From Prochlorococcus sp. MIT 1223 (GTDB taxonomy: Bacteria > Cyanobacteriota > Cyanobacteriia > PCC-6307 > Cyanobiaceae), in NCBI RefSeq assembly GCF_034092465.1, contig NZ_CP139303.1, positions 310,001 to 374,000 on the forward strand: a stretch of 64,000 nucleotides of DNA, in the 5' to 3' direction. Positions 1-64,000 of this stretch are shown here, piece by piece (position 1 is the first letter of the stretch; every line of letters begins with the position of its first letter). The notes under the pieces were generated by a model. That model saw only the letters and a list, made by a program, of their open reading frames with translations. It was not told where the DNA came from and did no database searches. A program made the translations under genes and the position numbers.

Positions 1-1
1 T

Positions 2-3000
2 AACTCATTATTAAAGGCGAATGATATAATTTTTGCTAAGCAATTAAATAAATTATTAAGAGCTTCTGGGCTCGAACCAAGGTCTCTTTGGATATCATCA
101 TTAAAAGATCATAAAGTAGCGAATAAAGTCTTAAAGATTTTTCAATCTGAAAATATCGAGGCAATTATCACAACAACATCATTTTATTCAAACATTATCT
201 CTGATAAAGGTAACGAATATAATTTATGGCAAGAACTAAATTTACCAGTATTTCAATTTCTTATAAGTAGTATGTCTAAAAAGTATTGGGATAATTCCTC
301 TCTTGGTCTTAACTCAACTGACTTAACATTACAAATAGCGCTGCCTGAATTAGACGGTCGTATTACAACAAGACCAATAGCTTTCAAAGAAATACACAAA
401 TCTAATTCTTCTCTAGATACTTCAATTAAGAAGCTCTTACCTCTAAATAACTCAATTTCATGGTCTATTGATCTATTAAAAAATTGGTTAACTTTAAGAA
501 AACTAAATAATAGCGATAAATATATTAGTATTATCCTTGCAAATTATCCCGTAAGAAATGGTAGATTAGCTAATGGAGTTGGACTAGATACCCCCGCTAG
601 TTTATTAGAAATACTGAAATTATTACGACTTCAAGGATATGATTTAGGCCAAGAAAAGTTACCTGATTCAAGTATTGACTTAATGTCGTCAATATTATCA
701 AGAAGAACTAATGATCCAGAGTCAAGTCACAGAGAACCTCTCGACTATTTATCTCTAGAGTCTTACATATCTAATTGGAAAAAGATTAATGAGGAATCTA
801 AGCTCAAAATAATTAGTAGATGGAATACTCCAGACTTAGCAGAAGACTTAGAAGAGAAAGGCTTCGCAATACATGGCATAAGATATGGGAAAGTTTCAAT
901 TCTAATTCAACCAAGCAGGGGATATGATCCGTATTCTAAGAGTGATCTGCATTCGCCAGATCTACCTCCTCCTCATAGATACCTAGCTCAGTATATATGG
1001 ATCGATAAAGTCCAGAAATCTAATGCAATGATCCATCTTGGTAAACATGGTAGTGTTGAATGGTTACCTGGTAAGGGTGTAGGTCTAAGTAACAAGTGTT
1101 TTCCTCATATAGTTTTACCACCACTACCAAATATCTATCCTTTTATAGTGAATGATCCAGGAGAAGGATCACAGGCGAAGAGGCGTACTCAGGCTGTAAT
1201 AATTGATCATTTAACGCCTCCCCTTGGAAGATCTGAATTGTATGGGAGCTTAATGAGATTAGAGAGCATTATAGATGAATACTACGAATCAAAATTATTA
1301 TCTTCAGAACGCACTGATGTTCTGCTCAAAATGATTAAAGAGGAAATTCAAAATGAGGAGTTTCCCTTTCTTAATAATAATAGTCTCTTAAGTGAGAATG
1401 ATATTGATTTTGATTCAGTAATTAGTGAAGTAGAAGGCTACCTATGTGAAATAAAGGAATCGCAGATACGAACAGGTTTACATATATTCGGAACTTTACC
1501 AAAAAAAGAAAAACTCTCTGAGCTCGCACTTTCAATTGCAAGAGCACCGCAAAATAATTGTTTAGGCTTAACAGAAAAGGTTTCTAGATTACTTAAATTT
1601 GAAATTAATCCTTGGTTAGAAAATGAAGATGATCTAGCGATAAAGGAAGATATTGATTTATATAAACTAATAACAAATAAAACCATAAGAAAGAAAGGTG
1701 AAATAATCGCTTATATAGAAGAGCAATCACTTCTAGTAATCAAACATATCTTAAATACAAAGGTATCAGAAACTATAAATGAGTTTCCAAATGGAATAAA
1801 TAAGCACATAATAAAATATCTCAAGGATAGAAAAGGATTAGAAGATATTTCAACTTTGATTGAACCTGTTATTAGGAAAATAAATCAATCATGCTCAGAT
1901 GAGCTACTAAATCTCGGTAGATCTCTTAATGGCGAATACATCAATAGTGGACCATCTGGAGCGCCAACAAGGGGGAGAATTGATGTCTTACCAACCGGTA
2001 GAAATTTTTATAGTGTCGACATGAGAAATATTCCAACTGAGGCTTCCTGGAGACTAGGAAGTATGAGTGCACAGCAAATACTAGATCTTTATCTTATGGA
2101 AAATGGAGAGTATCTTACTCACCTAGCAATTTCAGTTTGGGGAACAGCCACTATGCGAAATGGAGGTGAAGATATTAGTCAAATATTAGCCTTAATGGGA
2201 GTAAGACCAGTCTGGGACTATGCCTCTAAAAGAATAATTGATTTAGAAGTAATACCTTTATCTATTTTGAATAGACCAAGGGTTGATATCTTAGTTAGAA
2301 TTTCTGGATTCTTTAGAGACGCATTTCCACAGATTGTTGAACTAATAAATACAGCACAATTAAAACTTTCTCTCCTAAAGGAATCTCCTTCAATCAACCC
2401 TTATATAAACAATGACAATAGTGAATTCATTGGCAGGGTATTTGGTTCAGCTCCAGGTTCCTATGGAGCAGGACTACAAGAAATAATTTCTAGTTCAACC
2501 TGGGATGAGAAGAGTGAACTAGTTGATACGTATATTAATTGGAGTAAATGGAGATATACGGGAAAAGGTAATCCAGAAGATCGAAAGGATAATTTTAAAG
2601 AATATTTATCAAAAGTACAATTGGTTCTTCAGAATCAAGATAATAAAGAGCACGATATTTTAGACTCTGATGACTATTACCAATTCCACGGTGGTCTAAC
2701 AGCCTCAGTAGAGAAACTAAGAGGCATCAAACCAACAACTTTAATTGCAGATCACTCAAGATCATCTAGGCCTAGAATCAATACTTTGCGAAAAGAAATC
2801 GATAAGGTTGTAAGGAGCAGATTATTAAATCCCAAATGGATTGAAGGTGTAAAAGAGCATGGATATAAAGGAGCTTTTGAAATAGGTGCAACTGTTGACT
2901 ATCTATTTGGATATGATGCAACCACTAACGAAGTCAAAGATTGGTGTTATCTAAATATATATAAAACATTTTTAAAAGATGATCAAAATAGATCCTTTCT

Positions 3001-3154
3001 GGAGATAAACAACCCATGGGTTATGAGAGATATAGCAGAAAGATTATTAGAGGCTTCAAATAGAGAACTTTGGAAGATTGAAGACGAAAGTATAATAAGT
3101 TCTATTCAAGAGTTGGCTCTTAAAGCTGATTCTATAATTGAACAACTAGATTAA
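2..3154 (+). CDS. cobN: Cobaltochelatase subunit CobN, 5' end outside window
   Basis: CobN is the large subunit of the ATP-dependent chelatase that inserts cobalt into hydrogenobyrinic acid diamide in aerobic cobalamin synthesis. The reading frame is open from base 2 with no stop, so the first ATG (272) is internal and the gene is cut by the window edge. About 1,050 residues are visible, and the family is usually about 1,200 or more. Family features include the HLGKHGSVEWLPGK segment, VNDPGEGSQAKRR and the C-terminal region with GAFEIGATVDYLFGYDA. The paralogue ChlH (Mg chelatase) is the main alternative, but the segment around the HLGKHG motif fits CobN better. It converges on the PHP gene with 5 bases between the stop codons. 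Confidence 0.93.
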   Translation, partial: NSLLKANDIIFAKQLNKLLRASGLEPRSLWISSLKDHKVANKVLKIFQSENIEAIITTTSFYSNIISDKGNEYNLWQELNLPVFQFLISSMSKKYWDNSSLGLNSTDLTLQIALPELDGRITTRPIAFKEIHKSNSSLDTSIKKLLPLNNSISWSIDLLKNWLTLRKLNNSDKYISIILANYPVRNGRLANGVGLDTPASLLEILKLLRLQGYDLGQEKLPDSSIDLMSSILSRRTNDPESSHREPLDYLSLESYISNWKKINEESKLKIISRWNTPDLAEDLEEKGFAIHGIRYGKVSILIQPSRGYDPYSKSDLHSPDLPPPHRYLAQYIWIDKVQKSNAMIHLGKHGSVEWLPGKGVGLSNKCFPHIVLPPLPNIYPFIVNDPGEGSQAKRRTQAVIIDHLTPPLGRSELYGSLMRLESIIDEYYESKLLSSERTDVLLKMIKEEIQNEEFPFLNNNSLLSENDIDFDSVISEVEGYLCEIKESQIRTGLHIFGTLPKKEKLSELALSIARAPQNNCLGLTEKVSRLLKFEINPWLENEDDLAIKEDIDLYKLITNKTIRKKGEIIAYIEEQSLLVIKHILNTKVSETINEFPNGINKHIIKYLKDRKGLEDISTLIEPVIRKINQSCSDELLNLGRSLNGEYINSGPSGAPTRGRIDVLPTGRNFYSVDMRNIPTEASWRLGSMSAQQILDLYLMENGEYLTHLAISVWGTATMRNGGEDISQILALMGVRPVWDYASKRIIDLEVIPLSILNRPRVDILVRISGFFRDAFPQIVELINTAQLKLSLLKESPSINPYINNDNSEFIGRVFGSAPGSYGAGLQEIISSSTWDEKSELVDTYINWSKWRYTGKGNPEDRKDNFKEYLSKVQLVLQNQDNKEHDILDSDDYYQFHGGLTASVEKLRGIKPTTLIADHSRSSRPRINTLRKEIDKVVRSRLLNPKWIEGVKEHGYKGAFEIGATVDYLFGYDATTNEVKDWCYLNIYKTFLKDDQNRSFLEINNPWVMRDIAERLLEASNRELWKIEDESIISSIQELALKADSIIEQLD

Positions 3155-3159
3155 CTAGG

Positions 3160-3813
3160 TTATCTTCTAAGCAATGAAATTCCATGAGTATCAGTACCAC
3201 AGGAGGATAGCATTTTATATCTATCTACTTGTATTTTAATTTTGCCACATACAAAATTTGAGGGTGACCAAATATTATTACGTTCATAATCGTACCAAAC
3301 TTCAACTCCATCAAACCCTATCAGATAAGCAAATTCTATTATTTTCTCATAATGAATTTTATACCTTGCAGGATGGGCTAATATTGATAATCCATTTGCA
3401 AGACTAATAGACTTCAAAATATTTTCTGCTTTTAGGTCCTCTCCCTTAGGTGCATCTCCCCTTGAATATTTTTCGAGAATCGGATTGTAGGGATCAAATC
3501 CTAAAGCTAAAATATGTACCATAACTCCGTTTAAAAGCCCTGTAATTTCAATTCCAGACCATATTTTCGTTTTAAAAAAAGACTTATTAGTAATTTCCTT
3601 TAAGTAGTTATTTATATCTTTGTAAGCCTCAAAGTTATGATGATCAGTAATAGCTAGATGTTTTAGCCCATTTTTATTTGCCTTTTCATACAATTCTATT
3701 GGATCAAGACTTCCATCACTATATTTAGTATGTGTATGAAAATTAAGTTTATATGGACAACTATCTATGCTTACACCCTTCAGAATAGGAATTAAAGGAT
3801 GATTATTATCCAA
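3160..3813 (-). CDS. PHP-domain phosphoesterase-like protein
   Basis: Member of the PHP superfamily (polymerase and histidinol phosphatase), metal-dependent phosphoesterases. The metal-binding motifs are visible: HTHTKYSDG near residue 26, AITDHHN near 55, an AHPARYK motif near 146 and a late GTDTHG near the C terminus. The substrate cannot be read from the sequence; relatives hydrolyse nucleotide or sugar phosphates. Length is 217 residues. The start is a TTG at 3813. A stop lies only three codons upstream (3820-3822) and no ATG or GTG is available before the first motif. It follows uvrC on the same strand after a 91-base gap. Confidence 0.85.
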   Translation of the reverse strand: MDNNHPLIPILKGVSIDSCPYKLNFHTHTKYSDGSLDPIELYEKANKNGLKHLAITDHHNFEAYKDINNYLKEITNKSFFKTKIWSGIEITGLLNGVMVHILALGFDPYNPILEKYSRGDAPKGEDLKAENILKSISLANGLSILAHPARYKIHYEKIIEFAYLIGFDGVEVWYDYERNNIWSPSNFVCGKIKIQVDRYKMLSSCGTDTHGISLLRR

Positions 3814-3904
3814 TATAAGTCAATAAGAATTTTATTAAGAATACATTACATGAGTGTAGATAACAATTACTAGCAAAGAAACTTTTAGAAATAATAAAAA
3901 CACT

Positions 3905-5830
3905 TTATTCTTTATTAAAATAATCCCATATACTACAAGCTACCGAATCTCCTAATCCAGGTACACTATTTAAGTCCTTAATTTTGGCCATTTGAATAGC
4001 CTCTACGGACTTAAAATAAGCAAGTAATTGTTTTATCCTCTTAGGGCCTACTCCAGGAATATTATTTAATTCAGACCTGGTCATTCTCTTACTTCTTTGT
4101 TGTTTGTGAAATGTCACAGCAAATCTATGTGCTTCATTTCGTAATCTTCTTAATACTAATAAGGCAGGAGTATCTTTTGAAGTATTAACAGGACTTTTCC
4201 TATATGGAATAAACACCTCTTCTCTTTTCTTTGCTAAAGAGCAAATATTTATATCTTCATGTAGATTTAACTCAGTCAAAGCATCAATGGCAGCAGAAAG
4301 TTGTCCTTTTCCACCATCTATCATTACCAAGTCAGGCCAATCACCTGCAGAAGGTGAATCTAATACAGAAGCCTTCATTCCAACAATATCTTGTATATTA
4401 AAACCATCAGCCTTAAACTTTGACCATCTTCTAAATCGGCGCCTAATTAATTCCCTTATAGACTCATAATCATTACTATTTCCAATACTAACAAAATCAC
4501 TTTGAATCTTATACTTTCTATAATGTTGTTTAGCTGGTAATCCATCTATAAAAACAACTTGTGATCCAACAGGATCACTTCCTTGAATATGACTTATGTC
4601 ATATCCCTCTATCCTTCTTGGTACTAAGGATAGTTCTAATAATTCTGCGAGATCCTCAAGGGAGGTTAAATGTTTTTCTCGCCCTCTTTGAATACGCTCT
4701 AATTCATATCTTGCATTTTTATATACCAAGTCAATAATTTTAGCCTTATTACTTCTTTTAGGGTTTCTAATTTTAACCTTTCTACCCTTCAATGTAGAAA
4801 GCCACTCAGATAGTAATTTTTCTTGCGGTATTTCGTATTGAGTTAAGATTTCTAATGGTATTTCAACTGCATCAGTTTGACTATAATGCTCTTCAATTGT
4901 TTTCTGTAAGATAGTCTCACTACTTTCATTTGTGTTCTTCGAAATATACCCTAACCTTCCCACTAATTTTCCTGAACGCATTTGAAAGAACTGAATACTA
5001 TTATTTTCTGAGTCAGAAGCAATTGAAATAACATCTCTACTTATAGAAGAATCGGGAAGTGTCATTTTTTGAGTTTCACCAATATTTTTTATTGATTTCA
5101 ATTGATCTCTTATTAACAAGGCTGACTCATATTCCAGTCTTCTTGAAAATTCATTCATTTTACTAATTAGAATTTGCTCTAATTCTGTAGAGCGTCCCTG
5201 AAGGATCATTTCTACCTTCTTAAGTGTTAAATTATATTCTTCCGGCATTATCTTCCCTTGACATACTCCTGGACATCTCTTGATTGAATAATTTAAGCAT
5301 GTCCTGTCTTTGTACATAGGCAAAGGTCTTTGTCGTAAAGGAAAAATATTTTTAATTAATGCTAATGTATTTCTCAATAGTGTTACGTCAACGAATGGCC
5401 CATAATATTTATCTCCAATATTACGATTCCTTCGTTTCCTAGTTATATAAATTCTTGGATAGATTTCGCTCCATGTAATACAAACATATGGATATTTCTT
5501 ATCATCCTTAAGTAATACATTAAAGTATGGCTTATTTGACTTGATGAGATTCGACTCTAGAGTAAGTGCCTCTGTTTCATTATCAGTAACAATAAATTGT
5601 ATGTCATATATTTGTTTAACCATTAATAATATTCTTGGTGTATGGTCATTTAATCTATTAAAGTAACTTTTAACTCTTTTTATTAGATGTTTAGATTTTC
5701 CAACATATAGGATTCTTTCATCATTATCGAGCATCAAATAACAACCTGGTTGATTTGGTATGTTACTTATACAAACATCTAGTCTTTTCTTATCTAAGAT
5801 AAGAGGTTGTAAATCATCCTTTATATCCAC
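3905..5830 (-). CDS. uvrC: Excinuclease ABC subunit C
   Basis: UvrC makes both incisions around bulky DNA lesions in nucleotide excision repair, acting on the UvrB-DNA complex. All expected parts are present in 641 residues. An N-terminal GIY-YIG nuclease domain (PGCYLML then YVGKSKHLIKRV) is followed by the conserved C-x6-C-x3-C region (CLNYSIKRCPGVC). Next come a UVR motif for UvrB contact near residues 215-250, an RNase H-like domain (EGYDISHIQGSDPVGSQV, MIDGGKGQL), and two C-terminal helix-hairpin-helix repeats (NIPGVGPKRIKQLL, SVPGLGDSVA). The start is GTG at 5830, 6 bases after the flavin-reductase stop, so the two are probably co-transcribed. Confidence 0.97.
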   Translation of the reverse strand: MDIKDDLQPLILDKKRLDVCISNIPNQPGCYLMLDNDERILYVGKSKHLIKRVKSYFNRLNDHTPRILLMVKQIYDIQFIVTDNETEALTLESNLIKSNKPYFNVLLKDDKKYPYVCITWSEIYPRIYITRKRRNRNIGDKYYGPFVDVTLLRNTLALIKNIFPLRQRPLPMYKDRTCLNYSIKRCPGVCQGKIMPEEYNLTLKKVEMILQGRSTELEQILISKMNEFSRRLEYESALLIRDQLKSIKNIGETQKMTLPDSSISRDVISIASDSENNSIQFFQMRSGKLVGRLGYISKNTNESSETILQKTIEEHYSQTDAVEIPLEILTQYEIPQEKLLSEWLSTLKGRKVKIRNPKRSNKAKIIDLVYKNARYELERIQRGREKHLTSLEDLAELLELSLVPRRIEGYDISHIQGSDPVGSQVVFIDGLPAKQHYRKYKIQSDFVSIGNSNDYESIRELIRRRFRRWSKFKADGFNIQDIVGMKASVLDSPSAGDWPDLVMIDGGKGQLSAAIDALTELNLHEDINICSLAKKREEVFIPYRKSPVNTSKDTPALLVLRRLRNEAHRFAVTFHKQQRSKRMTRSELNNIPGVGPKRIKQLLAYFKSVEAIQMAKIKDLNSVPGLGDSVACSIWDYFNKE

Positions 5831-5836
5831 ATGAAA

Positions 5837-6319
5837 TTAACCTCCATAATTCCAACCAGTAGAAGAAAGTATTAAAGGATCAGTATCTTTTATTAATTTT
5901 GCAGACTTAACTTCAGCAACGATAACAGTATGATCTCCCTTCTTAACGTCACCAACAATTTCACATTCAATAGCTCCAATACATTCATCTAGAATGGGAA
6001 GCCCCATTTCACCAAAACTATATTTCGTTGAATCAAAACGCCCTCCTAATCCCTTTTGCGGTTTAAAGAAAACAGCAGCAAGATCCTTTTGATCTGCTCG
6101 AAGAACATTTAGCGAAAAAATCCTTGTTCTTTGAATAATTTCATGGCTAGATCCGTCTGACCTAACTCCCATTACAACCAATGGTGGATCAAAAGAACCT
6201 TGAGTTACCCAACTGGCCGTGAATCCATTGATTTCATCTCCATCTCTAATACCGCAAATAAACAAACCATGAGGGATTTTTCTTAATAAGACCTTTTTGG
6301 CTTCCAAATTGAGGGACAT
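5837..6319 (-). CDS. Flavin reductase-like domain protein
   Basis: A 160-residue protein resembling FMN-binding flavin-reductase-like domains. It shows GLFICGIRDGDEINGFTAS near the N terminus, a PPLVVMGV segment, FSLNVL, and a C-terminal GDHTVIVAEV stretch, all typical of the split-barrel flavin-binding fold. In cyanobacteria similar domains also form the C-terminal part of flavodiiron (Flv) proteins. This gene lacks the diiron and flavodoxin domains, so it is a stand-alone reductase-like unit. Electron donor and partner are unknown. The ATG at 6319 is the start. The gene diverges from coaD across 68 bases and lies just upstream of uvrC. Confidence 0.85.
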   Translation of the reverse strand: MSLNLEAKKVLLRKIPHGLFICGIRDGDEINGFTASWVTQGSFDPPLVVMGVRSDGSSHEIIQRTRIFSLNVLRADQKDLAAVFFKPQKGLGGRFDSTKYSFGEMGLPILDECIGAIECEIVGDVKKGDHTVIVAEVKSAKLIKDTDPLILSSTGWNYGG

Positions 6320-6387
6320 ACGCTTTTATATGTTTATTCAACTTTAAACATCTAATCGAATAAAACTATCAAATTCACCTAATTATT

Positions 6388-6864
6388 ATGAAAGCTCTGT
6401 ATCCAGGAAGTTTCGACCCTTTTACTAATGGACATTTAGACCTCGTCAAAAGAAGCTGTGATCTTTTTGGCAATGTTTTAATAGCTGTTTTAAAAAATCC
6501 CTCTAAGCTTCCTACCTTTAACCTAGAGAGGCGTATAGAACATATTTCCGAGGCAACAAAAGAGCTGAAACATGTTCAAATCATCAGCTTCGAAGGACTT
6601 ACTGTGGATTGTGCAAAAGATAATTCAGTTGATTTAATAATTAGGGGTCTAAGAGCTATGAGCGATTTCGAGTATGAACTGCAAATAGCACATACAAATA
6701 GATCATTAAATTCCGACTATGAAACAGTTTTTCTTGCGACAGAAACACACTATAGTTTTCTAAGTAGTTCAGTTGTTAAAGAAGTAGCAAGATTCGGAGG
6801 CGACACTACACAAATGGTTCCGAGGATTGTTTCTGAAGATCTTAAGAAAACCTTCGAAAGATAG
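6388..6864 (+). CDS. coaD: Phosphopantetheine adenylyltransferase
   Basis: CoaD transfers AMP from ATP to 4'-phosphopantetheine, the fourth step of coenzyme A synthesis. The 158-residue length is typical. The nucleotidyltransferase signature is complete: [11 protein letters not shown] with the T-x-G-H element at residues 13-16, [18 protein letters not shown] in the middle, and the late [14 protein letters not shown] motif. It starts at an ATG 68 bases from the divergent flavin-reductase gene and converges on dacB with 8 bases between coding ends. Confidence 0.97.
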
Positions 6865-6872
6865 ATATAAAA

Positions 6873-8123
6873 CTAGTAATTGCATTTATTATTACTAGCT
6901 ATAATTGTTAATAGAGAAGAGATTATACCTTGATCATAGTTTATACCATTAAAGATAATGCTTATATAAACTGGTTCTTCACTTATATCAATGATTCCAC
7001 TTATTGCTTTTACATTATCTAACGTTCCACTTTTCCCAAGAAAGTGTCCAGACAAATACTTATCGTAATTTAGGTTCTGTAATGTACCTCTAACACCATA
7101 CAATGAAAATGAAGATGAATAATATTTAGAGTAACTACTATTGTTCATTTTCCATAACAATTGGACAATACCATTGGTTGTAACTCTATTTAGCCTTGAC
7201 AATCCGCTAGCATCATAACTACTGAATCCAGTAACATCGACATCAAGAAATCTTAACCAATTTATCAAATGATTTGTATTTCTTAAGTGCCATTTATTTA
7301 AAGCATTACGTAAAAGGATTTCTGATGTAAAATTATGACTTTCAGAGTTTGCCAGAGCTAGTAAAGCATACAGAGGTGATGATTCAACATAGTCTATTGT
7401 TCTATACTTAAGCCTATAGTTAGATACAGAAGAGTGAGAAATATCAACATTTGCTGGAACATTTAGATTACTGAGCTGGTCAACTAGAACATATTTAAAA
7501 TTACTTATTGGCTTTTCACTGTTAAAAGTGTCTGAATTACTTTTCAAGGCTAGCTTAGTTATAGGTGCTCCGTATGCTTCTGCTTTATCATTACTGGTCC
7601 AACCTAAAGGCCACCAACTTAAATCTTTAGTTTCGTGGAGTATTATATTAATAGAATTCAATTTATTCTTGGTATAATAATCATATATAGAAGAAGCAAA
7701 TTTTTTTATATGTATTATATCTAAATCTGGATCTCCATTGCCAATAATATGCAATGATCCCCTATCTGATTCCTTTATAAGAGTCCTTATTTTATAATTT
7801 GGACCTAATCTGTATAAACTATAAGCCGTAGATATAAGTTTCTGATTGGATGCTGGTATCATTGGAACCTGTCCATTTACAACTGAGATTAATTCTCCAT
7901 TAGAATTTAATACACTAAGGCTTATATTCTTTTTTATATCATCAGTAGCTTTATCTAAATCGCTTTGTAACTCAACACAAATATTCTTTTTCTTAGTACT
8001 ATTAAATATTTTGTTATATGATTTAGTAAATTGGTAGTTTGTAATTAAATAGAACTTTATTTTTTTGCTTATAACGATACACAATAAAGATAACGAAATA
8101 ATTGCTACTAACTTCTTATACAT
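6873..8123 (-). CDS. dacB: D-alanyl-D-alanine carboxypeptidase, PBP4/S13 family
   Basis: Peptidase family S13 enzymes trim or cleave peptidoglycan cross-links in the periplasm. An N-terminal hydrophobic segment (about residues 6-20) would export or anchor the protein. The penicillin-binding motifs appear in order: SNQK (SxxK, catalytic serine) in PASNQKLIS, an SHN triad (SxN) in NSESHNFTSE, and KSG (KTG variant) in LGKSGTLDN. At 416 residues it is somewhat shorter than E. coli PBP4. It is the last gene of the minus-strand run dapF-desulfurase-DUF1995-dacB, 7 bases behind its neighbour. The link with dapF, which makes the diaminopimelate used in peptidoglycan, fits a cell-wall theme. Confidence 0.9.
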   Translation of the reverse strand: MYKKLVAIISLSLLCIVISKKIKFYLITNYQFTKSYNKIFNSTKKKNICVELQSDLDKATDDIKKNISLSVLNSNGELISVVNGQVPMIPASNQKLISTAYSLYRLGPNYKIRTLIKESDRGSLHIIGNGDPDLDIIHIKKFASSIYDYYTKNKLNSINIILHETKDLSWWPLGWTSNDKAEAYGAPITKLALKSNSDTFNSEKPISNFKYVLVDQLSNLNVPANVDISHSSVSNYRLKYRTIDYVESSPLYALLALANSESHNFTSEILLRNALNKWHLRNTNHLINWLRFLDVDVTGFSSYDASGLSRLNRVTTNGIVQLLWKMNNSSYSKYYSSSFSLYGVRGTLQNLNYDKYLSGHFLGKSGTLDNVKAISGIIDISEEPVYISIIFNGINYDQGIISSLLTIIASNNKCNY

Positions 8124-8130
8124 TTAGTAA

Positions 8131-8766
8131 TTAATTCGTTTGAATAGATTCTAAAATAGTTTCCTCGTCAGGCTTATTTTCAAATGAATTATTATACCTA
8201 TATCCATCTTCATCAAGTGCAAAGAGCTCCCATTTAGCCCCATATAATTTCATAATTGCCCCGTTGCTAAGAGGTTGCAGCCAGAAGATTTTTTCCCATG
8301 AAAATATAAAGTCCTTTCTTCGCTCTCTACCAACATTACCTATACCTACAGCTGTGTCTTCTAATTTTCCATTAAACATAATTATTTTTCCTTCGAAAGA
8401 CTCACATATTTTTTTAAATTGTTCGAAATCATAGGGTTGAGGACTAACAGCTATAACAACATTTTTATTAGTTAAGGTAGGAAGATCTTTCTCAAATCTA
8501 TTATAAGAAAAGATAGATTCTACTAGATTGGGAAAATCTCTTTTAGCTAAGGCAGTTGATCCTTCATCAGCATAAAGGATATATGCTTCAATATTTCTAT
8601 TCTTAAGGTATTCAAATAATCTATAAATAATTGGATTTAGTCTAAGGTTTTGGAATAAAAGGTTAACTGAAAAATATTTATGTGAATTATTAGTTATGGA
8701 TTGAATAATTGAATGATGTAGCAAATTTTCTGCTTCAAACAAACATTCAGGAAGAAGTCTTTTCAT
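8131..8766 (-). CDS. DUF1995 family protein
   Basis: Conserved cyanobacterial and plastid family of unknown function. The protein opens LLPECLFEAENLLHHSI, has a central ALAKRDFPN and VVIAVSPQPYDFEQ, and ends with KEDG-like FALDEDGYR, which I recognise as the DUF1995 pattern. I chose the ATG at 8766 (211 residues), 16 bases after the desulfurase stop. The longer frame from 8835 would overlap that gene by 53 bases and adds a poorly conserved-looking head. No signal peptide or catalytic residues are obvious. It sits in the dapF-desulfurase-DUF1995-dacB run. Confidence 0.8.
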   Translation of the reverse strand: MKRLLPECLFEAENLLHHSIIQSITNNSHKYFSVNLLFQNLRLNPIIYRLFEYLKNRNIEAYILYADEGSTALAKRDFPNLVESIFSYNRFEKDLPTLTNKNVVIAVSPQPYDFEQFKKICESFEGKIIMFNGKLEDTAVGIGNVGRERRKDFIFSWEKIFWLQPLSNGAIMKLYGAKWELFALDEDGYRYNNSFENKPDEETILESIQTN

Positions 8767-8782
8767 CTTGTTTATGTTTATG

Positions 8783-9964
8783 CTAGAAATTGTAGAGTGT
8801 TTTTTCAAATTTATATAGAATTTGTTGAATATCATCTAATTGGATCCAATTACCCAAACTTAATCTTATTATCGAATTTATATATTTTTGATCAAGACCT
8901 GTTGCAAGTAATGCTTGACTCGCCTTAGAAGACCCGTTACTACATGCTGTTCCAGAACTGATGCTTACACCATTATCTGACATCTTTCTTACAAAATCTC
9001 TAGAGGAGATAGGATTACCATTTTTATTTTCAAGTATTAGTGAGATATGGTTAGGTAATCGGTTGAAGGAGTGATCATTACCAAAAAGCTTGACTCCATT
9101 TATATTACATAAAGTTCTTGTGAGATTTCGTGTAATTTGAGAGACTTTGGATGATTTAAAAAATGTCTTTTGGTCTGAATAGTAAATATTATTCTCAAGT
9201 TTTTCAATGGCTACTTTCATTCCTGCTATCAGAGATATCGCTTCTGTTCCAGATCGTAAGCCAGATTCTTGACCACCTCCATAATGCTGAGAACAAATTT
9301 GGCTTATTAAATTCGATTTAACTAGCAGGAGGCCTATACCCTTTGGCCCTCTAAACTTATGGCCAGAAATACTTACCATATCTACAGGTAAATCTCTAAA
9401 GTTAATTAATGAATTGGGTAGTATTTGAGTTGCATCAGCATGAAATATTATATTTCTTTCTTTGCAAAGTTTTCCTACGGTATTTATAGGCTCAACAGTT
9501 CCAATTTCGCTTTGTCCCCAAATTAAAGAAACTAATGATGTAGGAGGTCTTAAAAGCTTATCCAAATACTCAATTTTAAAATTACCGTTTATGTCAACTG
9601 GTAAATAATCAATATCCCAGCCTAATTTTCGAAGACTATTAACCGCTAATTCAACTGCAGGATGTTCTACTCTACTTGTAATAATTCTTCCCGTTTTCAT
9701 ATTTTCTGTTATACCCTTAATAGCTAAGTTAATTGATTCGGTAGCTCCTGATGTAAATATAATCTCTTCTATTCTTGAGTTTAGAATAGTCGATATAGAC
9801 ATTCGTGAAGACTCAAGAATAGTAGATGCCTCAACTCCATTAGTGTGAATGCTCGAAGGATTACCAAAATAATTTAAGTTTATATTATTAATTTCATCAA
9901 TGACATCTTTACTCATAGGAGTTGTCGAACATGCGTCTAAATATAGATTATTTTTTATATTCAT
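8783..9964 (-). CDS. Cysteine desulfurase (NifS/IscS-like aminotransferase class V)
   Basis: PLP enzyme that removes sulfur from cysteine for Fe-S clusters and other sulfur carriers. Visible features are YLDACSTTP at the N terminus, the ATESINLAIKG phosphate-binding region, HADATQ, the PLP-lysine segment SISGHKFRGPKG, and the active-site loop SSGTACSNGSSKAS with the sulfur-accepting cysteine. The loop and the SGHKxxGPKG sequence resemble the NifS/IscS group rather than SufS. The ATG at 9964 begins 2 bases after the dapF stop. A longer frame from 9994 would overlap dapF by 28 bases and is less likely. It is an internal gene of the dapF-to-dacB run. Confidence 0.92.
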   Translation of the reverse strand: MNIKNNLYLDACSTTPMSKDVIDEINNINLNYFGNPSSIHTNGVEASTILESSRMSISTILNSRIEEIIFTSGATESINLAIKGITENMKTGRIITSRVEHPAVELAVNSLRKLGWDIDYLPVDINGNFKIEYLDKLLRPPTSLVSLIWGQSEIGTVEPINTVGKLCKERNIIFHADATQILPNSLINFRDLPVDMVSISGHKFRGPKGIGLLLVKSNLISQICSQHYGGGQESGLRSGTEAISLIAGMKVAIEKLENNIYYSDQKTFFKSSKVSQITRNLTRTLCNINGVKLFGNDHSFNRLPNHISLILENKNGNPISSRDFVRKMSDNGVSISSGTACSNGSSKASQALLATGLDQKYINSIIRLSLGNWIQLDDIQQILYKFEKTLYNF

Positions 9965-9966
9965 TG

Positions 9967-10830
9967 TTATAAAATATCTTCTAAATTTAACCAAGCTTTA
10001 TAAACATGTTTAGCTGGTCCAGTCATGTAAACACTAGAATTTGAGCCATTCCAACTTATATCTAACACGCCTCCTAAAAGATTTACTCGAACCTTGTCAT
10101 CGCAATAACCTAGCAGATTTGAAGCCACTGCACAGGCACAAGCTCCGGTTCCGCAAGCAAAAGTAATTCCACATCCACGCTCCCATGTATACATATTAAA
10201 ACTTTTAGCACTATTTACCTTAACAAAATGAACATTAGTCTTCTGCGGAAAATATTTATTCTTCTCTAATATTTCTCCATATTTATTTATATCTATATCA
10301 CCTTCTTGTTCAATATAAGTAATTAAATGTGGATTACCCATACCAACAGAATATATTTTAAATCTATTCTCTTGATCTATAAATTCGCCACATGGTATAC
10401 CAATATTATTAAGTGGCAAAGTTGTTGGAATTTTATAAGGCTCAAGATATGGTCTCCCCATATTAACTGTAATAAGATCATTAGATTTATATTCCGCTTC
10501 TATTACTCCAGCAATAGTTTCTATTTTATAGCTATAATTTTTATTAGAAGTAGTGTCACTATCTAGAATATATTTTACGAGACACCTGATACCATTCCCA
10601 CACATTTCTGGTTCAGATCCATCAGAATTTATAATTCTCATTCTAAAATCACAGCTATTTGAATTCATTGCAATAATCAAACCATCGGCTCCTAAGCCAA
10701 ACTTTCTATCACATATTCTTTGGACTACTGTCGAATCAAGTAAGGCTTCAAAATCGGGATTATTTCTTCCGTCAAATAATAGAAAGTCATTACCTATTCC
10801 TTGATATTTAGATAATTCAAGCTGATTCAT
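9967..10830 (-). CDS. dapF: Diaminopimelate epimerase
   Basis: DapF converts LL- to meso-diaminopimelate for lysine and peptidoglycan synthesis without a cofactor. It uses two cysteines, both visible in their motifs: PEMCGNGIRC and FACGTGACACA. GIGNDFLLFD at the N terminus is also typical. Its 287 residues match the family. It starts at an ATG 124 bases from the divergent leuS and is the first gene of a four-gene minus-strand run ending with dacB. Confidence 0.97.
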   Translation of the reverse strand: MNQLELSKYQGIGNDFLLFDGRNNPDFEALLDSTVVQRICDRKFGLGADGLIIAMNSNSCDFRMRIINSDGSEPEMCGNGIRCLVKYILDSDTTSNKNYSYKIETIAGVIEAEYKSNDLITVNMGRPYLEPYKIPTTLPLNNIGIPCGEFIDQENRFKIYSVGMGNPHLITYIEQEGDIDINKYGEILEKNKYFPQKTNVHFVKVNSAKSFNMYTWERGCGITFACGTGACACAVASNLLGYCDDKVRVNLLGGVLDISWNGSNSSVYMTGPAKHVYKAWLNLEDIL

Positions 10831-10954
10831 CTTATTAAAATGAGCATAAGGCTATTAATTTACTAATTAGCTTGGCCAATCATAGTCATATATAAACTTA
10901 TGCTCACGATAGGCAACTATATATGGGAATATTTAACTGAATGCCTTTATTTCT

Positions 10955-13579
10955 GTGAAGGATACAAAATCCAATTCGTCGCCTTCTGATCATAACTCAG
11001 ATCGATATAACCATCAAAAGATAGAAGCTCATTGGCAGAGTCAATGGGAGAAAGATGAACTATATGAAACATTAGATCCTTTACCTAATCAAAAATGCTT
11101 TTACGCCCTTTCAATGTTTCCTTATCCATCAGGGACATTGCATATGGGACATGTTCGCAATTATGTCATTACTGATGTAATAGCAAGGTACCAAAGAATG
11201 TCTGGAGCAGCAGTACTTCACCCCATGGGCTGGGATTCATTTGGCCTACCAGCGGAAAACGCAGCTATTGAAAGAGGAGTGGATACAGCGGAATGGACAG
11301 AAAGAAATATAAAACAAATGAAAAGTCAATTAAATCGTCTAGGTCTATCAATAGATTGGAATAAAGAAATCACAACATGTGACCCTAACTATTATAAATG
11401 GACACAATATATCTTCTTAAAACTACACAAAAGTGGATTAGCATATCAGAAGAAAGCAAATGTTAATTGGGATCCAATAGATCAAACTGTATTAGCTAAT
11501 GAACAGGTTGATTCAGAAGGAAAATCCTGGAGATCTGGAGCTGTTGTAGAACAAAGAGAATTAAATCAATGGTTTTTAGGTATAACAAAATACGGAGATC
11601 AGTTACTAGAAGGATTATCTGATTTGAAGGGTTGGCCAGATAGAGTTAAATTAATGCAATCAAATTGGATAGGGCAATCAAAAGGTCTTCAAATTGAATT
11701 TACCTTGGCATCCAAAACTCATAGCAAGATTAATGTATTTACTACTAGACCTGATACATTATTTGGCGTAACTTATCTTGTCCTATCTCCTAATTACCAA
11801 AATATTAAAGACTTTACATCTGATGATAAATTAGAAGAGTTAAAAGAGTTTATATTAAAGTCTAATAAACTTAGTGAAATAGATAGAAATTCAGAAAATA
11901 GAGTTAAGAATGGAATGTTCCTAGGACATAAAGTAGTAAACCCTGTAAATGGCGAAATTATTGAACTTTGGACTGGAGACTATGTTTTGTCTGGTTATGG
12001 AACAGGAGCTGTTATGGGTGTACCAGCTCATGACCAAAGAGATTATTTATTTGCGACAAAGTATAATCTTCCGATAAAGTATGTTGTTAAGAATAATACT
12101 GTAGAATTAGATACAAATAAACCATATTTAGAAGAAGGTATTCTTATAAATTCAAATGAGTTTACTGGTAAGAAATCACTAGAAGCAAAAAAATTAATTA
12201 GAGACTATGGAATAAGGAATGGATGGGCCAACGAAAAAATAGAATATAAGTTAAGAGATTGGTTAATTTCTAGGCAAAGATATTGGGGATGTCCAATTCC
12301 AATTATTAATTGTACTAAGTGTGGGCAAGTAAGAGTACCAGACGCCGATTTACCTGTATTATTACCCAAAAACATAAAATTAACTGGTAAAGGTCATTCT
12401 GCTTTAAATGACAATGAAGAATGGATAAACGTTAAATGTCCTAAATGCTCAAATCAAGCAAAAAGAGAGACTGACACTATGGATACATTTATGTGCTCGT
12501 CGTGGTATTTTCTGAGATATGTAGACTCTCTAAATAAGAATAGTCCATTCGACAAAGAGAAAGTTAATAAATGGCTTCCTGTCAACCAATACGTTGGAGG
12601 TATTGAACATGCCATATTACATCTTTTGTATTCCAGGTTTATAACAAAAGCACTTAAAAGCGCTGGCATAGTTGATATTAATGAACCATTTGATAATTTA
12701 CTGACACAAGGAATGGTACAAAGTATAACGTATAAAAATAGAATTAATAACAAGTATATTCCTATAAAAGACATAAAGGATATAAACAACCCAATCGATC
12801 CAAATACTGGTGAAAAGCTAGATGTTATGTACGAGAAAATGTCAAAATCTAAATATAACGGTATTGATCCTGCAGAAGTTATTGATAAATATGGAGCTGA
12901 CACAGCTAGAATGTTTATATTGTTCAAAGCTCCATGTGAAAAAGACTTAGAGTGGGAAGATTCAGATGTTGAAGGCCAGTTTAGGTTTATTCAAAGAATT
13001 TATTCACTAATTAAAGAGTATTCAATGTCTAATGAATTAGATTTCTCTAACACCTCAGATATATTTACAAATAAATACCTAGATAATATTAGTGATATAG
13101 ATAAAGAGATGAGAAGTTATGTTCATACTGCTATTTCAAATATTACTAACAATCTAGAAGATCTAAAACTTAATACAGCGATTTCACAATTGATGATATT
13201 AAGTAATAAATTAAAAGAGTTAAATGAATCTATTAGCAGACCTATAGCCAAAGAAGGTATAGAAGTCCTTTTAAAACTACTTTCACCTTTTGCTCCTCAT
13301 CTATCTGAGCAAATATGGAAAGAATATCGAGGTGAGGGAAGTATTCATTTACAAAATTGGCCTAAAGTTGATCAAAAAGCTCTTCAAAAAGACACATATG
13401 AATTAGTAATACAGATAAATGGAAAAGTAAGAGCAAAGCAGCATGTATCCAAAAAACTTAATGAAATTGAGTTAGAAGAATTATCATTAAGATCTGATCA
13501 TGTAAAGAAATGGTTAGAAGGTAAATCCATTAAAAGAACTATTGTAGTCCCAGGTAAACTTGTAAATATTGTTATTTAG
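10955..13579 (+). CDS. leuS: Leucyl-tRNA synthetase
   Basis: Class I aminoacyl-tRNA synthetase that charges tRNA-Leu. The 874 residues carry the HIGH-type signature HMGH (FPYPSGTLHMGHVRNY), the editing CP1 domain (TTRPDTLFGVTYLVLSP and YGTGAVMGVPAHDQRDY), a zinc-type CPKC pair near residue 490, and KMSKS in EKMSKSKYNG. The start is GTG at 10955. The nearby ATG at 10941 is out of frame, and the N-terminal 20 residues are low-complexity and polar. It converges with pgi with only 3 bases between. Confidence 0.97.
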   Translation: MKDTKSNSSPSDHNSDRYNHQKIEAHWQSQWEKDELYETLDPLPNQKCFYALSMFPYPSGTLHMGHVRNYVITDVIARYQRMSGAAVLHPMGWDSFGLPAENAAIERGVDTAEWTERNIKQMKSQLNRLGLSIDWNKEITTCDPNYYKWTQYIFLKLHKSGLAYQKKANVNWDPIDQTVLANEQVDSEGKSWRSGAVVEQRELNQWFLGITKYGDQLLEGLSDLKGWPDRVKLMQSNWIGQSKGLQIEFTLASKTHSKINVFTTRPDTLFGVTYLVLSPNYQNIKDFTSDDKLEELKEFILKSNKLSEIDRNSENRVKNGMFLGHKVVNPVNGEIIELWTGDYVLSGYGTGAVMGVPAHDQRDYLFATKYNLPIKYVVKNNTVELDTNKPYLEEGILINSNEFTGKKSLEAKKLIRDYGIRNGWANEKIEYKLRDWLISRQRYWGCPIPIINCTKCGQVRVPDADLPVLLPKNIKLTGKGHSALNDNEEWINVKCPKCSNQAKRETDTMDTFMCSSWYFLRYVDSLNKNSPFDKEKVNKWLPVNQYVGGIEHAILHLLYSRFITKALKSAGIVDINEPFDNLLTQGMVQSITYKNRINNKYIPIKDIKDINNPIDPNTGEKLDVMYEKMSKSKYNGIDPAEVIDKYGADTARMFILFKAPCEKDLEWEDSDVEGQFRFIQRIYSLIKEYSMSNELDFSNTSDIFTNKYLDNISDIDKEMRSYVHTAISNITNNLEDLKLNTAISQLMILSNKLKELNESISRPIAKEGIEVLLKLLSPFAPHLSEQIWKEYRGEGSIHLQNWPKVDQKALQKDTYELVIQINGKVRAKQHVSKKLNEIELEELSLRSDHVKKWLEGKSIKRTIVVPGKLVNIVI

Positions 13580-13582
13580 AAA

Positions 13583-15181
13583 TTAACTATATTTAAATAT
13601 TAGACTTTTAGGATTATTCCAATCACCAGAAACACTATAACGATGATTATTCTTGCTTAAATGTCTCAAGATCATAAATATTGATTCATAATTAACACTA
13701 TTAGATAAAGTAGCAATTCCTTCTATATTTCGTGCAATGCCATCAGAGAGTATATTTTCTATTTTAGATTGTAGAAAAATAACATCAGAAGCTGCCTTCT
13801 TTCCTGCTTCAACGCCTGGTTGATGGTAAGCATTTATATTAACAATTTCTGCATATATTCCAACAGCTCTTTCAAATAAGGCGACAAGAGCTCCTAAGGA
13901 TTTTTCATTATAGTTGGTTAAAGTAATTGTAAGATTCTGCCTATTGCTATCACTTAAAGCTGATCTAGTACCTTGTAAAAATCCTGATAGGTAATCTCCT
14001 GGATTACGGCCATTTATGGGTTTTATATTATTATTATCAGTTAGGACCTCTATAAAATTAACAAAGAAGTTATCTATTCCATCTCTGAGTTGTTGGACAT
14101 ATGCATGTTGGTCTGTTGACCCCTTGTTGCCATAAACTGATATGCCCTGAAACACGATATTTCCTTCTCTATCTTCTCTTTTCCCTAAGGATTCCATAAT
14201 TAACTGTTGAAGATATTTACTAAACACTTGAAGGCTATCTTTATACGGAAGAATAACCATATCTCTTAGCCCTTTCCCTTCTCCAGCAACAAGCCATGCC
14301 AAAGCAAGTAATGCAGCTGGATTCTCTAAGAGAGTTCTATTTCTAGTTATTGAGTCCATAATCTTTGAACCCTCTAAAAATTTATTAACATCCCTATTAA
14401 TAAGGGCAATTGGTAGCAAACCAACTGCACCAGTAATACTTGTCCGCCCTCCAACCCAATCTGGCAAATCAAATGTTTTTAACCAATTATCCTCAGTTGC
14501 CAATTTATCCAGATTGCTATCTTGCATAGTTATAGCAACAGATTGAGAAGGCCAATTACCACCTTTCTCTGATAGATACTTCTTAACTTGATCCATCGCT
14601 AGATTAGGCTCTGGGGTCCCCCCTGACTTACTAACAACAACGATAAGTGCTTCTTTTATTGCATCTCCAAGATTATTAAGCTTACGATTTATACCGTCAG
14701 TATCTATATTATCTATAAAATGAAAATTTATACCCTGATTCAGTTCTTGTAAGGACTCAACAATTAATAATGGTCCTAAACCACTTCCACCAATTCCAAT
14801 CCACAAAACATGTCTAAACTTTTGATCATTTTGATTTGTTATTGTTCCATCTAATATATCCTTACCAAATTTTGAAATAGAACAAATCTCGGAGGATATA
14901 CGCTTTCCTACTACTTCATCGGGAGCTATTAAGGGATCTCTAAGCCAATAATGACCAACTTGTCTATTCTCATCTTTATTAGCAATTGAACCATTCTCTA
15001 ATTCTTCTAAGGCAATAAAAGACTTGGAAAAAGATTGCTTATATTTCTCATAATCTTTAGAATTTATATTCATTTTACTAATATCCAACCACATTCCCAA
15101 CTGGTCACTAAACCAAAGCTGGTCACAAAAGTCACCCCAGTGGTTTTTCTGTTCAGTCGTATCTAATTCTGGAATAGTCAT
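13583..15181 (-). CDS. pgi: Glucose-6-phosphate isomerase
   Basis: Interconverts glucose-6-phosphate and fructose-6-phosphate, linking glycolysis, gluconeogenesis and the pentose phosphate routes. The 532-residue length fits cyanobacterial Pgi. Visible family features are the sugar-binding stretch IGIGGSGLGPLLIVE, VVSKSGGTPEPNLAM, GGRTSITGAVGLLP, and the late NINAYHQPGVEAGKKAA with the catalytic-region histidine and lysine. The ATG at 15181 opens into a 243-base AT-rich gap shared with the divergent purN. Confidence 0.96.
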   Translation of the reverse strand: MTIPELDTTEQKNHWGDFCDQLWFSDQLGMWLDISKMNINSKDYEKYKQSFSKSFIALEELENGSIANKDENRQVGHYWLRDPLIAPDEVVGKRISSEICSISKFGKDILDGTITNQNDQKFRHVLWIGIGGSGLGPLLIVESLQELNQGINFHFIDNIDTDGINRKLNNLGDAIKEALIVVVSKSGGTPEPNLAMDQVKKYLSEKGGNWPSQSVAITMQDSNLDKLATEDNWLKTFDLPDWVGGRTSITGAVGLLPIALINRDVNKFLEGSKIMDSITRNRTLLENPAALLALAWLVAGEGKGLRDMVILPYKDSLQVFSKYLQQLIMESLGKREDREGNIVFQGISVYGNKGSTDQHAYVQQLRDGIDNFFVNFIEVLTDNNNIKPINGRNPGDYLSGFLQGTRSALSDSNRQNLTITLTNYNEKSLGALVALFERAVGIYAEIVNINAYHQPGVEAGKKAASDVIFLQSKIENILSDGIARNIEGIATLSNSVNYESIFMILRHLSKNNHRYSVSGDWNNPKSLIFKYS

Positions 15182-15424
15182 TCAGCATCGAAACTCGAGA
15201 AAAAGCAAGAACCACCATTTATAGGAATCTTTCTGATTGCCTTCCTTAGTGGTAAAAAACTTACTCAATTACTTTAATGCTTAGTCAAATCATTACTAGT
15301 AGATATGTTTAGCTATTAACAAATTTTTTTAAATCAATATTGCAACATAAAAGAAATTCTTAAATCTATAATTAAAAAAAATTTTTGTCTTATATTCTAA
15401 AAGTTAATGAGACTATAAATCAAA

Positions 15425-16120
15425 ATGGTTGAAAATGGGTATCAAGAAGAACCAATTAAAAAATCTAATTTAATCAATTCTATCACATCTACTCATAATA
15501 TTTCTTATGAAAAGTTTGCACCCCCTTTAAGGTTAGCTGTACTTGCCTCCGGGAAAGGTTCCAATCTAGAAGCAATAATCAAAGCAATTAGACAACGGAA
15601 ATTATATGCAGAAGTAGTCATTCTTATAGTAAATAATGAGAATTGCAATGCAAGGGTTATTGCAAGCGAACATGGCATTAAATGTATATATACTGATCAT
15701 AGAAACTTTACAGACCGTATAAGTTATGATCAAAATTTAGTGGATATTTTAAAAAGAACTGATATCGATGGAATAGTTATGGCAGGTTGGATGCGTATTG
15801 TTTCGCCTTTATTTATAGAAGCATTTCCTAATAGGTTAATAAATGTTCACCCATCTTTATTACCAAGCTTTAAAGGGAGTAATGCTATAAAAAAGGCCTT
15901 ATTATCTAAAGCCAAAATAACTGGTTGTACAATTCATAAGGTGATTGATGAAGTGGACTCAGGAGAAATTATTGCTCAAGCAGCTGTTTTAATTTCAGAA
16001 GATGATGATGAAAATTCCTTAAAAGAAAAAATACAATTTCAAGAACACAAATTACTACCAATAGCTATATCTATAATTGGAAATGAATGGAGAAAAGAAA
16101 CTACGGTTGAAAAGAAGTAA
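15425..16120 (+). CDS. purN: Phosphoribosylglycinamide formyltransferase
   Basis: PurN transfers a formyl group from 10-formyltetrahydrofolate to GAR in purine synthesis. Family motifs are LAVLASGKGSNLEAI, MAGWMRIVSPLFIEAFPN, the active-site NVHPSLLPSFKGSNAI and VDEVDSGEIIAQA (catalytic Asp in the DSG). At 231 residues it has about 35 extra N-terminal residues compared with E. coli PurN. These look polar and flexible, and a later start is not offered by a nearby ATG. The 3' end overlaps the convergent argC by 20 bases. Confidence 0.94.
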   Translation: MVENGYQEEPIKKSNLINSITSTHNISYEKFAPPLRLAVLASGKGSNLEAIIKAIRQRKLYAEVVILIVNNENCNARVIASEHGIKCIYTDHRNFTDRISYDQNLVDILKRTDIDGIVMAGWMRIVSPLFIEAFPNRLINVHPSLLPSFKGSNAIKKALLSKAKITGCTIHKVIDEVDSGEIIAQAAVLISEDDDENSLKEKIQFQEHKLLPIAISIIGNEWRKETTVEKK

Positions 16121-17180
16121 CTGGTAAGGATATATACTCCTCTAGATTTGCCATTATATTTAAGTTCTGTATAGCTTGACCAGCTTGTCCTTTTATTAAG
16201 TTATCAATTACGCTCATTATTACTAAACGACCAGAGCGTTTATCAACTTGAACTGATATAAGAACTTTATTTGTTTGCTTTACCCATTTAGTAGATGGAT
16301 ATATTCCTACAGGAAGAATTTCAACAAATGGTTCTTTCCTATAAAAGGTATCGAGCAGAGTTGCACAGTCTTCGGCTCTGAGTCCAGGATCCCTTAGACG
16401 GGCATAAATAGTCGACAAAATCCCTCTTACCATAGGAACTAAATGAGGTGTAAATTGTAATTCAATTGGATGCCCAGTAATACTTCCAGCAATATTTTCA
16501 ATTTCAGATGTATGTCTATGGCCAATAACTCCATAGGGAGAAATCGATTCTGAACATTCAGAAAACAAAAGGTGTTCCTTAGGAATTCGACCACCACCTG
16601 ACGTACCTGTCTTTGCATCTATAATTATTCCTTCATAGTCAATTAAACCTTGCTTTAAAAAAGGGAATAAACCCAAAAGAGACGCTGTTGGAAAGCATCC
16701 AGGACATGCAACAAGGTTGCTCTTAGCTATTTCCTTTCTATTCAATTCTGGCAAGCCATAAATAGCCTTATGGCACAAATCATAGTCTTCACGTTCATAC
16801 TTTATAGATTCTGAAGAATACGCTGATTTCCAATCATCTAAGGAGGTATAACGATAGTCTGCAGACAAATCTAATACTCTTAGTCCTTGACTAATTAAGT
16901 CAGGGACAATACTCGACGCTAATCCATTAGGAAGACTTAGCAAAACATAATCAGACTTTTTAACTATTCTTTCTATATTTATATTTTCAATTTCAAGATT
17001 GTTTTTTAGATTTATATAAGGGAATAGTTCATTCCAGCTTCTTCCTGCATTTCTATCACCGCCAAGAAATGTAATCTCAAATGATGGATGCTCGCTTAGT
17101 AACCGAACAAGTTGTATTCCTCCATATCCAGTTGCACCTAAAATTGCAACTCTTTTTTTCTCTGTCTTAGCAAACTCCAT
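16101..17180 (-). CDS. argC: N-acetyl-gamma-glutamyl-phosphate reductase
   Basis: Third enzyme of arginine synthesis; reduces N-acetylglutamyl phosphate with NADPH. The NADP-binding GATGYGGIQLVRLL is at the N terminus, the catalytic cysteine is in VACPGCFPTAS, and the substrate site is in KTGTSGGGR. Its 359 residues fit the long bacterial form. The last 20 bases of the gene lie under the purN 3' end on the other strand. Confidence 0.96.
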   Translation of the reverse strand: MEFAKTEKKRVAILGATGYGGIQLVRLLSEHPSFEITFLGGDRNAGRSWNELFPYINLKNNLEIENINIERIVKKSDYVLLSLPNGLASSIVPDLISQGLRVLDLSADYRYTSLDDWKSAYSSESIKYEREDYDLCHKAIYGLPELNRKEIAKSNLVACPGCFPTASLLGLFPFLKQGLIDYEGIIIDAKTGTSGGGRIPKEHLLFSECSESISPYGVIGHRHTSEIENIAGSITGHPIELQFTPHLVPMVRGILSTIYARLRDPGLRAEDCATLLDTFYRKEPFVEILPVGIYPSTKWVKQTNKVLISVQVDKRSGRLVIMSVIDNLIKGQAGQAIQNLNIMANLEEYISLPVTSFQP

Positions 17181-17273
17181 ATCTAGATACTATCAGTTTT
17201 GTATATTGAGACGAATAGGGAATAGAATATATTATTGACAATAGTTCGTTGAATAACTTATTTCATTAATTAA

Positions 17274-18965
17274 GTGGGGAAAAAATTGAATTCATCAGAA
17301 AAAACCAATGATATCCGTTTTGACGAGATAGTTGAGGCTCTTGAAGCAATAAGGAATGGTGAGTGTGTTGTAGTTGTAGATGATGAAAGAAGAGAAAATG
17401 AAGGTGATTTAATTTGTGCTGCACAATTTGCGACACCCCAGCAAATTAATTTCATGGCGACTGAGGGAAGAGGTCTTATATGTCTGGCTATGCAAGGTGA
17501 ACGATTGGATTTATTAGATTTACCACTAATGGTAGATAGGAACACAGATTCAAACCAAACGGCATTTACGGTAAGTATCGACGCGGGTCCCGAATCAGGA
17601 GTTTCAACTGGGATTTCAGCTGAAGATAGAGCTAAAACTATACAAGTGGCTATTAATACATCAACCCAACCAAATGACCTTCGAAGGCCTGGCCATATTT
17701 TCCCTTTACGGGCTAAGAAAGGAGGAGTTTTAAAAAGAGCTGGTCACACTGAAGCCGCAGTAGACATTTCGATGCTTGCAGGATTAAATCCTGCTGGTGT
17801 TATTTGCGAAATTCAGAACTCCGATGGATCAATGGCAAGACTGCCTGAATTAAAAGAATTTGCACAAAATTGGAACTTAAAACTTATTAGTATTGCCGAT
17901 TTAATTAGGTATAGATTAGAAAATGAAAGATTCGTATATAGGCAGGCCAAAGCAAATCTTCCTAGTCTATTTGGAGAGTTTGAAGCAATAGGATATAAAA
18001 ACATCCTTGATGGTTCAGAACATATAGCAATAGTTAAAGGAGACCTCCAAAAAATGAAGCCGCCAGTCCTAGTGAGGATGCATTCAGAATGTCTGACTGG
18101 AGATGCCTTTGGATCTTTAAGATGCGACTGTCGTCCTCAACTAGAAGCTGCATTATCAAGAATTTCACAAGAAGGAGAAGGAGTCGTTGTTTATTTAAGA
18201 CAAGAGGGAAGGGGGATCGGTTTAATAAACAAACTAAAGGCCTACAGTCTTCAAGATACTGGCTTTGACACCGTAGAAGCCAATGAGAAACTTGGATTCC
18301 CAGCAGATCTAAGGAACTACGGAGTTGGGGCACAAATATTAACTGATTTGGGAATAAATAGACTTAGGTTACTAACAAATAATCCTAGAAAAATCGCAGG
18401 TTTAGGAGGATATGGACTTAAGGTTGAGAGTCGAATTCCATTAGTAATCTGTCCAGGTGACCATAATGCAGCTTACTTAAAAGTAAAAAGGGAAAAACTT
18501 GGCCATATGTTTGGTGATGAACAATCATTTAAAAATAATCGTTATATTATTATATTTTGGGATGGAGAAATTGAATCAAATGATATAAGTAATTTCAAAG
18601 AAAATATCAACAAGTTAGCTTCAACTAATCTATTAAGATTATCTCCAGAAAATTATACACGTCTTCTAGCTTTATGGGAAAGTCCTACATTTGTCTGGAA
18701 GGTCAATCCAGTTCTAGAAACGACAGATACTAGTACTAAAAGTATCAATACTAAGGCAGTAGAATTACTCCTAAGGGGTATAAGTAAATTAACTGGGACA
18801 AAACGTATTGGACTTTTATCTACTTCTAATATTGAACAAACATTACATCCATCTCAAAACATTCAATGTGTTATTAAGTCATTAAAAACTCTTGAAGATC
18901 TTCAGATTTCTATAGAAGAATCGATTATAAATAAAAGCGAGCCAAGTATGTTTATTTGGAAATAG
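17274..18965 (+). CDS. ribBA: Bifunctional riboflavin synthesis protein RibBA
   Basis: Fusion of 3,4-dihydroxy-2-butanone-4-phosphate synthase (about residues 1-210: [39 protein letters not shown]) and GTP cyclohydrolase II (about 215-380). The latter shows the zinc ligands C-x10-C-x-C in [14 protein letters not shown] and the catalytic RQEGRGIGL. Both activities supply riboflavin. A C-terminal extension of some 180 residues has no motif I recognise; a long tail is common in cyanobacterial RibBA. The start is GTG at 17274, 93 bases from the divergent argC. It converges with the cyclophilin gene with 7 bases between. Confidence 0.96.
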
Positions 18966-18972
18966 TTAATTT

Positions 18973-19413
18973 TTATTTTATTATTTCAACTTTATTAATT
19001 TTAGATCCATTCTTCAGTGAATAAACTATATCCATGTTTTTGGTTTCACCAAATACTGTATGAACTCCATCTAAATGGGGCTGAGGTTCATGAACAATAA
19101 AAAACTGACTTCCTCCTGTATTCTTTCCAGCATGAGCCATAGAAAGTGAACCTTTGATGTGCTTTCTATTATTAATCTCGCAATCTATAGAATAACCTGG
19201 GCCTCCAGTACCAGCCATTGCCTTAGATCCATCTCGAGAGTTAGGGCAGCCACCCTGTGCCATAAAACCATTTATTACACGATGGAAAGCAAGTCCATCG
19301 TAAAAGCCTTCTTCTACTAATTTTACAAAATTAGAAACTGTGTTTGGCGCATCATTATCAAACAAATCAAGTTCAATGATTCCACATTCTGTTTCCATTC
19401 GTGCTTTAATCAT
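18973..19413 (-). CDS. Cyclophilin-type peptidyl-prolyl isomerase
   Basis: Catalyses cis-trans isomerisation of proline peptide bonds. Motifs of the cyclophilin fold are [43 protein letters not shown] and [11 protein letters not shown] chose the ATG at 19413 (146 residues, beginning [11 protein letters not shown]). The longer frame from 19485 adds a hydrophobic head with no conservation that I can see and would be unusual for this cytosolic type. It is the last gene of the dnaK1-dnaJ-DUF3110 minus-strand stretch, 103 bases after DUF3110. Confidence 0.93.
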
Positions 19414-19483
19414 TCTTATTAGAAAATTTAAATATAGTATAAAGCGAAAGACATATAATAGATAAAATTCAATACAGTATATC

Positions 19484-19503
19484 AATTAATTAATTAATTA
19501 ATT
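19484..19503. repeat. (AATT)5 simple sequence repeat
   Basis: Five uninterrupted copies of AATT, followed by a further TAATTT, lie in the 103-base gap between the DUF3110 gene and the cyclophilin gene, about 70 bases upstream of the chosen cyclophilin start. Copy number may vary by slippage. No regulatory role can be read from it. Confidence 0.9.
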
Positions 19504-19516
19504 TAATTTGATACTG

Positions 19517-19927
19517 TCAAAGCAAATCCTCAAGAGATCTTTTAAGATTATCAAGATGACTAATATCCGTTTCTGTTTCATTTTCAAGATCATCACTAGA
19601 ATAATCTAAATTTTCATCCCATCCGCTAACGTCTAGGTTTGTATGAGGTGGAGATATTAATAGTCTTTCTTCTTGGTTGTTTGGAATAAAACCTTTCTCA
19701 ACAAATCGACTTTCATATCCTGATTGCTTGCAGAAAATCTCTATTTCTGAACGATCAACAATTTCTACAGTTGGGCTTGGAAAGTCCTGCGCTTCTAATA
19801 GACCGCAGTATCTTTCTGCATCATCCTTTTCTTCAAACATTAGAACTACGGTTTTTTCCTTTATTTCTAATGAATGAATACCTTCGCTATCTTCCCCAGC
19901 CTGAAATAACAAAACATGAACGTTCAT
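19517..19927 (-). CDS. DUF3110 family protein
   Basis: A 136-residue cyanobacterial protein of unknown function. The N-terminal 85 residues (MNVHVLLFQAGEDSEGIHSLEI, VLMFEEKDDAERYCGLLEAQDFP) match the DUF3110 pattern. The C-terminal 50 residues are strongly acidic and probably disordered. It follows dnaJ after 44 bases on the same strand, so it may be co-expressed with the chaperones. The association suggests a chaperone-related job, but that is only context. No catalytic residues or membrane segments are visible. Confidence 0.85.
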   Translation of the reverse strand: MNVHVLLFQAGEDSEGIHSLEIKEKTVVLMFEEKDDAERYCGLLEAQDFPSPTVEIVDRSEIEIFCKQSGYESRFVEKGFIPNNQEERLLISPPHTNLDVSGWDENLDYSSDDLENETETDISHLDNLKRSLEDLL

Positions 19928-19971
19928 GTATAAACAGATAATATCTAAGATTTACTATATAGGAGTTAAAG

Positions 19972-20892
19972 TTATTCAGTTTGATTTGATATTTCATGTA
20001 GTCTTCTATAAAGAGCCAATTCTGAGTCTGTAAGTTCATTAGGCATAATTATTACTATCTCGACATACTGATCACCAGTAATATCCTCGTAATTGAGCCC
20101 CCTTCCTCTCAATCTAAGAAGTCTTCCACTTGATGATCTAGGAGGAACTTGTAATGTCACGTATCCATTTAAGGTTGGAACTTCTACAGCACAACCAAGC
20201 AAAGCCTCTGGCGGTAGCAATTCAAGACGATAATTAACACGAAGACCATCTATACGAAGGCCTTCAGATGTCTGCACTCTTAGTTGAATAAAGTGATCTT
20301 TACCACTAAAAGCAATACCTGCTAAACGTAATCTCCAGCCATCTCCAGCAAACTTAGGTGTTCTTATTTCAACAATTGTGCCATCATCTAACTCAACTTC
20401 AACCTGAGAACCATTTAAAGCTTCATCAACAGTTAACTCAACAATAGATTCAAGATCTTCAACTAATTTAACTGGAGGTGGAGGCACTTCTGACGGTGTA
20501 GGCCAATATTCATTGGAACTTACATATGATTCATCATCAACTTGTTGTTCATAGCTAATATTATCTATTTGGTCAATTTCAGTATCATTTTCAATTCCAA
20601 GTACCAAAGAAATATATTCTTCATAAGAAGGAAATCCTTCTGCAAATAGATCATCATCACTTCTCTTAAAATCTGAATTAGATTCCCAAGCAACTCGCTT
20701 TTTCGGGTCACTTAATACAGCATATGCTTCATTAATTAATTTAAAACGTTCTTCAGCGCTTGAGTCATCTTTATTTAAATCTGGATGCCATTTCCTGGCC
20801 TCTTTCCTAAAAGCACTCTTAAGTTGTTGTAAATCACTGTCTTGGTCTAGCCCTAAAATAGACCAATAATCAGGCTTAGCGGTAGATGTCAT
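19972..20892 (-). CDS. dnaJ: DnaJ/CbpA-like co-chaperone without zinc finger
   Basis: J-domain at residues 7-70 with the HPD tripeptide ([12 protein letters not shown]) that stimulates Hsp70 ATPase. A spacer rich in acidic residues follows, then PPPP near residue 135 and a C-terminal substrate-binding region ([38 protein letters not shown]). The four CxxCxGxG zinc repeats of type I DnaJ are absent, so it is a type II, CbpA-like protein of 306 residues. It overlaps the 3' end of dnaK1 by 17 bases, which implies translational coupling with that Hsp70. Confidence 0.94.
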
Positions 20893-22867
20893 TATCCCAG
20901 TTATCTAGATTTCGTCTGTCATTACTACTCCTATTATTTCTATTTTGATATTCCCAAGGATCATCATCATCCCAATAATCATCAGAGAACAATTCATCTT
21001 TTAATGAGCCAAAAGTATTTTTAATGCCTTGCAAGGGATTTGAATCAGTGTTTCTCTCAGCAGAGAGTCGTCTATTTAATCCAAATAATGCTTCTTGTAA
21101 TGAGCCAAGTGCTAATTCTAGTTGGCTTAAATCATTTGATTCAAGTAAATCTTGAACATCTCTCATACAGATTTCTACTGCTCGTTGTTGTCTTTCCGCA
21201 CCATAAGGCCCAAGCTCAAGTGCAGCATCGCGAAGTCTTCTTTCTGCTTGGGCAACAAGGGTCAAAGCACTATTATGCCTATCTATAGAAACTCTTTTTT
21301 TTCTATCTTCTGCTGCTTTTGTTTTGGCTTCTTCTAAGAGACGATTTATTTCATCTTGATTGAGATTAGAGCCACCATTAACGTTGACTGTTTGCTTCCT
21401 TCCAGTTGTTTTGTCAGTTGCACTTACTTCTAATAAGCCATTGGAATCAATATCAAATGCGACTTGAACCTGAGGAACTCCTCTGGGAGCAGGGGGAATA
21501 CCGGATAATTTAAATTTTCCTAAGGATTTATTGTCAGTAGCAATTTGTCTTTCTCCTTGCCAAACATGTACTTCAACTGAAGATTGATTCGCCTCAGAGG
21601 TACTAAAAACATCTGACTGTCTAACAGGGATTGGAGTATTTCTTGGAATAAGTACTTTCATCAACCCTCCATAGGTTTCCAAACCTAGTGATAAGGGAGT
21701 TACGTCATTCAATAATAAATCCCTGAGTTCTCCTGAAAGAATTCCTGCTTGAACTGCAGCTCCCACTGCAACTACCTCATCAGGATTGACTGACTGACAT
21801 GGCGGATTAGGAATTAATGTCCTAACCAGTTGTTGGACCATTGGCATACGAGTGCTTCCACCTACAAGTACAACCTCATCTATGTCTTCCGGCAACCAAC
21901 CAGAATCACTAATAACTGTTCGAACAGGATCCAATAATCGATCTAATAAGTCAGTGCAAAGATCTTCTAAAACTTTTCTAGTTAAATTTGCTTCGATGTG
22001 AAGAGGACCATCTTTACCTGTAGAGATAAAAGGTAAAGAGATATGAGTTGATTGAACACCTGAAAGTTCTTGCTTAGCTTTTTCAGCAGCTTCGGTAAGA
22101 CGCTGCAAAGATTGACGATCTCTTCTTAAATCAATTCCATTAGTGGTTAGGAAGCTTGAGGCAAGCCAATCAACAATTCTTTGATCAAAATCATTACCGC
22201 CTAATTGAGTATCACCGGAGGTCGCCTTCACATCAAATACACCATTTGCAATTCTCATAAGAGAAACATCAAAAGTACCTCCTCCAAGATCGAAAACTAG
22301 AGCCTTTTGAGCAGAATTTTTGTCAAATCCATAAGCCAAAGCAGCTGCTGTTGGTTCATTCAATATTCTCTCTACCTTTATTCCTGCTAGTAAAGCTGCA
22401 TTTCTTGTAGCTTGACGTTGCGAATCATTGAAATATGCAGGCACTGTAATCACAGCTGAATCAACTGTTTCACTAAGGTAGGTTTCTGCATCATCTATTA
22501 ACTTTCTAATAATGCTTCCAATTAGTTCTTCAGGGGCATACTCTCTTTCCGTTATCGGACAAGTGATTCGAACATTACTGTCTTCGTTTGATCTAACCGT
22601 ATAAGGAACAGAAAGACTATTTTCGTCAAGCTCTTCCCAAGATCTACCAACGAATCTTTTCAAATTGGAAAAGGTATTTTTAGGATTTAGGACTAATTGT
22701 CTTCTTGCTAATTGACCAACAAGCAATTCTGCATCCTTGCTATAGCCCACTACAGAAGGAGTTGTTCGAGTTCCTTCGACATTAGAAACTACAACAGGTC
22801 TACCTGCTTCTAAAACCGCAAGCACGGAATTAGTGGTCCCTAGATCAATTCCAACGATTCTCCCCAT
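20876..22867 (-). CDS. dnaK1: Hsp70 chaperone, DnaK1 type
   Basis: Hsp70 ATPase and peptide-binding chaperone of 663 residues. The ATPase domain shows [38 protein letters not shown] and [16 protein letters not shown]. The substrate domain begins near [14 protein letters not shown]. The sequence runs closer to cyanobacterial DnaK1 (GRPVV start, [20 protein letters not shown]) than to the DnaK2 that ends in a usual acidic tail. The last 50 residues are an Asp/Asn/Trp-rich tail ([13 protein letters not shown]), unlike the EEVD-type end. The paralogue number is my judgement from sequence feel. It is first in the run dnaK1-dnaJ-DUF3110-cyclophilin and diverges from pstC. No CIRCE element was seen upstream. 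Confidence 0.93.
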
Positions 22868-23016
22868 GTGGATAATTATTGAGACTTAATCATAGGTTTA
22901 TTAAAACTATTAAATACTTTTTTTGGAAGTGATGCTGACCGAAGGAAAGATACTTAATGCTCTTTTAGTGAAAAATAACCCAATAAGGAATAGATTTATG
23001 TATGAGTCTTTTTTAA

Positions 23017-23967
23017 ATGAACCTTGTGTCAAATGAAAAATTCCAACTTAGACGAAGGCAATTAACTGAAAAGTTAATTGATATTGGCTTTAAAAATCTA
23101 GCAATTGCAATGGCTTGGATGGTAGCAGTAATACTTTTTGCGATTCTGGTCGTGGTGTTTTATGAATCGACAGAATCTATGGGTAAATATGGCTTGAAAT
23201 TTTTAACCACATCTGATTGGAATCCAGTAACAGATGAATATGGAGCATTTACAGCAATTTACGGAACAATTGTTACTTCTTTGTCTGCGCTTATAATTGC
23301 TGTACCTTTAGGAGTAGGGACTGCAATATTTATCACCGAAAATATTGTCCCTATTCATATTAGAAATATTGTTGGGCTACTTGTTGAACTACTAGCAGCT
23401 ATTCCATCAGTTGTTCTTGGATTATGGGCTGTTTTTGTAATGGAGCCTTTTATAAGACCTTTTCTCAAAATAATTTATGAGTTATTTGGATGGATACCCT
23501 TTTTTAGTACTGAACCTATTGGCCCAGGAATGGCACCAGCAATAATTATTTTAGTAATTATGATTTTACCAATCATTACATCAATATCTCGAGATTCACT
23601 AAATCAAGTTCCATCTCAACTCAGACAAGCTGCATATGGAATAGGAGCAACTCGTTGGTCGACAATATTCAATGTAATACTGCCAGCTGCAATATCTGGC
23701 ATAACTGGGGGGATTTTACTAGCACTAGGTAGAGCAATGGGAGAGACTATGGCCGTAACAATGATAATAGGAAACTCTAATAACTTTAGCTGGTCAATTA
23801 TGTCTCCAGGATATACAATTTCTGCAATGCTAGCCAATCAATTTGGTGAAGCTGATGGTAGTCAAGTTTCATCACTTATGTATGCTGCTTTTGTTCTTAT
23901 GTTACTTACTTTACTTGTAAACATATTAGCTCAGTGGGTTGTCCAAAAATTAAAACTTAAGTACTGA
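23017..23967 (+). CDS. pstC: Phosphate ABC transporter permease PstC
   Basis: Inner-membrane permease of the high-affinity phosphate importer. About six membrane segments are seen in 316 residues, starting with AIAMAWMVAVILFAILVVVFY. The EAA-loop region is visible as PSQLRQAAYGIGATRWSTIFNVILPAAISGI, followed by GRAMGETMAVTMIIG. The in-frame ATG at 23002 is closed by a stop, so 23017 is the start. It is the first gene of pstC-pstA-pstB. No pstS is in this window, so the binding protein must be encoded elsewhere. Confidence 0.96.
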   Translation: MNLVSNEKFQLRRRQLTEKLIDIGFKNLAIAMAWMVAVILFAILVVVFYESTESMGKYGLKFLTTSDWNPVTDEYGAFTAIYGTIVTSLSALIIAVPLGVGTAIFITENIVPIHIRNIVGLLVELLAAIPSVVLGLWAVFVMEPFIRPFLKIIYELFGWIPFFSTEPIGPGMAPAIIILVIMILPIITSISRDSLNQVPSQLRQAAYGIGATRWSTIFNVILPAAISGITGGILLALGRAMGETMAVTMIIGNSNNFSWSIMSPGYTISAMLANQFGEADGSQVSSLMYAAFVLMLLTLLVNILAQWVVQKLKLKY

Positions 23968-23997
23968 TAATTAATCAATTAAACAAAAGATATTATA

Positions 23998-24891
23998 ATG
24001 ATGAATTCAGATCTTTTACTCAAACCTAATTCCAGGAGAAATATTAAAGAGAAGTTATTAACTTCAATTGCTGTAATGTTTGCGATAATAGCTGTTTTAC
24101 CATTAATTTTAGTAATTATCTATGTTCTAATAAAAGGCGGGTCACAGATCAATTGGGAAATCTTATTTTTAGAACCTCAACCTCCTGGAGATGACCTAGG
24201 TTCTGCAGGTGGAATTGGAAATGCGATAGTTGGAACACTTGTAATAACTACTATTTCTTCTATAATTTCAATACCTATTGGAGTTGGAGGCGGAATATAT
24301 TTAGCTGAATATTCTAAGGGAGGTACATTCTCTAGATTTATTAGGTTTGGGACAAATGTTTTATCAGGTGTACCATCAATAATCGCTGGTGTATTTATCT
24401 ACACCGTAATTGTAGTTACAAAGATATTATGGGGAAGTATGTTTAGTGGATTAGCTGGGGGGATGGCATTATCAATACTAATGTTGCCAACAGTTATTAA
24501 AACTACTGACGAAGGATTAAAGCTAGTTTCTGATGATTTACGTAAAGGAGCCTTAGGAGTAGGTGCTTCGATGTTCACGACAATAATACAAATAACATTA
24601 CCCAAAGCCATTAGAACAATTGCGACAGGAATTATTCTTGGACTAGCAAGGGCATCAGGTGAAACAGCACCCTTAATTTTTACTGCATTATTTTCTTACT
24701 ATCATATCACTGGTTTTGGTGATTTGTTATACGAGATGAGTTCATTATCGGTTCTTATTTATAACTTTGCGCTTGAACCATACGCTGCACAGAATGAATT
24801 AGCCTGGGCCGCATCATTTATACTAATTATATTTTTATTAGGTATCAACATCTTTTCAAGATTAATAAGTAAATTTGCCGAGAATGACTAA
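23998..24891 (+). CDS. pstA: Phosphate ABC transporter permease PstA
   Basis: Second permease subunit of the phosphate importer, 297 residues with about six membrane segments. Family segments are [70 protein letters not shown]. Two adjacent ATG codons open the frame. The gene follows pstC by 30 bases and precedes pstB by 38 bases, so the three are very likely one transcript. Confidence 0.96.
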
Positions 24892-24929
24892 TAACTATTA
24901 GAATAATAGAATATATAGCTTTAAAAAGG

Positions 24930-25739
24930 TTGGAACAAATAAACGATAATGAAACTGAAGAAATTGCTATATCTCTTCAGAATGTAACAATAAGCTATGG
25001 AAGCTTTGATGCGGTTAGGAATGTCTATTGCGATATACCCAAGGGTAAAGTTACGGCTCTTATCGGACCATCAGGCTGTGGAAAATCAACAGTCCTAAGA
25101 TCACTAAATAGAATGAACGATTTAATAGATGGTTGCAAGCTTCAAGGCAGAGTTCTTTTTGAAGGTATTGATTTATATAGTAAAAATATTGACCCAGTAG
25201 AAGTTAGGAGAAGGATTGGTATGGTTTTCCAACAACCTAATCCTTTTCCAAAAAGCATTTATGAAAACATCGCTTTTGGAGCAAGAATAAACGGTTTTAA
25301 AGGAGACATGAATGAACTTGTAGAGAAATCGCTTCGAAAAGCAGCAGTTTGGGATGAGTGTAAAGACAAATTAAACAAAAGCGGATGCTCATTATCTGGA
25401 GGACAACAACAGAGACTTTGTATTGCTAGGACAATTGCAATCGAACCGGAAGTAATTTTAATGGATGAGCCATGTTCAGCTTTGGATCCAATCTCCACCT
25501 TAAAAATAGAAGAAACAATCCACGAGCTTAAGAAGAGCTACACCATCATTATCGTTACTCATAATATGCAACAAGCCCTGAGATTAAGTGACATGACAGC
25601 TTTTTATAATGCCGAGGCTCAAGCTGGTGCTGATGGAGGCAAAGTAGGTTATTTAGTCGAATTTGATAAAACAGATAAAATCTTTAGTTCTCCCTCTGAA
25701 AAATCAACTCAAGACTATATCTCTGGCAAATTTGGTTAA
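24930..25739 (+). CDS. pstB: Phosphate ABC transporter ATP-binding protein PstB
   Basis: ATPase subunit of the phosphate importer, 269 residues. Walker A is GPSGCGKST, the Q-loop follows at [20 protein letters not shown], the signature is [13 protein letters not shown] and Walker B is [13 protein letters not shown]. The H-loop is IVTHNMQQA. The start is TTG at 24930, giving MEQINDNE. It is the third gene of the pst group and is followed on the other strand by tRNA-Ser. Confidence 0.97.
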
Positions 25740-25792
25740 AATAATTAATCTTATCTCTTAAAGTCGATATCAAAGTTTTAAACCATAGTGAA

Positions 25793-25879
25793 CGGAGAGA
25801 GAGGGATTCGAACCCTCGATAAGGTTGCCCCTATACAGCATTTCCAGTGCTGCGCCTTCAACCACTCGGCCACCTCTCC
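25793..25879 (-). tRNA. tRNA-Ser(GGA)
   Basis: Class II tRNA of 87 bases read on the minus strand. Acceptor stem GGAGAGG pairs with TCTCTCC (last pair G-U), with discriminator G as expected for serine. The D arm contains GCCGAGTGG. The anticodon stem CAGCA/TGCTG holds loop CTGGAAA, anticodon GGA (25843-25845 on the plus strand). A long variable arm follows, then the T arm GAGGG-TTCGAAT-CCCTC. No CCA is encoded. Confidence 0.97.
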
Positions 25880-26217
25880 AAATTCCTTAGAGACTTAATC
25901 AGAAATTTTGGAATACTTGATAATCCTAATGATTCCAAGCAGAAATTCATAGGTCAATATAGAAACCAACGCAAAAATGAAATTTATTTAATTTAAACAC
26001 TATTTCTTATGCCTAGAAGAAACACATTCATTCACGAGGAACTTTAATAGAACACAAACAGTAAATTTGCAAAGCTTAGACAAATCTGAAATTATATATT
26101 AATGAATACCGAACAACATATATATACATTTGAGAATCTAATTTAGGAAATTAAACTCCATATGAAGTAATGTAAGAAATTAAAATAATACATAAAAAGA
26201 CATTTAAAGGACTTCTA
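25880..26217. other. Noncoding gap, nothing recognised
   Basis: 338 bases between tRNA-Ser and the inositol-monophosphatase-family gene. No ORF above about 16 codons, tRNA, strong hairpin or clear promoter pair was seen on either strand. It is very AT-rich and must contain the promoters for the tRNA (minus strand) and for the plus-strand gene. A small RNA cannot be excluded by eye. Confidence 0.6.
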
Positions 26218-27108
26218 ATGGTTAATGACTCTATTTGCAAATCAGCTCTTAAAGCTTCCGGATTAAATACATCTCAGATCTCTAATCTATTAGAAGTTGC
26301 TAAATCAGCATCTAAAAAGGGGGGTGACATCCTTCATAAAAATTATGGACAACTAACAAAAATAGAAAACAAAGGAAGAGTTGGCGATCTCGTTACATCA
26401 GCAGATTTAGAGGCAGAAAAGGTTGTAATTAATTATTTAAAGAGTGAAACACCAGACATAGCAATATTAGCTGAGGAAAGTGGCAGCATAGGATCTGAAA
26501 CAAATTTAATGTGGTTTATTGATCCACTTGATGGAACCACTAACTATGCCCACGGATATCCATTCTTCGCTACATCCGTTGGATTATGTTGGAATAACAG
26601 ACCATTATTAGGAGCAATAACTATTCCTTTTCTAAAAGAAACATACTTTGCCGCACCTGGGGTTGGATCATTTTGCAATAGCGAACAAATTCAAGTATCA
26701 AAAACCAAGAAACTTATAGATAGCTTATTAGTAACTGGGTTTGCCTATGATAGACACACTGTAGATGAAAATAATTATGCTGAATTTTGTTGGTTAACCC
26801 ACAACACAAGAGGGGTGAGAAGAGGAGGTGCTGCAGCTGTTGACCTAGCTTTTATTGCTTCAGGAAGACTAGACGGCTACTGGGAAAGAGGACTTGCAAA
26901 ATGGGATTTGGCAGCTGGAGTACCTTTAGTAGAATTAGCAGGCGGAGTCGTTTGTAATTATCCAGATGGAAACTTCGATTTAAATTCTGGAAGGATACTG
27001 GCTTGTAATACGTCTCTAGAAAAAGAACTTAAAAAAGAACTTAAAAATGTCAAAAGAATTAATCCAGAGACACTTACTGCTTTAGCAAGCAATAACAATT
27101 TAAAATAA
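26218..27108 (+). CDS. Inositol monophosphatase family protein
   Basis: Mg-dependent, Li-sensitive phosphatase fold. The metal-binding motifs are visible: LAEESG (Glu), WFIDPLDGTTNYAHGYP (DPxDGT), and the third aspartate in AKWDLAAGVPLVELAGG. GAAAVDLAFIASGRLDGYWE is also typical. Its 296 residues fit. The substrate could be inositol-1-phosphate or another sugar phosphate; histidinol-phosphate phosphatase of the IMPase type is also possible, given the adjacent hisZ 7 bases downstream. That suggestion is context only. Confidence 0.9.
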   Translation: MVNDSICKSALKASGLNTSQISNLLEVAKSASKKGGDILHKNYGQLTKIENKGRVGDLVTSADLEAEKVVINYLKSETPDIAILAEESGSIGSETNLMWFIDPLDGTTNYAHGYPFFATSVGLCWNNRPLLGAITIPFLKETYFAAPGVGSFCNSEQIQVSKTKKLIDSLLVTGFAYDRHTVDENNYAEFCWLTHNTRGVRRGGAAAVDLAFIASGRLDGYWERGLAKWDLAAGVPLVELAGGVVCNYPDGNFDLNSGRILACNTSLEKELKKELKNVKRINPETLTALASNNNLK

Positions 27109-27115
27109 AATAAAA

Positions 27116-28297
27116 ATGTCTACAAGATTGCAACCAGCTAAAGGAACTAGAGATTTAAACCCTCAAGAAGTGGAAATAAGCCATTTACTAACAAGTAAGT
27201 TGTCTAATGTCTTTAAATTATGGGGTTATGAAGAAGTCTCACCACCAATTATTGAAAGATTGGAAACATTAAAAGCGGGAGATGCAATTCAAAGTAAAGA
27301 CATAATCAAACTTGTAGCAGATGAACAATTAGGATTAATTCCTGAAATGACTGCATCAATATCAAGAGTAGCTTCTACTAGATTTATAAATAGAAGTAGA
27401 CCATTAAGACTATGGGCAAAAGGTAATGTTTATAAAACCAAGGACCTTAAAGAAGGAGGAGTCCAAATAGAGGAGGAGCAGCAAGCAGGAGTAGAGTTAT
27501 TTGGACTTAAGTCAATAAATGCAGAGATAGAGTTACTCTCTCTATTACTAGAGTCATTAAAAACACTTGATCTTAAAAATAAGTTTCAACCGACTTTATT
27601 AATTGGTCATACAGATTTAATGGAACTAATTCTTGATGATTTCGAAGATGACCTAAGAGAATATATAAAAAGTCTTTTAATAAATATTGATATAGTATCA
27701 ATTCAGAAACTGAAAATATCAGAGAAACAAAGAATAAAGCTGATGGAAATTCTTAAATGTAGAGGTAATCCATCCTACGTATTAAATATAATTAAAAAAA
27801 CATATGGGAACGTTCCAATAATTAAGAAATTCAATAGTCTTTTTTCAATTATTGAGCCAATATCAAAGAACTATAATGTAAAAATACAATTTGACCCAAC
27901 CTTTCACCCACACTTTGAACTTTATAATGGCTTCATGTTTAATCTTGTATGCAAAAGTATAACCAATCAAGTTGTAATTGCTAGGGGTGGTAGGTATGAC
28001 AAAATTGTAAAACGTTTTTCTGACAATAGCGATCAAGCAGCTGGTGTTGGCTTCAGTATTTCTATAGATAAAATAAGAGAACTACTTAATGAGAGAGATA
28101 TTAAAAACCAAATAAAGGAAAAGATTCTTATAGCCTACGATTCAACTAATAGAATTGAAAAAGCGCTCAATGTTCAAAAATCACTTCATAACAAAGGGAA
28201 AATAGCAATAATAGAATTTGCAGAATGTTCAAATAAACAAGCAGCAATAGAACTACTACAAAAGAGAGATTGCTCTGAACTTAACTGGATAGAATGA
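27116..28297 (+). CDS. hisZ: ATP phosphoribosyltransferase regulatory subunit HisZ
   Basis: HisZ is a paralogue of the class II HisRS catalytic core that forms a complex with short-form HisG, the first enzyme of histidine synthesis. The N-terminal core is present (PAKGTRDLNPQEVE, IPEMTASISRVAS, and a QQAGVELFG region). The later HisRS-like segment reads ARGGRYDKIVKRF and AAGVGFSISIDKIREL. At 393 residues there is only a short C-terminal region in place of the HisRS anticodon domain, and substrate residues such as the HisRS RAGGRYDGL motif are altered. I therefore call HisZ rather than HisS. It follows the IMPase-family gene by 7 bases. Confidence 0.87.
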   Translation: MSTRLQPAKGTRDLNPQEVEISHLLTSKLSNVFKLWGYEEVSPPIIERLETLKAGDAIQSKDIIKLVADEQLGLIPEMTASISRVASTRFINRSRPLRLWAKGNVYKTKDLKEGGVQIEEEQQAGVELFGLKSINAEIELLSLLLESLKTLDLKNKFQPTLLIGHTDLMELILDDFEDDLREYIKSLLINIDIVSIQKLKISEKQRIKLMEILKCRGNPSYVLNIIKKTYGNVPIIKKFNSLFSIIEPISKNYNVKIQFDPTFHPHFELYNGFMFNLVCKSITNQVVIARGGRYDKIVKRFSDNSDQAAGVGFSISIDKIRELLNERDIKNQIKEKILIAYDSTNRIEKALNVQKSLHNKGKIAIIEFAECSNKQAAIELLQKRDCSELNWIE

Positions 28298-28411
28298 TCG
28301 AAAGCTTAGATATAATATCACTATAAGAAAACAATAGTGCGGACAACACAACAATGAAAAATTCAAAAAAAATATAAGCTGTTAATATAGAAAAAATTTT
28401 TTTAATAGATC

Positions 28412-30322
28412 ATGACGGTTTTAGAAGAAGGTCAGATTCAAATACATACTGAGAATATATTCCCAATAATTAAGAAAGCCGTTTACTCAGATCACGAAAT
28501 TTTTCTAAGGGAACTTGTTAGCAACGGTGTTGATGCAATTAACAAAAGAAGAATGGTTTCTATGGCTGGAGATTGTATAGAAGGAGATATTGGCAAAATA
28601 AATATACGTATAGACCGGGAAAATAAAACACTTACATTTAGCGATAATGGAATAGGTATGTCTGCAGACGAAATTAAAAAATATATAAACCAAGTTGCAT
28701 TTTCAAGTGCAGAAGAATTTCTTGAAAAGTATAAAAATGATCAGGATACTTTTATTGGTCACTTTGGATTGGGATTTTACTCATCATTTATGGTTGCAAA
28801 AAATGTGGAGATAATAAGTAAATCTGCTATAGAGGAAAATAACTCAATTAAATGGTCGTGCGATGGCTCACCTAATTTCACATTAGAAGAAGGGAATAGA
28901 CAAGAAATAGGAACAGATATCATCCTACACTTAATGGACGAAGAACTTGAATATATAGAACCTACAAGAATTAAAACATTAATTACCAAGTATTGCGACT
29001 TCATGCCTATAGAAGTTGCTTTAGAAGGAGAAGTTATCAATAAAATGAATCCAGCATGGAGGAAGAATCAAAAAGAATTGGAGGATAAAGACTATATAGA
29101 ACTGTATAAATACCTTTATCCATTTCAAGGAGAACCTCTTCTCTGGGTTCATTTAAATACAGATTACCCTTACAATTTACAAGGTATACTATTTTTCCCA
29201 AAAATAACAGGTAGAGCCGATTGGGAAAATGGAGAGATTAAACTTTACTGTAATCAAGTATTTGTTAGTGATTCTATTAAGGAAGTCGTACCTAAGTATC
29301 TTCTACCTTTAAGAGGGGTTTTAGATTCGGCTGATATACCACTTAATGTAAGCAGAAGTGCTCTTCAATCAGATAGAAGAGTCAAATCAATAGGAAATTT
29401 TGTTGCAAAAAAAGTTGCAGATAGATTAAAAGCTTTATATAAGGAAAACAATGAAAAGTATGCTGAGATATGGGATTCAATATCTCCATTCCTGAAGATA
29501 GGAGCAATGGAAGATGAAAAGTTTGCGGACTTAATTGAAAATATTATGCTTTATACCACTACATTAACAATTGATGAAGATACATCAGAAAAGAAGAAAG
29601 AAATAATTTCTGTAAAAGATAAGTGTTATACAACAATTAAGAATTATATTGACAGATTAGAAGAAGGTTCTGAGAAAAGAGTAATATATTCAACTGATGA
29701 TTTGTCTCAACAAAATGCACTTAACCTATGGGTTGCTCAAGGAGTTGAAGTACTAAAAACAGACTCTGTTATCGATTCTCAATTTATTCCTTGGCTAGAA
29801 AACAGAAATAATGAAATAAAGTTTCAAAGAGTAGACTCTGAACTGGATAACAATTTGCAAGAAGACCTTCCAGAGTTGGTAGATAAGGATGGCGAGAATG
29901 ACTCTGACAAAATTCAATTACTTGTGAAGTCTGCAATTAAAAAGGAGAATGTAACCATTCAAGTAAAAGCTTTAAAAGGAGAGAGTGCACCAGCTTCGAT
30001 GATACTTTTACCCGAACAAATGCGCAGAATAAATGATATTGGAGCTCTAATGGAGCAAAGGTTGCCTGGATTACCAGACCACCATATTCTCCTAATTAAT
30101 CAGAAACATTCATTGGTTCAAGGTCTACTAAAATTAGACTCTGCAGCTATAGTTTTAGACTCAAATGACGAATCCCCGTCGAGAAAGCTCAGTCTAGAAT
30201 TGGCCAATCACTTATACGACATGGCCAAACTTTCAGTAGGAGGACTTGAGCCAAATGAATTGGCAGGCTTTTATTCTCGGAACGCTGATTTAATGGGAAA
30301 ATTAGTTTCAAGTTATTCCTAA
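28412..30322 (+). CDS. htpG: Hsp90 chaperone HtpG
   Basis: Bacterial Hsp90, 636 residues. The GHKL ATP-binding site is visible in order: ELVSNGVDAINK, FSDNGIGMSADEI and GHFGLGFYSSFMVA. The middle-domain arginine segment is present as PLNVSRSALQSDRRV. The C-terminal dimerisation region is ordinary. The gene begins at an ATG 114 bases after hisZ. No heat-shock inverted repeat was recognised upstream. Confidence 0.97.
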   Translation: MTVLEEGQIQIHTENIFPIIKKAVYSDHEIFLRELVSNGVDAINKRRMVSMAGDCIEGDIGKINIRIDRENKTLTFSDNGIGMSADEIKKYINQVAFSSAEEFLEKYKNDQDTFIGHFGLGFYSSFMVAKNVEIISKSAIEENNSIKWSCDGSPNFTLEEGNRQEIGTDIILHLMDEELEYIEPTRIKTLITKYCDFMPIEVALEGEVINKMNPAWRKNQKELEDKDYIELYKYLYPFQGEPLLWVHLNTDYPYNLQGILFFPKITGRADWENGEIKLYCNQVFVSDSIKEVVPKYLLPLRGVLDSADIPLNVSRSALQSDRRVKSIGNFVAKKVADRLKALYKENNEKYAEIWDSISPFLKIGAMEDEKFADLIENIMLYTTTLTIDEDTSEKKKEIISVKDKCYTTIKNYIDRLEEGSEKRVIYSTDDLSQQNALNLWVAQGVEVLKTDSVIDSQFIPWLENRNNEIKFQRVDSELDNNLQEDLPELVDKDGENDSDKIQLLVKSAIKKENVTIQVKALKGESAPASMILLPEQMRRINDIGALMEQRLPGLPDHHILLINQKHSLVQGLLKLDSAAIVLDSNDESPSRKLSLELANHLYDMAKLSVGGLEPNELAGFYSRNADLMGKLVSSYS

Positions 30323-30376
30323 CCCTAAACCCCTAGCTTTTGGTAAAATAAAAACACTACTTAAAAAGAAGAGGTT

Positions 30377-30613
30377 ATGTCTAGAGTTTGCCAACTCACA
30401 GGTACAAAAGCTAATAATGGAATGTCAGTGAGTCATTCGCATATTCGTACGAAGAAATTACAACAAGCAAATTTACAAAAGAGAAGACTATGGTGGGCAG
30501 AAGGAAATAAATGGGTAAATTTAAGAATTACGACTAGAGCACTGAAAACAATACAAAAAAAAGGTTTAGGAAATTATGCCAAATCTCTTGGTATAGATTT
30601 AAAAAGTATTTAA
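30377..30613 (+). CDS. rpmB: 50S ribosomal protein L28
   Basis: Ribosomal large-subunit protein, 78 residues, basic. The family pattern is visible as [20 protein letters not shown] followed by [16 protein letters not shown] and a C-terminal [12 protein letters not shown]. The ATG has a good ribosome-binding site (AAGAAGAGG) just upstream, one of few strong ones in this window. Confidence 0.97.
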
Positions 30614-30638
30614 TCTGAGTAAAATTAAAGGGACATTA

Positions 30639-31184
30639 ATGAATAGAAGAACTTTCATTCATATATTCACTATTTTTGTAACTTGTCTAATATCTCCTAT
30701 TAAGTCCTCTGCAGGAAACGAGAGTATAATTTCTAGTAAAATCAAGGCTCCTGCTTTTAATTTATATGGTTTTGATTATAAGTCAAATAAAATAAAACAA
30801 TATTCCTATGAAGAATTTAGAAATAGTTGGCTCGTAATATACTTCTACCCAGAAGATTTTACTGAAGGTTGCACTATTGAGGCTAATGGTTTCAGTAAAT
30901 TAAAAAACGAATTCTCTAATAAAAATGCAAATATCTTAGGTATTAGCTCAGATAATATAGATAAGCATTCTAATTTTTGTGGCAAAAATCAACTTACATT
31001 TCCACTCTTAAGTGATCCTCAAGGAACAATAAGCAAGCAATATCATTCTTGGTCAGGCAGTAATTCTTCCAGGAATACATTCCTCATCAACCCAAGCGGC
31101 TATATTGAATCTAAATGGATATCAGTCAGCCCTATTCATCATGCTGAGGAAGTTTTGAATACGTTAATATCATTAACAACATAA
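30639..31184 (+). CDS. Exported PrxQ/BCP-type peroxiredoxin
   Basis: Thiol peroxidase of 181 residues that reduces peroxides. The peroxidatic cysteine C78 is in FYPEDFTEGCTIEA. The usual PrxQ resolving cysteine five residues later is replaced by Asn (CTIEAN). Another cysteine, C114 (NFCGKNQL), lies 36 residues on and is the likely resolving partner, as in PrxQ enzymes with that spacing. The N terminus MNRRTFIHIFTIFVTCLIS is a signal-peptide-like segment ending near SSAG, so the protein is probably exported to the periplasm or thylakoid lumen. It is followed 2 bases later by a small membrane protein gene. Confidence 0.9.
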   Translation: MNRRTFIHIFTIFVTCLISPIKSSAGNESIISSKIKAPAFNLYGFDYKSNKIKQYSYEEFRNSWLVIYFYPEDFTEGCTIEANGFSKLKNEFSNKNANILGISSDNIDKHSNFCGKNQLTFPLLSDPQGTISKQYHSWSGSNSSRNTFLINPSGYIESKWISVSPIHHAEEVLNTLISLTT

Positions 31185-31186
31185 TC

Positions 31187-31489
31187 ATGCATTCTCTATC
31201 TCTTCCAACATGGTTTATTCATATAGCAACAGTGCTTGAATGGACTTTAGCAATAATTTTAATCTCAATAATATCGTTTATTAATAAGAATAGGCCATTA
31301 AATTGGCTTGCATTATCTATGCTACCTAATCTGGCAAGTGCTATGGCAGCTGTTACTTGGCATATATTTGATAATACTATAGAATTGAAAGGGCTTGTTG
31401 TAATTCAAGCAGCACTAACTGTTATTGGAAATTCTGCTATGGCGTTGGCCGCATATAATTTATACAAAAAAGAAACTATTAGCTTATGA
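31187..31489 (+). CDS. Small membrane protein, DUF2499 family
   Basis: A 100-residue protein with about three membrane segments (WFIHIATVLEWTLAIILISIIS, WLALSMLPNLASAMAAV, VIQAALTVIGNSAMALAAY). The pattern WLALSMLPNLASAM followed by a Trp-His element (AVTWHIFDN) matches DUF2499, a cyanobacterial and plastid family of unknown function. The last four bases overlap the start of the next gene (ATGA), so the pair is translationally coupled. Confidence 0.88.
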   Translation: MHSLSLPTWFIHIATVLEWTLAIILISIISFINKNRPLNWLALSMLPNLASAMAAVTWHIFDNTIELKGLVVIQAALTVIGNSAMALAAYNLYKKETISL

Positions 31490-31821
31490 ATACTATGCTT
31501 TCGAAAATACTTTTACTTTTAAATTCAACAGACCCCTCAGCTTTCTTTATCTTATCATTATTTCCCTATATCATTTTTTTGTATTGGGCACAAAAATGTT
31601 TATCAATTCCTAGGACTTCTCTAATAGGGTTTAGATTAACTCTCCTTTTTGTACTAATGACAATTATCTTTGCAATAATTTCACTTATTTACTTTGGCGA
31701 TGAACTAACGAATATTGACCCTCTCCATGGAGCGGCAGAAGCATTCTTAACTCTTAGTGATGCCTTTATTGCATGGGGTTTCATACAGATGCTGAAACCA
31801 GAAGAAGTAAAAAACTCTTAA
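31486..31821 (+). CDS. Small membrane protein, DUF3593 family
   Basis: A 111-residue membrane protein with about three membrane segments. The recognisable pattern is PYIIFLYWAQKC and a C-terminal LHGAAEAFLTLSDAFIAWGFIQML, typical of DUF3593. This family commonly sits beside DUF2499 in cyanobacteria, as here with a four-base overlap. The function is unknown; conservation with plastids suggests a photosynthetic membrane role (inference). The next gene, psaK, starts 71 bases downstream. Confidence 0.87.
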   Translation: MNTMLSKILLLLNSTDPSAFFILSLFPYIIFLYWAQKCLSIPRTSLIGFRLTLLFVLMTIIFAIISLIYFGDELTNIDPLHGAAEAFLTLSDAFIAWGFIQMLKPEEVKNS

Positions 31822-31892
31822 GCAAGAATCAAATAGATAAAAAAAGGGGTAATTTTATTAGAGAATACAAATAGCTTAATTAGGACTCATTA

Positions 31893-32153
31893 ATGCTTAC
31901 GACTATCTTTGCTGTTGCAGATCCTGTCACTTTTCAATGGTCTCCAAAGTGCGCAGTAGTAATGATCATATGCAATCTGCTCGCTTATGCGATTGCCAGA
32001 GCAAATATCGAGAAGCCTAATGAAGGATTTCCAATGCCAAACCCACAATATTATGGAGGACTAAGTCATGGCTCCTTTGTAGCAGCTAACTGCCTAGGTC
32101 ATGTTTTAGGTATAGGTTCAATTCTGGGGCTAGCAGCAAGGGGAGTCCTTTAA
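31893..32153 (+). CDS. psaK: Photosystem I subunit PsaK
   Basis: Small thylakoid membrane subunit on the edge of photosystem I, with two membrane helices. The 86 residues show WSPKCAVVMIICNLLAYAIAR, the loop NPQYYGGLSHGSFVAANCLGH and a second helix ending LGLAARGVL, all typical PsaK. It begins at an ATG and is followed by a hairpin that could stop transcription before dxs. Confidence 0.96.
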   Translation: MLTTIFAVADPVTFQWSPKCAVVMIICNLLAYAIARANIEKPNEGFPMPNPQYYGGLSHGSFVAANCLGHVLGIGSILGLAARGVL

Positions 32154-32184
32154 ATTATAAACAAATTAAAAATTGAAGATATAA

Positions 32185-32226
32185 ATAGTAGGTAAAAGAG
32201 AAGAAAAGCTTCTTATTGCCTACTAT
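32185..32226. terminator. Hairpin between psaK and dxs, possible bidirectional terminator
   Basis: The arms ATAGTAGGTAA (32185-32195) and TTGCCTACTAT (32216-32226) pair over 11 positions with one G-T mismatch pair. An inner AGAAG/CTTCT stem extends the structure. T-rich sequence (ATTTTACTGTTTTT) follows on the plus strand. The end overlaps the dxs stop codon. Position between two convergent genes supports a terminator for both. Confidence 0.55.
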
Positions 32227-34151
32227 ATTTTACTGTTTTTATTATTTATAATTACTGCTTCATCCTTGGTCCATCCAAACTTTTGTTTAATTCTTTTAGA
32301 CATCTGAACAGGAGTTAAGGACAAGGTTTCTTTACTTTGTTGAGGGCTGGCATGATCAACAAGTCTGTCTGGTATACCAATTCTCAAAGTCGACGCTTGA
32401 ATATCACTGTCAGATAAAGATTCAACTACTGCAGAGCCAAATCCACCAAGTAGTGTTCCTTCTTCCATCGTGACGACTTTTCCAATTCTGAGCGCAAGAG
32501 GATGTATAAGCTCTTCATCTAAAGGTCTCAAAAATCTTGCATTTATAACTGTTGAAATTATTCCTGATTCTCTTAACAGCTCAGCTGTGATAACAGCTTG
32601 AGAAACCATTGCTCCATAAGCCACAATCAATAGATCGTCTCCTTCTAAAAGTATTTCACCATTACCAACTTTTATTAGCTCCCAACCTTCCTCCATCAAA
32701 ATCACACCCTCTCCTGGACCTCTTGGAATTCTTAAAGCTGTAGGTCCATTGTGGTTTAAACAAGTAACTAACATTCTTTGCAATTCTCCTTCATCTTTTG
32801 GCGCCATCACAGTAAAATTAGGAACAGACCTTAAATAACTAATGTCATATTGACCTTGGTGAGTGGGACCATCTGCACCCACTATTCCAGCACGGTCTAA
32901 AACAAAAGTTACTGGAAGGTTTTGTATCCCAACATCATGAATGAGCTGATCATAAGCACGTTGTAAAAAAGTACTATAAATAGCAACAACAGGCTTCATT
33001 CCCTCGCAAGCCATTCCAGCAGCGAGAGTTACGGCATGTTGTTCTGCTATACCTACATCAATATATTGATCAGGTATAGACTTCTGAAGAAGATTTAGTG
33101 CGGTACCTTCCGCCATAGCTGCTGTAATACCAACAACCCTACTATTTTGCTCACAAAGTTTTACTAACGTTTGTCCAAAAACCTTGCTATAGCTAGGAGG
33201 CTTAGGCTTACTAGAAGGTAGTGATTTTCCAGTTGTAAGATCAAAAGAAGATTGCGCATGATATCCAACTTGATCTTCTTCGGCAAATGGATAGCCCTTT
33301 CCTTTCGTTGTTAAAACATGAACTAATACAGGCCCTCCGATATCATGTGCAGTCTCAAAAGTACGAATCATCTGTGAAATATTATGTCCATCTATTGGTC
33401 CTATGTATGTAAAGCCTAATTCTTCAAATACTGCGCCTACTTTTGGTACAGCCAAACGTCTAACGCTACCAGTAATAGATTTCAGTTCTTCAGATATTTC
33501 GTCCCCCATAAAAGGAAGGTTCTTCACACTTTCTTGGACACTGTCAGAGACAAACTTTACTGGTGGACTTAGCCTCATTCTATTCAAATAAGTGGATAAA
33601 GCCCCAACAGGAGGAGATATAGACATGTCGTTATCATTCAGAACAACTAATAGAGGAGTTTTAGGTAAATGTCCTGCATGATTAATAGCTTCTAAGGCCA
33701 TGCCTCCTGTTAAGGCTCCATCGCCAATTACAGCAACACATTTAAACGACTCGCCTTTTTGATCCCTACCAAGGGCCATTCCCAAAGCAGCTGATATAGA
33801 TGTACTTGCATGCCCTGCTCCAAAATGATCAAACTTACTTTCAGATCTCTTTAAGTATCCTGCAACTCCCTTCTCTTGGCGAAGAGTATCAAATTGATTA
33901 AATCTACCAGTAAGTAATTTATGAGGATAAGCTTGATGGCCTACATCCCAAACAACCTTGTCAATATCTAAATCAAGGGTTTGATAAAGAGCAAGAGTAA
34001 GTTCTACTACTCCCAATCCAGGACCTAAATGACCTCCACTAGTAGATACAACCTGAAGATGCCTCTCCCGAATTTGACAAGCAATATCTTCAAGCTCTGC
34101 TACCGACAAGCCGTGGAGCTGATTTGGATGGCTTAATTCGCTTAGACGCAT
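32223..34151 (-). CDS. dxs: 1-deoxy-D-xylulose-5-phosphate synthase
   Basis: Thiamine diphosphate enzyme for the first step of the MEP isoprenoid pathway, which feeds carotenoids, phytol and quinones. Diagnostic motifs are [16 protein letters not shown], the ThDP-binding [17 protein letters not shown] and the substrate region [22 protein letters not shown] chose the ATG at 34151, giving 642 residues that start [16 protein letters not shown]. The frame from 34238 adds 29 residues without family character. It diverges from ilvA across 116 bases. Confidence 0.96.
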
Positions 34152-34267
34152 TTTGCCACTTTTCAATGTTCTTAATCTACGGGTTCCAATGCACTTTTCG
34201 TGAATTAATGAAAAATAAAAATGCAATGTTGAAATCAAAGGTCTAATAAAATTGCCAGAATGAACTA

Positions 34268-35809
34268 ATGGACGACTATCTTCAAAAAATTCTTAGAGCT
34301 CGAGTTTATGACGTTGCTCTTGAAACCCCTTTAGAAAAGGCAAGAAATCTTAGTAATAAATTCCAGAATAATATTTTCTTTAAAAGAGAAGACCTACAAG
34401 AAGTCTTTTCATTCAAAATTCGCGGAGCATATAACCGTATGAATCAATTAACTAAAAAAGAACTCATTAAAGGTGTTGTTGCTTCTAGTGCTGGCAATCA
34501 TGCACAGGGGGTTGCACTAAGTGCTACTCAATTGAAATGTAGGGCTGTGATTGTAATGCCTTTAACTACTCCACTTGTAAAGGTAATGGCTGTAAAAGCT
34601 CTAAAAGCTGAAGTTATTCTTTATGGAGATACTTATGACGATGCATGCACAGAAGCTTTAAAAATCTCATTAAATCAAGGCCTAACTTTTATTCATCCAT
34701 TTGACGATCCAGAGGTTATTGCAGGTCAAGGAACAATAGGGATGGAGATAATAAGACAATGTGAAAGGCCTCCATCCGCAATTTACGTTGCAGTTGGCGG
34801 AGGTGGTTTAATAAGTGGAATCGCAGCTTATGTAAAAAGCCTTTGGCCACAAGTAGAAATAATTGGAGTAGAGCCAAAAGATTCTTGCGCAATGACAACA
34901 TCATTAAAAGCCGGAAAGATTATTGAACTTGATGAAATTGGACTTTTTGCTGATGGAGTTGCAGTTAGAAAAGTAGGAATAAATACATTTGCTTTAGCTC
35001 AAAAGTATGTAGATTCAATGATAACTGTCAGCACAGATGAAATTTGCGCTGCCATCAAGGATGTCTTTGAAGATACAAGGTCTATTTTAGAACCAGCTGG
35101 AGCATTAGCAATAGCAGGGATGAAAGCTGATATCACGAAAAGAAACTTAAAGGATAAAGATCTAATAGCTATTGCTTGCGGAGCAAATATGAACTTTGAA
35201 AGGCTTCGTTTTGTAGCAGAGCGTGCTGAACTTGGTGAACAAAAAGAATCAATGTTAGCTATAGAGATACCAGAAAAGGCAGGAAGTTTAAGAGAAATAT
35301 GTAAGCTTTTAGGACGGAAAAACCTTACGGAATTCAGCTATAGAATGTCCGGTTCTAATAACGCATTCATTTTCCTTGGAGTAGAGATTAAAGAACCAAA
35401 AGAAATAGAAGAGCTGATAAATAAATTTCAATCAGCCGGATTCAATTGCTTAGATCTTACAAAAGACGAATTATCAAAATTACACCTCCGACATATGGTT
35501 GGAGGAAGGCTTCCAAAAACAAAGAAACAAAACCACGGTGACTGTTTCAAAGAACTTTTATACAGGTTTGAATTTCCCGAAAGGCCTGGTGCTCTGATGA
35601 ATTTTCTTACTTGCATGAAACCAGATTGGAGTATCAGTATTTTCCATTACAGAAATCATGGGGCTGACATAGGAAGAATTGTTATTGGAGTACTAGTAAA
35701 AGATTCTGAACTTGAAGCTTGGAAAACATTCGTAAATCAAATTGGTTATAAGAGCTTTGATGAAACTAAAAATCCTGCTTACAAATTATTCCTAGGTGCA
35801 CAAACCTAA
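34268..35809 (+). CDS. ilvA: Threonine ammonia-lyase, biosynthetic
   Basis: PLP enzyme that deaminates threonine to 2-oxobutanoate, the entry to isoleucine synthesis. Catalytic domain (about residues 1-320) shows the PLP lysine in [21 protein letters not shown] and the glycine loop [11 protein letters not shown]. The C-terminal part (about 330-513) is the regulatory pair of ACT-like domains that bind isoleucine and valine ([14 protein letters not shown] and [12 protein letters not shown]). Its 513 residues fit the long, feedback-inhibited class. Confidence 0.97.
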
Positions 35810-35876
35810 TAATCAAGTTATTTTTGGATAACAATTATATTTCCTACAAATTACTAACTCTGGTAAAACTGATTCC

Positions 35877-36383
35877 ATTAAGGAAGCCCTTCAAATCTCA
35901 CTACCAGCAAGACTGGAAGCAATCCTTTATTTAAAAGGAAGGCCAATGAGATTGCAGGAAATACTCGAAATAGTAAATGAAGAAAAAGATCTTGTTGAGC
36001 AAGCCTTATTCGCTCTAACAGCTTCATATGCTCAAAGAGACACTGCTTTAGAAATTAGCGAAAGCAATGGATTATATAGTCTCCAATTAAGAACAGGTTT
36101 GGGCGAATTGGTTCAGAATCTCTTGCCTGTAGATATATCCATAGCCACCTTAAGAACACTTGCAACTATTGCTTTAAAAAAGAGAATACTCCAATCAGAC
36201 TTAGTTGATATAAGGGGTTCTGGTGCATACGACCATATTAAAGAACTAATATCTCAAAAATTTATAGAAAGGAAACGACAAAGAGATGGGCGATCATATT
36301 GGATAACTCTCTCTGAGAAATTTCATCAGACTTTTTCTATACTCCCTGATATAAACACACCAGAAAATACAAAAGCTGCATAA
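35877..36383 (+). CDS. scpB: Segregation and condensation protein ScpB, unusual start
   Basis: ScpB joins Smc and ScpA in chromosome segregation and has tandem winged-helix domains. The first ATG (35946, 145 residues) starts inside the first helix. The in-frame codons before it read ISLPARLEAILYLKGRP, the usual ScpB N terminus. The frame is open back to a stop at 35829-35831 with no ATG, GTG or TTG. Candidate non-standard starts are ATT at 35877 or 35850, or CTG at 35913. I place the start at 35877 as a best guess, giving 168 residues. Later segments LRTLATIALKKRILQSDL and RGSGAYDHIKELISQKFIE fit ScpB. A sequencing error is the alternative explanation. Confidence 0.75.
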   Translation: MKEALQISLPARLEAILYLKGRPMRLQEILEIVNEEKDLVEQALFALTASYAQRDTALEISESNGLYSLQLRTGLGELVQNLLPVDISIATLRTLATIALKKRILQSDLVDIRGSGAYDHIKELISQKFIERKRQRDGRSYWITLSEKFHQTFSILPDINTPENTKAA

Positions 36384-36407
36384 AGTGTTTACAACCAACA
36401 CAATTCC

Positions 36408-36713
36408 ATGGGATCAGAAATCATTTCTAATATTTTTGGTGTTATTAGCCAAACCTTAGTTATCTATTCCTATCTTCTAATTATTAGGGTATTGCTGACA
36501 TGGTTCCCAAACCTTGACTGGTCTAACCCCATCTTAAGTAATCTATCAGCAATAACTGACCCATATTTAAATCTTTTCAGAGGAATAATACCTCCAATAG
36601 CAGGGATAGATATTTCACCAATCCTTGCCTTCCTTTTACTTAACTTTGCACAAAGTTTTGTTAATATTATTAGATATGCATCTCTAAACAATTCAATACA
36701 GTTTTACGGATAG
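36408..36713 (+). CDS. YggT/Ycf19 family membrane protein
   Basis: A 101-residue protein with two membrane segments (LVIYSYLLIIRVLLTWFP and ISPILAFLLLNFAQSFV). The loop TDPYLNLFRGIIPPIAGIDISPI is the YggT hallmark. The family is widespread; in cyanobacteria and plastids (Ycf19/CCB3-like) it is linked to thylakoid membrane protein assembly and nucleoid or cell-division effects, but the exact role here is not shown. It follows scpB by 24 bases and converges with the MazG-like gene. Confidence 0.88.
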   Translation: MGSEIISNIFGVISQTLVIYSYLLIIRVLLTWFPNLDWSNPILSNLSAITDPYLNLFRGIIPPIAGIDISPILAFLLLNFAQSFVNIIRYASLNNSIQFYG

Positions 36714-36732
36714 ATAAAAATAAAGTAAAAAT

Positions 36733-37062
36733 TTATCTGTCATCTCCATCCCCTGATATTTGTCCTCGTTTGGCCCTGCTTGCAAGTTTATCAAGATTTG
36801 CTTGAGCAACATCATTTAGCTCAAAACCTAATTCAGAAGAGAGTTGGGCTACATACCAAAGGACATCTCCCAATTCTAATTTGATGGCTTCTTTGGCATC
36901 AGGATCAAAAATGCCATTATTGTCTCTAAGAATTTTCTTTACTTTGTCAGCAACTTCTCCTGCTTCTCCAGCCAGTCCAAGTGTTGGATAAATTGGATTA
37001 TTTCCTAAATCTGGATAAAGAGCTGTTCTTCGAGAATTGTGTTGATAATGATTTAGGTTCAT
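36733..37062 (-). CDS. MazG-like nucleotide pyrophosphohydrolase
   Basis: All-alpha NTP pyrophosphohydrolase domain that hydrolyses NTPs or dNTPs to monophosphates, often for house-cleaning. The acidic metal motif is visible in GLAGEAGEVADKVKK (ExxE) and KLELGDVLWYVAQLSSELG (ExxD). I chose the ATG at 37062 (109 residues, MNLNHYQHNSRR), since the longer frame from 37188 crosses the start region of the divergent pyk and adds a non-family head. It converges with the YggT gene. Confidence 0.86.
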   Translation of the reverse strand: MNLNHYQHNSRRTALYPDLGNNPIYPTLGLAGEAGEVADKVKKILRDNNGIFDPDAKEAIKLELGDVLWYVAQLSSELGFELNDVAQANLDKLASRAKRGQISGDGDDR

Positions 37063-37142
37063 GATTAAAGTAATTGGATTTTGAAAAAGATTTTCCCCAT
37101 GACAGCTAGATGGTATTTTTTGGATGATATCAGGTCCCTTTA

Positions 37143-38609
37143 ATGACCCAGATTGATCTAAAAAGAAGGACCAAGATTGTTGCGACAATTGGTCCTGCTA
37201 CAGAAAGCGCTCAAAGTATTTCTGAGCTTATAAAAGCTGGGGCGACAACCTTCAGGTTGAATTTTTCTCATGGCGATCACATAGAGCACGCTAATCGCAT
37301 TTCAACAATACGAAAAGTATCTAAAGACCTAGGAGTTCATATTGGGATTCTTCAAGACCTTCAAGGTCCAAAAATTAGACTTGGAAGATTTAATGATGGT
37401 CCAATAAAGGTATCAAACGGTAGTACTTATCGTTTGACATCTAAATCCATCAATTGCGACAGCCAAATAGCAAGTGTTACTTACGATAAATTATCTAAAG
37501 AGGTTAGTCCTGGTAATCGAATACTTTTAGACGATGGAAGAGTGGAAATGAGAGTAGAAAAAGTAGATACTAATAACGAAATAATCGATTGTTTAGTAAC
37601 TGTTGGTGGAGTCTTATCTAATAATAAAGGGGTTAACTTTCCAGATGTTCAGTTATCTATAAGGGCACTAACAGAAAAAGATAAAGAAGATTTAGCTTTT
37701 GGGGTTGAACAAGGAGTTGACTGGATTGCTCTCAGTTTCGTAAGAAACCCTTCTGACATTATTGAAATAAAAGAACTTATAAAAGCACATAATCAGGACA
37801 TACCGATTGTCGCTAAAATTGAAAAGTTCGAAGCTATAGATCAAATAGATTCAATTTTGCCCTTATGTGATGGCGTTATGGTCGCAAGGGGTGACTTGGG
37901 AGTAGAGATGCCAGCAGAAGAAGTACCACTGCTACAAAAATCTCTAATAAAAAAAGCAAATAGTTTGGGCATACCGATTATTACGGCAACACAAATGCTG
38001 GACTCTATGGCTTCCAGCCCAAGGCCAACTAGAGCTGAAGTTAGTGATGTTGCTAACGCTATTCTCGACGGTACTGATGCAGTAATGCTTTCTAACGAGA
38101 CTGCAGTTGGAGATTATCCAATAGAAGCTGTTTCGACAATGGCAACAATAGCCAAAAGAATAGAGAGAGATTATCCACAAAGAGCTCTGGAATCTCATTT
38201 ACCAAGCACTATCCCAAATGCAATTAGTGCTGCTGTTAGCAGTATTGCAAGACAACTTAATGCTGCTGCAATATTACCTTTAACAAAAAGTGGCGCCACA
38301 GCACATAATGTTAGTAAATTCAGGCCTGCTACGCCTATCCTGGCAATCACAAGTGAAGTTGAAGTAGCAAGAAGATTACAATTGGTTTGGGGAGTTATTC
38401 CGTTACTTATTCCAGAGCAAGTAAGTACAACTAAAACTTTTAATCTTGCAATGAAAATAGCAGAAGAAATGAAATTATTAAATGCCGGTGATATCGTTGT
38501 CGAAACTGCGGGAACACTTAATGGAGTAAGTGGCTCTACAGATTTAATCAAAGTTGGAATAATAGGAGAAAATGTAATAGAAAATAAAGATAAAGAGCAT
38601 ATTATTTAA
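37143..38609 (+). CDS. pyk: Pyruvate kinase
   Basis: Transfers phosphate from PEP to ADP in the last step of glycolysis. The 488 residues carry RRTKIVATIGPATES, the barrel metal and substrate site VAKIEKFEAI, MVARGDLGVEMPAEEVPLLQK, and ATQMLDSMASSPRPTRAEVSDVANAILDGTDAVMLSNETA. The C-terminal allosteric domain ends at about residue 480. No PEP-utiliser (His-swivelling) extension is present. The start is ATG at 37143 and the MacB-like permease follows after 5 bases. Confidence 0.97.
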   Translation: MTQIDLKRRTKIVATIGPATESAQSISELIKAGATTFRLNFSHGDHIEHANRISTIRKVSKDLGVHIGILQDLQGPKIRLGRFNDGPIKVSNGSTYRLTSKSINCDSQIASVTYDKLSKEVSPGNRILLDDGRVEMRVEKVDTNNEIIDCLVTVGGVLSNNKGVNFPDVQLSIRALTEKDKEDLAFGVEQGVDWIALSFVRNPSDIIEIKELIKAHNQDIPIVAKIEKFEAIDQIDSILPLCDGVMVARGDLGVEMPAEEVPLLQKSLIKKANSLGIPIITATQMLDSMASSPRPTRAEVSDVANAILDGTDAVMLSNETAVGDYPIEAVSTMATIAKRIERDYPQRALESHLPSTIPNAISAAVSSIARQLNAAAILPLTKSGATAHNVSKFRPATPILAITSEVEVARRLQLVWGVIPLLIPEQVSTTKTFNLAMKIAEEMKLLNAGDIVVETAGTLNGVSGSTDLIKVGIIGENVIENKDKEHII

Positions 38610-38614
38610 TAGAA

Positions 38615-39844
38615 ATGTCTAGGAATTTAGCAGCTAAAGAAATATTTTATATGGCGCTAAAAACTCTTAGGTCCAATAAATTAAGAAGTTTATTGACTAT
38701 GCTCGGCATAGTAATAGGGAATGCATCTGTAATAACTCTTGTAGGTGTAGGAAGAGGGGCACAAAGACTTGCTGAAAATCAATTAAGCAACCTAGGTGCA
38801 AATGTTCTTTTTGTAGTACCTGGTAATAATGACACTAGAAGAAGAGGAGTTGCCTTTCCCAAGAATCTCGTCCTAAGAGATTCCGATGCGATAAAGCAGC
38901 AAGTTCCAACTGTAAAAAGAGTCGCCCCTCAGATAAGTACAACTGAAGTTATTCAATATGCATCAAGTTCTAGTAGTGTTTCTATCTCAGGTATTACTCC
39001 AGAATTCCTTCCAGTTAGAAGTTTTGAAATAGCTAAAGGACGTTTTGTAAATATGCAAGATCTCAAAAGCGCTAGGAGTGTTGTAGTAATTGGCCCAGAC
39101 TTAAAAGATAAGTTATTCAAGCAAAGTAAAGCTATAGGCGAAACAGTCAGAATAAGAGATCAATATTTCGAAGTAATTGGAATAATGGCAGCGAAAGGAG
39201 CTGTGTTTGGGAACAATCAAGATGAGAATGCTTATATACCATTAACTACAATGGTAAGTCGTATTACAGGAAAAGATCCTACCTACGGAATAAGCTTGAG
39301 TTTTATAAGTATTGAAGCAATAAATGAAAAATCTACAAGAGCAGCAAAGTTTCAAATAACCAACTTATTAAGACAAAGACATAACATAATTAGAGATGAT
39401 GACTTCGCAGTCAGATCGCAGAAAGATGCTCTAACTATAGTTTCTACAATTACAGGTGGATTGACTCTTATGCTTGCCGCTATTGGTGGTGTTTCATTAA
39501 TAGTTGGAGGAATAGGAATAATGAACATTATGCTCGTATCGGTTAACGAAAGGACTCAAGAAATAGGTTTAAGGAAAGCACTTGGAGCAAAACAAATAGA
39601 TATTCTTAATCAATTTCTAATAGAATCACTGATTTTAGCAGTTCTAGGAGGAATAGTTGGAACCTGCACAGGCTTAACTACAGTTAAAATAATATCTCTT
39701 GCAACTCCATTACCCGCAACAATAGGCAGAGACATAATACTTTTAACTGTTATGATTTCAGGTTCTATTGGATTGACATTTGGAGTTTTACCAGCAAGAA
39801 GAGCAGCTAAATTAGATCCAATTGTTGCTTTAAGGAGTCTTTAA
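38615..39844 (+). CDS. MacB/FtsX-like ABC transporter permease
   Basis: A 409-residue protein of the MacB permease family: N-terminal segment with a membrane helix (LRSLLTMLGIVIGNASVITLVGV), a large extracytoplasmic domain (about 50-270), and three C-terminal helices of FtsX type with GIMNIMLVSVNERTQEIGLRKALGAK. These usually pair with an ATPase to move lipoproteins, peptides or lipids mechanically. No ATPase gene lies beside it, so the partner is elsewhere. Substrate unknown. It follows pyk by 5 bases and is followed by ftsH after a 144-base gap. Confidence 0.9.
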   Translation: MSRNLAAKEIFYMALKTLRSNKLRSLLTMLGIVIGNASVITLVGVGRGAQRLAENQLSNLGANVLFVVPGNNDTRRRGVAFPKNLVLRDSDAIKQQVPTVKRVAPQISTTEVIQYASSSSSVSISGITPEFLPVRSFEIAKGRFVNMQDLKSARSVVVIGPDLKDKLFKQSKAIGETVRIRDQYFEVIGIMAAKGAVFGNNQDENAYIPLTTMVSRITGKDPTYGISLSFISIEAINEKSTRAAKFQITNLLRQRHNIIRDDDFAVRSQKDALTIVSTITGGLTLMLAAIGGVSLIVGGIGIMNIMLVSVNERTQEIGLRKALGAKQIDILNQFLIESLILAVLGGIVGTCTGLTTVKIISLATPLPATIGRDIILLTVMISGSIGLTFGVLPARRAAKLDPIVALRSL

Positions 39845-39906
39845 TTCCTAAATAATCAGTTTCTAAATTAATCAGGATAAATATTGACCTATTAGAAAAT
39901 AGATAT

Positions 39907-39935
39907 TTGTTCCCATTCTAACGGAGCAGTATAAA
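39907..39935 (+). promoter_or_regulatory. Candidate sigma-70-type promoter for ftsH
   Basis: TTGTTC at 39907-39912 and TATAAA at 39930-39935 are separated by 17 bases, 54 bases before the ftsH ATG. Spacing fits the -35/-10 consensus. Found by eye only. Confidence 0.35.
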
Positions 39936-39988
39936 TATAAACCAACGAAAAGAGGTCCAATTCGTTTAGAATAAAAGAAAAACTGTTC

Positions 39989-41914
39989 ATGAATCCTAAA
40001 TTGCGCGGAATAACTTTGTGGTTACTCCCTATAGCAATAGTTTTGCTTCTCTCTTGGCAGATATTTGGTAACACCAGTAAAAATAATTTGGATCAGACTA
40101 GAACTTCAATAGCATCTAGGAACCCGCCTGTTTCTAGAATTAGTTATGGAAGGTTTTTAGATTATATAAATTCAGGAAGAGTAACTTCTCTTGATATTTA
40201 TGAAGGAGGCAGAAATGCAGTAGTAGAAGCGATTGATCCTGATTTTGATAATAGAATACAAAGACTTAAAGTTGATCTTCCAGGCATAACACCAGAATTA
40301 ATTAATAAATTAAAAGATGAAGGAATAAGTTTTGATATTCATCCAGCAAGAACAGCTCCTCCTGCACTCGGAATATTTGGCAACTTGCTCTTTCCATTTC
40401 TTTTAATAGGAGGTCTAATATTTCTTGCTAGAAGATCAAATTCAATGCCAGGTGGACCAGGCCAAGCAATGCAATTTGGGAAAACTAAAGCTCGTTTTGC
40501 GATGGAGGCTGAAACAGGGGTCAAATTTGATGATGTTGCTGGTGTAAATGAAGCAAAAGAAGACTTAGAAGAAGTAGTTACTTTTCTAAAACAACCAGAA
40601 AAGTTTACATCTGTAGGTGCTCAAATCCCAAGAGGAGTCTTACTAGTTGGTCCTCCTGGAACAGGAAAAACTCTTCTTGCTAAAGCAATTGCAGGAGAAG
40701 CTGGTGTACCCTTCTTTTCTCTTTCTGGATCTGAGTTTGTAGAGATGTTTGTTGGAGTTGGAGCAAGTAGGGTCAGAGACTTATTTAAAAGAGCCAAAGA
40801 GAATAGTCCTTGTTTAATATTTATTGATGAAATAGACGCTGTTGGAAGACAACGAGGAGCGGGAATTGGAGGTGGAAATGATGAAAGAGAACAAACACTT
40901 AATCAATTATTAACAGAAATGGATGGGTTTGAAACTAACAACGGAATTATAATAATTGCTGCAACTAATAGACCTGACGTTTTAGACTCAGCATTAATGA
41001 GACCAGGAAGATTCGATAGACAAGTATCAGTTGATGCCCCAGATATAAACGGAAGACTTTCAATATTGAAAGTTCATTCTAGAAATAAAAAGCTTGAAGA
41101 TAAACTAACTTTAGAAAGTATTGCCAAAAGAACTCCTGGATTTACAGGAGCAGACTTAGCAAATCTGTTAAATGAAGCAGCCATACTAACTGCCAGAAGG
41201 AGAAAGAGTTCGATAGGTATTAATGAAATAGATGATGCCGTAGATAGGATTATTGCTGGAATGGAAGGACAAACGCTTGTAGACGGACGCAGTAAAAGGC
41301 TCATTGCTTATCACGAAATTGGCCACGCTTTAATTGGATCACTGGTAAAAGCTCATGATCCAGTTCAAAAGGTTACTGTTATTCCTCGAGGACAAGCAAA
41401 AGGACTTACTTGGTTTTCTCCAGATGATGATCAAATGTTAGTTAGTCGCTCTCAATTAAAAGCAAGGATAATGGGAGCGTTAGGGGGAAGAGCTGCTGAG
41501 GACATCGTGTTTGGAAGGGCAGAAGTAACAACAGGTGCAGGAGGAGATATACAGCAAGTAGCCTCTATGGCAAGACAAATGGTAACTAGGTTTGGAATGA
41601 GTAATCTCGGACCTGTTTCTCTTGAAAGTGATAGTCAAGAGGTATTTATTGGAAGAGACTTAATGACAAGAAACGATGTATCAGATGCAATAAATCAACA
41701 AATTGATGAACAAGTTAGAAAAATAGTTAAACAATGCTATGAGGAGACATTAGAAATAGTAAGAAATAATAGAGAGGCTATGGACAAATTAGTTGAAATA
41801 ATTATTGAAAAAGAAACTATAGAAGGAGATGATTTTAGGAATATCTTATCAACTTTTACTGAAGTACCAGAAAAAGACAGATTTACACCTGTATTAAACC
41901 AGGCAACAAGTTAA
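39989..41914 (+). CDS. ftsH: ATP-dependent zinc metalloprotease FtsH
   Basis: Membrane AAA+ protease of 641 residues that degrades damaged membrane proteins; some cyanobacterial FtsH copies turn over photodamaged photosystem II D1. There are two N-terminal membrane segments (about residues 10-28 and 125-145). The AAA core follows: Walker A GPPGTGKT, Walker [16 protein letters not shown], and the second region of homology ending MRPGRFDRQ. The zinc site is HEIGH, with a later [11 protein letters not shown]. The stop codon touches the stop codon of the convergent clpP with no base between. Which of the FtsH paralogues this is cannot be told from the window. Confidence 0.97.
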
Positions 41915-42505
41915 CTAAATAGATTTAACAGGCTTCTTGTTGAAAACGGTATCAATTAAACCATATTCAATCGCTTCGTAAGGAGACATATAAAAATCTC
42001 TATCAGTATCTTCCTTTATCCTTTCTATGGGTTGTCCTGTCCGTTCTGACAATTCTGAATTTAATCTGTCTTTTAAATAAAGAATTTCATCAGCTTGAAT
42101 TCTGATATCACTAGCTTGCCCCCTTGCTCCACCAAGAGGTTGATGAATCATTATTCTTGAATGAACTAAGCTACTTCTTTTTCCTTTAGTTCCAGCACAA
42201 AGAAGAAAAGCTCCCATACTTGCCGCTAGACCTACGCATACAGTCTGTATATCTGGTTTAACGTGCTGCATGGTATCAAATATTCCTAAACCGTCATAAA
42301 CCGATCCTCCTGGAGAATTGATGTAGAGATATATGTCCTTGTCTGGATCTTCAGCCTCAAGAAAAAGCATTTGCGCAACAATTCTATTCGCTGAATCATT
42401 GGTAACAGGCTCACCTAAAAATATAATCCTTTCCCTGAGAAGTCGAGAGTAAATATCAAATGCCTTTTCTCCTCGGCCTGACTCTTCTATAACTATTGGA
42501 ATCAT
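41915..42505 (-). CDS. clpP: ATP-dependent Clp protease proteolytic subunit ClpP
   Basis: Serine protease subunit that forms the chamber of the Clp protease. The catalytic triad is visible: Ser96 in [11 protein letters not shown], His121 in [10 protein letters not shown] and an Asp near 170 in [11 protein letters not shown]. Cyanobacteria have several ClpP/ClpR copies; the intact triad shows this is a true ClpP, not ClpR. The number (1, 2 or 3) cannot be fixed here. 196 residues from ATG 42505, diverging from thf1. Confidence 0.95.
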
Positions 42506-42589
42506 AATTAATTTTAATAGTCACTCAATCCTAACGGTGAGAGATTGGCTAAGCTAAGGTTTCTACAGAATTAAGTTGAAAAGCATTTC

Positions 42590-43213
42590 TTGGCACTAAA
42601 TACCGTCTCAGACAGCAAACAGGCATTTTATCAGGAATTCCCTTTTGTGATTCCAGATATATTTAGAAAAGTTGTTGATGAAATGCTTGTAGAACTTCAC
42701 CTTCTCAATCATAAGAAGGAATTCAAACCTGACCATCTATTCTCAATTGGCCTGATCAAGGCCTTCGATGATCTAACCAATGGTTATAAGCCAAGAGAAC
42801 ATTTGGAGATTCTGTTCAATGCAATATGTAACTGCAATGGAGTTGATCCAACAAAAATACAAAGTTATTCCAAAAAAGGATTAGAACAATTAAAGGGAAT
42901 TAAACTTGAAGAGATAAAGAATATCAAGAGCATAAGCGAACTGAATATTGACTTACTAAACGAAACAGGAATTATATATAGTAGAATATCTTTAATAGGC
43001 CTATATAATGTTGTATGCAAAATAGAACAAGAAGACCCAAGTAAAGAAGTAGATAGTAACGATACAATTACTATTACTTTAGCAAAGTTACTTGGCTTTC
43101 AAGAAGATAGAGTTGAAAAGGATCTATCTGTATACATATCAAGTGTTGACAAAATTAAGCAATCGCTTGAACTAATCAAACTTATAAATCAAAAGAGCAA
43201 ATCAGATAAATAA
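42590..43213 (+). CDS. thf1: Thf1/Psb29 family protein
   Basis: Thf1 (Psb29) is a thylakoid-associated protein needed for photosystem II biogenesis and repair and for FtsH stability in cyanobacteria. The 207 residues show family text: AFYQEFPFVIPDIFRKVVDEMLVELHLL, FKPDHLFSIGLIKAFDDLTNGYKPREHLE and a late FQEDRVEKDLSVY. The start is TTG at 42590. The gene lies near ftsH, and known biology couples the two proteins, so the neighbourhood (ftsH-clpP-thf1) is consistent with membrane-protein quality control. Confidence 0.92.
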   Translation: MALNTVSDSKQAFYQEFPFVIPDIFRKVVDEMLVELHLLNHKKEFKPDHLFSIGLIKAFDDLTNGYKPREHLEILFNAICNCNGVDPTKIQSYSKKGLEQLKGIKLEEIKNIKSISELNIDLLNETGIIYSRISLIGLYNVVCKIEQEDPSKEVDSNDTITITLAKLLGFQEDRVEKDLSVYISSVDKIKQSLELIKLINQKSKSDK

Positions 43214-43218
43214 ATAAT

Positions 43219-43422
43219 CTATTTAACTTTCTTACTATTTTTAGTTAATTTTAATCTTCTATTATCTTTAAAATTAATATATGATATGTAAATAACACCT
43301 GACGTTATAAGTATAAGTAAAGACAGAGTAAATATAGATAAAACAGAATATAAAGATATCGTTTCTAAACTAAGAATATATCTAAATATCAATTGAACCA
43401 TCTCCATTCCTGCCCCAAACAA
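43219..43422 (-). CDS. Possible small membrane protein overlapping petN out of frame
   Basis: A 67-codon frame on the same strand as petN and in a different frame, with a membrane segment ([24 protein letters not shown]) and a basic end ([15 protein letters not shown]). It starts as TTG at 43422 inside petN, or at ATG 43407 or 43401, or most plausibly at TTG 43392 (11-base overlap with the petN stop region). Topology and basic tail look real rather than random, but no family was recognised. It may be translationally coupled to petN. Confidence 0.35.
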
Positions 43423-43483
43423 CCATTGCTATTGAGAATGTAAATATTGCAGCTAAGGCTGCCCAAGCGAAAGTGAAGATCAT
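43382..43483 (-). CDS. petN: Cytochrome b6-f complex subunit PetN
   Basis: A 33-residue single-helix subunit of the cytochrome b6f complex, which carries electrons from plastoquinone to plastocyanin. It was found by reading the minus strand directly: the protein starts [14 protein letters not shown], continues [15 protein letters not shown] and ends SIDI. This is the classical PetN sequence. It is too short for ordinary ORF cut-offs. The start is ATG 43481-43483. A -10-like TATAAT lies 11 bases before it. Confidence 0.94.
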
Positions 43484-43493
43484 TTTTTTTAGA

Positions 43494-43523
43494 ATTATAT
43501 AACATTAAGGTTAGTACAGACAA
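43494..43523 (-). promoter_or_regulatory. Candidate promoter for petN
   Basis: On the minus strand TTGTCT (43518-43523) and TATAAT (43494-43499) are 18 bases apart. The expected start site falls within about 5 bases of the petN ATG, so the mRNA would be almost leaderless. Found by eye. Confidence 0.4.
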
Positions 43524-43591
43524 GACATAGAACTTAGCGGGAAGTGTTTACATTAATATTATTTGATGACTGCAGCAGAACTAATTTGCAA

Positions 43592-43858
43592 ATGGGAAGG
43601 CTAGTCCTTACGCATAGTACATACATAGATGGACTGATAAAATGGGGAAAAAGAGTAGCTAAAAACAAATCTATTAAAACTCTTACACCTGGAGTAATAG
43701 GTAAGACAAAGGGCTTATCTGAAAATTTAGATATACGAATCACAAGGAAGACTTTAGGCGGCTATAAACTAGTTGCGAGAAAAGGTAGCATGTACCAAGA
43801 AATATACATAGTAACAAGTTTGTCTGAAGACGATTTAAAAAAAATAATAAAGTCTTAA
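43592..43858 (+). CDS. DUF2103 family, predicted metal-binding protein
   Basis: A small basic protein with GRLVLTHSTYIDGLI at the start and IKTLTPGVIG downstream, which I recognise as the DUF2103 family (annotated as predicted metal-binding). Function unknown. I chose the ATG at 43592 (88 residues, MGRLVLTHS), since family homology begins there. A longer frame from 43544 (104 residues) is possible. It diverges from petN across about 110 bases and converges with a very small minus-strand ORF. Confidence 0.8.
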   Translation: MGRLVLTHSTYIDGLIKWGKRVAKNKSIKTLTPGVIGKTKGLSENLDIRITRKTLGGYKLVARKGSMYQEIYIVTSLSEDDLKKIIKS

Positions 43859-43992
43859 ACAGACTTATCATCGAGTGAATTATCTAGTAATTTATCTAAG
43901 TTCTTACTCTTAATACTATTATATAAGTCTTCAATTAATTCATCCTTTATATTATTCATAGCCTTATCTACTTCGGTAATCCTTAGAGTCAT
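43855..43992 (-). CDS. Possible 45-residue acidic protein
   Basis: Open frame from ATG 43992, product MTLRITEVDKAMNN... ending LDDKSV, helical and rich in Asp, Lys and Leu. It overlaps the end of the DUF2103 gene by 4 bases in convergent orientation. No family recognised. The codon use looks like real coding sequence in this window, but the length makes chance likely. Confidence 0.3.
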   Translation of the reverse strand: MTLRITEVDKAMNNIKDELIEDLYNSIKSKNLDKLLDNSLDDKSV

Positions 43993-44110
43993 AATTGTTT
44001 TTTTACAATCCTAGACTGAATTAGCATCAGATCAACACGGAAAATATGTAGAAAATATTAATTTAGAATCCTAGCTAAAATGAATTGATCTAGTAGAATA
44101 TAATAAATTT

Positions 44111-44341
44111 ATGATTAAATATCCATTTTCACTAATATTGCTACTGAGTACATTGATGTTGTCCCCTTCCATTAGAGGAGAAACTACATACGAACTCAGA
44201 AAACGATGCCTGAATTCAAATGATTACAACAAATGCATTTCAACAGTAAAACAAAAAACTGATTTAAATAGTCGATCTACTCGAATTATTTCCAGTGGCC
44301 CAATAGAAATAGAAGTAATTCCATATAAGAAATCAAGATGA
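44111..44341 (+). CDS. Small exported protein of unknown function
   Basis: A 76-residue protein with a clear signal-peptide-like N terminus (MIKYPFSLILLLSTLMLSP) followed by a polar, basic mature part with two cysteines (RKRCLNSNDYNKC), able to form a disulfide. No family was recognised. It starts at an ATG and lies 10 bases from the end of a convergent minus-strand gene. Periplasm is the likely place of action. Confidence 0.55.
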   Translation: MIKYPFSLILLLSTLMLSPSIRGETTYELRKRCLNSNDYNKCISTVKQKTDLNSRSTRIISSGPIEIEVIPYKKSR

Positions 44342-44351
44342 TTTATAAAAG

Positions 44352-44621
44352 CTATAATTCATATTCTTGCAAGAACTTATCTAGATAAGTTAAATAATTA
44401 GATATCATCTTTTCTGATTCATCAGAAAATCCAGAGGTCTTGTAATATTCATCGACAGCACTAACTTCAAGTACAATCTTTTGAAATGCCTGTCGGTATT
44501 CAACCTGTATCTCTTCCTCATCTATATCATTAATTTTGGCTGTAATTAATTCGACCTTCTTTCTAGCCGAGGAAATCTGTTGCTCCATTTCCTTGTTCAG
44601 TTTTCTTCGTTTCTTAGGCAT
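44352..44621 (-). CDS. Small basic-headed helical protein, unknown function
   Basis: An 89-residue protein from ATG 44621, beginning with a basic head (MPKKRRKLNKEMEQQ) and continuing as an acidic, probably helical or coiled-coil domain (ISSARKKVELITAKINDIDEEEIQVEYRQAF). The frame can extend to 44657 (101 residues) but the extra residues are non-polar and look unlike coding start sequence. No family recognised. It diverges from the 122-residue membrane protein gene. Confidence 0.55.
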   Translation of the reverse strand: MPKKRRKLNKEMEQQISSARKKVELITAKINDIDEEEIQVEYRQAFQKIVLEVSAVDEYYKTSGFSDESEKMISNYLTYLDKFLQEYEL

Positions 44622-44735
44622 CGATAAAGAAGTTTTTTTTAATATAAAACATATCAAGATAGTATCTGATATTCACAACATTTTTTAAACACAGAAAAAT
44701 AGCAATGAAATAAAATCGAAATAATATCTAAAACT

Positions 44736-44764
44736 TTGACAAGTTATAAATTAAGTTATATTTT
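44736..44764 (+). promoter_or_regulatory. Strong candidate sigma-70-type promoter
   Basis: Perfect -35 TTGACA at 44736-44741, 17-base spacer, -10-like TATTTT at 44759-44764. It lies about 42 bases before the ATG of the 122-residue membrane protein gene at 44806. Found by eye. Confidence 0.5.
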
Positions 44765-44805
44765 ATTATAAGGATACATAGACCTCTGCTAGATGGAAGA
44801 GTTGA

Positions 44806-45174
44806 ATGCCAACAACTAGCTCAAATCTCAAGTCAGATGACAAAATTAAAAAAGGGCCTCATCTACCTTGGTGGGTAGAGCTTCTTTTTGTACAAATTGG
44901 CCTTCCTGACAAATGGTTGCCCAAAATCCTAAAAAGGAAAAATAAAGCACAGAAAACCATAAATGAAAATAAGAAGCGTATTCTTTATACATTTTTATTC
45001 TTGTCCACCTTTATTTACCTAAACCAATATACAAAGTATTTCTATTATCAGAATAACTGCATTGAGTTTGAATTATCTAAATCAACAAACGAAGCCAAAG
45101 ATTACAATATTAGCAAAAAGGAAATGCAAGCCATCGCAGTAAGAAAATGTAATTCTAATATTCAGAGTTATTAA
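44806..45174 (+). CDS. Picocyanobacterial single-span membrane protein, unknown
   Basis: A 122-residue protein: a polar head, an amphipathic segment GPHLPWWVELLFVQIGLPDKWLPKILKRK, one membrane helix at about residues 60-75 (ILYTFLFLSTFIYL) and an exposed tail containing two cysteines. I think it belongs to a small family seen in marine picocyanobacteria but I cannot name it. A clear promoter-like pair sits upstream. Nothing in the sequence shows an enzymatic role. Confidence 0.6.
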   Translation: MPTTSSNLKSDDKIKKGPHLPWWVELLFVQIGLPDKWLPKILKRKNKAQKTINENKKRILYTFLFLSTFIYLNQYTKYFYYQNNCIEFELSKSTNEAKDYNISKKEMQAIAVRKCNSNIQSY

Positions 45175-45192
45175 CTTAGACTTGATTAAAAT

Positions 45193-45327
45193 TTATTGAT
45201 CTCTTAGTTTATAGGTTGGATTATTTTTTGGTGGTTTACCTTCAATTACAGGTATAAAAAGTGCTAGTAGTCTTCCAAAAAATGGCACCCATATTTTTCT
45301 ATAACTTGATTTGAGAAAATTAATCAT
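45193..45327 (-). CDS. Possible 44-residue conserved-looking small protein
   Basis: Frame from ATG 45327: MINFLKSSYRKIWVPFFGRL then LALFIPVIEGKPPKNNPTYK and LRDQ. The amphipathic first half (IWVPFFGRLLALFIPVI) and proline-rich second half look like a real small membrane-associated protein. No family could be named. It fills most of the gap between the 122-residue gene and the 66-residue gene and lies on the opposite strand to both. Confidence 0.45.
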   Translation of the reverse strand: MINFLKSSYRKIWVPFFGRLLALFIPVIEGKPPKNNPTYKLRDQ

Positions 45328-45479
45328 AAATTTTAATTTTTTAAATTATAGCAAATAAATTAAATTAATTTTATATCATGCTTAAAAATATAATATTGTA
45401 TATAAAATCCTATTTATCTATGACTTGTAGAAAATTATGTAAAATGATATTATAAGTGATATTAAAGAAACTAGATTAA

Positions 45480-45680
45480 ATGGCAACAGCTAAAGAAAAA
45501 AAAGAAGAAGTTAAGGTGTCACTGAAGATGCTAAGGCGAGAACTTAGAAAAATGCATTTAGGAGTAACTGAAGAGCTTACATTACCAGATCCAGTTGAAG
45601 TAAAACAATTGATGACTAAAATGGAAGAATTGTTAGCAGTAGTAGAATCAAAAACTACGCGAAAGCCTAAAGCAAAATAA
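45480..45680 (+). CDS. Small charged protein, unknown function
   Basis: A 66-residue protein from ATG 45480 with a lysine-rich head, a helical core (SLKMLRRELRKMHLGVTEELTLPDPVEVKQLMTKMEELLAVVE is the region at residues 14-56, shown only as its outline) and a basic tail KTTRKPKAK. It may be a nucleic-acid or protein-binding helix bundle. No family recognised. Confidence 0.6.
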   Translation: MATAKEKKEEVKVSLKMLRRELRKMHLGVTEELTLPDPVEVKQLMTKMEELLAVVESKTTRKPKAK

Positions 45681-45697
45681 TAATGTTTACATTCTAA

Positions 45698-45832
45698 ATG
45701 GATAAAAAGATACTAAACAAGAAATTAAACAAGGCTATAGATGAATTATCAAAAGATCTGCAGAAGATAGGTATAAGCAAGAGGCAAGCACAGATAAAAA
45801 AAGAATTATTAAATATATTATTTAAATACTAA
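45698..45832 (+). CDS. Possible 44-residue basic helical protein
   Basis: Frame from ATG 45698, 17 bases after the 66-residue gene on the same strand. It reads MDKKILNKKLNKAIDELSKD, then LQKIGISKRQAQIKKELLN and ILFKY. It is Lys/Leu/Ile-rich and probably a single long helix with a turn. No family recognised. Closeness to the previous gene supports co-transcription. Confidence 0.4.
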   Translation: MDKKILNKKLNKAIDELSKDLQKIGISKRQAQIKKELLNILFKY

Positions 45833-45936
45833 GAAGATTTATCCATTTGAAATATATAGTAAATATAATAGCAAACAGCACCTAAAAGGATGGATATCAT
45901 AATATTCACACTATGAACAAATTCTCCTGAAATCAT
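45829..45936 (-). CDS. Possible 35-residue single-span membrane protein
   Basis: Frame from ATG 45936: MISGEFVHSVNIMISILLGA then VCYYIYYIFQMDKSS. One membrane helix covers most of it. Its stop overlaps the convergent 44-residue gene by 4 bases. Size and topology resemble small photosynthetic subunits, but it matches none that I know. Confidence 0.35.
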   Translation of the reverse strand: MISGEFVHSVNIMISILLGAVCYYIYYIFQMDKSS

Positions 45937-46035
45937 TCTAATATAGCAATTAAACCTATTCTAGACAAAATTTTCTACTGCCGTGATGATTATATATAAC
46001 TTTAATAAAAATAGTTAGATAGTATATTTGAGACT

Positions 46036-46239
46036 CTACTTAGTAGCTTGTTGCCATATAAACATAAGACCTAAACTTATTAAGAATGATTCAATTAATA
46101 ATCTTACAAGTAAAATAAATATTATTATAAATGATACTAACAAGATATATATTATCCAATTATTTTTTAGACTAAGAGCTTTATATCCATCATTACTATT
46201 AGTCGGTATTATTTCTGGCTCTATAGCATGATTATTCAT
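46036..46239 (-). CDS. Small two-part membrane protein downstream of secF
   Basis: A 67-residue protein: polar head (MNNHAIEPEIIPTNSNDG), a long hydrophobic stretch (NNWIIYILLVSFIIIFILLV) and a second hydrophobic segment ending LGLMFIWQQATK. The frame on the opposite strand over the same bases lacks these features. It lies 18 bases after the next minus-strand small gene and may close the secD-secF run. Confidence 0.5.
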   Translation of the reverse strand: MNNHAIEPEIIPTNSNDGYKALSLKNNWIIYILLVSFIIIFILLVRLLIESFLISLGLMFIWQQATK

Positions 46240-46257
46240 AATAAATAAAATTAAAAA

Positions 46258-46449
46258 TCATCTGGAGTATTTTCGAATTAAAGAAGGAGAAATTAATAGG
46301 ACAAAAAATGATAACATATGAGATTTAAAAGCAAATAATAAAGAAGTAATAGTAAAATGATCTAGTAGAAGTCTAATCTCTGTTCTAATATCTAATAAAG
46401 CAAAAATTATTAATATAGAAGGAATATACCTTGAGAAGTTTTTATACAT
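46258..46449 (-). CDS. Small membrane protein following secF
   Basis: A 63-residue protein with two membrane segments (IPSILIIFALLDI; HMLSFFVLLISPSLI) separated by a charged helix (RTEIRLLLDHFT). It begins at an ATG 11 bases after the secF stop. I think a similar gene accompanies secF in other marine picocyanobacteria, but this is memory, not shown here. No role is known. Proximity to secD-secF allows a secretion accessory role as a guess. Confidence 0.55.
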   Translation of the reverse strand: MYKNFSRYIPSILIIFALLDIRTEIRLLLDHFTITSLLFAFKSHMLSFFVLLISPSLIRKYSR

Positions 46450-46460
46450 TATAGATGTTA

Positions 46461-47459
46461 TTAACTATTGGAGGGCAAGGCTGATTCAGCTAGTGATGAT
46501 TTAATAAATAAGCTTAATAGACTAGGGGCCAATGCAATACTTGACCAACTTCCTATGACTACTCCTAATGACAACGCTATCGCAAATAACTTCAAGGTAG
46601 GTCCTCCTAGAAACACCAATGCCAATAAAGGTAATAAAGTACTACCACTTGTATAAAGTGTTCTAGTAAGAGAAGCTGAAACAGCATAATCTATTTTTTC
46701 CATAGGTGAATAATTCTCTAATTTATTTAATTCCCTTATTCTATCGAATATAACAACTGTATCATTAACAGAGTATCCAGCAATAGTTAACAACGCAACA
46801 GCAAATAAACTATTAATTTCTATATTTAAGAGTATTCCTAACCAAGAAAAAATACCGCATACTATTATTACATCATGAATCAAAGCTAACATTGCTAAAA
46901 TTGCATATTTTCTATCAAATCTAAAACTGATGTAAATAACGATTCCAACGAAAGCAACTATTAGAGAAATGATACTACTTTTAAGTAGTTGGATTCCAAG
47001 CTTAGGTCCAATGGCATCCACAGACAATCCACCTTTTTCAATAGGACCTATGCTTTCACTTAGGTTATTGATAACTAATTGTGTTATATCAGCTGAAAGG
47101 AAAGGAAGTCTAACTATTATTGACTTTGAATTATCTAATAATTGAACTTTTGAATTAGATAGATTGAATTTAGAACCATTTTTAATACTATCAATAGTTA
47201 ATGATTTAAGACTATATTTAATTGAATCAGGATTTATTTTTGAACATGACTGTACATCACATTTACGTTCTAATTTAATCTGCGTTCCTCCAGTAAAGTC
47301 TAAGCCTGGTTTAAGTGGAGCATTTATAGACGGATTTATAGTAGAGAGAAAAAAACCTATAAAGCTTATAAATATTGCAATAACAGATATAGTAAACACT
47401 TTACTTCTACTACTACAAAGTTTTATTTTATAGTTAATTTTTGGGAGATTAGAATTCAT
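46461..47459 (-). CDS. secF: Protein translocase subunit SecF
   Basis: Partner of SecD in the membrane complex that uses the proton gradient to help SecYEG-translocated proteins leave the membrane. Six membrane segments in 332 residues, with the N-terminal GLDFTGGTQIKL, and the conserved cluster SVNDTVVIFDRIRE in the fourth helix region. Residues ASLTRTLYTSGSTLLPLLALVFLGG are also typical. It follows secD by 10 bases. Confidence 0.95.
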   Translation of the reverse strand: MNSNLPKINYKIKLCSSRSKVFTISVIAIFISFIGFFLSTINPSINAPLKPGLDFTGGTQIKLERKCDVQSCSKINPDSIKYSLKSLTIDSIKNGSKFNLSNSKVQLLDNSKSIIVRLPFLSADITQLVINNLSESIGPIEKGGLSVDAIGPKLGIQLLKSSIISLIVAFVGIVIYISFRFDRKYAILAMLALIHDVIIVCGIFSWLGILLNIEINSLFAVALLTIAGYSVNDTVVIFDRIRELNKLENYSPMEKIDYAVSASLTRTLYTSGSTLLPLLALVFLGGPTLKLFAIALSLGVVIGSWSSIALAPSLLSLFIKSSLAESALPSNS

Positions 47460-47469
47460 AAAAATTTAT

Positions 47470-48948
47470 CTAGTTATTTGCTAATGGTAATTGATTTGCT
47501 TTTAGAAAATATGTTTTATTTCGAAGTTTCTGATAACTCATTAAAAATTTTAATAGAACCCTGGTACAAGTTAAGGCAGTAAATAGACTTAGTGTTACCC
47601 CTATACCTAAAGTAGCTGCAAATCCCTTAACAAAACCCGTACCAAAGTTAAAAAGTGCTATACAGCTAATTAGTGTTGTTATGTGACTATCAAGAATAGA
47701 TGAAAAGGCTTGTGAGAATCCTGCTTCTATTGATCTAATTAAAGTATTTCCTCTTCTTAATTCATCTTTAATCCTTTCAAATATCAATATATTTGCATCT
47801 ACAGCCATTCCTATACTTAGGATGAAACCTGCAATACCTGGTAATGTTAAAGTTACTGGTATCAATGCATAAAAAGAAATATTAAATAACGAATATAATA
47901 ATAAAGCTATAATAGCTACAAAGCCTGGCAATCTATAAATAGATAACATAATTAATGCAACTAGAAATAGTCCTAAAAGTGAAGAGAATAAACTTCTTTT
48001 GATATTCTCAGTTCCTAGTGTTGGTCCTATTGTTCGTACTTGTAGAATTCTTACTGGTAAAGGCAGGGACCCCCCCCTCAATTGAACTTCCAACTCTCTT
48101 GCTTCTTCAGCTGTAAAGCTACCGGTTATAGTTGCTGATCCACCAGATATTCCAGCCGTCTTAAATTGAGACCCAACTGAAGCTTCACTTATAGATTCTC
48201 CATCAAGAATAATCCCAAGAAGCCTATTAGATCCTGCTATTGATTTGGTTAACTCTGCAAACTTCTCTCCACCCTCCTTATTAAATCCTAGTGTTACTTC
48301 CCAGCTAGATAAATTTTGTTCCTGTCTTCTACCTGCTGTAATTAGATCTTTACCAGTAAGATTTGTAGGTTCAAATAAGTTAGTTATTTTTTCATTTAAT
48401 ACCTTTTTTATATTAACTACTTCTTCAAATCTATCTGTTGTAGTTGAAGAAATACCTAATTCATTCTGGAATTCATTAATCTTTTCAGTATATGTACTGT
48501 CATAATTAACATCTTTTATATCAATATTGCTAGAAATACTAAAATTGGAATTAAATTCTCTTCTTAAATCAATTAACCTTCTCAAAGGTTCATTAGTCCC
48601 AATTTTTTGGGCTCGAAATTCAAGTAAAGCTGTCTTACCAAGAATTCGGGCGGCAGTTGAAGGATCTTGCTCCCCAGGTAATTCAAGAATCAATTGATCT
48701 GAACCAATTGTCTGAATAGAAGATTCTGCAACTCCCAGTCCGTTTACTCTTCTATCTAATACAACTTTTACAGCCTCCACTAACTCTGGTGTTATTTTAC
48801 TTATTTCTTCTGTCGGTTGTATTTCCAACGTTAATTGACTTCCACCTTTCAAATCAAGACCTAATTGAAATGGAAAGCTAATACAAACTGACCATCCAGC
48901 AATTGCTAACGCTATTACTAAAGCAAACCATCCTTGCTGTCTTGCCAT
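47470..48948 (-). CDS. secD: Protein translocase subunit SecD
   Basis: Partner of SecF in preprotein export. The protein has an N-terminal membrane helix, then LGLDLKGGSQLTLEI, a large periplasmic domain (about 30-290) and five C-terminal helices with the conserved GMAVDANILIFERIKDELRRG. Its 492 residues fit cyanobacterial SecD. A run of eight G in the coding strand (48070-48077) encodes part of LRGGSLPLPV and is a possible slippage site. It starts 3 bases after the pdhB stop. Confidence 0.95.
   Translation of the reverse strand: MARQQGWFALVIALAIAGWSVCISFPFQLGLDLKGGSQLTLEIQPTEEISKITPELVEAVKVVLDRRVNGLGVAESSIQTIGSDQLILELPGEQDPSTAARILGKTALLEFRAQKIGTNEPLRRLIDLRREFNSNFSISSNIDIKDVNYDSTYTEKINEFQNELGISSTTTDRFEEVVNIKKVLNEKITNLFEPTNLTGKDLITAGRRQEQNLSSWEVTLGFNKEGGEKFAELTKSIAGSNRLLGIILDGESISEASVGSQFKTAGISGGSATITGSFTAEEARELEVQLRGGSLPLPVRILQVRTIGPTLGTENIKRSLFSSLLGLFLVALIMLSIYRLPGFVAIIALLLYSLFNISFYALIPVTLTLPGIAGFILSIGMAVDANILIFERIKDELRRGNTLIRSIEAGFSQAFSSILDSHITTLISCIALFNFGTGFVKGFAATLGIGVTLSLFTALTCTRVLLKFLMSYQKLRNKTYFLKANQLPLANN
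48070..48077 (-). repeat. Homopolymer G8 tract in secD
   Basis: Eight C on the plus strand (G on the coding strand), inside secD. Long G/C runs are rare in this AT-rich segment. Confidence 0.9.
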
Positions 48949-48951
48949 AAA

Positions 48952-49935
48952 TCAAATTTCCTTATTAAGCATACTTTTAGCTGCATCTACAATTTGATGA
49001 GGTTGAATTATTGTTAAGTTCTCAAGATTGCCGTTATATGGAGTTGGAATGTCTTGACTAGAAAGCCTCACTGGACGAGAGTCCAACTCATCAAAACAAT
49101 GCTCAGTTATTAATGAAAGCAATTCAGCAGCAATACCCCCTGTCTTCATACACTCCTCAACTATAATTACTCTATGAGTTTTCTTAATCGAATTTGCAAT
49201 TGTATCCATATCGAAAGGCTTAAGACTTATCAAGTCAATTAACTCAACATCTATGCTTTCTTTTTCTAAGATTTCTACAGCTTTAAGGCAATGATGCCTC
49301 ATCCTTGAGTAAGTAATTATAGTCAAATCACTACCTTCTTTAACTAAATCTGCCTGGTCCAAAGCACAAGTATAATCCCCTTTTGGTATTTCCTCTCTTA
49401 AATTATAAAGAAGAACATGTTCAAAGAATAGAACTGGATTGTTATCTCTTATAGCTGCTTTCATCAAACCTTTTGCATTTGTAGGGGTACTACATGCAAC
49501 AATTTTTATTCCTGGTACTGCATGAAAATATGCCTCTAACCTTTGACTATGCTCTGCACCCAATTGACGTCCAACTCCTCCAGGTCCTCTGACAACTGTT
49601 GGAATAGTGTAATTTCCTCCACTGGTATATCTCAACATTCCCATGTTGTTTGATATTTGATTGAATGCAAGTAAAAGAAACCCCATATTCATTCCTTCTA
49701 CAATTGGCCGTAGGCCTGTCATTGCTGCGCCTACTGCCATTCCAGTAAAACTATTTTCTGCTATTGGAGTATCTAAAACTCTAAGAGCTCCATATTTTTC
49801 ATAAAGATCCTTTGTAACTTTGTAGGATCCGCCATATTGTCCTACATCCTCTCCCATAACGCATACAAGAGGATCTCTTGCCATCTCTTCATCGATAGCT
49901 TCTCGAAGAGCATTAAATAAAAGTGTCCCTGCCAC
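48952..49935 (-). CDS. pdhB: Pyruvate dehydrogenase E1 component, beta subunit
   Basis: Beta subunit of the thiamine-dependent E1 enzyme that feeds acetyl-CoA to fatty acid synthesis and the TCA branch. The 327 residues show family motifs [73 protein letters not shown] and [10 protein letters not shown]. The start is GTG. The alpha subunit is not in this window. It precedes secD by 3 bases. Confidence 0.94.
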
Positions 49936-49994
49936 AGAAAAAAGTAGAAAGTAAAAATGCTTTATTAAGCCAAGCTATAACAATGAGGGCCTAT

Positions 49995-50090
49995 TCATCC
50001 TCCTGCAGCAAAAGTGGTCAATATTAGGACAGAAAGCAGCATGCCTGGACTAAGAAGCAATACTAATAGGCCAAGATCATGCAAATTCAT
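49995..50090 (-). CDS. Possible 31-residue single-span membrane protein
   Basis: Frame from ATG 50090: MNLHDLGLLVLLLSPGMLLS then VLILTTFAAGG. One hydrophobic helix fills nearly all of it. Size and shape are those of small thylakoid membrane subunits but I cannot match it to PetL, PetM, PsaI or Psb small proteins. It lies between the DUF3082 gene and pdhB on the same strand. Confidence 0.5.
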   Translation of the reverse strand: MNLHDLGLLVLLLSPGMLLSVLILTTFAAGG

Positions 50091-50134
50091 CTTAAGGGAA
50101 GAAGAAGTTTTGAATTTTAGATAACATAATTTTA

Positions 50135-50506
50135 TTAGGGATTAGCTTGATTGCCAGGCAACAAACTTCGAATAAATACAATAGTTAGCCCCAGCCCTAT
50201 GAAACCAAAAGTAAACGTAGCCAAAAAGCACATACCTGTAATTAGGGTTTTAAATCCAGAAGCAATGCTTTGAGCAATTGCGGAACTATAATTAATTTGG
50301 TGAAGAGCAAAATAAATTACAACTTTTTTACTAATAATTAGAGATATCCATGCAAATAAAAGACTCGTAACAGCTCCACTTAGAAAGTTGATAGGTCCTT
50401 TTTCAGGAAGAGGTGAATTCTCCTTATCAATATCTGCAGAAGAATCGTTTTCATTCACGAGGGGTTCTTGATCAGTTGATTTAAAAAGATCTTTTGATTC
50501 TTTCAT
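50135..50506 (-). CDS. DUF3082 family membrane protein
   Basis: Cyanobacterial membrane protein of unknown function, 123 residues from ATG 50506. An acidic head (about residues 1-40) is followed by two membrane helices (LSGAVTSLLFAWISLIISKKVV and TLITGMCFLATFTFGFIGLGLTIVFI) typical of DUF3082. I chose 50506 because this ATG overlaps the ispE stop in an ATGA arrangement. The longer frame from 50518 adds four residues. Confidence 0.83.
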   Translation of the reverse strand: MKESKDLFKSTDQEPLVNENDSSADIDKENSPLPEKGPINFLSGAVTSLLFAWISLIISKKVVIYFALHQINYSSAIAQSIASGFKTLITGMCFLATFTFGFIGLGLTIVFIRSLLPGNQANP

Positions 50507-51450
50507 TTCTCTATACAAGGACCTTTATTTACAAGAGAACAGCACCAAGATTCAAAACCTGCAGCTTTAAAATTATGAGAATTAGCATGCAATGCATTTT
50601 TTGCAGTATCTAAATCTTCAAAAAGAGCAAAGCAACTAGGGCCCGATCCACTCATGGCAACAGATAAGGATGTGGGTATAGATCGCAATAAGGTCAAAGC
50701 GTTTTCAACAGAAGGGACTAGAGGTGAAATTGTCTTTTGCAGATCATTCCGTAAAGGTGGAGAAAGTTCTTGATTGTTAGAACTTAACCAAACAGCAGAC
50801 CTTAAATTAATTCTTTGATCTTCATACTTTTCTTCTGAAGATAAATATTCAATTTGGAATTTTTCTTTGTGTAACTTATATGCCCATGGAGTAGAAACAT
50901 TAACAAGAGGATCTTTTAGTAAGATTATGGACATCTTATTACTTATCGAGGGTATCTGTTCTAATAATTCTCCTCTACCAAAACATAACTGAGTTCCTCC
51001 AGAAATACAAAAAGGAATGTCTGAACCAAGTTCAGATGAAATTTTCTCCAAGTCATTTGTGCTGTATCCTAATTTCCATAAATTATTCAAACCAATGAAG
51101 GTTGAGGCTGCATTGCTAGAACCTCCTGCAAGCCCTGCCCCAATAGGAATTCTTTTTCTTAGAGAAATATCTACACCTAGATCTGGGCGCTTTGCGTAAT
51201 GCTTTAAAAGCTTAGCTGACCTTACTATTAAATTATCATCTCCGTCTGATAAGTTTGGGCTATCAGAAGATAGTTTAATGATGCCATTGTTATTTAAAGT
51301 TAAAGTTATTTCATCACTTAAGTCAATAGACTGCATAACCATAGCTAATTCGTGATATCCATCTGCTCTAATTCCCAGTATTTGCAAATGTAAGTTTATC
51401 TTTGCCGGAGAATTTACCCTAATTGTCTTATTGCTGGAGGTATAAATCAT
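50503..51450 (-). CDS. ispE: 4-diphosphocytidyl-2-C-methyl-D-erythritol kinase
   Basis: GHMP-family kinase for the fourth step of the MEP isoprenoid pathway; dxs is in the same window but not adjacent. Motifs are SPAKINLHLQILGIRADGYHEL at the start, the ATP-binding PIGAGLAGGSSNAAS and the late MSGSGPSCFALF. 315 residues. The start codon overlaps the ksgA stop by four bases, and its stop overlaps the DUF3082 start by four. Confidence 0.96.
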   Translation of the reverse strand: MIYTSSNKTIRVNSPAKINLHLQILGIRADGYHELAMVMQSIDLSDEITLTLNNNGIIKLSSDSPNLSDGDDNLIVRSAKLLKHYAKRPDLGVDISLRKRIPIGAGLAGGSSNAASTFIGLNNLWKLGYSTNDLEKISSELGSDIPFCISGGTQLCFGRGELLEQIPSISNKMSIILLKDPLVNVSTPWAYKLHKEKFQIEYLSSEEKYEDQRINLRSAVWLSSNNQELSPPLRNDLQKTISPLVPSVENALTLLRSIPTSLSVAMSGSGPSCFALFEDLDTAKNALHANSHNFKAAGFESWCCSLVNKGPCIEK

Positions 51451-52277
51451 TTCGCTGATTTTAGATCAATGCCCTTTGCCAAAGCGACCCAATTCTGAAT
51501 ATTTAATTCTTGGGGTCTTTGGTCAAGTGTTATTCCAATATCATGAGATAATTTCTCTAATAAATCTACTCTATATAGTTCATTCAACGTATTTCTTAAC
51601 TTCTTGCGCCTTTGCATAAAAGCTACAGTAATTATTCTCTCTATATTATTTTCAATTTCTATGGAAAGTCTCTGATCCTTCTTTAAAGGTTTTATCAAGA
51701 TCACCTTAGAATCAACCTTAGGAGGCGGAACAAAATTAAAAGGTTCTACTTTACATACTTCTGTACATTCTGCTTGTAATTGCATTCTAATACTTAAAGC
51801 GCTAAAGGATGATGAGCCAGGGGGAGAAAGAATTCTATCTGCAACTTCTTTTTGAACTAAAAGGACAAGTGAATCAAAAGTAATAACTGATGGCCTACCT
51901 AATCTACCAACTAATTTATCTAATATTGGACCAGTTATATTATATGGAATGTTAGCTACAACCTTATTAGTAAATATACCTTCAGGAGGAGTAAGAGGAA
52001 ATGTTAAAAAATCTCCTTCGATCAATTTAAAATTAGAGTAATTTGAAAATCTTTTCCTTAGGTTAGGTATTAAATACTTGTCTATTTCTATTGACAGTAG
52101 TAAAGCTGGATTTGATCTAATTAATTTTTCTGTAAGATAACCTTTACCTGGGCCAATCTCAAGAATACGATCTGTTGGTATAATTTTAGCGGCATTAATA
52201 ATCTTACTTAGAATTGATTCTTCAACAAGCCAATGCTGCCCAAAATACCTACGTGTTAGTAATGGTCTATGGTTCAT
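51447..52277 (-). CDS. rsmA: 16S rRNA dimethyladenosine transferase KsgA/RsmA
   Basis: Dimethylates two adenosines near the 3' end of 16S rRNA. The 276 residues show KRYFGQHWL-like RRYFGQHWLVEESI, the SAM-binding EIGPGKGYLTEKL and the catalytic NIPYNITGP. It is the first gene of a minus-strand run through ispE, DUF3082, pdhB, secD and secF. The 153-base gap upstream is shared with a divergent glycosyltransferase. Confidence 0.97.
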   Translation of the reverse strand: MNHRPLLTRRYFGQHWLVEESILSKIINAAKIIPTDRILEIGPGKGYLTEKLIRSNPALLLSIEIDKYLIPNLRKRFSNYSNFKLIEGDFLTFPLTPPEGIFTNKVVANIPYNITGPILDKLVGRLGRPSVITFDSLVLLVQKEVADRILSPPGSSSFSALSIRMQLQAECTEVCKVEPFNFVPPPKVDSKVILIKPLKKDQRLSIEIENNIERIITVAFMQRRKKLRNTLNELYRVDLLEKLSHDIGITLDQRPQELNIQNWVALAKGIDLKSAK

Positions 52278-52430
52278 AATAAATTAAACAAATTTTTTAC
52301 AGTAAACATGTTTAAGAGTTTTTTATTCTATATTATCTACGCATTTAAGATATTATACTAAAATAGGACAGTGCACGTTAGGTCTTTTTTGCTATATTAA
52401 AAAAGTTTATAATTAAATAAGGGATTCAAT

Positions 52431-53987
52431 TTGCTAAAGACAATAAGAAATATATTATTATGGCTTCCTTTCTTATTGTATTTTGGTGAAAGAAGCTATA
52501 TAGCTCAAGACGAAGGTTACTACGCTCTACAAGCGAAATGGATATTACAAAAAGGTGAATGGATTGCCCCTATGTGGTGGGATGAAATTAGTTTTGATAG
52601 GACTAATGGGATTCAATGGTTAATTGCTATATCACAAAGCTTATTTGGAGAAACAATATTAGCTTCTCATTTACCATCTTTATTAGCAGGCTTTATAACA
52701 CTTCTCGTAACCTATAAGTTATCAGAAGAACTTATAGGGAAAGAATATAATTGGTTAAGTCCCTTGATACTTTGTACAAGTTTTATCTGGATAAACAATT
52801 TACATTTAGCAACTCAAGATATGCCTCTGCTGGCCTTAGAAATGATAGGAATTTACTCCTTATTAAAGAGCTCAGATAGAAGTTCAAGGTTCTATAATTT
52901 AATATTTGGCCTATGGATTGGACCAGCATGCCTATTAAAAACAGGCATGGTATTAGTACCTCTGATTTGTATTTCACCCTACATTATTACAAAAAAAAGG
53001 TATATAATCAATTCATTATATTTCTGGTTGGGGTTGCTTATTGGATTAATACCATTGATTACATGGCTGGCTATTTCTATACAGTCATACGGATTACAGT
53101 CTGTAAAAGGAATTATAGACAAAGTATATTTTCTTTCACAAAGTAATAATTACCACAAACCTCTTTTATACTATACTTGGAATATACCTATCAATTCTTT
53201 TCCCTGGATATTCTTTTCTATAATAGACGTAATAAACAAATTTAAAACTAATAAGATTTCTTCAAACTATCCTCTCTATATATATCCACTTTCTTTCATA
53301 ATTCTTCTTAGTCTTTTTAAGACTAAGACCTCATATTACCCCTTACAAATAGCTCCCCTTATAGCAATATCATCATGCTCTGGTATCAAATTAATTGTTA
53401 AGAACAAGCATATATTATCAAAATATTTTAGGAAATATGTCATTACCTTATCTCTATTCTTAATAACAATTTTATTTTATCTTCTTTATTCCTCTAGTAA
53501 TATTGATTTTATAGACCAAAATAGAACCACAATAATGTTATCAGTAATTCTATTTTTTGTTCCTTGGTTATTAGTTTACTTTTTCGAAAGCCCAAGGAAA
53601 ATTATAACTTGCCTAATAATAGGTCCCTATCTCTCTTACTCCTTAATAATACAGAATGGTTTTCTAACAAATAGAGATCCGGCAACAAAATATTTATTTA
53701 ATTCAAATCCACTGCTTTCAATAATAAACAAAAATACTATTGATGTATTTTATACTAATGAATTAAATAGTGATGACTTTTCCAAATTAGTCAAGATTGG
53801 AATTTACACAAAGAAATTAGGTAAAAGGATAAAGTCTATTAACCATAACGAATCAACTAATCCAATATGGATACATAGTGATAGTACTACTTTCTCAGAA
53901 GATGATCTGAGTTTAATTCTCGATTCTAAGGAATTAAGTCCATGGGTACTTGTTCGAAGAAAAAATCTACAGTCTTCTAATAGATGA
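52431..53987 (+). CDS. GT-C family glycosyltransferase (ArnT/PMT-like, GT39)
   Basis: Membrane protein of 518 residues with about ten or more helices that looks like glycosyltransferases using polyprenyl-phosphate sugars. The first loop has the acidic pair D27-E28 in AQDEGYYALQAKWIL, the expected catalytic position in PMT and ArnT enzymes, followed by AHLPSLLAG-like ASHLPSLLAGF. Sugar and acceptor cannot be told. The start is TTG at 52431. It is first in a plus-strand group with a GT2-methyltransferase fusion and an LPG_synthase_TM protein, which fits a lipid-linked sugar route. Confidence 0.83.
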   Translation: MLKTIRNILLWLPFLLYFGERSYIAQDEGYYALQAKWILQKGEWIAPMWWDEISFDRTNGIQWLIAISQSLFGETILASHLPSLLAGFITLLVTYKLSEELIGKEYNWLSPLILCTSFIWINNLHLATQDMPLLALEMIGIYSLLKSSDRSSRFYNLIFGLWIGPACLLKTGMVLVPLICISPYIITKKRYIINSLYFWLGLLIGLIPLITWLAISIQSYGLQSVKGIIDKVYFLSQSNNYHKPLLYYTWNIPINSFPWIFFSIIDVINKFKTNKISSNYPLYIYPLSFIILLSLFKTKTSYYPLQIAPLIAISSCSGIKLIVKNKHILSKYFRKYVITLSLFLITILFYLLYSSSNIDFIDQNRTTIMLSVILFFVPWLLVYFFESPRKIITCLIIGPYLSYSLIIQNGFLTNRDPATKYLFNSNPLLSIINKNTIDVFYTNELNSDDFSKLVKIGIYTKKLGKRIKSINHNESTNPIWIHSDSTTFSEDDLSLILDSKELSPWVLVRRKNLQSSNR

Positions 53988-54022
53988 CTGTCATGTATAG
54001 TTGATATATATGAATATAAATT

Positions 54023-55417
54023 ATGGATAAAGTCTCAAAGAAATTTAAATTCCAAAAAAAAAATAGGGCATACTATAAAGATTTAGAGTCAATTCATAAT
54101 CTACTTGTCCCTAAAGAGAAAAGGATCCTAGAGATAGGCTGTGGTACAGGTGACCTCTTAAATGGCTTATCACCATGCTACGGAGTAGGGGTTGAAAATG
54201 ACGAAATCATGGTTAATTATGCAAAAGAAAAGCATCCAAATCTGCAAATAAAATACGCTAACGTAGGGAACATAACTCCTAAGAGTATCAATGAAGAAAT
54301 ACCATTCGATATAATTATTATAAACAACTCATTAAATACAGTTAAGGATGTCCAAGGGTTACTAGAAAGATTAAAGTTGTTTAGCCACAAAAACACAAGA
54401 ATAATAATAAGTTTCCATAACTGGTTATGGCAACCTCTATTAAAAATAGCAGAAAGAGTAGGGCAGAGGGTGCCTCAACCTCCTGAGAGCTGGTTAACTC
54501 CGAATGATATTAAAAATTTACTTGATCTTTCTGGATGGGAATTAATTAAACATGGAAATAGATTTTTAATCCCTAGAAATATCCCACTCCTAACATCTTT
54601 CGTTAATCGATGGATAAGCCAACTACCTGTTTTCGAGACTTTAGGTTTAACACATTGGATGGTCGCAAGATTAAGCCATAGAGAGATTACTCAGACAAGT
54701 GTAAGTGTAATTATTCCTGCAAGAAATGAATCAGGTAATATATCTTCTGCTATTGAAAGAATGCCTGAATTAGGAACATCCACAGAAATCATTTTCGTAG
54801 AAGGACACTCTACAGATAATACATGGGAAGAGATTACAAGAGTCTGTGAATCCTATAATGGTAAATTTTCCTTAAGTAAGTATAAACAGTCTGGGAAAGG
54901 CAAAGCAGATGCTGTTTGGTTAGGTTTCGATAAAGCAAAGGGAGATATATTAATAATTTTAGATGCCGATCTTACCGTTAAGCCAGAAGATTTACCACGG
55001 TTCGTGAAATCCATGCAAGACGGTAGTGCAGACTTTATAAATGGATGTCGTCTTGTTTATCCAAGAACAAATGAAGCAATGCCAATATTAAATACAATGG
55101 CAAACCGATTCTTTGCTATTGTATTTTCATGGTTACTTAGGCAAAGACTTAAAGATACCCTTTGTGGAACCAAAGTTATTTGGAACAAAGATTATCAAGA
55201 TCTAAAGAAAGGAAGAAGTTATTTTGGGAACTTTGATCCGTTTGGAGATTTCGACTTATTATTTGGCGCAAATAAACTCAATCTGAAGATTTCTGAAATA
55301 CCGATACGTTATCAAGAAAGAACTTATGGAGCATCGAACATAGCTCATATAAAAGAAGGGATAATTCTTTTCAGAATGTGCTTAGTAGCAGCTAAGAAAC
55401 TACGTTTTATAAAATAA
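54023..55417 (+). CDS. Methyltransferase-glycosyltransferase family 2 fusion
   Basis: A 464-residue two-domain protein. Residues about 30-215 form a class I SAM methyltransferase (motif I EIGCGTGD at 37-44). Residues about 227-464 form a GT2 domain: SVIIPARNESGN, VEGHSTDNTWEEI, the D-A-D metal motif in ILDADLTVKPEDLPRF, and CGTKVIWNKDY, as in dolichyl or polyprenyl phosphate sugar synthases. A polyprenyl-phosphate sugar product is the likely result of the GT2 part (inference). The methyltransferase motif I is intact. The fusion is unusual. The LPG-type gene follows with no gap. Confidence 0.9.
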   Translation: MDKVSKKFKFQKKNRAYYKDLESIHNLLVPKEKRILEIGCGTGDLLNGLSPCYGVGVENDEIMVNYAKEKHPNLQIKYANVGNITPKSINEEIPFDIIIINNSLNTVKDVQGLLERLKLFSHKNTRIIISFHNWLWQPLLKIAERVGQRVPQPPESWLTPNDIKNLLDLSGWELIKHGNRFLIPRNIPLLTSFVNRWISQLPVFETLGLTHWMVARLSHREITQTSVSVIIPARNESGNISSAIERMPELGTSTEIIFVEGHSTDNTWEEITRVCESYNGKFSLSKYKQSGKGKADAVWLGFDKAKGDILIILDADLTVKPEDLPRFVKSMQDGSADFINGCRLVYPRTNEAMPILNTMANRFFAIVFSWLLRQRLKDTLCGTKVIWNKDYQDLKKGRSYFGNFDPFGDFDLLFGANKLNLKISEIPIRYQERTYGASNIAHIKEGIILFRMCLVAAKKLRFIK

Positions 55418-56398
55418 ATGAATCTTAGTAAGATTAGATTGTTAAAACTAGTTATAACATTTTTTTTATTATATACGGCTATAAAATTATATCCAGAATT
55501 TTCAAATATAAAATATTATATATCACTTGTGCCAGATAAGTTATGGATCTATTCCCTAATAATTCCTATTCTAAGTCATTACATACTAAGTATAAGGTGG
55601 TTTTTCCTAATAAGATTCCTAAAATATAAGATAAGTTATTTTGATAGCCTAAAAGTATACTTAGCCGGTCTTACGTTTATGGCAGCACCCGCCAGGAGTG
55701 GAGAAGCAATAAGAAGCCTCTGGTTATCAAATCGGCATTCGATACCCATAAAGATAGGTATAGGTATAACTATCAACGAAAGAGTTACAGACTTAATAAG
55801 TGCTTTAATATTAATTATTTGGTCTACAAATAATATAAAACTATTAATCGTACTTATACTTTTTTTATTTACTATCATTTATACAGCAAGATCCTATAAA
55901 ATCTTAAGTATTGTAAATACTACTTTAAAGAAGTTAAGTATATTTTTAATTCGGTTTATGCCCTTTATTAGTAAACATAGAGGAAGAACAGGTTTTAAAT
56001 CAAAATTATATAAAATATTATCAGGTATCAAAGAAATAAATAAGCCTACTCCAGTAATTATTGCAACCTTTTTATGTATTATTGCGTGGCTTTTAGAAGC
56101 ATTGTTAATGTATTTTGTTTTTAATTCATTAAATGTTAATCTATCTTATAAGCAATCAACGTTAATTAGAACAGCCATGGGAATAGGAGGTGCTCTTTCA
56201 ATTTTTCCGGCTGGACTACTTACTAGTGAATCTACTTCAATAGGATTAGCGGTTGCATTAGGTTCAGGGAAAGTAGAAGCACTAGCATCTACTTTATTTA
56301 CCAGGATTTACACTTTATTGATTCCTAGTTTAATAGGCTTAATATCTATGAATTCTCAAAAAGACTTGAACTTCAAATCAAATAAAAAATTTTATTAG
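55418..56398 (+). CDS. LPG synthase TM-like (flippase-like) membrane protein
   Basis: A 326-residue membrane protein with about eight helices. The family text is AAPARSGEAIRSLWLSN and IGITINERVTDLISALIL, with a late AMGIGGALSIFPAGLLTSE, which match the LPG_synthase_TM family. Relatives include the membrane part of lysyl-PG synthases and proposed lipid or sugar-lipid flippases. The aminoacyltransferase domain is absent. The start codon follows the previous stop at once, so the three envelope genes form an operon. Moving the sugar lipid across the membrane would be a natural job (inference). Confidence 0.87.
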   Translation: MNLSKIRLLKLVITFFLLYTAIKLYPEFSNIKYYISLVPDKLWIYSLIIPILSHYILSIRWFFLIRFLKYKISYFDSLKVYLAGLTFMAAPARSGEAIRSLWLSNRHSIPIKIGIGITINERVTDLISALILIIWSTNNIKLLIVLILFLFTIIYTARSYKILSIVNTTLKKLSIFLIRFMPFISKHRGRTGFKSKLYKILSGIKEINKPTPVIIATFLCIIAWLLEALLMYFVFNSLNVNLSYKQSTLIRTAMGIGGALSIFPAGLLTSESTSIGLAVALGSGKVEALASTLFTRIYTLLIPSLIGLISMNSQKDLNFKSNKKFY

Positions 56399-56401
56399 AT
56401 T

Positions 56402-56776
56402 ATGAGCTTCAATTCTGATGATCTTAAGAAATTAAAAGAACTAGTTAAAAAGTTACCTAATGAGTTAGATAAACCCCTATCAAAATCTGAGTGCAATTTA
56501 CCAGAATCAAGGCAATATAAATTTGAAACAGATGATGATCCCGATAATATTTTTCATTCCATTATTGATGCCAGTACTGATGGCTCAATTCCTTCTCATC
56601 TAATTGATAGAATTAAAGAAGCAGAATGTAAACAATCTAATAGCAGAGAAGCCTCTGATATTAGTATTAATCAAAGAAAACAATCTAATCATTATAGATA
56701 TAAAGAATCAGCAAGTGAAGAAGACAGTCTATACTTCAAGTTCAAAAATCTCCTCTTAGATGAAGAGGAAGACTAA
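56402..56776 (+). CDS. Small acidic protein, unknown function
   Basis: A 124-residue hydrophilic protein rich in Asp, Glu, Ser and Lys, with a helical head (LKKLKELVKKLPNEL) and an acidic tail LLLDEEED. No domain recognised. It starts 3 bases after the previous gene and 16 bases before rlmH, so it is transcribed with them. Probably partly disordered. Confidence 0.7.
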   Translation: MSFNSDDLKKLKELVKKLPNELDKPLSKSECNLPESRQYKFETDDDPDNIFHSIIDASTDGSIPSHLIDRIKEAECKQSNSREASDISINQRKQSNHYRYKESASEEDSLYFKFKNLLLDEEED

Positions 56777-56792
56777 CTAAATATAAATAATC

Positions 56793-57230
56793 TTGTTAAA
56801 TACATCGCGTTATCGAATAATTGCTGTTGGCAAAGTCAGTAAGACATGGATTCAACAAGGAATAAATCTATATATCAAAAGAATACCTGGCTTAACTATT
56901 AATGAAATTAAAAATAGCAACCCTATTAAAGAAGGTAAGTTAATTCTAAAATCTATAAAGAAAGGAGAGCTTGTTGTTATTCTGGGAGAAGAATTTAAAG
57001 CCATGTCATCGCTACAATTTGCAAATAGCCTTAATGCAAATTCTAATCAACGTATTGTTTTTATTGTCGGTGGAGCTGATGGGATATCACCTGAAGTAAA
57101 AGATATTGCATCTTTGAAAATCAGCCTATCACCTCTCACCTTTCCTCATGAATTAGCTCGTCTATTACTAATAGAACAAATTTATCGTGCTCAAACTATT
57201 TTACAAGGTACTCCCTATCACAGAACATAA
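56793..57230 (+). CDS. rlmH: 23S rRNA pseudouridine methyltransferase RlmH
   Basis: SPOUT methyltransferase that methylates pseudouridine 1915 of 23S rRNA. Family motifs are VFIVGGADGISPEV and SLSPLTFPHELARLLLIEQIYRAQTILQGTPYHR, where the last PYHR is diagnostic. 145 residues. The start is TTG at 56793, giving MLNTSRYRIIAVGK. It ends about 50 bases before a long palindrome. Confidence 0.95.
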   Translation: MLNTSRYRIIAVGKVSKTWIQQGINLYIKRIPGLTINEIKNSNPIKEGKLILKSIKKGELVVILGEEFKAMSSLQFANSLNANSNQRIVFIVGGADGISPEVKDIASLKISLSPLTFPHELARLLLIEQIYRAQTILQGTPYHRT

Positions 57231-57278
57231 TCTTCCAAAAAAATTTTCAGAGTAAAAAAGCAAAACAAAAACCTTAGC

Positions 57279-57338
57279 CGCAAACCAACACTATCCGCTA
57301 TAGTACTAGAGTACTATAGCGGATAGTGTTGGTTTGCG
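57279..57338. repeat. 60-base palindrome, 28-base perfect arms, around a LexA box
   Basis: The left arm is 57279-57306 (CGCAAACCAACACTATCCGC then TATAGTAC). The right arm is 57311-57338 and is its exact reverse complement. The 4-base loop TAGA could shrink to 2 if its T-A pair forms. It sits between rlmH and umuD, ending 6 bases before the umuD ATG. RNA from upstream would form a very stable hairpin at the start codon. No T-run follows on the plus strand, so a simple terminator is unlikely. Confidence 0.97.
57302..57315. promoter_or_regulatory. LexA-binding site (cyanobacterial SOS box)
   Basis: AGTACTAGAGTACT at the centre of the palindrome fits the cyanobacterial LexA consensus RGTACNNNDGTWCB at all positions. 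It lies 29 bases before the umuD ATG, as expected for SOS control of umuDC. Confidence 0.82.
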
Positions 57339-57344
57339 TTTCTC

Positions 57345-57785
57345 ATGTGTTCCGTCTCCTTTTACCAAAAAAAATCTCGTCTTTCTCTGCCTTTAGCAAG
57401 CGAGAATGTATCGGCTGGTTTTCCTTCTCCAGCCGATGACTATATGGATGTTGGAATTGACCTCAATGAAGAGCTAATTAAACATCCTGCTAGCACATTC
57501 TTTCTAAGAGTAAGTGGTCATTCAATGACCAATGCAGGTATCTATGATGGGGACTTACTCGTGATTGATCGTGGGATCAACCCAATTCCTGGCCAAATTG
57601 TAATCGCCATATTAGATGGTTGTTTTACATTAAAAAAACTTACAAGAAATAATGAAAAGCTGTATCTAGAAGCAGAAAGTCCTAACTATCCCTCTATTGA
57701 GATAAGTACATACGAATGTGTGCAGATATGGGGGGTAGCAATTTATAACATCCATCAATTAAGCAAAATTTCAAGATTCTCATGA
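57345..57785 (+). CDS. umuD: UmuD-type self-cleaving subunit of DNA polymerase V
   Basis: UmuD is cleaved with help of RecA-ssDNA filaments to UmuD', which forms polymerase V with UmuC for translesion synthesis. In 146 residues the cleavage site is A24-G25 (SAGFPSP; E. coli has Cys24-Gly25), the serine is S60 in VSGHSMTNAGI, and the lysine is K97 in CFTLKKLTR, at the same positions as in E. coli UmuD. No helix-turn-helix is present, so it is not LexA itself. The gene lies right after the LexA-box palindrome and overlaps umuC by four bases. Confidence 0.95.
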   Translation: MCSVSFYQKKSRLSLPLASENVSAGFPSPADDYMDVGIDLNEELIKHPASTFFLRVSGHSMTNAGIYDGDLLVIDRGINPIPGQIVIAILDGCFTLKKLTRNNEKLYLEAESPNYPSIEISTYECVQIWGVAIYNIHQLSKISRFS

Positions 57786-59056
57786 CTAAATTTATAGCAT
57801 TAATTGATGGAAATAACTTTTATGCATCTTGCGAACAAATGATTAATCCTGCTTTATCAGGTAAACCTGTAATAGTTCTTTCAAATAATGATGGATGTAT
57901 TATATCAAGAAGTGCAGAAGCACGAGAGTTAAATATAAAGATGGGACAACCTTACTTCAAGATAGCTAATACAGTAGACGCTCTTGGAATCAATGTCTGC
58001 AGTTCAAATTACTCATTATATGGAGACATGAGTAATCGATTAATGAGTTTAATAGAAGAGAGGTCTGAGAAAATAGAGGTATATTCAATCGACGAAGCCT
58101 TTGTACAAATATCTCATTCAAATAGAAATAATCTAATTTATTGGGCACAAGAACTCCGTGCGATTGTCCAACGTAATATAGGCTTAACAGTAGCTATTGG
58201 TATTGGGAAGAATAAGGTTCAAGCTAAAATTGCTAATTATCTATCTAAAGAATTAGAAACACATGCTGGTATTTTTAATATTTGCATGGAAGACAGGAAA
58301 GATACTTGGCTAGAAAGAGTAGATGTCGAAAAGATATGGGGAATTGGAACAAGCATGTCTTCCTGGTGTAGAAGAAAAGGAATTAATAATGCAAAACAAT
58401 TTAGAGATATGTCAACTAATTTACTTAAAGCTAAATATGGAGTAATTGGAATACGTATTCAGGAAGAACTACGAGGTAATAAATGCATCAATCTTTTGAC
58501 AAAACAATCATCTAAAAAAGAGACTTGTGTAAGTAGAAGTTTAAAAAAGCCAATAATTAACAAAGCTCAACTCAAACAAGTAATTGCTTCTCATATTATT
58601 TTAGCAAGTGCAAAACTAAGAAAACAAAAACAACTTACTGGAAGTATAACTATATTTGCAAGAACAAGTTTATATAATCCAAATTTCCATAGTAGAAGTG
58701 CTAGTAAAAAATTGAATGTTCCATGCAATAATACTAATACTCTGATAAAAATTTCACTATCTTTAATTGATGAAATTTATTCTGAGAACTGCAGATTTAC
58801 TAAGACAGGTGTAATAATGCAAAAACTCCAGGGTATCGACTTTATTCAACTATGCTTAAATAATCAAAATGATATTGATAACTTTAGAAGGCAAGAAGTT
58901 CTAATGAAAACAATTGATAATTTAAATATGCGTTATGGGAAAGATACTATTAAATGGTGTATCTCATTTATTAACAAAGGTTCTCATGTGAATCATCTAA
59001 ACTTAAGCCCTGCCGCCTCTACAAGATTTAAAGAAATTGGAATTGCAAGAGCATAG
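57782..59056 (+). CDS. umuC: UmuC, Y-family DNA polymerase V catalytic subunit
   Basis: Error-prone lesion-bypass polymerase. The Y-family catalytic features are ALIDGNNFYASCEQ near the N terminus, PVIVLSNNDGCIISRSAEARELNIKMGQP, and YSIDEAFVQI with the catalytic Asp-Glu pair, followed by IGIGKNKVQAKIANYL. Its 424 residues match E. coli UmuC (422). The start codon overlaps the umuD stop (ATGA), so translation is coupled. Confidence 0.97.
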   Translation: MTKFIALIDGNNFYASCEQMINPALSGKPVIVLSNNDGCIISRSAEARELNIKMGQPYFKIANTVDALGINVCSSNYSLYGDMSNRLMSLIEERSEKIEVYSIDEAFVQISHSNRNNLIYWAQELRAIVQRNIGLTVAIGIGKNKVQAKIANYLSKELETHAGIFNICMEDRKDTWLERVDVEKIWGIGTSMSSWCRRKGINNAKQFRDMSTNLLKAKYGVIGIRIQEELRGNKCINLLTKQSSKKETCVSRSLKKPIINKAQLKQVIASHIILASAKLRKQKQLTGSITIFARTSLYNPNFHSRSASKKLNVPCNNTNTLIKISLSLIDEIYSENCRFTKTGVIMQKLQGIDFIQLCLNNQNDIDNFRRQEVLMKTIDNLNMRYGKDTIKWCISFINKGSHVNHLNLSPAASTRFKEIGIARA

Positions 59057-59160
59057 ATCAAAGAAGGAGAACGCAATAAGAGATTTCAGCATAAACAAAC
59101 AAAATACTGAATTTAAAAGGGTTTTAGATATTTGAAAAGCAAAACATAAAGAGATTAAAG

Positions 59161-59670
59161 GTGTTAGAATTAATAATAAACGATAGTCCTTACCAATTAA
59201 TAAAGATGGAATTTCTTTTATTTCTTAAACCAAATGAAATTGAAATATTGAATATAATGCAAAAAATAGATTATAAGGTAGAAGAAAATACTCCTTTATG
59301 CTTAATAGGAGATCAATATTTTGGATTTCTCAAACACAAACAAAGAAGAATAGTAATTTGTACGAATAATGCAAAGGTAAAAGGTGGCTATTCTTTTTCT
59401 AATCAAAGTCAATATGAAGGATTTAATAAGACAGGGATATATATTAGGAGAGCTTTGAGGCATGAAGCAGTTCATGTCGCTCAACATTGTAATAACGGAG
59501 ATCTTATAAATATAGAAACAAAAAGAAAGATGAAAATACATCCATATAAATTAGACTCATTAAAAGGTTCAACAAGAATTTCTGGAAAAAGAGAACATGA
59601 ATATCAAGCTTATATGATTGAAGATAAACCTAAGATAATAATAAAGGCGTTAAGAAAATATTGCTTATAA
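59161..59670 (+). CDS. Zincin-like protein with HExxH motif, unknown
   Basis: A 169-residue protein with HEAVH at residues 101-105 and a second acidic motif EHEYQAY at 145-151, where E147 could be the third zinc ligand. This is the pattern of a zinc metallopeptidase. There is no signal peptide. The substrate is unknown. The start is GTG at 59161, and a later start at M16 (59206) is also possible. It lies 104 bases after umuC on the same strand. That may place it in the SOS group, but it may have its own promoter. It converges with dnaG with 3 bases between. Confidence 0.75.
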   Translation: MLELIINDSPYQLIKMEFLLFLKPNEIEILNIMQKIDYKVEENTPLCLIGDQYFGFLKHKQRRIVICTNNAKVKGGYSFSNQSQYEGFNKTGIYIRRALRHEAVHVAQHCNNGDLINIETKRKMKIHPYKLDSLKGSTRISGKREHEYQAYMIEDKPKIIIKALRKYCL

Positions 59671-59673
59671 AAA

Positions 59674-61725
59674 CTACTCATTAAAATTAGAATTATTATC
59701 ATTTAAGCATCTCTGTTTGTCCAGGTAAAGTATATGCTTTCTTTCAGAGTAATAAAGTTCTTGAAAGTTTATAGCGTCATTATTAAGTTGATTAAACATT
59801 AGATTTATTTTATCCTCAATCTCGACTGATTCTGAGGTGTCTAATCGATTATTTTCTATAAGTGAAGTTATGCATTCTTCAAGAGTTCTAAGTCTTTGAG
59901 AGCTCCATGATTCAATAAGATGTCGACATCTTTTAATTGACTTTTGCCTTTCCAAGGTAGCCATTGCCCCCCGAAAAAGATGAGTAGGCTGCGACATAGC
60001 AGTTAATTGAAATTCTCCAGGAGTTAATAATTGAGTAATTTTTGAGAGGGTTTTACTATCTTCATTAATTAATTTATCGAATACCAAGTCGTTTAAGTTA
60101 ATTGCAAACAATTCATCTCCTGAGCTATCACCTCTATTTACAGATTCTAAAAGATCAGGTCCAACTTTTTCCTCTTCTAATTCACTAATCGCAACCCAGA
60201 GTAGCCGATGATGATGAAAAGCAAAATCTTCAATCTCTCTAGCCCTCATTTCTTTTCGAATTTCTCCTCTATGAATTGGAAAGTGTATATATATTCTGAG
60301 TATTTCAGCTTCGCTCTTTTCTCTTAAAGGAGCTTCACCAGGTTGATCAAATTTACGAGAACGACCATGCCATCTTTGACCCTTTATTTGATTACGAAGA
60401 TCTTTCTCTAATTGAATTGCAAAACGCGAATGACCTCCACTTAGAAGTTCAGAAACCTTTTGAAGATAATGAGTTCTTAAAGCCGAATTAGGAAGTTTAC
60501 CTAATAATTGAACAACTCCACTAACTGCTAATTGAAAGTGATCTGACTTATTTAAATCAAGATCTTTTATAACATTATCAATCTGCCAATCCAACCATAA
60601 GGGTGATTTATCTAGTAAGGCCTTGTAATCAGCTGAAGAATGTTGTTTAAGAAACTCATCAGGGTCTTTCCCTTCTGGGAGATGAAGAACTCTTAATTCA
60701 AGTTGTCCTTGCATCGAAAGTTGCTCAACTTCTGTGATAGCTCTATTTGCTGCTCGTATGCCAGCACTATCACTATCAAAGTTCAAACATATTCTCTTGC
60801 TTTCTGTACATCTTGAAAGTTTTGTAATTTGTTGATTGCTAAGAGCTGTTCCTAAAGAGGCTACAGCGTTAGAAATTCCTGCTTGATGAAGAGCTATTAC
60901 ATCAAAATAGCCTTCAACAACAACAGCTAGATCTTCGGTTCGAATAGTCTTTGCAGCCTTATCAAGACCATAAAGATGTTTTCCTTTTTCAAATATTTCA
61001 GTCTCAGGTGAATTTAAATACTTTGGTTCTGATCCATCAAGACTCCGGCCACCAAAACCTATAACTCTATTTTGTTGATCAAAGATTGGAACAATTACAC
61101 GATTCCTAAATCGATCATAAAAGCCATTTCCTCCTTTCCTGGGAACAATTAATCCTGAAGATTCAAGTAATTCCAGAGAAATATTTTCGACTTGATGTAG
61201 ATAATTAAGAAGACCATCCCATTGATCAGGGGCATATCCAAGCATAAAGTTATCAAGGGTTCCGTCTGATAAAGATCTTTGATTAATCAAATATTCATAT
61301 GCGTTGTGACCTCCTGAACTCTTTAGTTGGCATTGATACCAACCAGCAGCCAGAGACAAAACACGAAGAAGGCTCTCCTTACGACTTAGTTGTTTGCGAA
61401 AACGCTCCTGCTGCGGAGCATCAAACGTCTCAATTGGTAATTGATATCTTCTAGCCAATTCAAGTACAACTTCACTAAAACTTTGGCGTTGAAACTCCAT
61501 CAGAAATTTAATGGAGTTTCCGCCTGCTCCACACGAAAAACAGTAGTAAAACTGCTTAGCTGGTGAAACCGTCATAGACGGTTTACTGTCATCATGAAAT
61601 GGACAAATCCCTACAAACTCTCTTCCTCTTTTCTTAAGAACTACATGTTCACCGACGATATCGACAATATCAGCACGTTCTTTTACTGCTTCGATCGTTC
61701 GCGGGTGAAAACGTGGACTTGTCAT
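59674..61725 (-). CDS. dnaG: DNA primase
   Basis: Synthesises RNA primers at the replication fork. The N-terminal CHC2 zinc finger is visible (CPFHDDSKPS then FYYCFSCGAGG). The TOPRIM catalytic core follows (VVVEGYFDVIALHQ, LNFDSDSAGIRAA). The C-terminal region, about residues 440-683, has the helicase-binding character. The length is 683 residues from ATG 61725. It converges with the HExxH gene. Confidence 0.97.
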   Translation of the reverse strand: MTSPRFHPRTIEAVKERADIVDIVGEHVVLKKRGREFVGICPFHDDSKPSMTVSPAKQFYYCFSCGAGGNSIKFLMEFQRQSFSEVVLELARRYQLPIETFDAPQQERFRKQLSRKESLLRVLSLAAGWYQCQLKSSGGHNAYEYLINQRSLSDGTLDNFMLGYAPDQWDGLLNYLHQVENISLELLESSGLIVPRKGGNGFYDRFRNRVIVPIFDQQNRVIGFGGRSLDGSEPKYLNSPETEIFEKGKHLYGLDKAAKTIRTEDLAVVVEGYFDVIALHQAGISNAVASLGTALSNQQITKLSRCTESKRICLNFDSDSAGIRAANRAITEVEQLSMQGQLELRVLHLPEGKDPDEFLKQHSSADYKALLDKSPLWLDWQIDNVIKDLDLNKSDHFQLAVSGVVQLLGKLPNSALRTHYLQKVSELLSGGHSRFAIQLEKDLRNQIKGQRWHGRSRKFDQPGEAPLREKSEAEILRIYIHFPIHRGEIRKEMRAREIEDFAFHHHRLLWVAISELEEEKVGPDLLESVNRGDSSGDELFAINLNDLVFDKLINEDSKTLSKITQLLTPGEFQLTAMSQPTHLFRGAMATLERQKSIKRCRHLIESWSSQRLRTLEECITSLIENNRLDTSESVEIEDKINLMFNQLNNDAINFQELYYSERKHILYLDKQRCLNDNNSNFNE

Positions 61726-61835
61726 TTTTCTATTCTGATGGGCTATAACAGATTGGTCTAGAAAAAAATTTTAAAATCAAATGATTTAAATATTTTTGGG
61801 AATTGATCTAGAGGTCAAATGAATTTAACCAGAAA

Positions 61836-62735
61836 ATGAAAAATCATTCTAATAAATTAGATAACCAAAACACAAAAGAGCTTCAAGGGGTTAAAGCACT
61901 TTTAATCAGTGCTTTAGCTTTTAGTATTATGACTGTTTGCGTTAAACAATTAAAAGGACGTATTCCAGTTGCTGAAATAGTTTTTTTAAGGGCATTATTC
62001 AGCTTGATAATCACAAGAGTAATGCTATATAACAAACAAGTAAATCCTTGGGGGACAAATAGAGGACTTTTGCTATTGAGAGGTCTTTTAGGAACAATAG
62101 CTCTATTATGTATATTCAAAGCATTAGAATTTCTACCACTAGGTTCAGCCACAATTATTCAATATACATATCCAACATACGTTTCTTTAGCCGCATGGAT
62201 ATTTTTAAAAGAAAAAATCAATTTACAGATGATTTTATCCGTAGTAATTGGATGGATAGGAGTCTTATTAGTTGTACAGCCAAACTGGATAATCATTAAT
62301 GGAATGGAACTCCCAATTGAAGATGTTGCAGTAGCTATTAGCGGCGCTTTATTTACAGCTCTTGCGTACATATGTGTTCGCAAACTATCTAAAGATGAAC
62401 ATCCTTTAGTTATTATTCATTACTTCCCGTTGGTTTCTGTTCCATTAACTTTTCCATTTTTTATAAGTAATGGAGTCACTCCTTTAGGTGGAGAATGGCT
62501 ATGGCTTATTGGAATAGGAGTTTTTACTCAAATTGGTCAAATAGGAATTACAAAAGGTCTTAAGCATTTACCAGCAGCAAGAGCTAGTTGCATCAGTTAT
62601 TCACAAGTTCTTTTTGCAACTATTTGGGGAATAATCATTTTCTCTGAGCAAATTAACGAGTATCTTATTATTGGAGCAATGCTTATTCTTGTTGCCTCTC
62701 TTATAAGTATTAACGCCAAACTAAAAGTTATCTAA
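61836..62735 (+). CDS. EamA/DMT-family transporter
   Basis: Drug/metabolite transporter-type membrane protein of 299 residues with about ten helices in two EamA repeats. Text such as EIVFLRALFSLIITRVML, LGSATIIQYTYPTYVSLAAWIFLKEKI and the second repeat LPAARASCISYSQVLFATIWGIIIFSE is typical. Substrate unknown. It is divergent from dnaG across 110 bases. Confidence 0.9.
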   Translation: MKNHSNKLDNQNTKELQGVKALLISALAFSIMTVCVKQLKGRIPVAEIVFLRALFSLIITRVMLYNKQVNPWGTNRGLLLLRGLLGTIALLCIFKALEFLPLGSATIIQYTYPTYVSLAAWIFLKEKINLQMILSVVIGWIGVLLVVQPNWIIINGMELPIEDVAVAISGALFTALAYICVRKLSKDEHPLVIIHYFPLVSVPLTFPFFISNGVTPLGGEWLWLIGIGVFTQIGQIGITKGLKHLPAARASCISYSQVLFATIWGIIIFSEQINEYLIIGAMLILVASLISINAKLKVI

Positions 62736-62759
62736 ACTTAACGCAGAGGAATAAAAACC

Positions 62760-63137
62760 ATGAAACTAATTCTTGCAATTCTTGTTCTCTTCGGTTCAAC
62801 ATCACCTTTATTGTCAGAAGAAATTGAGACTTATCGAAAACCTGGGTATTCGAGCACTCGAACATGTACACGTCGTGAATACCGAGAAGAATACATACCA
62901 GGCACCCCTGAGAATCCAGGATATGTTAAAAACTGGTATGAATATGTAGAAGTTTCTTGTAATCCCAATAAGAGCGAGGTCATAGATGATAACGACTGCA
63001 AAGAGGGAAGCTTAATAGGTGGACTCCTAGGTGCTGGTTTAGCAGCATCTAGCTCAAGAGGTAAAGGAAGGATGTGGGCAATTCCTGCTGGAGGTGTTAC
63101 TGGAGCACTTATTGGATGCCAAATTGACGGTGGCTAA
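62760..63137 (+). CDS. Exported protein with glycine-zipper-like tail
   Basis: A 125-residue protein with a signal-peptide-like start (MKLILAILVLFGSTSPLLS). A charged mature region follows with cysteines (RTCTRREYREEYIPGTPENP, VEVSCNPN, DDNDC). The C terminus is glycine and alanine rich (GGLLGAGLAASSSRGKGRMWAIPAGGVTGALIGCQ), like glycine-zipper surface proteins that can insert in the outer membrane. An AGAGGA-type ribosome site precedes it. It is 15 bases before ruvA. Function unknown. Confidence 0.72.
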   Translation: MKLILAILVLFGSTSPLLSEEIETYRKPGYSSTRTCTRREYREEYIPGTPENPGYVKNWYEYVEVSCNPNKSEVIDDNDCKEGSLIGGLLGAGLAASSSRGKGRMWAIPAGGVTGALIGCQIDGG

Positions 63138-63152
63138 AAGCTAAATAATCAA

Positions 63153-63848
63153 ATGATTTGTTGGCTAAAAGGTAAAAAAATTGATGCTTGGAGTACCGGA
63201 AGCAAAAGTGGCGCAGTAGTTTCTTGCGGAGGTATAGGTTATGAAGTACAGCTTTTACCAAGAGATCAAGCTAAAAATAAAGAACTAGAAGAAATAACAC
63301 TATGGATACATCAAATTTTTAGAGAAGATAGCTTTTACTTATTTGGTTTTATCGATAAAAAGGAAAGAAATTTATTTCGGAAATTAATCAAAATAAATGG
63401 CATTGGTCCTCAAAGTGCTATTTCACTTCTTGATAAATATATTTTCAATGAACTGGTAGAAGCAATAAGAAATTCGGATATTTCAAAGTTAACTAAAGCA
63501 TCCGGCATTGGCAAAAAAATCGCAGAAAGGCTAACAATTGAACTTAGAGATAAGCTAGATGAGTTTAATCAATCAAGTTCACAAAAAACTCGGTTACTAG
63601 CTTCCTCTATGCCAAACGATGAGGCTAAGGATGCTGATATTAAAAATGAATTAATCTCTATACTGGCAGGACTGAACTACGAAGAATTTGAAATTATACA
63701 GGCTATAAATGCAGTCTCAACGGAAATACAGCAAGCAAATACAGCAAGCAAACTAGAAGTAGAAACACAAAAAGCCGACACAAAAGACCTATATCTAAAA
63801 AGAGCTCTTGTATGGCTAAGTCAAGATGTTTCATCAAAAGGAACTTGA
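63153..63848 (+). CDS. ruvA: Holliday junction DNA helicase subunit RuvA
   Basis: RuvA binds Holliday junctions and loads the RuvB motor for branch migration in recombination and repair. The OB-fold head is visible as [10 protein letters not shown] and [10 protein letters not shown]. The two helix-hairpin-helix elements are [13 protein letters not shown] and [12 protein letters not shown]. The C-terminal domain that touches RuvB is present. 231 residues from ATG 63153. Confidence 0.95.
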
Positions 63849-63891
63849 GGAGTTAAATTACTATGAGTTCTATAAAGTTCAGACAAAGAGC

Positions 63892-64000
63892 ATGTCACTG
63901 AATACAGAAGAAAAGCAAAGCCTAATCAATCAACATCAGACTCACCCTACAGATACAGGTTCTGCAGAGATACAAGTCGCAATGCTTACCGAAAGAATCT
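63892..64000 (+). CDS. rpsO: 30S ribosomal protein S15, 3' end outside window
   Basis: The frame from ATG 63892 reads [20 protein letters not shown], then [16 protein letters not shown], the typical S15 start. Only 36 codons are inside the window. It lies 43 bases after ruvA on the same strand. Confidence 0.94.

Follow-up and report, generated by a model that had tools for sequence, protein, structure and literature searches.

It was found that three consecutive genes of Prochlorococcus MIT1223, a deep-water strain of the LLVIII group, and a fourth gene elsewhere in its genome are best read as a relay that carries a sugar across the cytoplasmic membrane, similar to ArnC-flippase-ArnT or AglD-AglR-AglS (probability of about 0.68). 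Table 1 lists the genes with their positions in the window, which is the whole stretch of 64,000 nucleotides analyzed here. On the inside, the GT2 half of a methyltransferase-GT2 fusion protein would charge polyprenyl phosphate with a sugar, for which a GDP-sugar is the most likely donor. The methyltransferase joined to it may add a methyl group, within the same protein, to this sugar or to the lipid-sugar. Turning the lipid-sugar outward would fall to the PF03706 protein. The ArnT-like GT-C enzyme and a second GT-C of about 800 residues might then transfer the sugar to a surface acceptor, which could be a protein, LPS, or a glycan of the wall or capsule. I infer every reaction of this relay from the genes, as well as the sugar, its methylation, and the acceptor. 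The earlier note had proposed a unit that makes, flips, and transfers a polyprenyl-phosphate sugar. This agrees with how the genes are built and ordered, with their folds and motifs, and with the observed conservation of the block and co-occurrence of its genes, while the methylation is a guess.

Table 1. Genes of the putative relay and the adjacent ORF in the window
Feature	Position	Strand	Length and remarks
ArnT-like GT-C glycosyltransferase (PMT_2)	52431..53987	+	518 aa, TTG start
Methyltransferase-GT2 fusion	54023..55417	+	464 aa; methyltransferase ~1-220, DPMS/ArnC/AglJ-like GT2 ~224-464
PF03706 (LPG_synthase_TM / TIGR00374) flippase-like membrane protein	55418..56398	+	326 aa
ORF	56402..56776	+	124 aa; 3 nt downstream of the flippase gene; without Pfam match

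The three genes are consecutive as had been described, with 35 nt between the GT-C gene and the fusion gene and 0 nt between the fusion gene and the flippase gene. The 124-aa ORF is kept beside RlmH in both other members of the genus (L029 and L031), and it was not seen beside the three-gene block in the neighbourhoods examined in other genera. It probably lies outside the system and goes with RlmH in the genus.

Is the trio also found in other genomes? The fusion was present at full length in 23 of 151 sampled genomes of the family (Cyanobiaceae). The GT-C occurs in 22 of these 23 genomes but only in 5 of the 128 others, the flippase in 21 against 1, and the second GT-C in 19 against 2. Orthologues were accepted as true at 165 bits for the GT-C and at 150 bits for the flippase and the second GT-C, cut-offs chosen by inspection where the lists of scores showed a gap; since the 151 genomes are related, p-values for the co-occurrence are overstated. 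By coordinates, the GT-C, the fusion, and the flippase lie in one same-strand block in 18 of the 23 genomes. The block has at least three genomic settings, namely beside ksgA/rlmH, with gmd-fcl downstream, and beside a porin gene. Thus, the three genes form a unit. For one genome of high G+C content (L040, G112), the gene order was taken from homology-search matches. However, the count of three genes has to be revised. The second GT-C, which is coded elsewhere in the MIT 1223 genome, belongs to the system, so that there are at least four genes rather than a trio. In the G150 genome, the block is split into fusion plus flippase and GT-C plus second GT-C. The fusion and flippase trees have 6 of 8 splits in common, while the agreement between the GT-C and fusion trees is poor, at 3 of 8 splits. 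That three unrelated genes became neighbours by chance is very unlikely in view of the co-occurrence and the several settings of the block, even though HL Prochlorococcus keep a shortened GT2 with no flippase match listed in the family genome search and have the full-length GT-C away from the GT2 gene in two of four genomes examined. The same HL genomes show in part the separation in relatives that the earlier note had named as evidence against a unit.

The structure of the fusion was predicted with pLDDT 88 and pTM 0.85. Its GT2 half matches Glycos_transf_2 (E 1.2e-22), and in the fold search the nearest structure was DPMS 5mlz (Z 23.0, rmsd 2.6 over 223 residues), with ArnC 9bhe_A at Z 22.7, and a second analysis agreed. 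The DxD metal motif (D314-A-D316) is invariant in 38 of 38 fusion sequences, and all 32 cyanobacterial rows have it as D-A/S-D; its loss in orthologues, which would have spoken against the earlier note, was not seen. In DPMS, the phosphate of the lipid carrier is bound by R117, R131, and S135. R343 of the fusion aligns with one of these ligands, but N357 and N361 stand in place of R131 and S135, which speaks somewhat against the assignment; all three residues are invariant in the 38-sequence fusion alignment.

The GT-C matches PMT_2 (E 6.9e-18; 65.8 bits against a gathering cut-off of 26.1). As had been noted, it has a DE pair (D27-E28) in its putative first loop. All 13 sequences of an alignment have the pair, and it falls on the DE pair of ArnT 5EZM, which the GT-C profile matched at E 2.3e-18 over the span 17-415. 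The structure predicted for the GT-C from the single sequence was unusable (pLDDT 39), and the connection to ArnT is based on the profile match. The assignment of the third gene product to the LPG_synthase_TM family was borne out, with scores above the curated cut-offs of both PF03706 (E 1.5e-37; 130.2 bits against 33.4) and TIGR00374 (89.7 against 43.2). The flippase profile had no match among the solved structures. Might the GT2 make a glycosylated phospholipid that PF03706 flips in the manner of MprF or a glucosaminyl-PG flippase, with the GT-C acting separately? PF03706 is named for lysylphosphatidylglycerol synthase, and weak matches to GlcN_PG_flip and bifunc_MprF were found. However, the scores of 25.4 and 23.7 bits fall well short of the respective equivalog cut-offs (320 and 600), polyprenyl-phosphate enzymes have the fold nearest to that of the GT2, and the GT-C accompanies the fusion in nearly all fusion-carrying genomes. 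This alternative has a low probability.

The earlier interpretation is weakest where it concerns the methyltransferase. The N-terminal half matches Methyltransf_31 (4e-11), and in the predicted structure it folds like class I methyltransferases (1vlm, Z 21.8 over 196 residues; 2gs9, Z 21.0); TylM1 and CalS10, two sugar enzymes, were matched too, but many other structures scored nearly as well, and these matches are not decisive. The most serious alternative, although a rather doubtful one, is that the relay is real while the methyltransferase half is a scaffold or a decaying domain, an unmethylated sugar being delivered. All ten matches from the HL genus (g17) align only from query residue 98-119 onward and thus have no SAM-binding half. 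The SAM motif I is damaged in L039, a member of the same family, and in L078, L079, and L080, and the GT2 motifs persist both there and in HL. Among picocyanobacteria, the identity to the MIT 1223 fusion is 42-62% over residues 1-120, compared with 70-83% over the GT2 half. On the other hand, motif I (E37-x-G-x-G-x-G43, EIGCGTGD) and the acidic E58 after strand 2 are intact in MIT 1223, and 22 of 32 cyanobacterial rows passed a strict scan for motif I in the first 140 residues, HL accounting for four of the ten failures. A dead domain would hardly be kept fused across so many phyla. The methylated sugar or carrier that had been suggested on account of the fused domain is therefore a guess, given the HL relatives and the damaged motifs.

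The fusion turned out to be widespread in bacteria and is thus not the remarkable part of the locus. The same architecture recurs in many phyla, and 37 sequences are 40-51% identical to the MIT 1223 fusion. At least 561 relatives were found, and the loci of the best 80, from other phyla, were examined. In the neighbour survey, four loci without a clear core ORF (L126, L155, L159, and L161) were dropped, and neighbours were counted if they had 131-899 aa, shared the strand of the fusion, and lay within 150 nt. The neighbours are often another methyltransferase or GDP-mannose/fucose-type sugar genes; among these best 80 of at least 561, GDP_Man_Dehyd was matched by 13 of 116 neighbour proteins. 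Unlike in MIT 1223, most of these 80 loci have no GT-C and flippase directly beside the fusion, which thus also functions in other contexts. The flippase-like neighbours in L117, L135, L139, and L158 are only 15-20% identical to the MIT 1223 protein and were left out of the fold comparison for this reason. Two viral contigs carry fusion relatives, and no viral copies of the GT-C were found.

The settings outside the family raise the question of whether the product of the fusion is the beginning of a longer glycan on polyprenyl phosphate. The fusion would then act like AglJ at the start of a chain of the O-antigen or S-layer type, and the GT-C and the flippase would serve this chain instead of a single sugar. 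There, the sugar clusters that hold the fusion also contain gmd/fcl, carbamoyltransferases, or GT4 enzymes, and its best NCBIfam match is AglJ (TIGR04182, 1.7e-26). However, the AglJ score of 93.3 bits is far below the cut-off of 325, and no further cytoplasmic glycosyltransferase was seen within the picocyanobacterial block. This idea is unlikely, though less so than the phospholipid one.

Returning to the ArnC- and AglD-like relay, each step resembles known systems, and the four-gene combination with the fusion is a variant of these. The ArnC-ArnE/F-ArnT system adds Ara4N to lipid A, ArnE/F being an EmrE-like flippase. It has the same three-step logic, with an ArnC-like fold in the GT2 half and an ArnT-like GT-C with the DE pair. 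In contrast, the MIT 1223 flippase is a PF03706 protein, the GT2 carries a methyltransferase, and the scores reach only a small part of the cut-offs for the Arn equivalogs (58.2 of 567 bits for the GT-C with the ArnT equivalog NF009784, and 52.2 of 529). In Haloferax volcanii, AglD makes DolP-mannose, AglR helps its flipping, and AglS transfers the mannose (PMC3871713). Lipid charging, a flipping aid, and outside transfer are likewise separate there, and AglJ, the best NCBIfam match of the fusion, is another Agl enzyme. However, that system is archaeal, puts dolichol-mannose onto an N-glycan, and is not reported there to have a fused methyltransferase; the likeness drawn here is one of step logic. 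A literature search found no described methyltransferase-GT2 lipid-sugar enzyme or this trio, which is weak evidence of absence because most subscription journals lay outside its coverage.

The surface decoration of Prochlorococcus is little known, while the surface is the first contact for phages and grazers. If the relay exists, some lineages (LLVIII MIT1223, an SS120-like group, and Cyanobium-like genomes) would carry a distinct, probably methylated surface sugar and others would not, and a first guess for the widespread methyltransferase-GT2 fusions would be the charging of a lipid carrier with a sugar. A more detailed picture is only tentative. One protein may make the lipid-linked sugar and also methylate it, so that polyprenyl phosphate would carry, for example, an O-methylated 6-deoxyhexose derived from GDP-fucose; PF03706 may flip it, and the two GT-Cs may place it on the surface; HL would then have dropped methylation, flipping, and the second transfer, with a changed surface. 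A GDP-sugar as the donor is favoured by gmd and fcl, which lie just after the block in L030, L035, and L039, by the GDP_Man_Dehyd neighbours in other phyla, and by the fcl gene of the MIT 1223 genome. Since fcl is found in 88 of the 151 family genomes, its co-occurrence is not specific, and the donor sugar was not deduced from it. The galacturonate on the lipid A of marine Synechococcus (Rgt-type transfer) was also considered, but a literature search on it yielded nothing usable.

A radical SAM gene follows the truncated GT2 gene in HL, and B12/radical SAM genes adjoin the fusion in L079, L080, and L122. A functional link was considered for HL and rejected. The radical SAM gene there belongs to the slr0320 photosystem II family (930 bits, cut-off 775), and thus its adjacency to the GT2 gene looks accidental.

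As proposed in the earlier note, three ORFs encoding a GT-C glycosyltransferase, a methyltransferase-GT2 fusion, and a flippase-like protein lie exactly at window positions 52431 to 56398. The window spans bases 310001-374000 of the MIT1223 genome, a single contig of 1,795,922 bp. Table 3 of PMC11559063 places this strain in grade LLVIII. The block is preceded by ksgA in the opposite orientation and followed by a 124-aa ORF, for which the Pfam search gave no match, and rlmH; the block likewise lies between ksgA and rlmH in both other genus members searched (L029 and L031). Downstream of rlmH, adjoining LexA/UmuD-like and UmuC-like ORFs (window 57345-59056) were named by reading their translations.

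Coordinates of the block genes and associated features
Feature	Coordinates	Strand	Protein length	Remarks
GT-C	window 52431-53987	+
Methyltransferase-GT2 fusion	window 54023-55417	+
Flippase-like protein (PF03706)	window 55418-56398	+
Acidic ORF	window 56402-56776	+	124 aa	adjoins rlmH in all three genus members
Second GT-C of the window's genome	G000:C1:100645-103032 (L081:4532-7069)		about 845 aa	outside window; stands alone; block member in other genera
Iron-uptake porin NF033921	L032:12225-13823	opposite to block		family match (L032; iron-uptake porin where tested)

I searched a sample of 151 genomes of the family with these three proteins and with a roughly 800-aa second GT-C, which lies within the block of other genera, placing the presence cut-offs at visible gaps in the scores. 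The fusion was matched in 27 genomes, fully in 23 and partially in four of genus g17, which I take to be high-light (HL) Prochlorococcus (two members presumably MIT9301 and MIT9312). The GT-C, flippase, and second GT-C occur in 22, 21, and 19 of the 23 full-fusion genomes and in 5, 1, and 2 of the remaining 128 (Fisher p <=3e-18, ignoring the kinship of the genomes). By coordinates, the three genes form one same-strand block in 18 of the 23, with the second GT-C between GT-C and fusion (10), after the flippase (3), or not part of the block (5). Contig ends interrupt the block in three of the other five (G059, G082, and G110), the flippase search found no match in G134, and in G150 fusion and flippase form one pair and the two GT-C genes another, about 12 kb away. 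Thus, the trio proposed earlier holds together as a unit but is too small; the system includes more than three genes.

The ksgA/rlmH setting belongs to the window's genus, while gmd and fcl lie downstream of the block in L030, L035, and L039. Since the block genes relocate yet remain together, they are likely to be functionally linked. In seven loci (L032, L034, L036, L041, L042, L043, and L048), an opposite-strand porin gene lies beside or near the block, possibly hinting at the acceptor or merely reflecting a stable neighbourhood.

The first protein is a PMT_2 family GT-C by Pfam; its 13-sequence profile matched ArnT 5EZM over residues 17-415 (2.3e-18), aligning D27-E28 on the DE of ArnT. 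The fusion structure was predicted from 38 sequences (mean pLDDT 88, pTM 0.85). In this model, the best fold match of residues 222-461 is dolichyl-phosphate mannose synthase (DPMS; Z 23.0, rmsd 2.6, 223 residues), followed by ArnC and GtrB, and residues 1-218 align structurally to many class I methyltransferases. The third protein exceeds the PF03706 and TIGR00374 cut-offs and scores far under those for the glucosaminyl-PG flippase and for MprF.

As in the ArnC/ArnT and AglD-AglR-AglS systems, polyprenyl phosphate may be charged with a sugar on the inner side and flipped, and the sugar would then be transferred outside. AglD-AglR-AglS (PMC3871713) serve as a precedent for this order. The earlier interpretation was right in part. 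The system is a variant of an already known kind, and its product can be tested. The DPMS-like predicted fold and the gmd/fcl neighbours prompt the guess of a GDP-sugar donor. At two of the three positions of DPMS phosphate ligands, the aligned window fusion has asparagines, invariant among the aligned fusion sequences, which is a point against strict DPMS chemistry.

A methylated product had also been suggested. The window's fusion protein retains an intact SAM motif and acidic residue, but all g17 matches lack the SAM-binding half, and motif I is altered in L078-L080 and in L039 (EIGSRYGD), from the genus of G010 (presumably SS120; likewise, G089 is taken as Cyanobium gracile PCC 6307). The GT2 DxD, proposed as a test, is present in 32/32 cyanobacterial rows, as are D(T/S)LCGTK and DPFGDF. 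Thus, GT2 is the core, and the methyl group is either optional or of questionable transfer. The HL-type loci L044-L047 retain a 363-aa GT2, having lost the SAM-binding half; the leftover linker aligns weakly. GT-C adjoins this gene in two of these four genomes (L044 and L045); beside it, L046 has a GT-C remnant and L047 no GT-C, and in both genomes the full-length GT-C lies within a cluster of surface-sugar genes that includes gmd.

On 11 shared taxa, the fusion and flippase trees have 6/8 splits in common, fusion and GT-C 3/8, and flippase and GT-C 2/8 (null means 0.3-0.5). The lipid-charging and flipping genes seem to be inherited jointly, while the transferase seems to be exchanged more freely or to evolve faster.

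The methyltransferase-GT2 fusion is common in bacteria. It was matched at 1e-30 in 26/292 genomes (16/116 genera) of the phylum sample, and a scan of genome contigs gave at least 561 relatives, the best 80 coming from Acidobacteria, Nitrospirae, Bacteroidetes, Planctomycetes, Deltaproteobacteria, Omnitrophota, Alphaproteobacteria, and others. Among 116 proteins adjoining the fusion in the loci of these best 80 were Methyltransf_11 (24), GDP_Man_Dehyd and Epimerase (13 each, overlapping sets), PMT_2 (7), and LPG_synthase_TM (5). The GT-C and flippase links thus recur beyond cyanobacteria, but not as a rule; flippase-like genes are close to the fusion in L117, L135, L139, and L158 of other phyla. 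Two IMG/VR contigs (L162:5001-6128 and L163:5001-6128) encode relatives of the C-terminal part of the fusion with 48% identity.
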